DNA from: a virus | Length of the DNA stretch: 35,299 bases | Reading direction: 5' to 3' (one strand) | Virus record (IMG/VR): IMGVR_UViG_3300012988_000027 | Span: 1 to 35,299 of that record | In this document: positions 1-35,299 of the stretch, piece by piece | Layout of the letters: each line of letters opens with the position of its first letter | Position numbering within the stretch: position 1 is the stretch's first letter | Position numbers and translations under genes: made by a program | The notes under the pieces: model-generated | Seen by the model: the letters and a program-made list of their open reading frames with translations, nothing else | Database searches by the model: none | Told to the model about the DNA's origin: nothing

Positions 1-1
1 A

Positions 2-982
2 GCGGAGGGCGTACCTCTCACGGCTGGACAGCGCACAGGTAGCCAAGGCCTTCGATACGCTGAGTCTGAACTTGGTGGAAGCCGTGCAGCCTCTATCATG
101 GATGATCAGGCGCGGGCGTTTACTGAGGCCGCTACATCTCGTGCAGGGATGCAGGGTATCGCAACACCTGACAACATGGCAGCGAATGCTCAGCGCCTTG
201 GTCAAGGTTTCCAAGATATCTCATCTCGCACCGCTCTCAATGGCGACATGCAGCTTGTCGGTGACTTGGGAGACGCTGTAGCTCGTCATGGACGTCTTCT
301 GGAGCCACAACAGCGCCAAGTTGTCACTGATCTTGCGGATGACATTCTAAACCGCGTGGCGACGGGTTCTATGCCGGGGGATGCGTATCAAGCTATCCGC
401 AGTGACCTCACACGCGCCGCTCAGAGCAATAAGCAGAATTCGCTAGGCTCTGCATACCGTGATATCCGTAACGCTCTCGATGACGCAATGTCTCGCTCCG
501 TATCGCCAGATGACGCAGCAGAGTGGGCAAGGTTGCGCCGTGAGTACGGGAACATGAAGGTTCTTGAGAAGGCCGCGAATGGTGCAGGTGAAGCGGCAGC
601 AATGGGAACAATCTCGCCAGCCCGATTGAGGCAGGCAGCGAGCGTGGGGCGGCAAGGTGCATCTTCTCGAAATGCCGGTGATTTTGATGAATTGGCCAAG
701 GCTGGTCAGGCAGTTATGTCTCCGTTGCCCAACTCTGGGACGGCAGGACGAATTCGCGCTCAGAACCTCGGTAGCGGCATTCTAGCGGGTGGCGGCGCTT
801 TGGCTGGCGGAATACCCGGCCTTGTAGCTGGTTTGCTTGCCCCTCAAATTGCCGGTTCCGCCCTCATGAGCCGAGCAGGTCAGGCTTACCTCACAAACCA
901 GTTAGCTCCTAGCATGAGCGCTATCGATCCACGCACACTCGCAGTTATCGAAAGCCTCATCGCAAACGAACAGGGAAGATGA
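2..982 (+). CDS. C-terminal part of a virion/DNA-ejection-like protein (5' end outside window)
   Basis: The frame is open from the first bases of the window with no stop upstream of the internal ATG at 98, so the gene starts outside the window. The visible 326 codons are rich in Ala, Gly, Gln and Arg and mostly helical. A Gly/Ala hydrophobic stretch (about 781-870, reading GILAGGGALAGGIPGLVAGL) lies near the C terminus. Long Ala/Gln-rich proteins ending in a small hydrophobic hairpin, next to tail fibre genes, are usual for internal virion or DNA-ejection proteins of short-tailed phages; that role is inferred from context. No enzymatic motif is visible in this part. Confidence 0.75.
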   Translation, partial: AEGVPLTAGQRTGSQGLRYAESELGGSRAASIMDDQARAFTEAATSRAGMQGIATPDNMAANAQRLGQGFQDISSRTALNGDMQLVGDLGDAVARHGRLLEPQQRQVVTDLADDILNRVATGSMPGDAYQAIRSDLTRAAQSNKQNSLGSAYRDIRNALDDAMSRSVSPDDAAEWARLRREYGNMKVLEKAANGAGEAAAMGTISPARLRQAASVGRQGASSRNAGDFDELAKAGQAVMSPLPNSGTAGRIRAQNLGSGILAGGGALAGGIPGLVAGLLAPQIAGSALMSRAGQAYLTNQLAPSMSAIDPRTLAVIESLIANEQGR

Positions 983-1043
983 CCACTGCAATGATGTGTG
1001 CTAGAACCATGAAACATTATAACATAACGGCAGGGCATAGCCA

Positions 1044-1898
1044 ATGAGTAGGGACAGCAACGGCAATGCGACGGTCAATAGAAATCCCGCAGTTTCCGGG
1101 CAGACTGTTCTGGCTGAACAGGTAAACGTGCCGTTCGCTGATATCCAGGCAATGCTCAATCTTGTTCTGTGGCGCGACGGTCTATCTCCCATGACCGGAA
1201 ACCTGAATATGAACGGGTTCAAGCTTGTCGGCACGGCAGAGGGAACGGCTGGTGGCGATACGGTTACTGTTGACCAGCTGAACGCTGCTATTGCGGCATT
1301 AACCCCAAAGACAGTTGCAACCGGCACTCTTCAGGCATTCCGCCGCAAAACTGCTCCATCTGGATGGCTTATCGAAGACGGCAAGACGATTGGAAGTGCG
1401 GCCTCTGGAGCAACTGGCCGAGCTAATGCTGACACTCAAGATCTATTCACCCTGTTATGGACAGAATTTACCAACACGGAATTGGTGATCCAGACAAGCG
1501 CAGGTGCGGCTTCTACTCGCGGTGCGTCTGCTGCTGCTGACTTTGCTGCTAACAAGCGTATGCCTCTGTTCGATAGTAGGACTCGCTTCCTACGCGGCTC
1601 TGACAATGGATTGGCTTTCGACGCCACTTTGGTTCCCGGCTTGAACCAAGATGATGTGATTAAAAACCACATTCACCCCATACCAAATCATAGTCATACC
1701 GTACCCTCTAACTCCAGAGGAGGGTACGGATCAGGCGGAAGCCGAGAAGGCTCGATAAACAGCAATACTTATGATGGTTACACATCTGATCCGATGACCA
1801 CAAGCAGCGCTACCATCACCCCACAAAACAATACAGGAGGGAGCGCACTAGAAACTAGGCCGCGCTCCTCTGTAGTGCTTTTCTGTATTAAACTATAG
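1044..1898 (+). CDS. tail fibre protein with collar-like domain and HxH motif
   Basis: 284 aa. The N terminus (FADIQAMLNLVLWRDGLSPM, then GNLNMNGFKLVGTAEGTAGG) is the usual fibre attachment module that appears before tail collar domains. The middle has the collar-like stretch TGTLQAFRRKTAPSGWLIEDG. Near residues 205-215 two HxH motifs (NHIHP and NHSH) resemble the metal-binding HxH of intertwined fibre tips. The C terminus ETRPRSSVVLFCIKL is the ending typical of phage collar proteins. Role: receptor-binding or distal tail structure. A 61-nt gap separates it from the preceding virion gene and only 8 nt separate it from the next fibre gene, so the two fibres are probably co-transcribed. Confidence 0.82.
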   Translation: MSRDSNGNATVNRNPAVSGQTVLAEQVNVPFADIQAMLNLVLWRDGLSPMTGNLNMNGFKLVGTAEGTAGGDTVTVDQLNAAIAALTPKTVATGTLQAFRRKTAPSGWLIEDGKTIGSAASGATGRANADTQDLFTLLWTEFTNTELVIQTSAGAASTRGASAAADFAANKRMPLFDSRTRFLRGSDNGLAFDATLVPGLNQDDVIKNHIHPIPNHSHTVPSNSRGGYGSGGSREGSINSNTYDGYTSDPMTTSSATITPQNNTGGSALETRPRSSVVLFCIKL

Positions 1899-1906
1899 GA
1901 TAACCA

Positions 1907-3604
1907 ATGGCTGACATTCGGATCTCGCAACTCCCTCTTGCTACAGGCGGGACAGCACCCGCTCCCGCTGATGTTGTGGCTCTAGATGGAACGACGACGC
2001 GGAAAGCTCCTCTTTCCTCATTGGCTGATGTTATCAGGCCTATGGCTAGCCAAGCTGAAGCAGAGGAGGGCGTTAATTCAGTTAATGGAATGTCGCCTTT
2101 AACCACTGCCCAGGCCATATCCGCACAAGGTGCATCCCTATTTGCCTCTTTTGCTCAAGGCGCTTTAGCTTCAACCGCCTTACAGCCTGGACAAGCTGCT
2201 ACATTAGCCCAAGGCGCAAAAGCAGATAGCGCCATGCAGCCAACAGTGTACGATCCTACGGGAATAGGTGCTGACGCTTTTTCCCTGTTCAATATGACAG
2301 GCTCGATTAATACGGCTCAAGTCGGACCTGAAATAAAAGCGACATCTGATGTTCTCATAACCGTGGGTGCGGGTGGAAACTACGCAACAATGAATCTAGC
2401 CATTGCGGCGGCTTCAAGGCTTGTCCTTCGACCCTATAAACAGAGTGGATTAACGGTAGAGATTCGTTTGCTTTCTGGATTTGTAATGGCGGAACAGGTC
2501 ATCGTGAAGCGCACTGACCTTTCTTTCATCACTATCACCAGCGTAGACCCTGAGGTGGTGATCGACCGAGCGTCTCTGACAATACAGGTGGATGGTGGAT
2601 CGCTGACCGACTATCCAGCATTCACTGCGATGGAGGGAGGTAAGCTCCCCCAGATCGAAGTTCTTTTCAACATGAATTCCGAAGGGGCGGTGAATGGTCA
2701 GTCGTTCATTTACTGCAAAGGCGTCGGATCTACCGCGTTTGTCGGTATAGGAAAAGGCTGCAAAAATGCGGCTGGGTCTGGCATTGAGGCCCGCTTCCAA
2801 GCCACTGTTAATGCATATCAAGCTGTTCTAACAGGCTGCCTCAGTCGTGCTATTTACGCTCTCCATCAGGGAAGGGTCTTTGCTGAAAGTGCTAACTGCT
2901 CTGGTTGCAAAGGCGATTTTGGCGTCTACGCTCTGATGGGTGGAGAAATCATGATCCGCAATGCAAACGTCTCAGGCAAGACCGGAGGTCCCGCGATATT
3001 CGCGAACCGGGGCGGGAAAATTATCGCCACCGAAGCTAACGCCAACACATGTTCTGGTCTAGCCTCCAATAATGGTGCGGTCACAGCCAGCGATGGGGGT
3101 GAGGTGGTGTTCGACGCGGGTACGGCAACCGGAGCAGTTGGTGGTAATGGTGTTGCTGCAACTAATGGAGGGGTGGTTGATGCCCGCATGGCGATTTGTA
3201 GCAGTGCAGCCCAAGATGGATTTTATGCAGCAGATGGCGGCAGAATCAATGCCGCTGGTGCGACAGCCAATAACTGTGCGCAGAGGGGGTTCTATGCTAC
3301 CGACCTCTCAGACATCAATGCCAATACAGGAGTGGCTACGGGTTGCGCCACTGGTGCACAGGCGGATTGGGGTTCTCGTATAAACGCACGAGGTGCCACC
3401 CTTACTGGGGCATCTGTGCGGGGCGTGGCGGCTAACCGGGGTGGGTACATCCACATCGGAACAGGTAATGCTCAGCGCGGCGGCTCTCCATCGGCAACTG
3501 ATATTGTTGTCCTGACCAACGGTAAGATTGATGCTCTAGGAGCCACCGGCGGGTTAAGCCAGACCGCTAATACCATCACCACCGCAGGTCTTATAAACCA
3601 GTAA
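1907..3604 (+). CDS. tail spike/fibre with right-handed beta-helix
   Basis: 565 aa. The N terminus (MADIRISQLPLATGG, then SSLADVIRP) is the short particle-binding module common in phage spikes. From about residue 145 (VGAGGNYATMNLAIAAA) a pectate-lyase-like parallel beta-helix begins. Residues 300-530 are short Gly/Asn/Ala-rich rungs with repeated patterns such as GG-(KRE)-I-x-A-x-x-A. The chain ends GGLSQTANTITTAGLINQ, an ending seen in phage spikes. Likely role: host-surface polysaccharide recognition, possibly depolymerisation; no catalytic residues can be assigned by eye. Starts at ATG 1907, 8 nt after the collar fibre. Confidence 0.8.
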   Translation: MADIRISQLPLATGGTAPAPADVVALDGTTTRKAPLSSLADVIRPMASQAEAEEGVNSVNGMSPLTTAQAISAQGASLFASFAQGALASTALQPGQAATLAQGAKADSAMQPTVYDPTGIGADAFSLFNMTGSINTAQVGPEIKATSDVLITVGAGGNYATMNLAIAAASRLVLRPYKQSGLTVEIRLLSGFVMAEQVIVKRTDLSFITITSVDPEVVIDRASLTIQVDGGSLTDYPAFTAMEGGKLPQIEVLFNMNSEGAVNGQSFIYCKGVGSTAFVGIGKGCKNAAGSGIEARFQATVNAYQAVLTGCLSRAIYALHQGRVFAESANCSGCKGDFGVYALMGGEIMIRNANVSGKTGGPAIFANRGGKIIATEANANTCSGLASNNGAVTASDGGEVVFDAGTATGAVGGNGVAATNGGVVDARMAICSSAAQDGFYAADGGRINAAGATANNCAQRGFYATDLSDINANTGVATGCATGAQADWGSRINARGATLTGASVRGVAANRGGYIHIGTGNAQRGGSPSATDIVVLTNGKIDALGATGGLSQTANTITTAGLINQ

Positions 3605-3617
3605 ATGGAGTTGTTCT

Positions 3618-4277
3618 ATGAACCGCGCAACCTTCTTCGCCTCAGTCCGCAAGTCAGTCTTCAACGGCTCTATGTCTCAGTCTCAGGTAGACGGGCTAGA
3701 GGCCATCCTAGACGCAGCCGCCAAGCTCGGCGTCACGGACATCCGAATGATTGCCTACGCCATGGCAACGCCCATGATCGAAACGGGCGGCACTTACGAA
3801 CCAATCACGGAAAACCTCAACTACTCCGTCGATGCCCTCAAGAGCAAATTCGGCAACCGTATCTCATCCGCCGATGCTGCGAAGTATGGCCGCACAGCCA
3901 TGCAGAAGGCTAACCAGGAAGCCATTGCCAACATCATCTATGGCGGCGAATGGGGAAAGAACAATCTCGGCAACACTCAACTTGGAGACGGATGGAAGTA
4001 TCGCGGGAGGTCGCTGGTCCAAACCACCGGGCGCAGAAACTACGCAAAGTTTGGCCTTGAAGAACACCCTGAAGATGCACTGCTTATTGCCAATGCCGCC
4101 GAAATCATGGTCAAGGGCATGCGTGACGGCTCCTTCACCGGCAAGAAGTTCTCCGACTACTTCGGGACCAATGCGCAGTGGGTGCAGGCTAGACGAATGA
4201 TTAATGGGCTAGACAAGGCGGAAGAGATCGCAGCATACGCTCAGAAATTCCACAACGCTCTCAAGGCTTCTTCCTAA
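3618..4277 (+). CDS. endolysin, GH19 (chitinase/lysozyme-like) fold
   Basis: 219 aa, close to the usual length for phage GH19 lysins. Residues 44-70 (MIAYAMATPMIETGGTYEPI then TENLNYS) match the GH19 core, with Glu55 in IETGG and Glu65 in TENLNYS as candidate catalytic acids. The later YRGRSLVQTTGRRNYAKFG segment matches the GH19 substrate-cleft region. It would cut peptidoglycan glycan strands from the periplasm. There is no N-terminal signal, so export would depend on the holin-like product nearby. Start ATG 3618 has a GGAG about 8 nt upstream. First gene of the lysis cassette. Confidence 0.88.
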   Translation: MNRATFFASVRKSVFNGSMSQSQVDGLEAILDAAAKLGVTDIRMIAYAMATPMIETGGTYEPITENLNYSVDALKSKFGNRISSADAAKYGRTAMQKANQEAIANIIYGGEWGKNNLGNTQLGDGWKYRGRSLVQTTGRRNYAKFGLEEHPEDALLIANAAEIMVKGMRDGSFTGKKFSDYFGTNAQWVQARRMINGLDKAEEIAAYAQKFHNALKASS

Positions 4278-4293
4278 TGCTGACTGCGCTCTG

Positions 4294-4509
4294 GTGGCTG
4301 TTTTGCTCGCATTCTGGGCTGGCTCAATCTATGGTAAGAACGTAGCTACCGCTCAGATCGAAGCCAAGGCGGCTAAAGACGCGATTGAGCGTATTCAGGA
4401 CATGGAGAAGAACAATGCCGCATTCAAGAATCTACCGGCTCGTGACCGTTGCATTGCTTTCATGCGCGATAGCGGGTTGCCAGTCGAAGAGTGTGACGTT
4501 GAACGGTAG
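4294..4509 (+). CDS. inner-membrane spanin-like protein (overlapped by lipoprotein gene)
   Basis: 71 aa from GTG 4294. An N-terminal hydrophobic segment (residues 1-12, VAVLLAFWAGSIYG) is followed by a charged helical stretch (IEAKAAKDAIERIQDMEKNN) and a C-terminal part with two Cys. Size and topology suit an inner-membrane spanin subunit. The last 95 nt overlap, in another frame, the start of a lipoprotein gene (4415-4636), the Rz/Rz1-type arrangement. The start is uncertain because no ATG precedes the hydrophobic segment in frame. Assignment is by position and architecture, not by a recognised domain. Confidence 0.6.
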   Translation: MAVLLAFWAGSIYGKNVATAQIEAKAAKDAIERIQDMEKNNAAFKNLPARDRCIAFMRDSGLPVEECDVER

Positions 4510-4636
4510 TGGCTATCAGTTCGTGAAGTTCAAAAGCACGCAGGCTGCTATCCTTGCCGCCCAAGACGAACTTGCGGGACCGGCTATTAACTCCAACAAC
4601 CGTCAATGCGAAAAAGACAAGGCTTGCTCTAAGTAA
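4415..4636 (+). CDS. outer-membrane spanin-like lipoprotein
   Basis: 73 aa from ATG 4415. The N terminus MPHSRIYRLVTVALLSCAIA-GC is a lipoprotein signal: basic n-region, hydrophobic core, lipobox ending in Cys22. The mature part is a short domain without recognised homology. The gene begins inside the upstream membrane-protein gene in a different frame and ends where the holin-like gene starts (the final A of TAA is the A of ATG). Together with 4294-4509 it fits an overlapping i-spanin/o-spanin pair that would fuse inner and outer membranes at the end of lysis. A GTG at 4442 is an alternative start but would lose the basic n-region. Confidence 0.65.
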   Translation: MPHSRIYRLVTVALLSCAIAGCQSKSVTLNGSGYQFVKFKSTQAAILAAQDELAGPAINSNNRQCEKDKACSK

Positions 4637-4854
4637 TGGATCAACTTCTAGGACAACTCGGAGAGCTATGGGGCGCATCGGGCCTCATCATAGGCTTCCT
4701 TGTCCTTGCGGTTGGCTATCTCTACCGCGCTCGTGAGCAGGCACAGAAGGAACACATAGAGACGCTAAAAGCAACGCTCCCCCTCATGGAGAAGCTGGAG
4801 TCTACTATGTCCACAGCCCTTTCCGTCGTTTCCAAATCAGGAGGTGAGCGATGA
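4636..4854 (+). CDS. holin-like small membrane protein
   Basis: 72 aa. One clear transmembrane helix (residues about 13-30, WGASGLIIGFLVLAVGYLY) is followed by a charged helix (RAREQAQKEHIETLKATLP). Placement inside the endolysin-spanin cassette makes a holin or pinholin likely. Single-TM holins with N-out topology exist (T4-type), but this sequence is not a recognisable member of one. The end overlaps the next start by 4 nt (ATGA). Confidence 0.55.
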   Translation: MDQLLGQLGELWGASGLIIGFLVLAVGYLYRAREQAQKEHIETLKATLPLMEKLESTMSTALSVVSKSGGER

Positions 4855-5024
4855 ATCTCATTTCCTGGGTTACTGGTTCGAAGAAAGAGCTTGAGAAGAA
4901 AGAGCTTCAAGCGCAACTCACTCACCAAGTCATGCGGTTCGAGCGCCGTCGCGGTGAGGTTGAGCGGGTCGCAGACGATGTGTTAAAGCTGATGCATAAA
5001 AGGCGCAAGGAAGACAAGGAATGA
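4851..5024 (+). CDS. small charged coiled-coil protein, 57 aa
   Basis: Starts at ATG 4851 with GGAGG (4840-4844) just upstream; the start overlaps the preceding stop by 4 nt and the stop overlaps the next start by 4 nt (ATGA). Lys/Glu/Arg-rich, one predicted amphipathic helix (KKELEKKELQAQLTHQVMRF). No signal or TM segment. Function unknown; the tight translational coupling inside the lysis cassette is the main clue. Confidence 0.72.
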   Translation: MNLISWVTGSKKELEKKELQAQLTHQVMRFERRRGEVERVADDVLKLMHKRRKEDKE

Positions 5025-5698
5025 AGAGGCTTAAGTCTAGCATCGTAGCCAAGTCATTTGCTGCCTGCCTGTTTTTATTCACCATACTCTGCACAGCAGT
5101 CCCATATGAAGCCGCGTTCTACAGCGCACTATCAGCAGCTTTCGGCGTTTCTGTGTCCGCGTTCATTCGATACGGTCGAGACGCATTCTTCTCTTTCCGA
5201 GACGGTAAAACTGGCGCAGACTTTTTGGTGGTGGCTGTATTCGCAATTGTGACTGTAGTCTTGTCGCTCATAGTCTACTGGTTCTCGATACGCCTTTTCC
5301 CAGAAAGCCTTGGATGGCTTAGCCGTTCTGCCGTGAGCATTGGAGTGCCGCTGTTCCTTGCGTGGGCTATCTTCCTATCTCTCCTTGCCCCTGACATGGA
5401 TCTATCTCCAGACGAGGCTAGAAGTGGGATTTGGAAGAGCGTAGCCTTGTTCATTGGTGGGGCGCTGGCTGGTTTCGTCATCGCCGCGTCGATAGGGGCT
5501 AGTGATAAGGTAGAAACCTCTCAGTCGTGGCCCCATCTGGCTAACAGATCATCATGCAAGGCCGTTGAAAGCGTATGGGTGTCTAGCCGTGGCGTGTATC
5601 ATACTCAGTCCTCTCCGTACCGTGGAAGCGTTGTTCCTAGATATTGCTTCTCTAGTGTGGAGAAGGCTGAGGAAGCAGGATTTAAGGCTCCTAGATAG
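5021..5698 (+). CDS. four-TM membrane protein with C-terminal sunset/Ada-like cysteine motif
   Basis: 225 aa. Hydrophobic segments at about residues 11-45, 65-90, 100-125 and 140-160 suggest four TM helices. The C-terminal 50 residues carry CKAVESVWVSSRGVYHTQSS then PYRGSVVPRYCFSSVEKAEE and AGFK. This resembles the motif YHxPxSxxY...CF.SExEAxxAGF of sunset-like or Ada Zn-binding-like domains attached to secreted or membrane proteins. Function unknown; possible roles are superinfection exclusion or lysis control. It is the last rightward gene before the convergent early operon, whose last stop lies only 13 nt away. Confidence 0.72.
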   Translation: MKRLKSSIVAKSFAACLFLFTILCTAVPYEAAFYSALSAAFGVSVSAFIRYGRDAFFSFRDGKTGADFLVVAVFAIVTVVLSLIVYWFSIRLFPESLGWLSRSAVSIGVPLFLAWAIFLSLLAPDMDLSPDEARSGIWKSVALFIGGALAGFVIAASIGASDKVETSQSWPHLANRSSCKAVESVWVSSRGVYHTQSSPYRGSVVPRYCFSSVEKAEEAGFKAPR

Positions 5699-5711
5699 AT
5701 GGCCTGATGGA

Positions 5712-5876
5712 TTATGCTACAGAATTTGTCAATTCACCTCCGCACATCTTCACACGCTCAACAAGCTCTTCATATTCATCGCTAAAGGCTACCGAATACC
5801 AAAATATCCACCATTTCTTCTGAAGCGTATATCTAAAATAAAGAGCGGGCTGAATCCTATAGTGGTCCTTCTTCAA
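5712..5876 (-). CDS. small hypothetical protein, 54 aa, TTG start
   Basis: Reads MKKDHYRIQPALYFRYTLQK then KWWIFWYSVAFSDEYEELVE and RVKMCGGELTNSVA. The TTG start overlaps the upstream stop as TTGA, and an AAGGAAAG stretch lies 6-13 nt upstream. The aromatic patch (KWWIFWYSVAF) followed by an acidic helix is a pattern I associate with many tiny phage early proteins. Function unknown. It is the last gene of the leftward operon; no obvious intrinsic terminator follows in the 13 nt before the convergent gene. Confidence 0.62.
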   Translation of the reverse strand: MKKDHYRIQPALYFRYTLQKKWWIFWYSVAFSDEYEELVERVKMCGGELTNSVA

Positions 5877-6085
5877 TTCTCACTTTCCTTATGTTTCCGA
5901 TAATAACCTTGAAGCATCTCGAATGTAATTACGCCTCCAGGGTTTACGATTTCCTGAAGATCATACAGAATCTTGTTTGGGAAGCGAAAGGCGTATCTAG
6001 CGGTTCTTTCCGTGTCGTAACATCCGGGAAGCCACACTTGATTGCTGGATATCAGATACCCATCATCCGTTTTGTAAATTGCCAT
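5873..6085 (-). CDS. small hypothetical protein, 70 aa
   Basis: Begins MAIYKTDDGYLISSNQVWLP. ATG 6085 is preferred over an in-frame ATG at 6133 because GGTGAGAG lies just before it and the extra N terminus would run through the upstream gene. Mixed alpha/beta composition with no recognised domain. The stop overlaps the next start as TTGA. Confidence 0.68.
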   Translation of the reverse strand: MAIYKTDDGYLISSNQVWLPGCYDTERTARYAFRFPNKILYDLQEIVNPGGVITFEMLQGYYRKHKESEN

Positions 6086-6092
6086 TTTTCTC

Positions 6093-6191
6093 TCACCACC
6101 CCATCCAAGCGCCAACCGCACTAATGACCACACCTGCTACCAAGCAGATACCTGCGATAATCCAGTATGCTTGTGAATGCATAGGGTTCAC
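6093..6191 (-). CDS. tiny single-TM protein, 32 aa, GTG start
   Basis: Sequence MNPMHSQAYWIIAGICLVAG then VVISAVGAWMGW. Almost the whole peptide is one hydrophobic helix. The GTG start overlaps the upstream TGA (GTGA) and is preceded by GGAGGG at 7 nt spacing, a strong ribosome-binding site that selects GTG over the ATG three codons later. Function unknown; membrane location is the only safe inference. Confidence 0.62.
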   Translation of the reverse strand: MNPMHSQAYWIIAGICLVAGVVISAVGAWMGW

Positions 6192-6502
6192 TGAGCTACC
6201 CTCCGTGCGCAATACTGACCGGCAAGCCCAGACTCCCTTACGTTCATCTGAATAGCCGTACCTAGCGAACCTGCCTGTTCTATGGCCTGCTCAAGCGTCA
6301 GGTTGTACTGAATCATGGCGGATGCCAATGCTCGCTTTATCCATTCATCTGGAACGTACAATCGGCACTCTGCCTTATCAACAGAATAGATAGCCGCCTG
6401 CTGTATGCCGTCCATAGCCTTTGCCGTAGCGCACATGACGCCGTATATGATAACTGCCCACATGACCAAGCTTATCGGGATTCCTATGATTATGCCTCTC
6501 AT
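6188..6502 (-). CDS. membrane-anchored hypothetical protein, 104 aa
   Basis: An N-terminal hydrophobic segment (residues 3-25, GIIIGIPISLVMWAVIIYGV) anchors a soluble helical domain of about 75 aa containing ECRLYVPDEWIKRALASAMI. Start ATG 6502 has GAGGAG 8 nt upstream. Cys residues at the anchor end and near the C terminus could form a disulfide if periplasmic. No known family recognised. Confidence 0.7.
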   Translation of the reverse strand: MRGIIIGIPISLVMWAVIIYGVMCATAKAMDGIQQAAIYSVDKAECRLYVPDEWIKRALASAMIQYNLTLEQAIEQAGSLGTAIQMNVRESGLAGQYCARRVAQ

Positions 6503-6607
6503 TTAAGTTCTCCTCATGAAGTCTAGGTCTTTGTGAATACGATCCTGTTCGTCCTCTCTGTAGAGCTTCCACCAGAGGCGTTTAAGTCGGCGGATGAGGT
6601 TATTCAT
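6503..6607 (-). CDS. tiny basic protein, 34 aa
   Basis: Sequence MNNLIRRLKRLWWKLYREDE then QDRIHKDLDFMRRT. It is an amphipathic, strongly basic helix. It abuts the next gene (stop immediately before ATG 6502) and overlaps the preceding gene's stop (AATGAATAA). Close packing without a gap favours a real gene; function unknown. Confidence 0.55.
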   Translation of the reverse strand: MNNLIRRLKRLWWKLYREDEQDRIHKDLDFMRRT

Positions 6608-6875
6608 TGCCCACCTCCCGTTCCTGCGGTGGCGGGATCGTCAGGGCCGAAATGATCGCCTCGATCTCGTCGCCGTCGAAGGTCGCCTCATTGTCGAATG
6701 ACGAGCCGAAGCGTTCTCGGATCATCTCGACCAGGTCTGCGTTTGCCGGTGCCTGTGGCTTGGGCGCCGGTCCGCCCGCCGTTTCCGACGCATTGTCCGG
6801 CTTTGCTGCGCCCGTCTCCAGGCCGTGGCGGATTTCCGCTTTCGGTTGCGGGGATGGGTTTTCGGTCTTGCTCAT
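6600..6875 (-). CDS. acidic disordered protein, 91 aa
   Basis: The N-terminal 45 residues are Pro/Ala/Lys-rich and probably disordered. The C-terminal part (DLVEMIRERFGSSFDNEATF then DGDEIEAIISALTIPPP) is an acidic helix. ATG 6875 overlaps the methyltransferase stop as ATGA. G+C is visibly higher than in the genes to its left, as for its two upstream neighbours. Function unknown. Confidence 0.68.
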   Translation of the reverse strand: MSKTENPSPQPKAEIRHGLETGAAKPDNASETAGGPAPKPQAPANADLVEMIRERFGSSFDNEATFDGDEIEAIISALTIPPPQEREVGNE

Positions 6876-7417
6876 GCTGCCTTCTCCATGGTGAGCCGGC
6901 GATCTATGAAGAAGCCGAGATTGCTTGCGGATAGTGCGCGAGCCGCAACATCCCCCATTCCGATAAGAACGACGCCGTGACCGGGTGCGTTACGCCAAAC
7001 CTTGTTGTTGGATGCCGCCTTGGCCTCAAGGCGCAGGCGGGTCTCATCGTTTGGAATGAATTGCGTCTTCCCCTTCGGGAATAGCAGCGTCTCGGCACGC
7101 GGAACGACGACATCGTGAAACCACTCGGACGACGTATAGGCGCGGACCACAGCTATCCCGTTCCCGTGATCTAGGAACTTCTCAAGCCACGGTACATGAC
7201 CGTTGCGCCCGCCGAAGGGCGGGTTCATAAAGACAAGGCCTTCCCATTCGCGCGGAAGTCCGTCGTCCTGCTTCGTGAAAACTCGACGTGCCGGAACCCA
7301 ATGACCTGCGCCCGGTGAACAAGGGTCAAGGTCGAAAGTCAGATTGAGCGCGTCGAAGATCGCTGGCGGAGTATACCAGTCGTCCGATCCGCCGATGCAG
7401 GTTTCGTGCTCAGCCAT
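6872..7417 (-). CDS. DNA N6-adenine methyltransferase (phage Dam-like)
   Basis: 181 aa from ATG 7417. Motifs: SDDWYTPPAIFDAL (residues 11-24) and FDLDPCS (28-34), the N-terminal signature of phage N-6-adenine methyltransferases; DDGLPREWEGLVFMNPPFGG, containing the catalytic NPPF at 65-68; then VVRAYTSSEWFHD. It would methylate adenine using S-adenosylmethionine, protecting phage DNA or altering protein binding. The start overlaps the upstream stop inside a boundary sequence that recurs on the other strand at 16156-16178. G+C is higher than in the flanking small genes. Target sequence cannot be read from the gene. Confidence 0.87.
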   Translation of the reverse strand: MAEHETCIGGSDDWYTPPAIFDALNLTFDLDPCSPGAGHWVPARRVFTKQDDGLPREWEGLVFMNPPFGGRNGHVPWLEKFLDHGNGIAVVRAYTSSEWFHDVVVPRAETLLFPKGKTQFIPNDETRLRLEAKAASNNKVWRNAPGHGVVLIGMGDVAARALSASNLGFFIDRRLTMEKAA

Positions 7418-7718
7418 TGTCCAGGCCCTCCGTGGTGAGGGCGGCGCGATAGCCCGCATAGAAGGCCGTGATTGCAGCGCGGGCACCCACAGTTCTGTCG
7501 ACCCAAGCCTCGTAGGCAAGCTGGATATCGAGGTCGCTGATTGGCTTTTGGACCTCGGTCAAGTGCGATGCGAGTTCGTCACGATACCGCTGACGCATCT
7601 CTGGCGATATGCTGGCAACATCAAGCGCTACGTTTTTGTCTATGGTGGCGTCGAGGCGATCGAGAAGACCTAGCCCCTGCGTTTGCGTATAGGGCGCGGG
7701 GTTGTCGTTCTCACTCAT
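7410..7718 (-). CDS. hypothetical protein, 102 aa, with cassette-type termini
   Basis: Starts MSENDNPAPY and ends YRAALTTEGLDNG. ATG 7718 overlaps the upstream stop (ATGA). The helical body (ISPEMRQRYRDELASHLTEV) has no recognised domain. Both ends resemble the otherwise unrelated gene at 15905-16189 (MSDNENP start, AALTTEG end). This suggests gene bodies exchanged between conserved boundaries rather than common function. Confidence 0.7.
   Translation of the reverse strand: MSENDNPAPYTQTQGLGLLDRLDATIDKNVALDVASISPEMRQRYRDELASHLTEVQKPISDLDIQLAYEAWVDRTVGARAAITAFYAGYRAALTTEGLDNG
7424..7446 (-). repeat. cassette boundary repeat, leftward copy
   Basis: The 23 nt here are identical in reverse complement to 16156-16178. 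They encode the end of one gene (AALTTEG) and include GGAGGGCC, the ribosome-binding site of the next gene. A related copy is at 16383-16403 and a partial one at 17056-17069. Seen directly; the exchange interpretation is inferred. Confidence 0.7.
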
Positions 7719-7840
7719 CTCACCACCTGCTCTTGATTGATGATAGCCGTACGCTTTTCCTGATGCTCCAAAACGACAAGGCCCCATCCCATCAGTAGTG
7801 CGAACATTCCGACCATTGCGAAACCGTATGTGTTGCTCAT
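7715..7840 (-). CDS. tiny single-TM protein, 41 aa
   Basis: MSNTYGFAMVGMFALLMGWG, then LVVLEHQEKRTAIINQEQVV and R. One TM helix (residues 5-23), then a charged tail. It overlaps both neighbours by 4 nt (ATGA at each end). Function unknown. Confidence 0.62.
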   Translation of the reverse strand: MSNTYGFAMVGMFALLMGWGLVVLEHQEKRTAIINQEQVVR

Positions 7841-7977
7841 GATAGAAGAACCTTGATGTAATGAAGCGTTAAGATCACAGTTGGCGCCAACATTATTGCC
7901 TCAATTGGCTTAAAAAATTTGGCGCATGTGGCACCTATCATCAAAGGCGCAGCAATTAAAATAATGGCTTGTTCCAT
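7837..7977 (-). CDS. tiny hydrophobic protein, 46 aa
   Basis: MEQAIILIAAPLMIGATCAK, then FFKPIEAIMLAPTVILTLHY and IKVLLS. Two short hydrophobic stretches around a KFFKP turn. Preceded by AAAAGGAG 6 nt from ATG 7977; ends in an ATGA overlap with the next gene. Function unknown, membrane location likely. Confidence 0.62.
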   Translation of the reverse strand: MEQAIILIAAPLMIGATCAKFFKPIEAIMLAPTVILTLHYIKVLLS

Positions 7978-7978
7978 C

Positions 7979-8155
7979 TCAATCTCCTTTTACTTCCCAA
8001 AAACGGCAGTGCTTCATCATGCCGTCGTCTACTAGCTTTTGAGGATAACCGTTCTCTACAACCCACTTCTCTAGGTCTTCGTCTTTAACTTCGTCTGGAA
8101 ATTGCTTAGGGAAGCCGTATCTCCATCCTGACGGGGGGTCTATCATGGTTTTCAC
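7979..8155 (-). CDS. small hypothetical protein, 58 aa, GTG start
   Basis: Begins MKTMIDPPSGWRYGFPKQFP and ends HCRFWEVKGD. The GTG start overlaps the upstream TGA as GTGA and has GGAGAG 4-5 nt away, which decides for GTG 8155 over the ATG at 8167. Acidic middle (DEVKDEDLEKWVVENGYPQK). The pattern PPSGW+YGFPK recurs in small phage proteins of unknown function, to my knowledge. Confidence 0.66.
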   Translation of the reverse strand: MKTMIDPPSGWRYGFPKQFPDEVKDEDLEKWVVENGYPQKLVDDGMMKHCRFWEVKGD

Positions 8156-8373
8156 TTTACTCTCCAAACTCGGTAGCTTTCTCCATCCTTCTTAACTGAG
8201 AACTTTGAGCCAGTCCTAGCAGCGTGCATTGAAGCGGCAGACCTAACCGTTTTCACGTCCTTTTCGTCGCCGTCGAACCGGAAGCTATCGTTTACTTCCA
8301 TCTTTCCAAATGGGTAAACTGCATCGCTCTTACGGGTCATCGGTACGTTCTTTTCTACTTCGTAAATCTTCAT
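8152..8373 (-). CDS. small phage protein with KMEVNDSF / RSAAS signature, 73 aa
   Basis: Contains YPFGKMEVNDSFRFDG, VRSAASMHAARTGSKFSVKK and ends ESYRVWRVK. I associate this set with a family of small phage proteins of unknown function that end in an R(V)WR(V/I) beta strand. AAGGAG 6 nt before ATG 8373 picks it over ATG 8379. First gene after a 55-nt gap with a candidate promoter. Confidence 0.7.
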   Translation of the reverse strand: MKIYEVEKNVPMTRKSDAVYPFGKMEVNDSFRFDGDEKDVKTVRSAASMHAARTGSKFSVKKDGESYRVWRVK

Positions 8374-8396
8374 TCTCATCTCCTTTTGTAATCACC

Positions 8397-8425
8397 AAGT
8401 TACGTTTATAATCAACATATGTCAA
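8397..8425 (-). promoter_or_regulatory. candidate leftward promoter with palindromic element
   Basis: On the minus strand a perfect -35 TTGACA (8425-8420) is followed, 17 nt on, by TAACTT (8402-8397), a weak -10. The -35 overlaps the palindrome ACATATGT (8415-8422). The gap between two otherwise tightly packed genes supports a regulatory site. No start of transcription can be shown. Confidence 0.35.
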
Positions 8426-8428
8426 CGT

Positions 8429-8830
8429 CTATTTAGGTAACCCCTGCATAATTCTCGCCGCCGCAAATCTTACCGCATCCGATTCTTCGTAATCCTGGTA
8501 GATGCAGAAGAGCGTGTTCGCCAAGGAATGAGGGCTAACATTGTGTTTTATCCAGAAATCTTGTTCTGAACCAAGCTTCCCAGAATGCTGTAGCTCGTGA
8601 AGTTCTGCCGAGAGAGGTAGTGCGAACCTATCGCTAACCTTCGCGCCCTTCCCTCTCCCGTATGCACCATACCAAGGATCTGCAAAGCTCACATGAGCCG
8701 CCTGAACTCCCATATTCCCGGATATGCAGCAAGGAAGTTCGTGAATGAACCGGAGATAGTGCTTGCGCTTCTCTGGCCGTTTCTTCGGGACTGAGAACGC
8801 ATCTGGGTTGCTTGGTAGACGAAATGCCAT
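8429..8830 (-). CDS. HNH-like nuclease, DUF968-type
   Basis: 133 aa. Residues 29-82 read IHELPCCISGNMGVQAAHVS, FADPWYGAYGRGKG and AKVSDRFALPLSAELHELQH. The order Cys-Cys / AAH / DRF-PL / H-x-x-x-H resembles DUF968 and other degenerate HNH proteins of lambda-like nin regions, implicated in processing recombination or replication intermediates. It ends with a C-terminal helix (RFAAARIMQGLPK). Start ATG 8830 overlaps the upstream stop by one base. Nuclease activity is inferred. Confidence 0.7.
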   Translation of the reverse strand: MAFRLPSNPDAFSVPKKRPEKRKHYLRFIHELPCCISGNMGVQAAHVSFADPWYGAYGRGKGAKVSDRFALPLSAELHELQHSGKLGSEQDFWIKHNVSPHSLANTLFCIYQDYEESDAVRFAAARIMQGLPK

Positions 8831-9024
8831 CAGCGCCGGTTCCTAATCATGTTGCTCGCATAGTTTCTACCTTCGAAGGTCAGCTCCATTAGCGGCCTTT
8901 GTGTATATCTGGCAAAACCACTCGTAAGCAGTTCTTTCTCTACAGCCTCGTCAACGCTGGCTATCTCTCTCTTGAGCGTATAGGCGCGTAGGATGAGGTT
9001 CTTAGCCTTCCTGCTGATGCTCAT
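8830..9024 (-). CDS. small hypothetical protein, 64 aa
   Basis: MSISRKAKNLILRAYTLKRE at the N terminus, then EIASVDEAVEKELLTSGFAR. ATG 9024 follows GGAGGAATTGTC and overlaps the upstream stop (ATGA). The arrangement (basic helix, acidic helix, then LTSGFARYTQRPLMELTFEG) could be a small winged-helix-like fold, but no family is recognised. Confidence 0.68.
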   Translation of the reverse strand: MSISRKAKNLILRAYTLKREIASVDEAVEKELLTSGFARYTQRPLMELTFEGRNYASNMIRNRR

Positions 9025-9239
9025 GACAATTCCTCCAAAACCTTCTTCGCAACATATTCCTTGGCGCGGATAATGTTCGCAGAGCATCCGTATCTGCATG
9101 TAGGCAGATCGGACCTTTGAACCCTTTTCCCATTCTCGACAACGCTCCCAACCCCGCAGTTTTCGTAGTAGGCTTCACCGCAGTTGCAGATCTGCTTTTT
9201 CCCTGCGTATCTCTTTATGAGCCTTTTAAATTCGCTCAT
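9021..9239 (-). CDS. small cysteine-rich (zinc-binding) protein, 72 aa
   Basis: Contains CNCGEAYYENCG and LPTCRYGCSANIIRAKEYVA, i.e. CxC...C...CxxxC, likely a zinc site. ATG 9239, ends with an ATGA overlap. Probably nucleic-acid or protein binding; function unknown. Confidence 0.68.
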   Translation of the reverse strand: MSEFKRLIKRYAGKKQICNCGEAYYENCGVGSVVENGKRVQRSDLPTCRYGCSANIIRAKEYVAKKVLEELS

Positions 9240-9481
9240 GACTGCATCTCCCTAATCATCTGATGCGTCTTGAGACGGTTGATTTCGCTGTCTAGGTGGC
9301 TGGCCTTCTTCTTTGCCTTCCTGAGCCGTTCTCGCTCTGCCAGAAGATCATCAAGCCTAAGCTGGTCGATGAAATACGTGTCGTTCAGAAGGTCCTCTGC
9401 AATGGCGAAGTCATCCAGCTTAACCGGTGGCTCCCATAGTTTTCTGACCCAAGTGCGGAACTTCCTGCTTATCGATCTCAT
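9236..9481 (-). CDS. coiled-coil protein, 81 aa
   Basis: ATG 9481 is chosen because GGAGAAG lies about 6 nt upstream and the overlapped upstream gene ends there. The N terminus is basic (MRSISRKFRTWVRKLWEPP). The second half is a heptad-like helix (LDDLLAERERLRKAKKKASH). Function unknown; the end overlaps the next gene by 4 nt. Confidence 0.66.
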   Translation of the reverse strand: MRSISRKFRTWVRKLWEPPVKLDDFAIAEDLLNDTYFIDQLRLDDLLAERERLRKAKKKASHLDSEINRLKTHQMIREMQS

Positions 9482-9482
9482 T

Positions 9483-9731
9483 TCACTTCTCCAAAGTGTC
9501 GAGGTATGCTTTGGCTTCTGCCACGGTCTTGAACGTTGTTTTTTTGCTTTCTGACGCAGCGAGTCCAACCATCAGCAAAATTCCGAAAACGAATCCGGTC
9601 CATTGCATGGCGCTACTATCAACGACAACACCAATCCCGATTGGAACGATGAAACCCGCCGTAATTGAAATCATCATTCGAAACCATTTAGGCGTTCGAA
9701 GATCATTGATGATGATTTTTGTCTCGCTCAT
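9483..9731 (-). CDS. two-TM membrane protein, 82 aa
   Basis: Soluble N terminus (MSETKIIINDLRTPKWFRMM), then TM segments SITAGFIVPIGIGVVV and MQWTGFVFGILLMVGLAA, and a charged tail FKTVAEAKAYLDTLEK. Abuts the upstream gene (TAA then ATG). Function unknown. Confidence 0.68.
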   Translation of the reverse strand: MSETKIIINDLRTPKWFRMMISITAGFIVPIGIGVVVDSSAMQWTGFVFGILLMVGLAASESKKTTFKTVAEAKAYLDTLEK

Positions 9732-10157
9732 TTATTCCATCCTCTCATTGTTAAACACGTCTTCAGGGGTGATCCCGAAGTTCGTAGCTACGTACAGCAG
9801 CGCATCGGCTAGAAAACGACTGAATTCCTCCTCACTCATAGCCTCGAATGAAATCGAAGCTGGGACCAGGATTGTCAGCCCGCGAACCTTGACCGGCTCT
9901 GTGTATCCGCATTCCAGCTTGATTGTGCTATGAAGAGCCTCAGCACTTGAGGCGCATCCGGTAGCGTCAACCACCTTCTTGATGAAGCTCCAGTAAAACC
10001 TCAGTCGCTTAGGAACACGCCCGGTATGTAGAGTAACCCTAAGCCGTTCTCCGTATGGAAGCTGAGCAATTGCATCTGCATCCATTGCCATCTCAGGCCA
10101 GAGTCCAGCGCCTTTGCGCTGAACCCATATCTCAGGTGCTTCTCGTTTCTTTGCCAT
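9732..10157 (-). CDS. early phage protein, DUF1367/NinB-like, 141 aa
   Basis: Contains RLRVTLHTGRVPKRLRFYWS, then FIKKVVDATGCASSAEALHS, IKLECGYTEP and SISFEAMSEEEFSRFLADAL. The order (small helix pair, ALH.....LGY.EP, then S-I-(A/S)-F-x-x-M-x-x-x-E-F) matches the general outline of NinB/DUF1367 proteins of nin-type regions linked to recombination. Assignment is by pattern only. It overlaps its upstream neighbour by one base. Confidence 0.6.
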   Translation of the reverse strand: MAKKREAPEIWVQRKGAGLWPEMAMDADAIAQLPYGERLRVTLHTGRVPKRLRFYWSFIKKVVDATGCASSAEALHSTIKLECGYTEPVKVRGLTILVPASISFEAMSEEEFSRFLADALLYVATNFGITPEDVFNNERME

Positions 10158-10405
10158 CAGAATGCAGGATCGTCAAAGGGGTCGTATGCTCGGCTTGAGC
10201 TACGTCGAACCTCTTCCGTGCGCTGTCCCTTTGGCTTAACGGCTAGGCTAAAGAATTTTCCCTTTTGCCCTTCCTTCACCCAAGCATTAAGAAAATATTC
10301 TTTCCCATCTACAATGATCGAGCCGTTATAATCAGCATGGGATTCCTGCTGCTTGCGGTCGTTGCGAAATAATGTTCCACTGTTGTCACGTTTTTCGAAA
10401 GCCAT
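10157..10405 (-). CDS. small conserved phage protein, 82 aa
   Basis: Core: [20 protein letters not shown], then [38 protein letters not shown]. The NSGxLF+N...YxGS.x.(D)GxxY.LxAW.K motif is common in small phage and plasmid proteins with an OB-like beta-rich core. The C terminus ([10 protein letters not shown]) is a short acidic tail such as single-strand binding proteins use to recruit partners. A single-stranded-DNA-related role is a guess. Confidence 0.62.
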
Positions 10406-10413
10406 GATATCTC

Positions 10414-11178
10414 CTAACCGGCGCTAATCGGGTGTTCGTTTGCCTCGAAAATGAGTTTCATCTCATCTTTCTTGGCGGTGAATTTCTTGACTGCTCCGAT
10501 AGCCTTGATGTCTCCCAAGCTATCTTCCCAGAATGTCTTCAATCCTCGCAGTGTCGTGATGGATGTTAGCTCATTCCAAAGGTTTTGCTCATGAAGGGCA
10601 TTCTTCTGCTGAATGAAAACGTCCTCCAGGCTGTCCTTCCATGCCTGCGTCCACCCTTCCTTTTCCGCTCTATTTCGATATTCATCATGAAGCTTTGAGA
10701 GTAGGACTTCCGTCCCTGCGTCGATTGCATCTTGCTCAAGATCCGCCAGAGCCTTCGTCCATGCGTCATCACGCTTCAGAGCAGCGGAAGACTTTGGCTT
10801 GGATTCCTTGAAATCATCCGCCTCTTCTTCCGAATAAACAAGGCCCGACATTCCAAGAAGCTTCAATGCCACTCGATCCTTCGCCCTCTTCTCTGCCATC
10901 GCATATGGGTATGCGTTCTTATTGTTGGCTGGCGACACCTCCCCGAATGACCATTCTCTCGCCTCCTTGAGAAAAGCTGAAACACATATCACGACTGTCT
11001 TTTTCTCAGGATCATTCACGATCATCTGAGGGAAGTCGAATACAATCCCAGCCTTAGCCGCCATGCGCTCAACGGCCGCGTGATATGCTACCCATGTTCC
11101 GTGGCAATCCCATACGGACTCGTTGTTCTCTCCATACGATTTCAGTAGAGCAACGAGCCTTTCATCAATCTTCGCCAT
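10414..11178 (-). CDS. probable replication/recombination-associated protein, 254 aa
   Basis: Largest gene of the leftward operon. ATG 11178 has GGAG about 9 nt upstream; ATG 11214 would overlap much more of the neighbour. Residues 75-118 read [20 protein letters not shown] then [21 protein letters not shown] conserved 'YP.AMAEKRA+DR..LKLLG' core appears in phage proteins next to recombination genes and is reminiscent of single-strand annealing (Erf/Rad52-like) proteins, but I cannot confirm that family. The C-terminal half is helical and Lys/Glu/Trp-rich. Function left open. Confidence 0.6.
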
Positions 11179-11365
11179 TAAATTGTTCTCCTGCCTCACG
11201 CCAAGCCTCTGCAAAGCGTGTCTCTTCGTTATATCTCTTGGTGAATAGTTCGATTAGGTCTGGTGAGCCTTCCAATGTGGCTAGCTCTAGATCACGCTTA
11301 GCCTCATCAGCTTCTTTCTCGTGGAATTCCAGACGTTCTAGGGCGTAGGAACGGTTATATTCCAT
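11165..11365 (-). CDS. coiled-coil small protein, 66 aa
   Basis: MEYNRSYALERLEFHEKEAD then EAKRDLELATLEGSPDLIEL; almost all helix. ATG 11365 follows AAGGAG at 8 nt; a GTG one codon earlier (11368) is an alternative. It overlaps the upstream gene by its stop and the next gene by 14 nt. Confidence 0.66.
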   Translation of the reverse strand: MEYNRSYALERLEFHEKEADEAKRDLELATLEGSPDLIELFTKRYNEETRFAEAWREAGEQFNGED

Positions 11366-11664
11366 CACGCATTCTCCTTGAGTTCCGCTATCCTTTTGGC
11401 GCGAGTGTCATCAAGGCTGTCTCCAGTATACTCAATCAGTTCTTCGTATGTGCATGCTAACTCAGCCCTCAAGGCGGCTATCTCAGCCTCCTTATTGTAA
11501 TATTCTCCTCCAGCATTTTTAATTATATCTTTTGCTACTTCCTGAGCCACTTTACGAGAAACTACATGGCCAATCTCGCGACCGTCAGAATACGCTAGAA
11601 GAAATTCAAAATGGTCGCTTTCACCATGAAACTGGCTAAGGCAAGACCCTATTATTTCTCTCAT
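11365..11664 (-). CDS. hypothetical protein, 99 aa
   Basis: N-terminal beta-rich part (SDHFEFLLAYSDGREIGHVV), then a helical tail (EAEIAALRAELACTYEELIE). The start overlaps the upstream stop (TAATG) with GGAG nearby. No recognised domain. Confidence 0.66.
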   Translation of the reverse strand: MREIIGSCLSQFHGESDHFEFLLAYSDGREIGHVVSRKVAQEVAKDIIKNAGGEYYNKEAEIAALRAELACTYEELIEYTGDSLDDTRAKRIAELKENA

Positions 11665-11990
11665 TATCCAATCTCCTTAACAGCTTCCGAAAATTCCCGC
11701 TGTGCGTCGTCATCAGCCTCCACAGCAGCCGCGATCACCTTGTAAAGGAACTCACGGTTCTTGCATGGGAATCCGTTCATAACGCCCTTCTCGCGCAACG
11801 TAAGCCCCTTGCGACCGGCGATGTTCTCACCGTCTAGCTGTACGGACTCGCACCAGAATTCATGCGGCTCTCCAACTCCATCCTCGTAATTGCTCTGGAG
11901 GGTGGCAACACCTGAAAATTTGAGGCCGTCGATAACCTGACCGTCCAGAATGCCACATATGTCTGCGAATTTGTACGATACCTCGATCAT
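11664..11990 (-). CDS. hypothetical protein, 108 aa
   Basis: Begins MIEVSYKFADICGILDGQVI. Beta-rich first half (GVATLQSNYEDGVGEPHEFW, CESVQLDG) and a helical acidic end. GTG 11993 or ATG 11990 can start it; both sit on the upstream stop. No recognised family. Confidence 0.66.
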   Translation of the reverse strand: MIEVSYKFADICGILDGQVIDGLKFSGVATLQSNYEDGVGEPHEFWCESVQLDGENIAGRKGLTLREKGVMNGFPCKNREFLYKVIAAAVEADDDAQREFSEAVKEIG

Positions 11991-12214
11991 CACGCACCGC
12001 CTTTCCGAGCGGCTATCATGGCATCTGCCATCATGTATGCGCGTCGAGCATATTCATCGATTGTCTCTTGGTCGGACCAGAACGAACCGACGCTAGACAT
12101 GCAATGACCGGCGAACCAATCTCGCAGAGACATTCCGGCATCAGGATACAATCCGCTGTCTGTTCCGCCTTCGCAGGGGAATGCAGAGCCGCCGTAGTCG
12201 ATTTCATCACTCAT
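11990..12214 (-). CDS. conserved small phage protein (GGSAFP...SLRDWFAG), 74 aa
   Basis: Contains GGSAFPCEGG, then DAGMSLRDWFAGHCMSSVGS and ARRAYMMADAMIAARK. The combination 'SAFP ... G(M)(S/T)LRDWFAG ... A..aY..ADAM(L/I)A.R' is a widespread small phage protein family of unknown function. ATG 12214 is picked by GGAGAG at 6 nt. First gene downstream of a candidate promoter/operator at 12236-12268. Confidence 0.75.
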   Translation of the reverse strand: MSDEIDYGGSAFPCEGGTDSGLYPDAGMSLRDWFAGHCMSSVGSFWSDQETIDEYARRAYMMADAMIAARKGGA

Positions 12215-12235
12215 CTTCATCTCTCCAGTTGATGA

Positions 12236-12268
12236 GACATATCATGTCATATTTAGGTTGAGCGTCAA
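12236..12268 (-). promoter_or_regulatory. candidate leftward promoter plus inverted repeat
   Basis: Minus strand: TTGACG (12268-12263), 16-nt spacer, CATGAT (12246-12241). An inverted repeat GACAT-3 nt-ATGTC (12236-12248) covers the -10 position, a natural operator layout. The same half-site (ACAT/ATGT) forms the palindrome at 8415-8422. It occupies the longest gap (12215-12281) in this part of the operon. Confidence 0.4.
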
Positions 12269-12281
12269 CAATTATTTTGCA

Positions 12282-12560
12282 TTATTCGCCGTGATATTGC
12301 CACAAAACTGCATTGCACTGATTGTGCACAGCGCCGATTGTCATCCCTGTTTTGTGATCGTGGTGCAGGTGAACGGGGTAGCTCCAGAACGTCTTAGGGA
12401 AGAGTTTCCGGTTAACGCGCTTATCCAGCATGTTCCTATGCGCTAAGCCGTCCAGAGGCTCGCCACAGTGGCAGCACTTCCCTTCCTGATGATCGATATA
12501 GGCCAAGCGCACCTCCTTTCTCTCTCGCCAGTCTAACTTTGTGTAGTCTACGGGCTTCAT
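12282..12560 (-). CDS. HNH / endonuclease VII-like protein
   Basis: 92 aa. A zinc pair C29/C32 in KCCHCGEPLDG, then PVHLHHDHKTGMTIGAVHNQ and CNAVLWQYHG. HLHHDH (64-69), H79 and C82 match the recombination endonuclease VII family (C..C...HLDHDH..G..RG.LC..CN), which resolves branched DNA, although the exact G-x-x-R-G is replaced. It could also be a generic HNH nuclease. Located in the leftward operon, separate from the RusA gene on the other strand. Confidence 0.75.
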   Translation of the reverse strand: MKPVDYTKLDWRERKEVRLAYIDHQEGKCCHCGEPLDGLAHRNMLDKRVNRKLFPKTFWSYPVHLHHDHKTGMTIGAVHNQCNAVLWQYHGE

Positions 12561-12585
12561 CTTCTTCCTCTATCGGTATTGGTTT

Positions 12586-12810
12586 CTATTTGGGTTGGGA
12601 GGCTTTATCGATCCAAAGGCCACGGCTCTTGACGGACGCAATAAGGGTGACGCTGTATGCTTCCGCTTCCTTTAGGCCAGCAAAAAGAACTGGAGTCTTG
12701 CCGTCCGTGCAGTGCTGCCATTTTCGGCCTTTCCGAAGCGCTACCCCGTAGAATTTTTCGCCCGTATCGATATTTCCCCAATCTGTGATTTTTGCTTTGT
12801 CGTAGATCAT
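12586..12810 (-). CDS. small hypothetical protein, 74 aa
   Basis: MIYDKAKITDWGNIDTGEKF, then TPVLFAGLKEAEAYSVTLIA. GAAGGAAATACGAG precedes ATG 12810. Short alpha/beta protein; the 'LF.G..EA.AYS..L' helix resembles small phage proteins of unknown function. Confidence 0.64.
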   Translation of the reverse strand: MIYDKAKITDWGNIDTGEKFYGVALRKGRKWQHCTDGKTPVLFAGLKEAEAYSVTLIASVKSRGLWIDKASQPK

Positions 12811-12832
12811 CTCGTATTTCCTTCTTCTGTCT

Positions 12833-13018
12833 TTAGGTGTTGGATTGGGAAGGGCCGATAGGCTCTATATGAGAAACTGATGCGTCCAAATAATTTTGAT
12901 TTGGGATCATCTCCATTGCCGCCTCGAAAGCCTGATCTTGCAAAACTAGGCTATCATTTGATTCGTCTTCATCAAACTCAAACTCATACGAAAAAGTTAC
13001 CAGTGCTCGATACTTCAT
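12833..13018 (-). CDS. small acidic protein, 61 aa
   Basis: MKYRALVTFSYEFEFDEDES then helix DQAFEAAMEMIPNQNYLDAS. Beta strand with alternating hydrophobics followed by an acidic loop. GAGGAATAGGAA lies upstream of ATG 13018. Function unknown. Confidence 0.62.
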   Translation of the reverse strand: MKYRALVTFSYEFEFDEDESNDSLVLQDQAFEAAMEMIPNQNYLDASVSHIEPIGPSQSNT

Positions 13019-13021
13019 TTC

Positions 13022-13078
13022 CTATTCCTCTATCCTATGACGCCTGTTATAGCGTCTGTTGGTTGGCTTCCCGCTCAC
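13022..13078 (-). CDS. possible 18-codon peptide, GTG start
   Basis: GTG 13078 is preceded by AAAGGAGAGAGGAG, one of the strongest ribosome-binding sites here, and reads MSGKPTNRRYNRRHRIEE before TAG. It fills the gap between two genes and ends two bases before the next gene's ATG. It may be a real basic micropeptide or only a leader that re-loads ribosomes. Confidence 0.3.
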   Translation of the reverse strand: MSGKPTNRRYNRRHRIEE

Positions 13079-13096
13079 TTACTCCTCTCTCCTTTG

Positions 13097-13336
13097 TTAC
13101 CTTTGGGGGGGGCTTGGGGTGGCAGGCAGTGATTCATCGTCAAGATACCCCATCATCTCTAAGGCGTGTAGATAAGCCTCTGCCTGCGCTCTAAGCCAAA
13201 GCCTAGCCTCGTCTCCATGAAGCGGCATAGGAGCATCACTCCAATCTCCTTTAGCCGCTACGGCTAGACATTTCTCAATTACCTCTGTTCCTCTTTTCTG
13301 GTACTCAAGTCGAATTTTCATTTCTTCCGTTTCCAT
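13097..13336 (-). CDS. small helical protein, 79 aa, with homopolymer near its end
   Basis: ATG 13336 has GGAG 7 nt upstream; ATG 13321, which overlaps the upstream stop as ATGA, is an alternative. Helical sequence EYQKRGTEVIEKCLAVAAKG, then PLHGDEARLWLRAQAEAYLH. The last codons run through eight consecutive C (coding strand, 13112-13105), so indels there would change only the final few residues. Confidence 0.62.
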   Translation of the reverse strand: METEEMKIRLEYQKRGTEVIEKCLAVAAKGDWSDAPMPLHGDEARLWLRAQAEAYLHALEMMGYLDDESLPATPSPPQR

Positions 13337-13575
13337 TCTCTTTCTCCTACTTTTGAGGAGCGGTTCATGCGCCTATAAAGCCTCTCCACCAGCTTACAGA
13401 GCCGATCATCCTCACGCCAACTCCATCCTGCGCCAGTGTCCCTTTCATATGGTTCTGATGGGTATTTTGCTTCGACAAGGGATCGGGCCTGCGCATGGAT
13501 GGCAGCGCGCTTCGTGAAATAATGCTTGTTCGCTGCCGGAGAAAACCAAACTCTCTTCGTTCTTTCCTCGATCAT
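13318..13575 (-). CDS. first gene of the leftward operon, 85 aa, basic
   Basis: MIEERTKRVWFSPAANKHYF, then TKRAAIHAQARSLVEAKYPS, ending REWKRKK. ATG 13575 follows GGAGAAAG at 4-5 nt; ATG 13587 is an alternative. The motif 'W.S.A....YFTK.AA..AQA+.L...KYP.E' and high basic content suggest nucleic-acid contact. Promoter-proximal position suggests an early expressed protein. No family recognised. Confidence 0.62.
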   Translation of the reverse strand: MIEERTKRVWFSPAANKHYFTKRAAIHAQARSLVEAKYPSEPYERDTGAGWSWREDDRLCKLVERLYRRMNRSSKVGEREWKRKK

Positions 13576-13789
13576 CTCTTTCTCCATATCATCAACTAAA
13601 GACAGGGCTAAGGTATAGCCACAGTCCCTGATACCAGTTCTATACGAATTACCGACTAACGCGCTTTATCGACCAAGTTGATGCCGGATGCTCCCGGCGG
13701 CTCTGAGGTACTTGTGATCCTGGTGGAAGGCATTCGCGCCTAACCTTAGCAATTCGTCGTTTATCCTGCATCGCTTCACCGTGCAGAGG

Positions 13790-13863
13790 GCCGTCTTTAA
13801 TGCCCAAGCGTATCATCGTATGCACGTTCCTAAGCAAAAATTGACCATAGGCCGTCTTAATGC
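13790..13863. repeat. direct repeat in divergent control region
   Basis: GCCGTCTTTAATGC (13790-13803) and GCCGTCTTAATGC (13851-13863) are direct repeats about 61 bp apart, each followed within a few bases by a CGTATG-like sequence. They lie in the gap between the leftward and rightward early operons. Repressor or activator binding is a reasonable guess. The rest of 13588-13915 contains no convincing gene. Confidence 0.4.
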
Positions 13864-13915
13864 TCGTATGCCCCGAAAATTAGAAGGCTTCGGAACCTGA
13901 TGGGAGATTTTTGGT

Positions 13916-13943
13916 TTGACTAAACATAAGTTCGGTATATAAA
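13916..13943 (+). promoter_or_regulatory. strong-looking rightward sigma70-type promoter
   Basis: TTGACT (13916-13921), 16-nt spacer, TATAAA (13938-13943): five of six consensus bases in each box. Transcription would begin near 13950. An intrinsic terminator ends at about 14029, so the promoter primarily makes a short RNA; read-through would enter the rightward operon. Confidence 0.6.
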
Positions 13944-13949
13944 CTTGTG

Positions 13950-14029
13950 TTTGTAGCGAAGGGAAACTTCCCAAGAAACCTTCGCCAATGGCCCGTTTGA
14001 GATTCGTCGTCTCAGCGGGCCTTTTCTTT
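13950..14029 (+). ncRNA. candidate phage small RNA (about 80 nt)
   Basis: Between the promoter and terminator there is no usable reading frame. The 5' part folds as GCGAAGG (13956-13962) with CCTTCGC (13979-13985), with an alternative inner hairpin GGGA-AACT-TCCC. It is followed by the terminator hairpin. The compact promoter-stem-terminator layout at a divergent regulatory junction is the hallmark of a small regulatory RNA or an attenuated leader. Antisense reading of the same region yields only unconvincing frames. Confidence 0.6.
13990..14029 (+). terminator. intrinsic terminator of the candidate small RNA
   Basis: GGCCCG (13990-13995) pairs with CGGGCC (14016-14021) and the inner TGAGA (13998-14002) with TCTCA (14010-14014); loop of 7 nt; tail TTTTCTTT from 14022. 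The U tract exists only on the plus strand. Confidence 0.8.
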
Positions 14030-14144
14030 ATGCGCTCATCTAAATCAGAATGCAAGCGGAATTATTTTGGCCGAACGCAATTTTTACGTTGACGTTTGGT
14101 TGGCGGAATGCCAATATGAATTCACCAAAACGGAGATGATTGAA

Positions 14145-14381
14145 ATGGCCATCCTAACCCACACACTCAAATATCACTTTGAAGCGGTAAACGTGAAGGG
14201 CGAGCAGAAGCGTTTTTCTGCATCTAAGGCTATCAACATGTCTAATTGGGATGAACCTCGTGATGCCGCTATTTTCTTTTGCATGACAGAAGATATCCCG
14301 TCGCTTGACGGATGGCACATTACTAAACCTCGAGACATCAAAGTTTGGGATTTGGCCCCTTTATCTGACTCGGCATGGTGA
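14145..14381 (+). CDS. first gene of the rightward operon, 78 aa, unknown
   Basis: ATG 14145 (MAILTHTLKYHFEAVNVKGE) is chosen because GGAG lies 9 nt upstream; ATG 14136 and a TTG at 14067 would lengthen it. Contains DAAIFFCMTEDIPSLDGWHI. Beta-rich, no recognised domain. Position just after the small RNA suggests an early product. Confidence 0.55.
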   Translation: MAILTHTLKYHFEAVNVKGEQKRFSASKAINMSNWDEPRDAAIFFCMTEDIPSLDGWHITKPRDIKVWDLAPLSDSAW

Positions 14382-14385
14382 TAGT

Positions 14386-14607
14386 ATGAGCATGGAGTAT
14401 GTCAGAAAATATTATGGTGTCCCCGCACATCGCGGGGGCAGGGTCATTTACACCGGCGACAAGATACCAAAGTTCGGCACTATAACCTCTTCCACAAGAG
14501 GAAGAATAAACGTCAGATTTGATGGCGATTCGAACGTATGTCATTTGCACCCAACATGGGAAGTTGAATACCAGGAAGGCTCAAGGAATTCTAAAAATGG
14601 AAAATGA
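14386..14607 (+). CDS. small conserved phage protein (YGVPA-RGGRV...LHPTW), 73 aa
   Basis: VRKYYGVPAHRGGRVIYTGD then IPKFGTITSSTRGRINVRFD and CHLHPTWEVEYQEG. The arrangement YGVPA.RGGR(V)...G.I....G..I.VR.DG......LHPTW.(V/I)EY is a common small beta-barrel-like phage protein of unknown function. ATG 14386 or 14392 are both possible; the end overlaps the next gene by 11 nt. Confidence 0.72.
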   Translation: MSMEYVRKYYGVPAHRGGRVIYTGDKIPKFGTITSSTRGRINVRFDGDSNVCHLHPTWEVEYQEGSRNSKNGK

Positions 14608-14791
14608 AATGACAGTTGAAGCCATCCTCAAGGCAAAGGGATGGAGCATTCAAAAGATGGCTGACAAGTTTGGTGTTGATCACAGTACCGTCTGGAAGTG
14701 GAAGAAATTCGGAGTACCGACCAAGGGAACCTCAAAGACCATGCTGGAAATGGAATGGAAAAAGATCCAGCGGAAACTGGCGTCCTCATAA
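14597..14791 (+). CDS. helix-turn-helix regulator, 64 aa
   Basis: MENEMTVEAILKAKGWSIQK then MADKFGVDHSTVWKWKKFGV and PTKG. A Cro/YdaS-like HTH: helix 2 SIQKMADKFGV, turn, recognition helix DHSTVWKWKKFGVP. AAGGAA lies about 9 nt before ATG 14597. Near the divergent promoters, so it may be the Cro-type switch regulator; the target is not visible. Confidence 0.75.
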   Translation: MENEMTVEAILKAKGWSIQKMADKFGVDHSTVWKWKKFGVPTKGTSKTMLEMEWKKIQRKLASS

Positions 14792-14839
14792 CCCCAATAA
14801 CCTTCCATGACATGGATACAATCTTCAAGGAGAATTGAG

Positions 14840-15421
14840 ATGGCACCAACTTATGAAGAAATGCTGAAAGGCTCAACGACATGGAAGGCAAGCCAAGAAG
14901 GCGTTTCGATTGTCCTGTCCCATCATGGGTATCGTGACGGATCAGAGTATGCCGGTGCCGAGTTCAATCCCGGCACGTGGTGCTACTATCTCCTCATTCC
15001 CGAGCAGATGTATCCGCATCGCTGGAATGACTTCGCTTGTGTACGTGGAGATCATGGTTACGAAAGCCACGGTCCCGCATTCGACCATGACTTCTTCGAT
15101 AGCGAAATCACGTGGTCATCTTCCGAGCCGTACTTCTGCCGTAAGGAAAAACGGATGTTCGATCTCTCCAAGGTCGGCTGCGACTATGCCCACCTGTGGC
15201 ACCGTGAGCGCGGTTATCCAGACACGTACCACTCGGTGATGCAGGACGCGATCAACACCGCCAAGAAGTTCCTCGCATCGCATCCAGACTGCCACGTCCG
15301 CAGCGACTACAGCGGCAAATGGGCGCCGTCAGAAGAATTCTACACGGCCATCAACGGTCGCCTCGTCCACCGAGACGATGTCATACCGGAAGGGTGGGAT
15401 AGTTGGAAATCTAAACATTGA
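14840..15421 (+). CDS. hypothetical protein, 193 aa
   Basis: ATG 14840 follows AAGGAGAATTGAG. Starts MAPTYEEMLKGSTTWKASQE; rich in Trp, Tyr and His, with GTWCYYLLIPEQMYPHRWND and FDHDFFDSEITWSSSEPYFC. No TM segment or known catalytic motif. The MAPTYEE start recurs in a small fragment near 20828 (IAPTYEE), hinting at a shared N-terminal module. Confidence 0.68.
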   Translation: MAPTYEEMLKGSTTWKASQEGVSIVLSHHGYRDGSEYAGAEFNPGTWCYYLLIPEQMYPHRWNDFACVRGDHGYESHGPAFDHDFFDSEITWSSSEPYFCRKEKRMFDLSKVGCDYAHLWHRERGYPDTYHSVMQDAINTAKKFLASHPDCHVRSDYSGKWAPSEEFYTAINGRLVHRDDVIPEGWDSWKSKH

Positions 15422-15452
15422 TATGCGATAAACGAAATCGAAGGATATATAT

Positions 15453-15653
15453 TTGCCATCCCGTGTATCCGAAAAGGTCGACTGGCTCGCAACCGAAATC
15501 CAATCATTGCGGGCCAGAATGCAAGGTAAATTCAACGAAGTTCAACGCCATAAGCTAGAGATCCTAGAGGCGATAAAATCAGATTACGAGCTATCACTAG
15601 AACGAGCGAGAGAAAGAGAGAAGGTTGCGGGCGGTCTACGGCCCTCTCGTTAA
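15453..15653 (+). CDS. small helical protein, 66 aa, TTG start
   Basis: MPSRVSEKVDWLATEIQSLR then ARMQGKFNEVQRHKLEILEA. AAGGA sits about 8 nt before TTG 15453. Amphipathic helical throughout; function unknown. Confidence 0.5.
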   Translation: MPSRVSEKVDWLATEIQSLRARMQGKFNEVQRHKLEILEAIKSDYELSLERAREREKVAGGLRPSR

Positions 15654-15672
15654 CAAGCATCATGCATCAAAT

Positions 15673-15697
15673 AACCCTGGCCCTTCGGGGCTGGGAA
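15673..15697 (+). other. UUCG-capped hairpin in gene gap
   Basis: GCCC (15680-15683) TTCG GGGC (15688-15691) forms a very stable UUCG tetraloop hairpin, flanked by CCTG/TGGG, in the 64-nt gap before the next gene. There is no U tract, so it is more likely an RNA-processing or translation-control element than a terminator. Confidence 0.4.
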
Positions 15698-15717
15698 TTC
15701 TCTCGGAGGTTTTTGAA

Positions 15718-15912
15718 ATGCACTACCGATACGTCACTGACTATCTCTCGGCATTCAGATCTGGACTCTCAACAGCTCAGATCGCCAACCTAACGGGAAA
15801 CACAGAATCCCACGTATACAACACCCTTCATGAGCAAAGAGAACAAGAACATAAACGCAAATACCACCGGGAATACGCCCGTAAGATGAGAGAGGAAATG
15901 AGAGATGAGTGA
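15718..15912 (+). CDS. small HTH-like protein, 64 aa
   Basis: MHYRYVTDYLSAFRSGLSTA then QIANLTGNTESHVYNTLHEQ, then a basic tail (KRKYHREYARKMREEM). Residues 13-35 look like a helix-turn-helix of the GLS..QIA..TG.....VYN.L type. CGGAGG precedes ATG 15718 by 7-8 nt. DNA binding likely; target unknown. Confidence 0.62.
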   Translation: MHYRYVTDYLSAFRSGLSTAQIANLTGNTESHVYNTLHEQREQEHKRKYHREYARKMREEMRDE

Positions 15913-16189
15913 TAATGAAAACCCATCGTCCCATACGCATTTGCGGGTGCCTACTCGCGAGGACATTGACGCATGGCTCAAAGCCAACTGTGGCGTCGGC
16001 ATCCCGTTCAAGGACGCCACCGACAATGCGTCGATGCTTCACGGCCTCGCCTATATTCTGCGGCAGATCGAAGGCACCAACAAATACATGGTGAACATCG
16101 GCCAGACCGGCCCCGCAACGTCTGCGCTTCGTATGGCTCTGGACCGCTTCGCTGTCGCCGCCCTCACCACGGAGGGCCAGACAGAATGA
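15905..16189 (+). CDS. cassette gene, 94 aa, unknown
   Basis: MSDNENPSSHTHLRVPTRED then IDAWLKANCGVGIPFKDATD, ending FAVAALTTEGQTE. Higher G+C than genes on either side. Its N-terminal MSDNENP and C-terminal AALTTEG resemble those of the leftward gene 7410-7718. No recognised domain; overlaps both neighbours. Confidence 0.7.
   Translation: MSDNENPSSHTHLRVPTREDIDAWLKANCGVGIPFKDATDNASMLHGLAYILRQIEGTNKYMVNIGQTGPATSALRMALDRFAVAALTTEGQTE
16156..16178 (+). repeat. cassette boundary repeat, rightward copy
   Basis: Identical for 23 nt to the reverse complement of 7424-7446. Includes the GGAGGGCC ribosome-binding site for the next gene. Related copies: GGAGGGCC-A-GGACAATGG at 16383-16400 and CGCCCTCACCACGG at 17056-17069, both again at gene junctions. 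Confidence 0.7.
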
Positions 16190-16404
16190 CCCTACCGAAG
16201 ATGAAGCCCTGCCCAAAGTGCGGCAACGTCGATGTAGATATCTACACCTACGACAACGGCTGGCGGCACGTCGAATGCGACGAATGCCTCTATCTTGGCC
16301 CCGGCGAAGGCAACAAAGCCCAAGCGGTCATATCCCACAACGAGCAGTTTGAAGCGACGAAGGCCAGATATGCGGCCACCATGGAGGGCCAGGACAATGG
16401 CTAA
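16186..16404 (+). CDS. Lar-like zinc-ribbon protein (restriction alleviation family)
   Basis: 72 aa. MTLPKMKPCPKCGNVDVDIY then VECDECLYLGPGEGNKAQAV and ISHNE. The CPKCG ... CDEC pair followed by 'GP....+.A+A+...N' is the Lar family layout, phage zinc ribbons named after a protein that eases host type I restriction. Only the fold is supported; the anti-restriction role is an inference. Within the G+C-rich cassette group, overlapping both neighbours. Confidence 0.75.
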   Translation: MTLPKMKPCPKCGNVDVDIYTYDNGWRHVECDECLYLGPGEGNKAQAVISHNEQFEATKARYAATMEGQDNG

Positions 16405-16897
16405 GCTGCAGCTCGCCGTCAAAAACGAATACTTCGTTGCCATGAAATCCGGCGAAAAGCTGGAGGAGTACCGGAAGGCCACCGAATATTGGACAAAGAG
16501 GCTCTATCAGGCCGATGGTTCGCCCCAAAATTTCGAGAGCGTCATCATAACTGACGGCTACCCGAAAGCTGGAAATCCAGAACGGACACTTGAGTTTCCG
16601 TGGCGCGGGTTCGAACGCAGAACGATCACGCATCCGCATTTCGGAGCCGATCCCGTCGAGGTCTTCGCCATCGCTGTCAGACCATCCCCCGAGACGAAAG
16701 TGGTGGGCATCAGCGATGAGGACTTGATGCAGGCAAACCTGCATTCTGCCATCGAGACAGCAGCCAAGGCTGCCGACGCTGCAGTTTACGAGGCGATGCG
16801 ATCCGAGACCTTCGACCCATCCATACCTGACAACGTTGCGGAATACGTCGGGAACGCCGTCCGCGCTGCTTTTCCGAAGGAGACTGGCAATGTCTGA
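16397..16897 (+). CDS. ASCH-domain protein
   Basis: 166 aa. The N terminus MAKLQLAVKNEYFVAMKSGE then KLEEYRKATEYWTKRL is the ASCH start: strand, helix with K-(S)-G-x-K-x-x-E-Y-R. Then ESVIITDGYPKAGNPERTLE and FPWRGFERRTITHPHFG, with FAIAVRP as a core strand. ASCH domains bind RNA or modified nucleotides; the phage substrate is unknown. The C-terminal 60 residues are a separate helical extension (DEDLMQANLHSAIETAAKAA). The start lies in a copy of the boundary repeat. Confidence 0.82.
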   Translation: MAKLQLAVKNEYFVAMKSGEKLEEYRKATEYWTKRLYQADGSPQNFESVIITDGYPKAGNPERTLEFPWRGFERRTITHPHFGADPVEVFAIAVRPSPETKVVGISDEDLMQANLHSAIETAAKAADAAVYEAMRSETFDPSIPDNVAEYVGNAVRAAFPKETGNV

Positions 16898-17081
16898 CAC
16901 CCTCGCAGAATTCCGCAAATTCGTTGATCTGATCGAAGGCCGCGCGATGGCTTGCGATGGCCCGGTGACGCCGTTCCTTGAGGAGCTTCATGTCGCCTCA
17001 GACGTGGAGAAAGAGCGCTTCACCAAAATCCTCGCGGCGATCTACAAGATGCCACCGCCCTCACCACGGGGGCGGGGTTGA
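16890..17081 (+). CDS. cassette gene, 63 aa, unknown
   Basis: MSDTLAEFRKFVDLIEGRAM then PVTPFLEELHVASDVEKERF and ILAAIYKMPPPSPRGRG. Helical, overlapping the ASCH gene by 8 nt and RusA by 4 nt (TTGA). Its last codons run through a shortened copy of the boundary repeat. Confidence 0.66.
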   Translation: MSDTLAEFRKFVDLIEGRAMACDGPVTPFLEELHVASDVEKERFTKILAAIYKMPPPSPRGRG

Positions 17082-17437
17082 GAATAGAGCTTCCATATCC
17101 TCCAACCCTGAACACCTGTTTCCAGAACATTCCTGGCAGAGGACGCGCAATCACTCCGCGATATCGAGAGTGGCTTAACGAAGCCATGTGGATGATAAAA
17201 TCTCAGAATCCAGCTAAGTTTGATGTTGAAGTTTCTATCAGCATTGGTATCGTAGCTCCAGACAAGCGCGCTAGGGATATCGACAATTTAATCAAGCCGG
17301 TATTAGACGTTTTGGTTAAGGCGCTTGTGATCAAAGACGACAGCAGCAAGTACGTTCGGAAGGTGAGTGCGCAGTGGATTGCGTCAGGGCCTCCGTGCGT
17401 GGTTCTCATAACCCCATTCGAGGATATAGGCGAATGA
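17078..17437 (+). CDS. rusA: RusA-family Holliday-junction resolvase
   Basis: 119 aa from TTG 17078. MRIELPYPPTLNTCFQ at the N terminus is the RusA PPS/TxN strand. The catalytic core is RARDIDNLIKPVLDVLVKAL followed by VIKDDSSKYV, with Asp67, Asp69, Lys73 and Asp87/Asp88 as the metal-binding and catalytic set. It cleaves four-way junctions formed in recombination or branched phage DNA before packaging. Overlaps the previous stop (TTGA) and the next start (ATGA). Confidence 0.9.
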   Translation: MRIELPYPPTLNTCFQNIPGRGRAITPRYREWLNEAMWMIKSQNPAKFDVEVSISIGIVAPDKRARDIDNLIKPVLDVLVKALVIKDDSSKYVRKVSAQWIASGPPCVVLITPFEDIGE

Positions 17438-17811
17438 CACGCGAAGATCGTGCAGCAATAATGGAAATATTCAGCGAACTAGGAGAGGAACTGGCAGAGG
17501 ACATTTTAAAGCACAGGAAGAACAAGAAATGCGAACTAACCCCGAGGGGGGCTAAGGCCCTCATGAGGGAGTACAAGCTCACTGGTGACGCTGTGTCAGC
17601 CGCAGAGGAGCATTTGAACCGAGGATGGCAGGGTTTCCGCGCAGAGTGGATGAAGAAGCCATCAAGCTTCATGGATAGCAATAATCCATATCCCAAGCCA
17701 GAGACCAACCAAGAGCGGACAAAGCGCTTCGATCTATTCAACCAATACCGATTTGCCAGAGACGAAGGCAACCACGAGCTAGCAGCAAAGCTCAGAGCGC
17801 AACTTAACTAA
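17434..17811 (+). CDS. hypothetical protein with replication-protein-like tail, 125 aa
   Basis: MTREDRAAIMEIFSELGEEL, LTPRGAKALMREYKLTGDAV, then AAEEHLNRGWQGFRAEWMKK. The 'A.E.(L/I)...GWQG(F/I)' segment is the short motif found at the C-terminal end of many phage replication initiator or replisome organiser proteins. A Pro-rich linker and basic helix follow. Sits directly before the DnaA-domain gene, so a replication role is plausible but not shown. Confidence 0.6.
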   Translation: MTREDRAAIMEIFSELGEELAEDILKHRKNKKCELTPRGAKALMREYKLTGDAVSAAEEHLNRGWQGFRAEWMKKPSSFMDSNNPYPKPETNQERTKRFDLFNQYRFARDEGNHELAAKLRAQLN

Positions 17812-17822
17812 CGAGACATGAG

Positions 17823-18347
17823 ATGCAAATAGGTACATACGAAGCCCAACAGAGGGCAAGCGCCCTAGATCGTCGCAATAAGCTCTATGGCAAGCCTGTG
17901 AAGGAAAAGGTCACGAAGCTGCGGACAGAGAAGGAATTTCAGCTAGAGGAAGAGCTATCCTTCACAAAGGAAGAGATTATACGGCTCAAGGCTAAGATCT
18001 CTGCTCTTGAGTGGAATATCTCGGATTACCAAGCCCGCCTGCTTTCCCAAGCAAACGAGATCTGCGCCCTCCAAGGGATTGAGCTAACCATGCAGCCTAA
18101 GAAGCGGACTGTAGGCTATATCATTGAAAAGGTTCTGAAGGGCTACCCTGGCGTCACTTTGGCGGATTTGATCAGCGTTCGGCGCACGAAGCATCTCATA
18201 GAGCCGCGTCACATGGCTATGGCCGCTGTACACGATCAAAGGCCAGATCTTTCCTTGCCTGCTATTGGTCGCATATTCGGAAACCGCGATCATTCAAGTG
18301 TGCATCACGCCATCCAGAACGTAAAAAGCGGGAAGTTCGCAAAATGA
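17823..18347 (+). CDS. stand-alone DnaA domain IV protein with coiled-coil N terminus
   Basis: 174 aa. Residues 25-80 are a charged coiled coil (EKEFQLEEELSFTKEEIIRL). Residues 96-174 match DnaA domain IV: TVGYIIEKVLKGYPGV, basic loop LISVRRTKHLIEPRHMAMAA, then IGRIFGNRDHSSVHHAIQNV. The GNRDHSSVHHA segment (153-163) is the DnaA signature helix that reads DnaA boxes. The AAA+ ATPase and oligomerisation domains are absent. It should bind DnaA-box-like sites and could recruit, block or replace host DnaA. A stand-alone C-terminal domain is known in some alphaproteobacterial phages and genomes, to my recollection. Overlaps the GcrA-like gene (ATGA). Confidence 0.88.
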   Translation: MQIGTYEAQQRASALDRRNKLYGKPVKEKVTKLRTEKEFQLEEELSFTKEEIIRLKAKISALEWNISDYQARLLSQANEICALQGIELTMQPKKRTVGYIIEKVLKGYPGVTLADLISVRRTKHLIEPRHMAMAAVHDQRPDLSLPAIGRIFGNRDHSSVHHAIQNVKSGKFAK

Positions 18348-19003
18348 TAGACCTAGATACGGCATCAGAAATGTGGGCTGAAGGCTCAACAATGTTGCAG
18401 ATTGGCGTCTATTTTGGTGTAAGCCGTGGTGCTGTTGCAGGCTTCATTTCAAGGAATAGAATTCATTTCCCGCCTAAGCCTAAGCCTAAGCCTGACAAGA
18501 AACCAAAAGTAAAGGCTGAGCCGCAAGCTAAGCCTGAATATACAGAACCAATGAAGACTCTTGGCAGCTCATTGATTGCAGATGAAGTAGTAGCGCCTAT
18601 GAGGCGAAAATATATGGGCGCAAGAGAAATCAAGCAATACGCAGACAGGCTTTCATCTGCCTACGAAGATGCGACAGGCGAAGAATATCAAGGTAGCGAC
18701 ATAAAGGAGATTTATGTCATGATGGATGAAGAAAGGAAGATTGCAAAGAAGCGTTCAGCCAATACAGTACGGAAGATGTTTAACGAGGCGTTTAAGGCCG
18801 CTGACACCCTTCCCAAGCCAAAAGAATCCGCACAAGCATACGACCAATCACGCCTTCCAGGATACACACTATGGGATCTAGACGCACGAGGGTGTAAGTG
18901 GTGCATAAATGACGGAGCGCCATTACTGTTCTGCGGTGAATTAAGGCGCAAAGGCAAGCAATATTGCGAGCCGCATTATCAGAGAGCTTGGAGACTGCAG
19001 TGA
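18344..19003 (+). CDS. GcrA-like cell-cycle regulator
   Basis: 219 aa, longer than typical GcrA of about 170 aa. Residues 1-45 are the GcrA HTH (MWAEGSTMLQIGVYFGVSRG, AVAGFISRNRI). A Lys/Pro linker follows (PPKPKPKPDKKPKVKAEPQ). A middle helical insert (MGAREIKQYADRLSSAYEDA) has no counterpart I know. The C-terminal motif GCKWCINDGAPLLFCGELRR, KGKQYCEPHYQRAW (183-215) is the sigma70-interacting GcrA end, with C184, W186, C197, C208, H211. GcrA binds promoters with methylated GANTC and activates transcription through sigma70 in alphaproteobacteria. The phage copy may redirect that circuit. Confidence 0.85.
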   Translation: MIDLDTASEMWAEGSTMLQIGVYFGVSRGAVAGFISRNRIHFPPKPKPKPDKKPKVKAEPQAKPEYTEPMKTLGSSLIADEVVAPMRRKYMGAREIKQYADRLSSAYEDATGEEYQGSDIKEIYVMMDEERKIAKKRSANTVRKMFNEAFKAADTLPKPKESAQAYDQSRLPGYTLWDLDARGCKWCINDGAPLLFCGELRRKGKQYCEPHYQRAWRLQ

Positions 19004-19188
19004 TCATCGGTTGGGAAGACAATGCGACACCGTGGTACGAGATAGGCGACTATAACGGCGAGAAGTGTGGTTTCTGCAATCGATATAGAGTTATGTCGTG
19101 TGACGCGCCAGACGGAACGCAACATAGTGTTTGCGAGAAATGCCACTGGGATAACACCATAGGCAACTGGGCAGCAGCGAACGATTGA
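19000..19188 (+). CDS. small zinc-finger protein, 62 aa, GTG start
   Basis: MIIGWEDNATPWYEIGDYNG, then EKCGFCNRYRVMSC and HSVCEKCHWDNTIGN. Two CxxC pairs give a likely zinc ribbon. GTG 19000 overlaps the GcrA stop (GTGA) and has GGAG about 6 nt upstream. Function unknown; nucleic-acid or RNA-polymerase binding is possible. Confidence 0.68.
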   Translation: MIIGWEDNATPWYEIGDYNGEKCGFCNRYRVMSCDAPDGTQHSVCEKCHWDNTIGNWAAAND

Positions 19189-19195
19189 GAGGATT

Positions 19196-19378
19196 ATGAT
19201 GAGGCGCTACGACATAGACGATGAAGAAAATCTCAAGGTAAATTCTGAGGGGGAATTTGTACGATACAGCGATGTTTTAGAGGTTCTAGCCGATTTTCGG
19301 ATGCTGGCGCTTGATATTACTAGGGCGGTGGAGGAGCTTAATGCTAGGCGGGAGATAAGAGAAGATGTCCAATTATAA
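19196..19378 (+). CDS. small acidic protein, 60 aa
   Basis: MRRYDIDDEENLKVNSEGEF then VRYSDVLEVLADFRMLALDI. The 'G(E)(F/Y)VRY.DV' phrase is shared by many tiny phage early proteins. GAGAGGA precedes ATG 19196/19199. Function unknown. Confidence 0.62.
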   Translation: MMRRYDIDDEENLKVNSEGEFVRYSDVLEVLADFRMLALDITRAVEELNARREIREDVQL

Positions 19379-19635
19379 GATCCAGAGATATAGCTTAGTC
19401 ACAAAGAGTAACGGTGTTTACGGGTGATTATGCCGAAATGGAGCCAGACAATGATTTTGGCGAGTGGGTAGAGTGGAAGGATATTGATCCCATAAAAGAT
19501 GCTTTTGGGTGGGCCATACCTGCTCTAGAGCGGTATGTGGACGCCCTCGGGTTAAATGTTGACGAAGGGGCATTGGATGCTTTGTATAAATGTAAAGACG
19601 CTTACGGAAAAATGAAGGATAACTCAAATGGTTGA
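19365..19635 (+). pseudogene. small phage gene split by a +1 frame change (or programmed frameshift)
   Basis: ATG 19365 reads MSNYKIQRYSLVTKSNGVYG and stops at TGA 19425-19427. In the next frame the continuation DYAEMEPDNDFGEWVEWKDI runs to 19635. Joined at GGG-TGA by skipping one base it gives SNGVYGDYAEMEPDNDFGEW, matching the usual form of such tiny phage proteins (IxRY...Y...GEWV+W.DI). Either an extra G in the GGG at 19421-19423 broke the gene, or a prfB-like +1 frameshift at GGG-TGA is used, or it is a sequencing error. Separate translation from GTG 19414 or ATG 19438 is also possible. Confidence 0.55.
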
Positions 19636-20068
19636 GAGTTTTTTGGAAAACCGTCATCACATAAAACAGTTTTCCCACGCCATGGAAGAAAAGATGGGGC
19701 TAGCCGCCGATAAAGGCCGCGGAGGCTGGTCGGATAAAGAATTTTGTAGCCAGGATGATCTCTCCCGGATGCTCCTAGATCATGTTGAAAAGGGTGATCC
19801 AATCGATGTTGCTAACTTCTGTATGATGCTCCACCAGCGCGGCGAGAGAATCAGCGTTGCTGCGCATGGAGACGATTGGACATCATCCGAACAGACTCTT
19901 GAGAGAGTAGCAAAGGCCATTGCGCGTGCTCACATTAATTTTGATATGGCCTTTAACGGTAAAGAAGAATACGAGCGGCACATCGATTTCGTTTGGAAAG
20001 GATTCAAGGGCGAAGCTCGTGCTGCTTTAGGTGCTATCACAGACACAGATGTTTTGCGGAGAGACTAG
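19628..20068 (+). CDS. conserved phage protein (ADKGRGGW...HVEKGDPIDVANFCMM), 146 aa
   Basis: Residues 18-72: AMEEKMGLAADKGRGGWSDK, then DLSRMLLDHVEKGDPIDVAN and FCMMLHQRG. This is a recognised small phage domain of unknown biochemical role: KGRGGW, L...L..HV.KGDPVDVANF.MML. A second, helical half follows (QTLERVAKAIARAHINFDMA). Overlaps the preceding gene by 8 nt. Confidence 0.75.
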   Translation: MVESFLENRHHIKQFSHAMEEKMGLAADKGRGGWSDKEFCSQDDLSRMLLDHVEKGDPIDVANFCMMLHQRGERISVAAHGDDWTSSEQTLERVAKAIARAHINFDMAFNGKEEYERHIDFVWKGFKGEARAALGAITDTDVLRRD

Positions 20069-20083
20069 ATACCAGATGAAACC

Positions 20084-20473
20084 ATGGTGCAAGGCGCACC
20101 ACGAACGAGTATGGAGAGCGAATTGAGTGAGCATTACGAAAAAGTAGGTGAACAAGAGTACGAGTTTGTTAAGGTTCCGATATATCGTGAAAAGGATATT
20201 CCCACGTTCTTAGGCGCAAAGCCAACGAATAGCGTAATGGACCAAATTTACGACAGCATCAAAGAATGGGAATTGCGTAAGCATCAGGTCGTTGTCGCTG
20301 CTCTTCATGGAGGAGTACCGCACGAAGAAGTGCAAGAGGTTCTGCACCGTCTAGGATACGAGGAACGAATAAACTCTCTAAAGGAAGATTGGGAGCAGCA
20401 TTACGAGAGACAGAAGAAATTCCACGGCGACATCGCAGAAAAGATTGCAGAGGCAATGAAGAAGAGGGATTGA
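20084..20473 (+). CDS. charged hypothetical protein, 129 aa
   Basis: Contains EYEFVKVPIYREKDIPTFLG, then VVVAALHGGVPHEEVQEVLH and RQKKFHGDIAEKIAEAMKKR. ATG 20084 is taken; ATG 20111 is an alternative, and neither has a good ribosome-binding site. Mainly helical; no recognised domain. Confidence 0.58.
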   Translation: MVQGAPRTSMESELSEHYEKVGEQEYEFVKVPIYREKDIPTFLGAKPTNSVMDQIYDSIKEWELRKHQVVVAALHGGVPHEEVQEVLHRLGYEERINSLKEDWEQHYERQKKFHGDIAEKIAEAMKKRD

Positions 20474-20522
20474 TGCGTTCCACTTAATGCGCTAATATCT
20501 TGAAATCAAACAGGAGAATGAG

Positions 20523-20681
20523 ATGAGCGTTATATGGATTTTGATTATCTTGCTGCTTTTGATGCTGGCTGTAGCTGGTAATCCCGGTTTTGGCTATCAC
20601 GGTTTCGGCTGGGGTCCATCAGGCATCCTTGGCGTGGTTCTTGTTATTATCCTGATTTTGGCTCTACTCGGTCGCATCTAA
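20523..20681 (+). CDS. DUF3309-type small membrane protein, 52 aa
   Basis: MSVIWILIILLLLMLAVAGN, PGFGYHGFGWGPSGILGVVL, VIILILALLGRI. Two hydrophobic helices flank a Gly/aromatic loop with the WG(P/W)SG(G/I)(L)G motif and the ending LLGRI: the DUF3309 pattern frequent in alphaproteobacteria. CAGGAG lies 6 nt before ATG 20523. Function unknown; possibly acquired from a host. Confidence 0.82.
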   Translation: MSVIWILIILLLLMLAVAGNPGFGYHGFGWGPSGILGVVLVIILILALLGRI

Positions 20682-20682
20682 T

Positions 20683-20813
20683 TCGGGGCTTTCAAGCTGC
20701 CCTGCTCGCCACATGGGGGATTTCTCACCTCGGGCGGAACGGCGTAACCTTGGAGAGGCAAAGCACTGGCAGGCCCCGATCCATCTCACTGCTGAAGGTT
20801 ACGAAGGCGAGCA
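20683..20813 (+). other. structured intergenic element with three long-range helices
   Basis: TGCTCGCC (20703-20710) is the exact complement of GGCGAGCA (20806-20813), and GTAACCTT (20744-20751) of AAGGTTAC (20795-20802), nested. TCGGGGC (20683-20689) pairs with GCCCCGA (20773-20779), crossing both as a pseudoknot. A weak 44-codon frame (ATG 20713, MGDFSPRAERR) without a ribosome-binding site also crosses here. Helices are seen directly; an RNA function is inferred. Confidence 0.45.
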
Positions 20814-20815
20814 CA

Positions 20816-20963
20816 ATGACACGAAAAATGATCGCACCTACGTATGAAGAGCTGAGGGAAAATTATTGGTACGACCAACAGGCCTTGGGAGGAAAAGCTT
20901 GAGGAGGCGCATCAAGCGCTATTCGATCTTTACCAGATGATCGGCGCGGAACACCTGAAGTGA
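20816..20963 (+). pseudogene. small gene fragment with probable +1 frame change
   Basis: ATG 20816 reads MTRKMIAPTYEELRENYWYD then QQALGGKA and stops at 20902. The neighbouring frame continues WEEKLEEAHQALFDLYQMIG, AEHLK and stops at 20963. Removing one T at CCTTGGG joins them into a coherent helical protein. The IAPTYEEL start resembles that of 14840-15421. Either a decayed gene, an indel error, or two unrelated short frames. Confidence 0.4.
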
Positions 20964-20984
20964 CTTTAACCTAAGGAGAATGAG

Positions 20985-21155
20985 ATGAGTAGACAGTATG
21001 ACGCTAAGCAGGCAGTACTAAAGGCATATCCCGCCGATAAGGAAAGTGGAGTAGATCTATTCTATGAAATCATGGATTGTGATCAATCCGATTTTGAATA
21101 TGAGGAAAGCATGACTGCCGAGGAATATATATACGGGAAATCTCAAGATGATTAG
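20985..21155 (+). CDS. small acidic protein, 56 aa
   Basis: MSRQYDAKQAVLKAYPADKE, SGVDLFYEIMDCDQSDFEYE, ESMTAEEYIYGKSQDD. AAGGAG lies 7-8 nt before ATG 20985. Very acidic C-terminal half, similar in character to DNA-mimic proteins, but too short and unrecognised to claim that. Overlaps the next gene by 8 nt. Confidence 0.6.
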   Translation: MSRQYDAKQAVLKAYPADKESGVDLFYEIMDCDQSDFEYEESMTAEEYIYGKSQDD

Positions 21156-21369
21156 TCGTATCAATGCGAGCGATAGGCTTAAGCAGGCATTGCATGGCCA
21201 CGCGCCATCTTTGAGACACGCTGTGTCCTATGCAGCTCAAGATATTATTGTGTCCGCTGATTTGGTTAGGAACAAGCAGGTTTCAAAGCGACTTATGAAG
21301 CACTTCGAAGTTCTGTCCGTCCTCGCTACCTGCATTCCATTATCTACTGAAGACGAGATTGAGAATTGA
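21148..21369 (+). CDS. small helical protein, 73 aa
   Basis: MISRINASDRLKQALHGHAP then SLRHAVSYAAQDIIVSADLV. Helical, slightly basic; overlaps neighbours on both sides (TTGA with the next). No recognised family. Confidence 0.62.
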   Translation: MISRINASDRLKQALHGHAPSLRHAVSYAAQDIIVSADLVRNKQVSKRLMKHFEVLSVLATCIPLSTEDEIEN

Positions 21370-21560
21370 TCACGGTACACGATAAAGTGCTTTCGGCTCT
21401 GTCGGCCCTTCCCCAGCCTGCTACTCCAGCACAGATACAGGCAGAGGCAAGAGGATGCAGCTATGCTGTGGTCCATAACACGCTCTCAGACCTAGTTCGC
21501 AGTGGCAAGATCTTCGAAAGCAGGAATGCAGTAGACAAGAGAGTGTTTAGCTTGAGGTGA
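21366..21560 (+). CDS. small winged-helix DNA-binding protein, 64 aa, TTG start
   Basis: HDKVLSALSALPQPATPAQI then QAEARGCSYAVVHNTLSDLV and RSGKIFESRNAVDKRVFSL. Helix - helix (TPAQIQAEA) - recognition helix (SYAVVHNTLSDLVRSG) - beta wing (KIFES....RVFSL): the MarR/IclR-like mini winged-helix layout. TTG 21366 overlaps the previous stop. Probable regulator. Confidence 0.7.
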   Translation: MITVHDKVLSALSALPQPATPAQIQAEARGCSYAVVHNTLSDLVRSGKIFESRNAVDKRVFSLR

Positions 21561-21564
21561 TGAG

Positions 21565-21654
21565 ATGGACGTAAGGAAGATTGATAGGGCGGTAATAATT
21601 ACACTTGGGGTGACGGCTGTAGCTCTCGTAACGTATCTGAGGTGGTTTACATGA
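21565..21654 (+). CDS. tiny single-TM protein, 29 aa
   Basis: MDVRKIDRAVIITLGVTAVA then LVTYLRWFT. One TM helix with a basic N terminus. GAGGTGATGAG precedes ATG 21565 and the stop overlaps the next start (ATGA), a good sign of real translation. Confidence 0.55.
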   Translation: MDVRKIDRAVIITLGVTAVALVTYLRWFT

Positions 21655-21968
21655 GCAATGAAGAACACGAAAGGGGCGTTGAGGCCGCTTGCAGAAGTTA
21701 CATAGATGTATTCCAAGATACCGCACCAAATCCAGACGCGCCTAGACGATTTGGCGATATGATATCTACGGTTATAAAGGCATATCTAGACGCAAGCGGT
21801 CTAGTGCCGGTTCCTAGGGAGCCTACGACTGAGATGGTTAGATCAGCATATGAGGCGCGAGATCCCGGATTTTGTGATGAACCTGGAGACGTACAATCTC
21901 CGCAAGAAACTTGGGCAGAGATGATATCAGCTGCCACAAACCCATTCGAAAGCGGGCAAGATGAGTAA
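21651..21968 (+). CDS. hypothetical protein, 105 aa
   Basis: MSNEEHERGVEAACRSYIDV, then LVPVPREPTTEMVRSAYEAR and ETWAEMISAATNPFE. The phrase 'VPREPTTEM...A' is shared by many small phage proteins that have internal repeats of 'VPREPTEEM+.A'. Acidic, soluble. Overlaps both neighbours. Confidence 0.66.
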   Translation: MSNEEHERGVEAACRSYIDVFQDTAPNPDAPRRFGDMISTVIKAYLDASGLVPVPREPTTEMVRSAYEARDPGFCDEPGDVQSPQETWAEMISAATNPFESGQDE

Positions 21969-22137
21969 TCAGGTCGTTTTTGAGCCAGAGAAGGACATAA
22001 CTGCTTTCGAGCTTGCCAAGATTATGGCAATATCCAACACACGATATATCAAAAAGGAACAGATGTTCGAATGGTTGCGAAAGGAATGCCCGTCTGCTTT
22101 GAGACACTTTCCCAACCCAAAACAGAGTAAAGGATAG
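21961..22137 (+). CDS. small hypothetical protein, 58 aa
   Basis: MSNQVVFEPEKDITAFELAK, IMAISNTRYIKKEQMFEWLR, KECPSALRHFPNPKQSKG. Helical core and basic tail; a short HTH is possible (AFELAKIMAISNTRYIKKEQ). Overlaps the previous gene by 8 nt. The end AAAGGATAG is also the ribosome-binding site of the next gene. Confidence 0.62.
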   Translation: MSNQVVFEPEKDITAFELAKIMAISNTRYIKKEQMFEWLRKECPSALRHFPNPKQSKG

Positions 22138-22140
22138 AGA

Positions 22141-22293
22141 GTGTCGGTTAAGTTTGGAAACGTCAGCATTGAAAAATGTCCTAAGTGCTCAAGCAAGGAT
22201 ATCAGCGTTCACGATGCTGTTTTTACGCCTAAAGGATTCCAATGCATCGTAACGTGTTCGAATTGCGGACATTCTGAGAAGGCAAAAGGATAG
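22141..22293 (+). CDS. mini zinc ribbon, 50 aa, GTG start
   Basis: MSVKFGNVSIEKCPKCSSKD, ISVHDAVFTPKGFQCIVTCS, NCGHSEKAKG. CPKC...CSNC with beta strands between: a classic zinc ribbon. AAAGGATAGAGA precedes GTG 22141 and the same string recurs before the next gene. Function unknown; transcription or DNA-end binding is possible. Confidence 0.62.
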   Translation: MSVKFGNVSIEKCPKCSSKDISVHDAVFTPKGFQCIVTCSNCGHSEKAKG

Positions 22294-22297
22294 AGAG

Positions 22298-22492
22298 ATG
22301 AGTGAGTGGAAAGAATGGCTTCTTAATTCTTGCCCCGAGTGCGACAGGCCAGAGAAAAAGGTTCCTCTGCATGTTAATAAGGGGACGGATGGTGTAGTTT
22401 GTTCTTGCGGAAAATGCGGCGGTGAGTGGACTGGCCTCAAGTATAGGCTTACGCCCTCCAAAGCCCCAGACACACATAAAGTAAACGGATAA
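22298..22492 (+). CDS. small zinc-ribbon protein, 64 aa
   Basis: MSEWKEWLLNSCPECDRPEK then VCSCGKCGGEWTGLKYRL. Two Cys clusters (CPEC, CSCGKC). AAAGGATAGAGAG precedes ATG 22298, identical to the site of the previous mini zinc ribbon. Function unknown. Confidence 0.66.
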   Translation: MSEWKEWLLNSCPECDRPEKKVPLHVNKGTDGVVCSCGKCGGEWTGLKYRLTPSKAPDTHKVNG

Positions 22493-22517
22493 AGGTTTAG
22501 ACTAACCGGAGATTGAG

Positions 22518-22811
22518 ATGATGTACATGCCACCCCCAATGGGTCCTAAGCCAGAGCGCTTCATGTTCGATAGTGATGAGAAGTATCTAGCGGCTCGAAA
22601 GACATACGCGGCAGAGAAGAGAAACCGAGACAACGCGATGAAGACGAATCTTGCCTTCCATATCGTCATCGGTGCAGTCATGATCATTATGGCATTCCTG
22701 ATGATGTGCCTGCCGCTCTATATGAGCTTTGGCTGGTATGGCCCGATTGGACTAATCCTCTCTGGTGGCCTATTCTGGGCTGCTGTATCTCGTGTTAAGA
22801 TGTGGCTGTGA
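22518..22811 (+). CDS. two-TM membrane protein, 97 aa
   Basis: Pro/Met-rich start (MMYMPPPMGPKPERFMFDSD), charged helix (KYLAARKTYAAEKRNRDNAM), then TM segments FHIVIGAVMIIMAFLMMCLP and GPIGLILSGGLFWAAVS. GGAGATTGAG precedes ATG 22518. No recognised family. Confidence 0.68.
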   Translation: MMYMPPPMGPKPERFMFDSDEKYLAARKTYAAEKRNRDNAMKTNLAFHIVIGAVMIIMAFLMMCLPLYMSFGWYGPIGLILSGGLFWAAVSRVKMWL

Positions 22812-22822
22812 GGATAAAGACT

Positions 22823-23002
22823 ATGAGCGAGACATTCGACTACGAGGCTCAAGAGCAAGAATCCAGGCGTATAGTCAAATGGTTGAAGTCGGGCTCTAGT
22901 ATGAGCTATGATCAGTGGCGCAAAGAGGAATATCCAGATCTTGATCCATACAAGTATCGAGTTGAATTGCTAGCCCCAGATTATGGAACTTCAAAAGGTT
23001 AA
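22823..23002 (+). CDS. small hypothetical protein, 59 aa
   Basis: MSETFDYEAQEQESRRIVKW then LKSGSSMSYDQWRKEEYPDL. GAGGATAAAG before ATG 22823 picks it over GTG 22802. Soluble; 12 nt before TerS. Function unknown. Confidence 0.58.
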   Translation: MSETFDYEAQEQESRRIVKWLKSGSSMSYDQWRKEEYPDLDPYKYRVELLAPDYGTSKG

Positions 23003-23014
23003 GCGAGATTAAAT

Positions 23015-23275
23015 ATGGCAGGCGGAAGGCCCCCAAAAGAGAAGAGCTTCGCAAACATGCTCAACATCGCTATCAAAGAAGCGGTGGAAGGAAAGGAGCA
23101 TACAAAGCTCAGAGCAGTAGCAGATGCCTTGGTTGATAAGGCTATGGCTGGCGATGTACAAGCGATCAAAGAGGTTGCAGACCGCCTAGATGGCAAGGTC
23201 GTTCAGGCTATCTCTGGAGATGAAGAGGGTGGGCCTGTGCAAATCATCATTAACCGCTTCACGGACGACAAGTGA
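23015..23275 (+). CDS. terS: terminase small subunit-like protein
   Basis: 86 aa. MAGGRPPKEKSFANMLNIAI at the N terminus is the GRPPK-type start of TerS/DUF5681-like proteins. Then HTKLRAVADALVDKAMAGDV, QAIKEVADRLDGKVVQAISG: the helix pattern of phage TerS that ends in 'AIKE(I/V)ADRLDGK..Q...'. It would recognise the packaging site and regulate TerL. The stop overlaps the TerL GTG (GTGA). It is short for a TerS; assignment rests on sequence pattern and position. Confidence 0.8.
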   Translation: MAGGRPPKEKSFANMLNIAIKEAVEGKEHTKLRAVADALVDKAMAGDVQAIKEVADRLDGKVVQAISGDEEGGPVQIIINRFTDDK

Positions 23276-25485
23276 CGACGATCACGCTTCCCAACGGGTG
23301 GAAGCCCAGACCATATCAGATGCCGATGTGGTCCTATCTCGAAAAAGGCGGCAAGCGAGCAATCGGCGCATGGCATCGTAGAGCAGGAAAAGACGACGTT
23401 CTACTAAACTGGACAGCCGTAGCCGCGTTCGAGCGCCCTGCATCATACTGGCATTGTCTGCCCGAATACTCCCAAGCAAGGAAAGCCATTTGGACCGCCG
23501 TTGACCCTATGACTGGCGTCAGGCGCATCGACCAAGCATTCCCGATGGATCTCCGGGCCAACACCAATGACCAGGAGATGTTCATACGCTTCAAAAACGG
23601 CTCTACATGGCAGTGTGTAGGGTCTGACCGATATAACAGCCTTGTAGGCGCTGGCGTGGCTGGCGTGACGTTCTCTGAGTTCGCATTGGCTAACCCAAGC
23701 GCATGGGCATATATCAGGCCCATGGTAGAGGCTAACGATGGATGGGCTGCGTTCATCTCTACGCCTCGTGGCCGCAACCACTTCAAAGACCTCATGGACA
23801 TGGCCGCGCGTAATAAGTCGTGGTTCCAAGAGGCGCTAGACGTTCATAAGACCGGCGCTCTATCATTGGAGCAGATTGAAGAGTCCAAGGCTGAGTATAT
23901 AGCTCTGTATGGCGAAGACCTAGGCACGGCTCAGTTCGATCAGGAATATCTCGTCTCCTTCAATGCCGCTATTCTCGGAGCTTTCTATGCTCGTGAGATG
24001 CAGAAGGTTCGTGCAGAGGGGCGTATCAGCGACACGCTCAAGGCGGTGGAAGGCAAGTCGGTCCACAGGGCTTGGGATATCGGCGTAAGGGATGACACAT
24101 CTATCTGGTGGTTCCAAGTTATCGGCGGCAGTGTCCATATCCTCGACTGCTATAGCCAGTCAGGCGTTGGCCTCGATCATTACGCTGATATCGTTCAGAA
24201 GCGCCGTGAGGAATACGGCTGGAAGGACGGCACAGACTACGTTCCGCACGATGCCAAGGTGAAGGAATGGACAAGCGGTCGTACTCGTGTAGAAACCATG
24301 ATGGAGTATGGGCTAAAACCGCAAGTCGTGCCTATGGCAACTAAGCTCGACGGTGTTAATGCGGTGCGTCGGACACTTCCTGTATGCATCTTCCATAGCC
24401 GTTGCGAGGCCGAGGGAATAGCCGCTCTTGAGCAGTACAGACGCGAGTGGGACGACGACAAGAAGGCGTTCAAGGCTAGTGAAGTACATGACTGGTCTAG
24501 CCATCTGTGTTTCACTGGTGATACTGAGGTATTGACGCGTAACGGAACGTATCGGATAATGGACCTCCCAGAAACAGGAGAGGTTCTTACACGATGCGGT
24601 TGGTCGCAATATCACAGCCCGCGCATGACGCGGAAAAATGCCCAACTTGTAGCGGTGCAGTTCTCAGACGGACTTACGGTGAAATGTACGCCGGATCATT
24701 CCTTCTTGACGGAGAGCGGGTGGAAATCCGCAGAGAGCCTAGAGATGGGTTCAAAGATCCTGTGTGCCTCGACCCCATCACGCAGTTTTTCAACGGCTAT
24801 CTATACCGCCTATACCCAAGCGACAGATACTTTGCGAAAGGTGGCTCTCGCCTTCACAGAGACGTTTGGAAGGACGCGTTCGGACCTATCCCAGAAGGTT
24901 GCCACATTCACCACAAGGACGACGATCCAGCAAACAACATGCTCCACAATTTGGAGTGCCTACCCCCAAGCGATCACATGCAGCGCACTCTCTCAAGTCG
25001 CAAAGGAAGAGGCTGGAAGTCTAAATTCACTGCTAACGCTCGCGAACGCGCGGCTGACTGGCACAGATCAGAAGAAGGTAGGCTCTGGCACAAGCGACAT
25101 GCTGAACGTACACAGTCATGGACAAAGTGGAAGCGAGAGCCAAAGGACTGCCTATCGTGTGGTGTCGAGTTTCAAGCGCTTGTTCGCAAGGGGCTTGCGC
25201 AAAAGTATTGCTCCGAGAACTGCAAAATGGCGCACTATCGAATGCGTAAGGTTCTTGAGCGAGACTGATGATGTCTGGTGCTTGACCGTTCCATCCGAGA
25301 GGTCGTTCGCCCTGTCAAACGGCGCTATAGTGCATAATTGCGATGCCTTCCGCTATCTATCGCTATCCTGGCGCAAGGCTGTTGTGGAGTATGAGCCTCC
25401 ACCGCGCCCTGAGATCGGCCACATGCCAAACACACTAGACGAGTGGATAGCTCCACCACTTGTTGAAAGACGCGGTAGACGGTGA
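23272..25485 (+). CDS. terL: terminase large subunit, interrupted by an intein
   Basis: 737 aa as encoded; 460 aa after removal of residues 413-689. ATPase: WHRRAGKDDVLLNW (Walker A-like, HRRAGKD), VAGVTFSEFALANPSAW (Walker B-like), FISTPRGRNHF (coupling motif). Nuclease: RAWDIGVRDDTSIWWFQ (first Asp), YVPHDAKVKEW (second), and HDWSSHL / CDAFRYLSLSW split by the intein, CDAFR carrying the third Asp. TerL cuts concatemers and pumps DNA into the prohead with the portal. The GTG start overlaps TerS. Spliced length is normal for the family. An HNH gene lies out of frame inside the intein. Confidence 0.93.
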   Translation: MTTITLPNGWKPRPYQMPMWSYLEKGGKRAIGAWHRRAGKDDVLLNWTAVAAFERPASYWHCLPEYSQARKAIWTAVDPMTGVRRIDQAFPMDLRANTNDQEMFIRFKNGSTWQCVGSDRYNSLVGAGVAGVTFSEFALANPSAWAYIRPMVEANDGWAAFISTPRGRNHFKDLMDMAARNKSWFQEALDVHKTGALSLEQIEESKAEYIALYGEDLGTAQFDQEYLVSFNAAILGAFYAREMQKVRAEGRISDTLKAVEGKSVHRAWDIGVRDDTSIWWFQVIGGSVHILDCYSQSGVGLDHYADIVQKRREEYGWKDGTDYVPHDAKVKEWTSGRTRVETMMEYGLKPQVVPMATKLDGVNAVRRTLPVCIFHSRCEAEGIAALEQYRREWDDDKKAFKASEVHDWSSHLCFTGDTEVLTRNGTYRIMDLPETGEVLTRCGWSQYHSPRMTRKNAQLVAVQFSDGLTVKCTPDHSFLTESGWKSAESLEMGSKILCASTPSRSFSTAIYTAYTQATDTLRKVALAFTETFGRTRSDLSQKVATFTTRTTIQQTTCSTIWSAYPQAITCSALSQVAKEEAGSLNSLLTLANARLTGTDQKKVGSGTSDMLNVHSHGQSGSESQRTAYRVVSSFKRLFARGLRKSIAPRTAKWRTIECVRFLSETDDVWCLTVPSERSFALSNGAIVHNCDAFRYLSLSWRKAVVEYEPPPRPEIGHMPNTLDEWIAPPLVERRGRR
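24508..25338 (+). mobile_element. intein in TerL (277 aa), class-1-like
   Basis: Block A: Cys413 in CFTGDTEVLTRNGTYRIMDL. Block B: GLTVKCTPDHSFLTESG with Thr473 and His476. Block F: DDVWCLTVPSERSFALSNG. Block G: AIVHN with His688-Asn689, followed by extein Cys690. Block F has Cys at the place where Asp is common. It should self-splice to join HL and CDAFR. No in-frame endonuclease is seen: residues about 491-655 are Ser/Thr/Ala-rich sequence that is the alternate-frame reading of the nested HNH gene. Start and end are placed at the Cys413 and Asn689 codons. Confidence 0.92.
24594..25268 (+). CDS. HNH homing endonuclease nested out of frame within the intein
   Basis: 224 aa, shifted by -1 relative to the TerL frame and lying entirely inside the intein. 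Core: GYLYRLYPSDRYFAKGG, RLHRDVWKDAFGPIPEGCHI, HHKDDDPANNMLHNLECLPP, SDHMQ; catalytic His106-His107, Asn115/Asn119, His128. C-terminal zinc finger: CLSCG (186-189) and KYCSENC (206, 210), then its own stop. ATG 24594 has AGGAGAGG upstream; ATG 24684 is a shorter option. The first about 50 residues overlap intein block B and look unlike the family, so they may be filler. It would cut intein-less terL alleles and drive homing. Confidence 0.9.
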   Translation: MRLVAISQPAHDAEKCPTCSGAVLRRTYGEMYAGSFLLDGERVEIRREPRDGFKDPVCLDPITQFFNGYLYRLYPSDRYFAKGGSRLHRDVWKDAFGPIPEGCHIHHKDDDPANNMLHNLECLPPSDHMQRTLSSRKGRGWKSKFTANARERAADWHRSEEGRLWHKRHAERTQSWTKWKREPKDCLSCGVEFQALVRKGLAQKYCSENCKMAHYRMRKVLERD

Positions 25486-25489
25486 TATA

Positions 25490-25765
25490 AGGGATGCATC
25501 ATTGGTTCCGAGGGATTGTGGATTCATGGTCGCGAGGCAACGTTCGAACGCCAATGTTCTCAAGTCCCGCAAGGGCAGCTAGGGTTGATCGCCTAGCTTA
25601 GTAATTCCAGCCGACGCGCTTCCGACAGTCAGGCAGGTCTCAAGATGCTCGGAGCGTGGTAGCAGAGTGCAAGTGCCGGAAACGGTGGAGACGGCTAGAT
25701 GCTACAGGGACGCGAAACCGATCAGTACGTGAAGTGACTAAGGCTTCGCAGAATATCGGCCCAAT
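25490..25765 (+). ncRNA. candidate structured RNA downstream of terL
   Basis: No gene fits 25486-25893. Helices visible: CATTGG 25500-25505 with CCAATG 25551-25556 (extended by TTC/GAA across a bulge); CCC-GCAA-GGG 25566-25575 (GNRA); AGCTAGG 25577-25583 with CCTAGCT 25592-25598; ATGCT/AGCGT 25645-25657; GTAGCA 25659-25664 with TGCTAC 25700-25705, enclosing CCG-GAAA-CGG 25676-25685 (GNRA); CCGAT 25718-25722 with ATCGG 25755-25759, enclosing GTGAAG/CTTCGC 25729-25749. It is not a tRNA and I cannot place a group I core. It may be a 3'-UTR RNA, a packaging-associated RNA or an unknown class. Confidence 0.5.
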
Positions 25766-25831
25766 CTCCCCTCCCAAGCATATTCCCCTATAACGCAGAT
25801 AATAAAAACTATCCGCTACACATTTAAACTA

Positions 25832-25860
25832 TTGACTACGGCGTGTGAGTAGTGCATATT
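25832..25860 (+). promoter_or_regulatory. sigma70-type promoter before the head genes
   Basis: TTGACT (25832-25837), 17-nt spacer, CATATT (25855-25860). It lies 34 nt before ATG 25894, with AAGGAG between. AT-rich DNA immediately upstream (ATAATAAAAACTATCC) supports a promoter. It would drive the short unit that ends at the terminator 26146-26171. Confidence 0.5.
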
Positions 25861-25893
25861 CAAATCATCGAAACGCCAACAAGGAGATATGAG

Positions 25894-26133
25894 ATGGCGA
25901 CGAAAGAGCAGAACACGATGATGGCGAAGCGCATGAAGCAGGAAGGTACGGGAAAGTGGCCGAATTCCATTTCGCTTTCGCACGGATGGCAGGGGTCCGG
26001 GGCTGATGACCGTATCCGCGCTCGACAGATGGGCCGTAACATGGAAACGTCAGGCAAGAACATGATTGGACTTCTCGGCGGCGTTCTCGCTGAGCGCATT
26101 GGTTACAAGTCTCCGATCAAGCTTCCGGCTTAA
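25894..26133 (+). CDS. small head-region protein, 79 aa
   Basis: MATKEQNTMMAKRMKQEGTG then KWPNSISLSHGWQGSGADDR, ending GVLAERIGYKSPIKLPA. AAGGAGATATGAG precedes ATG 25894. It is flanked by its own promoter and a strong terminator, so it is a monocistronic unit, unusual in this compact genome. Basic, soluble; function unknown. Confidence 0.68.
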   Translation: MATKEQNTMMAKRMKQEGTGKWPNSISLSHGWQGSGADDRIRARQMGRNMETSGKNMIGLLGGVLAERIGYKSPIKLPA

Positions 26134-26145
26134 TATAGAAAGGGG

Positions 26146-26171
26146 CGGGGCAACTGCCCCGTTTTTCTTTT
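26146..26171 (+). terminator. intrinsic terminator
   Basis: CGGGGC-AACT-GCCCCG (26146-26161) followed by TTTTTCTTTT. Stable GC stem and U tract; ends directly at the next ATG (26172). Confidence 0.9.
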
Positions 26172-26483
26172 ATGCAAAAGTTCCCAAAATGCCGTACATG
26201 CGGTAAAGAACACGCTCTGGGTGGATGCCCAGAGTTTCAATCGACGGCAGCACGGAAGATTGAAGCAGGGTATGCCAAAGAAGAGCATAGGGTAGCTCCC
26301 GAGACAGTGCAGGTATCAAGTCCTGCCCCTGCAACCAACCCGCCTCCCAAGCCCAAAATCGGCAGACCCCGTACAGGCTTCAACAAGAAAGAATACAACC
26401 GCCAGTTCACGGCAGACCTACGCACCATCAAGCGCCTTGGCCTTAACTGTACGGTGGCTCAATATCGGGAGAGTTTAAAATGA
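26172..26483 (+). CDS. zinc-knuckle phage protein, 103 aa
   Basis: MQKFPKCRTCGKEHALGGCP at the N terminus (C..CG..H..G.C), a Pro/Ala linker (VSSPAPATNPPPKPKIGRPR), and a basic C-terminal helix (NKKEYNRQFTADLRTIKRLG). This layout occurs in phage proteins of unknown function next to terminase/portal genes. ATG 26172 begins within the terminator tail without a ribosome-binding site, so translation may be leaderless or depend on read-through. Confidence 0.68.
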   Translation: MQKFPKCRTCGKEHALGGCPEFQSTAARKIEAGYAKEEHRVAPETVQVSSPAPATNPPPKPKIGRPRTGFNKKEYNRQFTADLRTIKRLGLNCTVAQYRESLK

Positions 26484-26656
26484 ACAGGCGAATGAGAGTT
26501 TCCGTATCGTTCATCAAAAAGGATTGGGGGTCTGGAAAGAAGACGTGGCGAGAGGCGAAAGAGTTTGACATTGGCCTAGTGCGCTCAATACGCAGGCTCT
26601 CGAATAGGAAGTCTAAGCGAGCTTGGCTGCGTGGGTCGTCTATCAAGGCCTATTGA
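26480..26656 (+). CDS. small basic protein, 58 aa
   Basis: MNRRMRVSVSFIKKDWGSGK, KTWREAKEFDIGLVRSIRRL, SNRKSKRAWLRGSSIKAY. ATGA overlap with the previous stop. Very basic; probable nucleic-acid binding. Function unknown. Confidence 0.58.
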   Translation: MNRRMRVSVSFIKKDWGSGKKTWREAKEFDIGLVRSIRRLSNRKSKRAWLRGSSIKAY

Positions 26657-26682
26657 GGCGGTGAAGGAATGGAGAGAGAAGA

Positions 26683-26916
26683 ATGAGCAAAGAAGCGTAT
26701 GAGAAAATTGAGGCTGGCCTAGTCGAAGCGTTGGCGCTGATAGAGGTGATGCCATTCAATCCTGGATTCGGAGTTCATCGCCTTATTGATTGGGACAAGG
26801 AAGCAATGACGGAGATTGAAGGAATTCGTTCAGGCCCATTTGAAGAGATTGAGCGCAAGCAATCTCAATATTGGCGCAGCACTCATTACGGTGTTTCGGA
26901 AACAGAAGGAGAGTGA
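26683..26916 (+). CDS. small acidic protein, 77 aa
   Basis: MSKEAYEKIEAGLVEALALI, then EVMPFNPGFGVHRLIDWDKE. GGAGAG lies 7-8 nt before ATG 26683. Acidic helices; function unknown. Confidence 0.62.
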   Translation: MSKEAYEKIEAGLVEALALIEVMPFNPGFGVHRLIDWDKEAMTEIEGIRSGPFEEIERKQSQYWRSTHYGVSETEGE

Positions 26917-26919
26917 GAA

Positions 26920-27189
26920 GTGACACATACTGCATGGCCTTGGGAGGCATTTTTTGAGACAGGGAGGAAGACTGGAATAGTTATAGACGCTCATGGTGTA
27001 GAAGTCGGAGGCGAAGGAAACTACACTGAAGATGACGCTTTTTTGATATCCGCAGCACCGGAGCTTCTAGCGGCTCTTGAGGACTGTGTTGGACGTTTTG
27101 TCACCGCATTTCCAGCGGCAGAAGAATACGAGCCGATCAAGAAGGCAAAGGACGCAATCGCAAAGGCTCGTGGAACATCCTCCTCCTAA
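26920..27189 (+). CDS. small phage protein (ISAAPELLAALE-type), 89 aa, GTG start
   Basis: Contains DDAFLISAAPELLAALEDCV then EEYEPIKKAKDAIAKARG. The 'D..LI.AAPELL.ALE......A..AI.KA+G' signature marks a very common small phage protein of unknown function. GTG 26920 follows GGAGAGTGAGAA. Confidence 0.72.
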   Translation: MTHTAWPWEAFFETGRKTGIVIDAHGVEVGGEGNYTEDDAFLISAAPELLAALEDCVGRFVTAFPAAEEYEPIKKAKDAIAKARGTSSS

Positions 27190-27222
27190 GCCAGTTTATA
27201 TAGACCAACAATGGAGGCAGTC

Positions 27223-27384
27223 ATGGCTAAGAAGACCGACGTTACCAAAGAATACCCATACGACAACCAGTTCCCTGACAACGTAGACCCCTCTGAGGAA
27301 AACCGTCGTCAGTTCTCCGAAGACAAGGAGAAGGAGCGCAAGCAGGCTGAGAAAGAAGCTCGCGAAGCTCAGGAAAAGAATTAA
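27223..27384 (+). CDS. small highly charged protein, 53 aa
   Basis: MAKKTDVTKEYPYDNQFPDN, VDPSEENRRQFSEDKEKERK, QAEKEAREAQEKN. GGAGG precedes ATG 27223. Acidic middle and Lys/Glu helix. Last gene before a strong terminator. Function unknown. Confidence 0.62.
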   Translation: MAKKTDVTKEYPYDNQFPDNVDPSEENRRQFSEDKEKERKQAEKEAREAQEKN

Positions 27385-27409
27385 CGCCTAAACAGCGTTG
27401 GTAGAGAAA

Positions 27410-27449
27410 GGCCGTTTCCGACTCGTTACCGGAAGCGGTCTTTTCTTTT
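27410..27449 (+). terminator. intrinsic terminator upstream of the portal gene
   Basis: 11-bp stem GGCCGTTTCCG (27410-27420) with CGGAAGCGGTC (27430-27440), two G-U pairs, 9-nt loop, then TTTTCTTTT. It separates the small-gene unit from portal. Confidence 0.9.
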
Positions 27450-27478
27450 GACCCAAGATGCCATATAAACGTGATAAT
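27448..27478 (+). promoter_or_regulatory. possible promoter for portal and head genes
   Basis: TTGACC (27448-27453), overlapping the terminator tail, and GATAAT (27473-27478) with a preceding T (TGATAAT); the 19-nt spacer is longer than ideal. Located 20 nt upstream of the portal ATG. A new promoter is expected here because a terminator precedes. Confidence 0.38.
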
Positions 27479-27498
27479 ATTACGTTACAGGGCCTCAC

Positions 27499-29883
27499 AT
27501 GGATCTCCGCGAAACAGAGCTTGCCGACACTCTCACAGTAACGGATGAGCCTAACAGCGCCGCAGCCCTTGCGGAAGCTATCGAGTGCGCAGAGAAGGAA
27601 TTCCGCCCTTATTGGCTCTACTGCGACACGGTAGACCAGACATATTCTCTCCGCGCATGGTCAGCCACGACGACGCATAAGGATCAAGCCTTCGACCTGT
27701 TCTGGGCTTCGATGGAAATCCTCAAGCCTGCTATCTATGCAAAGCCTCCCAAGCCGGTAGCAACACCACGCTTTAAAGACGGCAAGATCGTAGACAAGGC
27801 CGTAGCTGAGTTAATTGAGCGTGTTCTTTCCAGTGAGTTCGAGCGCGGCAATATCGATGAGGTAATGCTGGGGGCGCGTGACGATCTGGCGCTAACCAAT
27901 CGTGGTGTTGGCTGGGTACGCTATGAGAGCGACGAAAAGGGCGGCGGCAAGCGTATCTGTGTTGAGCATCTCGACCGCAAGGACTTCCTTCATGAGCCTG
28001 CTCGCTCATGGGCAGAGGTTGGCTGGGTAGCCCGTCGCGCTTGGATGACCAAGAAGGCGATGAAGAAGCGCTTTCCAAACTCCAAAGAGATCGACAACGC
28101 CGAATACAACGCCCGTCGCGAATATGCAGACTACGGCATGGTTGATTCAAGCGCCAAGGCTGGTGTTTGGGAGGTATGGAGTCGGATCGATAACAAGGTC
28201 TACTGGTGGGCACCAGGATGCCAGGACTTCCTTGACGAGGACGAGCCGCATCTGAACCTTTCTACGTTCTGGCCATGCCCTAAGCCAGCATATGGCACTC
28301 TCATGCGCCGGTCACTTATCCCGGTTCCAGACTATCGCCGCTATCAAGAGATGCTGGAGCAGATCAATCTCCTGACTGAGCGGGTGTATGTCCTGCTTGA
28401 GTCGGTAAAGATGAAGATCCTCATTCCCGGCGATGGGGATATTGGCCGTGCCGTAGAGTTGGCAGTGAAGAGCGATGATGACAAGATCGTTATTCCTGTC
28501 CCTGCAGCTGCCCTACAGGGTGCCGCTAATACCGGCATGATGTTGACGCTGCCATTGACGGAAATTGCCAACACCATCACTGGACTTATTGACGCTCGTA
28601 ACCAGCTTATCGAGAACTTCTATCAGGTTTCCGGCATTTCGGACATCATGCGTGGCGCTACTGAGGCAGACGAGACGCTAGGCGCTCAGAGGCTCAAGCA
28701 GCAGAATGGCTCCGTACGTGTTCGTGACAAGATTGACGAGCTTGCACGGTTTGCGCGGGATATTGCCGAGATTTCCGCTGAGATCGTCTCGCAGAACTTC
28801 GACAAGGACACGCTGCAAGAGATTTCGCAGATGGAATTCCCTACAAGGGCATCCATCGACAAGTCAATTAAGGACATTGAGAAGTCCGCAAGGGCAGAGC
28901 TTGAGAAGCTGGCGGATCAGGCAGAGGAAGCCGCTCAACAGGCCATGCAGTCAGGTGAGCAGGTAGACCCGGCACAGGCTCAGCAGCAGTTCCAGCAGGC
29001 TCAACAGGCCGTTATTGCCAAGTACCAGCCGCTTCTAGACCAAGCCAAGCAAGCTGTATCCATTGAAGACGTTATGAAGCTTCTCAGAGACAAGAAAGCT
29101 CGTAACCTCATCATCGACATTGAGACAGACTCGACCATCATGGTTGACGAGATGGCTGAGAAGCAGTCTCGCGCTGAGTTCCTCCAGGCATTCGCTGGCG
29201 CATCGTCCTCCATTCAGCCGCTGTTGATGGCTGGTGAGGCGGGAGCCAAGCTTGCCGGTGCTATGCTTAAGTTCGCTCTTCAACCGTACAGGGCCAATCG
29301 TGAGCTAGACGGCATGATTGACGACTTCATTGAGCAGGCTCCACAGATGGCCGCACAGGCTGGTGAGGGTGACGCTGCGAATGAGGAGTTGGTGGCTGCG
29401 CAGAACAAGCTTGCTGAAGCCGAACAGATGAAGGCACAGGCTGCAATGGCTGGCGTACAGGCAAAGGCCGCTCTCGACAAGGCAGATACACAACGCAAGA
29501 TGGCTGAGCTTCAGATGAAGGCTATGGAGGCACAGCAGAAGGCAGAGGCAGAGAATAACAAGCTCCAACTTCAGTTGTCCAAGCAAGAGCAGGAATTCGC
29601 AGCCAAGATGGCAGAACTCGATGCCAAGCAAAACCTCATGCAGGCACAGACAGCCGAAATCCTCAACCGGATTGGCCTAGACGTTCGCAAGCAGGATCTT
29701 GAGGAGTACAAGGCAGCAAATGCACAGCAGCAGGCCGAAGTGGACACGGCGCTTAAGGTTAGCGGCGAGGGCCGCGCTGAGCGTGGTGAGGAAAGGGCTG
29801 ATCGCCAACAGTCATTCAGCGAGCAGCAGGGCGAGAGAGCACAGACACTAGCCGAGCGCCAAGCTATGGAGACGCAGGAATGA
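27499..29883 (+). CDS. portal protein (P22-type size), with long Gln-rich C-terminal coiled coil
   Basis: 794 aa. The N-terminal half has YWLYCDTVDQTYSLRAWSAT, later YRRYQEMLEQINLLTERVYV, and IENFYQVSGISDIMRGATEA, DETLGAQRLKQQNGSVRVRD. The motif 'SGI(S/P)DI.RG....ETLGAQR(L/I)K...GS.R' is a portal signature. Residues about 455-540 and 640-790 are long Gln/Ala/Lys/Glu helices, consistent with the barrel of P22-like portals. It forms the dodecameric DNA channel and docks TerL. The stop overlaps the next start (ATGA). Confidence 0.92.
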   Translation: MDLRETELADTLTVTDEPNSAAALAEAIECAEKEFRPYWLYCDTVDQTYSLRAWSATTTHKDQAFDLFWASMEILKPAIYAKPPKPVATPRFKDGKIVDKAVAELIERVLSSEFERGNIDEVMLGARDDLALTNRGVGWVRYESDEKGGGKRICVEHLDRKDFLHEPARSWAEVGWVARRAWMTKKAMKKRFPNSKEIDNAEYNARREYADYGMVDSSAKAGVWEVWSRIDNKVYWWAPGCQDFLDEDEPHLNLSTFWPCPKPAYGTLMRRSLIPVPDYRRYQEMLEQINLLTERVYVLLESVKMKILIPGDGDIGRAVELAVKSDDDKIVIPVPAAALQGAANTGMMLTLPLTEIANTITGLIDARNQLIENFYQVSGISDIMRGATEADETLGAQRLKQQNGSVRVRDKIDELARFARDIAEISAEIVSQNFDKDTLQEISQMEFPTRASIDKSIKDIEKSARAELEKLADQAEEAAQQAMQSGEQVDPAQAQQQFQQAQQAVIAKYQPLLDQAKQAVSIEDVMKLLRDKKARNLIIDIETDSTIMVDEMAEKQSRAEFLQAFAGASSSIQPLLMAGEAGAKLAGAMLKFALQPYRANRELDGMIDDFIEQAPQMAAQAGEGDAANEELVAAQNKLAEAEQMKAQAAMAGVQAKAALDKADTQRKMAELQMKAMEAQQKAEAENNKLQLQLSKQEQEFAAKMAELDAKQNLMQAQTAEILNRIGLDVRKQDLEEYKAANAQQQAEVDTALKVSGEGRAERGEERADRQQSFSEQQGERAQTLAERQAMETQE

Positions 29884-30074
29884 TTAAGAAGGGCGACGAA
29901 ATCAAAGATGCCAGCGGCAACGTTTTGGCCATCGCCAATCGCGACCTATATCAAGGCCAAATACGGAGACCCGATGATCTGTTATTGGCTGATGGGTCTA
30001 AGCCGGTTGTTGGCTCTGAGATGCCTATCGAATTAGTTGAGGCCTTGACTAAGCTAAGTATGAGGCCTCTGTGA
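29880..30074 (+). CDS. small hypothetical protein, 64 aa
   Basis: MIKKGDEIKDASGNVLAIAN then RDLYQGQIRRPDDLLLADGS. A short beta-rich structure. Overlaps the portal stop (ATGA). Function unknown, probably head-region accessory. Confidence 0.64.
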   Translation: MIKKGDEIKDASGNVLAIANRDLYQGQIRRPDDLLLADGSKPVVGSEMPIELVEALTKLSMRPL

Positions 30075-30277
30075 TGTCGGTAGATTGGTATAATGGGAAA
30101 GACGACATTGCCCCTATCTGGTTGGGAGCAATGCACGAAAGCGGCACATTGCTCCTCCCAAAGGGTAGCTTTGAGGGGGAGTTTGTCGCCAAGCGTGGAA
30201 ACATAAGCTACTATTCACTTACGAAGGGAATAGGTGACTTTATGCCCGTAGGATACATAGTTGGGGAGAAACCCTGA
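30074..30277 (+). CDS. small hypothetical protein, 67 aa
   Basis: MSVDWYNGKDDIAPIWLGAM then KGSFEGEFVAKRGNISYYSL. Start ATG 30074 (or GTG 30071) overlaps the preceding stop. Beta-rich; no recognised family. Confidence 0.62.
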   Translation: MSVDWYNGKDDIAPIWLGAMHESGTLLLPKGSFEGEFVAKRGNISYYSLTKGIGDFMPVGYIVGEKP

Positions 30278-30534
30278 TGCCGGTCCAAGGATTTCCTGTC
30301 GTATTGTCTGAACGTGGCGCTCCATTCGTAGCCGTCACCGAAAACGCTCCACTCGCTACCATTGCCACTAACGGCGCTGGCGCTCCGATTCGATTGGTAG
30401 ACGAAGGCGCTCCACCACTCGTCATTCAAGGACTACCCGAAGAACTACAAGCGCTGGCTTCGGACGAAGGCGCTCCATTACTAGACGATGAATCAGGACT
30501 AATGGAGACATATTTTGGCCGTTCCTCCTCGTAA
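30277..30534 (+). CDS. GAP-repeat protein of the head module, 85 aa
   Basis: Five short repeats with core (G/N)AP followed by hydrophobic residues (GAPFVAV, NAPLATI, GAPIRLV, GAPPLVI, GAPLLDD). I associate this form (PVxxFPVxxSxRGAP...ATNGxGAPI) with phage head-region proteins of unknown function. Possibly a beta-solenoid decoration or connector. Its last 20 nt overlap the collagen-like gene. Confidence 0.62.
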   Translation: MPVQGFPVVLSERGAPFVAVTENAPLATIATNGAGAPIRLVDEGAPPLVIQGLPEELQALASDEGAPLLDDESGLMETYFGRSSS

Positions 30535-31546
30535 AATCCGCCAACTTCCGCCCGCACAAGCTCCCTCTGACAGCGATGTGTTCCCCGTCTCGCAGATGAA
30601 TGCTCAGACCGGTGTTGCGACCACTCGCGCCATGACTAGGTTGCAGCTTCAGAGTGATCTAATTCAGGTCATTAACGAAGCGCGTCAGATGTTCGTTACG
30701 CAGTCCGAAGAGACGCATTCCTACCTTCAAGAGCAAATCGACGCATTGCAGACAATGGCTGAGGAAAACCAGTCAACCGATGAGCAGATGCAAGCCGCTC
30801 TTGTCATGATCCAAGAGATGATTTCGGGTGAGTCCGGCAAGACGCCTTATGATCTATGGCTGGACGCCGGTAATACCGGTACGCTTCAAGACTTTCTCAA
30901 CACGCTTCGCGGCCCCACTGGTCCTCAAGGTCCGCAGGGCATTCCTGGGCCTATGGGACAGAAGGGCGAAACGGGTGCGGCTGGCAATACAGGACCACAA
31001 GGGCCAACCGGAGCTACCGGTGAGACAGGACCAAAAGGCGACAAGGGTGATAAAGGTGACACTGGGGCTGTTGGACCTGCTGGCGCTCGTGGTGAGCAAG
31101 GCATTCAAGGTATTCCCGGCCCAAAAGGTAATCAGGGTATTCAGGGGCCACAGGGTGTCAAAGGCGATACGGGCACTAAGGGTGACGTTGGAGCGCAGGG
31201 AGCGGCAGGCACAAGCGGGGCAACTGGTGCGACTGGCGCTAAGGGAGACAAAGGTGATCCCGGTGCGGTTATCCTTGGGGATATTGACGTAGTTGATAAT
31301 GCTGTTATCGCGCTGAACCTCGGCATCCGAAGCAAAGACATCACGGTTCCTGCCTCATGGGGATTGCGCACGACTGACACGCTGTTCGCTACCGCCGCAC
31401 AATCTCTCCCCGCTGGCTACGCCATCGACAACGCTATCCCGCTCACCACCACATCTGTTCGCGTGTACTTCATGGGGCCTGCTTTGGCTCTCTTGGCGTC
31501 GAATACACTGAAAGTCCGCATCGCAGCCATTGGAAGAACTACCTAA
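30515..31546 (+). CDS. collagen-like fibre protein
   Basis: 343 aa from TTG 30515 with GGAG 8-9 nt upstream. N-terminal adaptor (QLPPAQAPSDSDVFPVSQMN) and a helical stalk (residues 40-105). The segment TPYDLWLDAGNTGTLQDFLN leads into 39 Gly-X-Y triplets (residues 133-250, beginning GPTGPQGPQGIPGPMGQKGE). A beta-rich C-terminal head (DITVPASWGLRTTDTLFATA) follows. Collagen triplets form a trimeric fibre. It is encoded between portal and scaffold, so it may be a head or collar fibre rather than a tail fibre. Confidence 0.85.
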   Translation: MAVPPRKIRQLPPAQAPSDSDVFPVSQMNAQTGVATTRAMTRLQLQSDLIQVINEARQMFVTQSEETHSYLQEQIDALQTMAEENQSTDEQMQAALVMIQEMISGESGKTPYDLWLDAGNTGTLQDFLNTLRGPTGPQGPQGIPGPMGQKGETGAAGNTGPQGPTGATGETGPKGDKGDKGDTGAVGPAGARGEQGIQGIPGPKGNQGIQGPQGVKGDTGTKGDVGAQGAAGTSGATGATGAKGDKGDPGAVILGDIDVVDNAVIALNLGIRSKDITVPASWGLRTTDTLFATAAQSLPAGYAIDNAIPLTTTSVRVYFMGPALALLASNTLKVRIAAIGRTT

Positions 31547-31599
31547 CGCTTGGAATAAGCCGAACGTTCTGGTATTACATTACACAAAGGAGACTACAC

Positions 31600-31929
31600 A
31601 TGGCACTCTCGAATACCGAACGTCTTGTAAATTCCGGCATGGTTCCTGGTGTAGCCAAGGAAGTCCGCGCTCAGATCGACGACGCTTCTGGCGGCATTAC
31701 TCCAGCGGCTGCTATTGCCAGCCTCACAGGCACGGTAGGTACGGCAAACGATGCCATGACTGCTGTCCCGGCTGCTACTGCTCCTGCCGACAACACGGCC
31801 ACCGGCCTTGCATCCCTAACCTCCACTAATGCGGCTATCACTGCGATCAATAACGACCTTGCCGACCTTCAGGCAAAGGTCAACGCTATTCTCGCAGCCC
31901 TTCGCACTACGGGAGTGATTAACACTTGA
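31600..31929 (+). CDS. head-fibre-like protein, 109 aa
   Basis: MALSNTERLVNSGMVPGVAK then EVRAQIDDASGGITPAAAIA, LTSTNAAITAINNDLADLQA, KVNAILAALRTTGVINT. The C-terminal helix 'V..L..KVN.I..ALR..GVI' and Ala/Thr repeats resemble phage head-fibre/decoration proteins. AAAGGAG precedes ATG 31600. Could pair with the collagen-like fibre. Confidence 0.66.
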   Translation: MALSNTERLVNSGMVPGVAKEVRAQIDDASGGITPAAAIASLTGTVGTANDAMTAVPAATAPADNTATGLASLTSTNAAITAINNDLADLQAKVNAILAALRTTGVINT

Positions 31930-32288
31930 GCGAAAAGCGCTGGTTCAAGCTTGCTGACGGCAGAGAGGTTTACCGCAGGGTGCCTACTGCCGTTATTGCG
32001 CGTTCTGATCTGCCAATCCCGTATTTCAAGAAAGACCAGATCGATCCTTGCGTGTCCCAAGCGGATGGCAAGACGTATGACAGCCTTTCCGCTCTGCGCC
32101 GCTCCTATCGTGCGGACGGTAACCCTCAAGGCAAGGAATACGTAGAGATTGGCAATGAGTCATGCCTAGACCAAACCTGGACACCTCGACAGGTTACTGA
32201 CGCAGAACTGAATGAGGCAATCGACAAGGCCGAAGCGCAAGTCGCAAGCGGTCAATTTGCAACCCCTGTTAACCTTTCGGACGGGTAA
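31926..32288 (+). CDS. hypothetical head-region protein, 120 aa, TTG start
   Basis: MSEKRWFKLADGREVYRRVP then PDQ-type middle and DQTWTPRQVTDAELNEAIDK. Contains KTYDSLSALRRSYRADGNPQ, a motif shared by small phage proteins with a single-strand, two-helix core. TTG 31926 overlaps the previous stop (TTGA). Function unknown. Confidence 0.6.
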   Translation: MSEKRWFKLADGREVYRRVPTAVIARSDLPIPYFKKDQIDPCVSQADGKTYDSLSALRRSYRADGNPQGKEYVEIGNESCLDQTWTPRQVTDAELNEAIDKAEAQVASGQFATPVNLSDG

Positions 32289-32290
32289 AC

Positions 32291-33475
32291 ATGACAGACG
32301 AACTAAACCATACCCCATCACAGGTAATCGACGCTCCCGGCCCTACGTCGGAGAATCCCAATATCTCTCCCGAGCCTCCAAAGGAAGAGCCTAAGCCGCA
32401 GAAGATGACGGCACAGGACGCCATTGAAAAGGCTATGGGGCCGGAGAAGTCGGAAGAAGACGACGGCAAGCCTGCCAAAGTCGAGAAATCAGAAGACAAG
32501 CCTAATCCAGAGGTCAAGCCCGCAAAGGCTGAACGAAGCGCCGAGCCTGTAAAGGCTGACGCGGTTAACGAGCGGGAAACGCCTCCGAAAGTCGAAGGCC
32601 AGTCCGAGGGTCGAAAGACCGCCGAGGCTCCCGCTCGTTTTCTCCCGAAGGCTAAGGAGCAGTGGATTAGCACTCCCCGCCCTGTTCGTGAGGAAGTAGA
32701 GCGCATCTTCCGTGAGCATGAGACGGAAAAGGCGCAGTATGCGGAGCATAAGCAGTTCCGCGACGATATTCGTGAGTATGAAGAATTCGCCACGAGCAAG
32801 GGCGTCAAGTTCAAGGATGCGATTAGCCGTTACGTAGATATTGACCAGAAATTCAGCCAAGATCCGGCTATGGGATTTCGTCAGCTTCTACAGAATACGG
32901 GAATGACCGTACAGCAGGCGGTTGGTCACATCCTCCGCTCTGTCAATGCGACTCCCCAGCAGCTTATTGATCGTATCACGGCTGCGCCACATGAATTCGT
33001 ATTCGCTGCACCACAGCCGCAGCAACAGCAGTTTCAGCAGCCACAGCAGGCACAAGAAAACCCGCAGGTTAAGGCTCTGGAAGAAAGACTTGCACGAATG
33101 GAAGAGGCCCGCGTTCAGCGTGAGGTCATTGAGCCGTTTGTGGAGGAATACCCAGACTACTACCAGTATGAAGACGCAATTGCAGAAGTCTTGAAAACTG
33201 GTATTATTGACAAACTACACGGTACAGGCATCAGTCCGCGTGACAGGCTTGAGAGAGCTTATGCCATGGTTGCCCCGGTTAAGCCGGGTGTCTCTATGGA
33301 CGGCAATTCGAACGCCCTAGCCCCGGTTCCCAGCCAACGTGACACCTCGCCAGTTGTTGATCTTCGCGGCACAAAATCAATCAAAGGCGCTCCTCACGGC
33401 GTACAGACCGACCGTAGGGGCAAGATGTCAAAGGAAGACGCTATTAACGAGGCTATGGCCCGTTTTGGCTCTTAA
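32291..33475 (+). CDS. scaffold / capsid assembly protein
   Basis: 394 aa. The first 130 residues are Lys/Glu/Pro-rich and disordered (EPPKEEPKPQKMTAQDAIEK). Residues 118-165 (RFLPKAKEQWISTPRPVREE then VERIFREHETEKAQ) match phage scaffold proteins. Gln-rich segment PQPQQQQFQQPQQAQENPQV, then EYPDYYQYEDAIAEVLKTGI, and a C-terminal basic helix (RRGKMSKEDAINEAMARFGS), as scaffolds use to bind coat protein. Placed directly before the coat gene, the standard position. Confidence 0.85.
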   Translation: MTDELNHTPSQVIDAPGPTSENPNISPEPPKEEPKPQKMTAQDAIEKAMGPEKSEEDDGKPAKVEKSEDKPNPEVKPAKAERSAEPVKADAVNERETPPKVEGQSEGRKTAEAPARFLPKAKEQWISTPRPVREEVERIFREHETEKAQYAEHKQFRDDIREYEEFATSKGVKFKDAISRYVDIDQKFSQDPAMGFRQLLQNTGMTVQQAVGHILRSVNATPQQLIDRITAAPHEFVFAAPQPQQQQFQQPQQAQENPQVKALEERLARMEEARVQREVIEPFVEEYPDYYQYEDAIAEVLKTGIIDKLHGTGISPRDRLERAYAMVAPVKPGVSMDGNSNALAPVPSQRDTSPVVDLRGTKSIKGAPHGVQTDRRGKMSKEDAINEAMARFGS

Positions 33476-33491
33476 GTAAGGGAACCTATAG

Positions 33492-34508
33492 ATGCCTCGC
33501 ATCACAGAAGACCGCCAGTACGGCCAGATTCTGACTGCATCCATCGCCAACTACAGCGAGACGATCCAGGATCTAGTCTTTAACGCAACCCCGCTCTGGG
33601 CAATCCTCCGCGAAAACGGTGTTATCAAGCCGTATGACGGTGGCCCGGAAATCCGCATCCCGCTTGAGATCGATACCCTCGATACCCAGTGGTTTACGGG
33701 TTACGACAAAATCCGCATCTCCCCGAAGGAACTGCTCAACGCCGCGTACTTCACTCCGAAGCGTGTCGTTGCTCCGTTCTCTCTGACGGGTACGGAACTC
33801 CTCTATAACCGTGGCCGCGCTCAGCGCATCAACATCATGCAGATGTATCTCCGCAATGCAGAGAAGAGCATGACGGAAGCCATGGAAGAAGCCGCATTCG
33901 GTGATGGTACTGCCGATGGTGGCCGTCAGATGATCGGCTTTGCCGGTGCTATCCCGATTGTTCCGGGCGCTGGCACCTACGGCGGCATCGACCGCGCTCA
34001 GAACCCGATCTGGCAGACCACCACGTATAGCGTTCCTGGTGGTGACTTCCCTGATATCGGTACGACGTGGGATTCGACCACTGCTCGCCCGATCCTCTCG
34101 GACATCATGCGTCGTCACTCTCGTGGCCGTCGCTATGCTGACCTTCTGGTGGCAGACAACAACTCCTACCGCGCAATCGAAGACTCCATGGTAGCCCATC
34201 AGCGTATCGTTGATAGCGCCCGCCTTGGCCGTCTTGGCTTCCGCGCTCTTGAGGTTGTCACGTCGGTTGGTCCCGCCGCAGTCGTACCGGCTGTTGGTCT
34301 TGGTACTGTTATGCCGGACAACACCATCTTCGGCCTCGATACCGAAGCTCTGGCTATCTACTACCACCCGGATAACAACATGGTTCCGTTCCATGAGGGC
34401 GACGGTGCCAAGCCGATCAATCAGGACGCAATCGCTCAGGGCGTAGTTTGGACTGGTGAAATGGTACTCGCCAACCCTCGCTACACTTGGCGCTTGATCA
34501 CGGCTTAA
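33492..34508 (+). CDS. major capsid protein
   Basis: 338 aa. MPRITEDRQYGQILTASIAN then YSETIQDLVFNATPLWAILR, PLEIDTLDTQWFTGYDKIRI, SPKELLNAAYFTPKRVVAPF and NRGRAQRINIMQMYLRNAEK. It is an HK97-fold-type coat protein in pattern: N-arm, P-domain helix with 'S....E......G', then a long A-domain. Directly downstream of scaffold and upstream of a decoration protein. Codon use is strongly biased toward common codons, as expected for an abundant structural protein. Confidence 0.9.
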   Translation: MPRITEDRQYGQILTASIANYSETIQDLVFNATPLWAILRENGVIKPYDGGPEIRIPLEIDTLDTQWFTGYDKIRISPKELLNAAYFTPKRVVAPFSLTGTELLYNRGRAQRINIMQMYLRNAEKSMTEAMEEAAFGDGTADGGRQMIGFAGAIPIVPGAGTYGGIDRAQNPIWQTTTYSVPGGDFPDIGTTWDSTTARPILSDIMRRHSRGRRYADLLVADNNSYRAIEDSMVAHQRIVDSARLGRLGFRALEVVTSVGPAAVVPAVGLGTVMPDNTIFGLDTEALAIYYHPDNNMVPFHEGDGAKPINQDAIAQGVVWTGEMVLANPRYTWRLITA

Positions 34509-34521
34509 AGGAGTCAAAAAG

Positions 34522-34836
34522 ATGGTTTTCCGTATCACACCTTCTCTGGGCATGGATGTAGAACAGTACACCCAGAAGCCTTATTGGGATCCGCCGTTCA
34601 TTACGGATATGTCCCAGCGTCCCGGTGATGCTGTTCTTGGTTCTGACGGTCATAAGTATGTGCTGGTAAAGGCGCATGCAAACCTGACCGGTGCAGGCCA
34701 GTTCGGCATCAACGAAACGACATGGGTAACGACTACGAACGCATCTGGCGGCTGGGTTCTCCCCGGCACTGTCCAGACTGAGGGCGGCGTTCTTCAGAAC
34801 GATTTCTTCCTCGCTCGTAGGAATACTCTTGACTAA
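34522..34836 (+). CDS. head decoration/stabilisation-like protein, 104 aa
   Basis: MVFRITPSLGMDVEQYTQKP then QRPGDAVLGSDGHKYVLVKA, HANLTGAGQFGINETTWVTT. A small beta-rich protein (DG..Y..V.A...L) immediately after the coat gene, the usual position of decoration proteins. AAAGGAG lies upstream of ATG 34522. Assignment by context. Confidence 0.7.
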   Translation: MVFRITPSLGMDVEQYTQKPYWDPPFITDMSQRPGDAVLGSDGHKYVLVKAHANLTGAGQFGINETTWVTTTNASGGWVLPGTVQTEGGVLQNDFFLARRNTLD

Positions 34837-34842
34837 ACACTG

Positions 34843-34887
34843 TGGGAGGCTTTCGGGCCTCCCATTCACTAGGCCGGTGCGCCGGTC
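34843..34887 (+). other. two tandem hairpins after the decoration gene
   Basis: TGGGAGGC (34843-34850) with GCCTCCCA (34857-34864), then GGCCGG (34872-34877) with CCGGTC (34882-34887). No U tract follows, so a classical terminator is not supported. They may stabilise the upstream coat/decoration mRNA or attenuate the downstream gene. Confidence 0.5.
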
Positions 34888-34907
34888 GCTTCCTAAGGAG
34901 AAGTAAA

Positions 34908-35162
34908 ATGACTGATCTAAAAAAGATAGAATACCGCGTAAGAAAAATAACAAGGTATATGATAACCCGCTTTGAAGAGTACGAAAACTGTGCTGGATCT
35001 ACATCGAAGGGTGAGTACGAAAATGAAGACACAGCTTTTGAGGTCGCTTATGCACTTTGTAAAGCTGAACATGAGCGACTTGGCATAGGCGTAGGGGATG
35101 AGAGAATTTCTTATCCTTCCAGGCCATGCGGTCAAAATGTAAACTCACCGAAAGCAGAATGA
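34908..35162 (+). CDS. small hypothetical protein, 84 aa
   Basis: MTDLKKIEYRVRKITRYMIT then RFEEYENCAGSTSKGEYENE and DTAFEVAYALCKAEHERLGI. AAGGAGAAGTAAA precedes ATG 34908. Similar in style to early small proteins with a 'VR+...TRY.(I/V)TR' strand; it stands out among head genes. Function unknown. Confidence 0.62.
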   Translation: MTDLKKIEYRVRKITRYMITRFEEYENCAGSTSKGEYENEDTAFEVAYALCKAEHERLGIGVGDERISYPSRPCGQNVNSPKAE

Positions 35163-35187
35163 ACCTTCCTCGGACAAGGACAATCAA

Positions 35188-35299
35188 ATGAAATCTCGTG
35201 ATGAATTCCTCGCTGAAACCAAGTCGCGCGATATCCAGATGGGTGTTGCGCCTTATTTCATGCACCTGACGACTGAAAACATCCCGCAGTCTTACGTCA
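35188..35299 (+). CDS. 5' end of next gene, truncated by window end
   Basis: ATG 35188 reads MKSRDEFLAETKSRDIQMGV then APYFMHLTTENIPQSYV and runs off the window. AAGGA lies 9-13 nt upstream. Too short to name; a head-tail connector would be expected at this position. Confidence 0.55.
   Translation, partial: MKSRDEFLAETKSRDIQMGVAPYFMHLTTENIPQSYV

What the first reader, a model, noticed from the sequence alone, without database searches (positions are those of the whole stretch)
24508..25338. Out-of-frame HNH homing endonuclease nested in the TerL intein (dual-coding segment)
Seen: intein blocks A, B, F and G are in the TerL frame, and no stop interrupts that frame. A complete 224-codon HNH gene with catalytic HNH core, C-terminal zinc finger and its own stop lies inside it, shifted by -1. 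Known inteins either carry an in-frame endonuclease domain or lack one; I do not know a described family with a complete HNH gene nested in another frame. About 165 TerL-frame codons remain open across the endonuclease, improbable without selection, and read as a Ser/Thr/Ala-rich linker. Inference: a mini-intein was invaded by a free-standing endonuclease gene, in an orientation and frame that let the host gene read straight through. Endonuclease and splicing element would then be uncoupled in translation but linked as DNA. A T run at 24786-24790 could also allow rare frameshifting between the two frames.
Basis: partly seen in the sequence, partly recalled or inferred. Interest (0 to 1): 0.92.

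Follow-up and report, generated by a model that had tools for sequence, protein, structure and literature searches.

The report
Nuclease gene hidden inside terminase intein
A phage DNA-packaging gene carries a self-splicing protein insert, and a complete DNA-cutting enzyme gene with its own start signal is written inside that insert in a shifted reading frame; the same arrangement recurs in over a hundred diverse phage sequences, so it is a real and widespread kind of mobile element rather than a sequencing error.

Summary
terL (23272-25485) carries an intein (24508-25338; Hint blocks A, B, F, G in the TerL frame). A complete 224-codon HNH gene (24594-25268) lies inside it in the -1 frame. It is not an artefact: 104 distinct loci (at 95% nt) carry the same arrangement in terminases of several families, always in the same relative frame. 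In 72 of them the host frame has no stop in 11,457 HNH codons (97-173 expected).
Three signatures show a real, independently translated gene. (1) The fastest codon position switches frame at the HNH start and stop. (2) In the window's clade a start codon sits at Cys1+86; its A falls on a host wobble base that is A in 41/44 loci although the host residue varies, preceded by a strong Shine-Dalgarno site. (3) Host wobble bases are frozen at several conserved HNH residues.
Best explanation: a composite homing element. The Hint domain removes itself from TerL; a ~150-aa unstructured read-through linker hides the HNH gene, which is translated separately and presumably cuts intein-less terL. HNH-less, truncated and fractured relatives place it in a homing life cycle.
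Prior art is thin: one sentence on brucellaphages (2015) and an intein-less case (ShiLan, 2025). Frameshifting is not supported.

The parts
23272..25485 (+). terL, terminase large subunit precursor with intein (737 aa)
   Evidence: N-extein 68% identical to annotated TerL of Rhizobium phage RHph_I3_18; phrog_7579 terminase large subunit 3.6e-5
24508..25338 (+). intein, 277 aa, Cys1 ... His-Asn | Cys+1, in the TerL RNase H-like nuclease motif (HDWSSHL|CDAFRY)
   Evidence: intein-less homologue KASEVHDWTSHLADAFRYLAMSWR
24508..24771 (+). intein N-terminal Hint half (blocks A and B), pLDDT about 96
   Evidence: Foldseek to DnaB/gp41-1 inteins
24772..25227 (+). TerL-frame linker read across the HNH gene, about 150 aa, mostly pLDDT 30-50, not conserved as protein
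25228..25338 (+). intein C-terminal Hint half (blocks F and G)
24576..24584 (+). Shine-Dalgarno-like AGGAGAGGT, 9 nt before the HNH ATG, written in intein codons for TGEV
24594..25268 (+). nested HNH endonuclease gene, 224 aa, frame -1 relative to terL, own ATG and TGA
24594..24773 (+). dual-coded segment: intein N domain and HNH N-terminal extension (CPTC...YGEM.AGS)
   Evidence: flattened codon-position rates; frozen host wobble bases
24849..24983 (+). HNH_3 catalytic domain (CHIHHKDDDPANNMLHNLECL)
   Evidence: invariant H46 H47 N55 N59 L60 in core numbering
25149..25223 (+). C-terminal zinc finger CxxC...CxxxC of the HNH protein
   Evidence: invariant cysteines

Best explanation
A composite homing element with two genes in one DNA segment. 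In the terL frame, two Hint halves joined by a long unstructured linker form a splicing intein that leaves TerL intact. In the -1 frame, from an internal ribosome-binding site written in the intein's N domain, an independent zinc-finger HNH homing endonuclease is translated and ends 70 nt before the intein ends. Shown: anatomy, homologues, selection in each frame, start-site selection, intein-less and HNH-less relatives. Inferred: the protein splices, the HNH protein is made, and it cuts intein-less terL at the nuclease-motif codons so that repair copies the whole segment. Only the -1 frame is used because the HNH gene is nearly stop-free there, while the other frame has many stops.
For: Same architecture in 104 distinct loci, including phages TJE1, Highwayman and LS06-2018-MD07. 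Stop depletion in the host frame only: 0 against 97-173, other frame 913 against 919. Difference rates by host codon position 1/2/3.22/.17/.40 before the HNH start.18/.23/.28 in the overlap.21/.49/.26 in the HNH core (host position 2 = HNH position 3).19/.15/.57 after the HNH stop. Start codon: host wobble A in 41/44 against 16% background; SD mean -9.3 against -3.8 kcal/mol at the conserved internal ATG, 35 loci. Frozen wobble bases under HNH Cys16, Cys19 and Met31. AlphaFold: confident Hint halves and disordered linker; HNH core confident, nearest solved structure I-HmuI, a weak match at E 9e-3. Empty site in Rhizobium phage RHph_I3_18. Mini-inteins with HNH deleted (L148, L150) and one truncated HNH (L127).
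Against: No experiment: neither splicing, HNH translation nor cleavage is shown. Start-site evidence is weak in some clade-2 loci (ATG at +218 with no SD). The HNH N-terminal extension is predicted disordered. Homologues are not independent, so counts overstate the statistics; treat them as strong but not as exact probabilities. No intein-plus and intein-minus pair of near-identical phages was examined, so recent homing is not shown.
Confidence: 0.86

Rival explanations
1. Programmed ribosomal frameshifting at the T run produces a TerL-N/intein-N/HNH fusion; the HNH is not an independent gene.
For: A run of five T at 24786-24790, where the frames meet.
Against: The T run is absent from relatives that keep the nested HNH. 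Their HNH frame carries a conserved start codon and SD, and codon-position signals change at that start. The product would end at the HNH stop and waste TerL.
Confidence: 0.05
2. Sequencing or assembly error: two compensating indels in an ordinary in-frame intein-HNH fusion.
For: Known inteins with endonucleases carry them in frame.
Against: The same frame relation in 104 distinct loci and several sequenced phage genomes, HNH stop codon before the intein end in each classified locus, and host-frame stop depletion.
Confidence: 0.01
3. The nested HNH protein is a packaging partner of the terminase (as argued for phage terminase-associated HNH proteins) rather than a homing enzyme.
For: Free-standing relatives sit next to terL or terS in many phages; PMC4422536 makes this suggestion for brucellaphages.
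Against: Patchy distribution: intein-less TerL relatives lack it at this site and mini-inteins have deleted it. The nearest solved fold is the homing enzyme I-HmuI.
Confidence: 0.1
4. The HNH was once fused in frame with the intein and became out of frame by an ancient frameshift, rather than by invasion of a free-standing gene.
For: All nested loci share one relative frame.
Against: HNH relatives include free-standing genes that mix with nested ones in the tree (Highwayman nested next to BP10 free-standing, 98/96). The HNH has its own start and stop, and no in-frame intermediate was found in the scans.
Confidence: 0.15

Closest known systems
[quoted passage not shown]
   Different: One paragraph in a genome comparison; no family, mechanism or selection analysis. 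Records were not in the collections here, so not compared directly.
[quoted passage not shown]
   Same: Complete HNH gene with zinc fingers in another frame of a phage gene; host frame kept open; disjunct distribution.
   Different: No splicing domain at all, so the host protein keeps the insert; no RBS found (leaderless initiation proposed). Here a Hint intein removes the insert and an SD/ATG is conserved.
Fractured genes: split inteins around a free-standing endonuclease gene (Dassa et al. 2009, cited in PMC10448857; content from memory)
   Same: Splicing halves flank an independently encoded homing endonuclease.
   Different: There the host gene is broken into two ORFs that trans-splice; here the host frame runs through. 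L013 (phage CL2) and L116 are fractured members of this HNH/intein group.
Canonical inteins with in-frame LAGLIDADG or HNH domain, e.g. mycobacteriophage TerL inteins (PMC5050341)
   Same: Hint splicing domain in phage terminase, with an endonuclease giving mobility.
   Different: Endonuclease is in frame and fused; those TerL inteins lie in the ATPase domain, these in the nuclease domain.
Group I introns with nested homing endonuclease genes
   Same: A self-removing element hosts an independently translated endonuclease gene; removal and homing functions are separate modules.
   Different: RNA-level splicing; here protein splicing, so the nested gene must also be readable in the host frame.

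Membership tests
Intein (Hint protein-splicing element) | N-terminal Cys, block B TxxH, C-terminal His-Asn followed by Cys/Ser/Thr | tested here: met
   CFTGDTEV..., CTPDH, IVHN|C in window; conserved across 42 aligned relatives
Intein (Hint protein-splicing element) | Hint fold | tested here: met
   AlphaFold halves pLDDT about 96; Foldseek hits to gp41-1, Ssp DnaB, Mtu RecA inteins
Intein (Hint protein-splicing element) | Precise in-frame insertion compared with intein-less homologue | tested here: met
   Rhizobium phage RHph_I3_18 TerL
Intein (Hint protein-splicing element) | Splicing activity | not testable with these tools
   needs expression assay
Canonical full-length intein | Endonuclease domain in frame with the splicing domain | tested here: not met
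   HNH in -1 frame with own stop before the intein end
HNH homing endonuclease | HNH motif and zinc-finger DNA-binding region | tested here: met
   HNH_3 4.5e-14; invariant catalytic and Cys residues
HNH homing endonuclease | Specific cleavage of the unoccupied site | not testable with these tools
   inferred from distribution only
Fractured-gene split intein | Host gene interrupted into two ORFs | tested here: not met
   host frame open in the window and in the 72 analysed nested loci; met only by L013 and L116
ShiLan-type out-of-frame HNH insertion | No splicing domain | tested here: not met
   intein domains present
Brucellaphage out-of-frame intein HNH | Same intein and HNH family at a terL site | not tested
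   records not held
Programmed -1 frameshift gene | Conserved slippery site at the frame junction | tested here: not met
   T run not conserved

The most novel reading that the evidence does not exclude
Out-of-frame nesting is the normal, long-lived form of a whole class of phage terminase inteins, with the nuclease translated from a ribosome-binding site evolved inside the splicing domain, and it is the stage from which HNH-less mini-inteins and fractured split inteins arise.
Probability: 0.5. Interest if true: 0.85.

Novelty: new variant of a known kind. Interest (0 to 1): 0.74.

Why it matters
Textbook inteins carry the endonuclease fused in frame or have lost it. Here splicing and homing are separate proteins read from the same DNA in two frames, so splicing does not limit nuclease supply and the two functions can decay separately. 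It gives an intermediate between free-standing homing genes beside terL and fractured split inteins, shows how a ribosome-binding site can be built in another protein's synonymous bases, and means that frame-restricted annotation misses these nucleases. It supplies natural Hint scaffolds that seem to tolerate an arbitrary ~150-aa insert, useful for intein engineering, and is testable in isolated phages.

Tried and rejected
T-run frameshifting: not conserved. Sequencing error: excluded by homologues. Pseudogene: excluded by HNH third-position rates and invariant motifs. Structured RNA downstream of terL (25486-25800): no Rfam hit, fold z-score +0.64, no phage match. Reading prior art in full: the preprint 'Actinobacteriophage inteins ... 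non-canonical architecture' (bioRxiv 2025.01.02.630785) is not held, and brucellaphage records are not in the collections. Zinc-ribbon reading of the HNH N-terminal extension: only one CxxC pair and low pLDDT, so left open. First scripts and two family scans failed on file or frame errors and were repeated.

Full report
OBSERVATION. The window (a virus contig) has a terL ORF at 23272-25485. Its product contains intein blocks A and B (CFTGDTEVLTRNG..., CTPDHSF) and F and G (DVWCLTVP..., FALSNGAIVHN|C). Pfam Intein_splicing matches at 1.6e-12 and the NCBIfam N- and C-terminal intein models match as well. Inside, in the -1 frame, lies ATG 24594 to TGA 25268: 224 aa, HNH_3 at 4.5e-14, PHROG HNH at 2e-24, with a C-terminal Cys finger.

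IS IT MORE THAN CHANCE. For this window alone the open TerL frame across the HNH core is only mildly unusual: about 2 stops expected, P of none 0.06-0.08, because this frame of the HNH family is poor in stops. Homologues decide. tblastn of the HNH core found phages TJE1, Highwayman and LS06-2018-MD07 with terL genes annotated straight across an out-of-frame HNH. Scans of IMG/VR and species genomes with the HNH found 92 nested loci, 72 distinct at 95% nt. A scan with the intein N block alone, blind to the HNH, gave 43 further loci, of which 40 carry the nested HNH in the same frame. In total 104 loci are distinct at 95% nt. In the 72, the host frame has 0 stops in 11,457 HNH codons, against 97 expected when each gene's own synonymous codons are permuted and 173 with host codon usage; the third frame has 913 against 919 expected. 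Free-standing relatives show no such depletion. These counts are not independent because the loci are related, but relatedness does not explain why only one of two frames is kept open at 33-63% GC.

WHICH FRAME IS UNDER SELECTION WHERE. In close pairs of the window's clade host codon position 3 differs most in the intein-only part (.40), and again after the HNH stop (.57). Within the HNH core the fastest site is host position 2, which is HNH position 3 (.49 against .21 and .26). In the overlap of the intein N domain with the HNH N-terminal extension the rates are flattened (.18/.23/.28), as expected if both frames are constrained. In that segment some host wobble bases are frozen: T in 35/35 under HNH Cys16 (expected 34%) and under Cys19 (expected 17%), A in 97% under Met31 (expected 20%). 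Baseline wobble conservation is also raised outside the overlap (0.63 against 0.32 expected), so only the extreme positions are telling. The host-frame linker is poorly conserved as protein and follows the HNH. AlphaFold gives confident Hint halves (residues 1-88 and 241-277) with a disordered middle; Foldseek returns DnaB, gp41-1 and RecA inteins. The HNH core is confident from about residue 46; the nearest solved structure is the homing enzyme I-HmuI, a weak match (E 9e-3).

HOW THE HNH IS TRANSLATED. In the window's clade (44 loci) a start codon at Cys1+86 is used in most. Its first base is the wobble base of a host codon and is A in 41/44, although the host residue varies (Pro, Leu, Ser, Gln and others); background A is 16%. 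Upstream lies an SD written in the Gly-Glu-Val codons; mean pairing energy is -9.3 kcal/mol against -3.8 at the equally conserved internal ATG at +176, and 35/35 starts reach -7 against 7% of background positions. Most loci without this ATG have another at +92 or +101. In the second, more diverse group the HNH starts near its core, often with a strong SD (down to -13.5); loci with ATG at +218 have little or none, and one of them (L112) is from a Bacteroides genome, where weak SD use is expected from general knowledge. The T run 24786-24790 is not conserved, so frameshifting is not the mechanism.

HOST GENE, SITES AND LIFE CYCLE. Checked host genes are terminase large subunits of Terminase_3 and Terminase_6 types and others. 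The intein lies in the nuclease motif at several different offsets (window HDWSSHL|C..CDAFRY; L019 HDW|C..CSHLSDAFRY; TJE1 DHI|CDA; Highwayman IDA|CRYA). The intein-less Rhizobium phage RHph_I3_18 terL shows the empty site. HNH and intein distances correlate (Mantel 0.76 overall, 0.33 in clade 1) somewhat better than either with TerL in clade 1, consistent with a unit that crosses TerL lineages. L148 and L150 are mini-inteins with the HNH deleted in host frame; in L150 the leftover HNH start and a Cys are lost. L127 has a truncated HNH. L013 (Lactobacillus phage CL2) and L116 are fractured: in L116 the intein N half ends at a stop, the HNH is separate, and the C half sits in the usual frame overlapping the HNH end; L013 has the same order of parts. 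In the HNH tree the window's clade is one group (100/100), while the other nested genes mix with free-standing ones (Highwayman next to BP10, 98/96). Direction is not rooted.

MECHANISM. Shown: two overlapping constrained genes, an independent start signal, splicing-competent anatomy, empty and degenerate relatives. Inferred: TerL splices; the HNH protein cuts intein-less terL; repair copies the whole segment.

KNOWN OR NEW. A 2015 brucellaphage paper states in one sentence that an intein-encoded HNH gene is located out of frame within terL (PMC4422536). A 2025 paper describes out-of-frame HNH insertions in phage methylases with no splicing domain and with unknown translation (PMC11855218). 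A 2025 preprint title mentions non-canonical intein architecture and could not be read. I found no description of the family, its breadth, its ribosome-binding site or its link to fractured inteins. Hence: new variant of a known kind, well supported, with prior mention.

Noticed in passing
L005-L009, L011-L014 (phages BP10, Poludnitsa, SN1, EauM-23, FBPa53, PhiSTP1, CL2, PAE1): Free-standing relatives of this HNH sit beside terL or terS in many unrelated phages, in PAE1, SN1 and FBPa53 right between terL and the next structural gene.
   Followed up: partly
L013:1658-2711 and L116 around 2116-3230: Two apparently unannotated fractured terL genes: intein N half ends before a free HNH gene, and the intein C half plus C-extein lies in a further ORF overlapping the HNH end.
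   Followed up: partly
L027 (IMGVR_UViG_3300048762_000055), host ORF 125-3679: One terminase ORF seems to hold two inteins: a further intein-like insertion (CLTGDTEIYTKN...VVHN) upstream, and a nested-HNH intein at the nuclease site.
   Followed up: no
window 25486-25800: A roughly 300-base gap after terL without a clear gene and with a look of structured RNA; no Rfam match, no unusual folding energy, no phage match.
   Followed up: yes
window 33573-34571 (-): A 332-codon open frame antisense to the major head protein gene (33492-34508); no family match, probably a composition effect.
   Followed up: partly
L007:2337-3014 and L014:2044-2718: Some GC-rich free-standing HNH genes have a fully open alternative frame without any intein, so an open frame alone is weak evidence of nesting.
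   Followed up: partly
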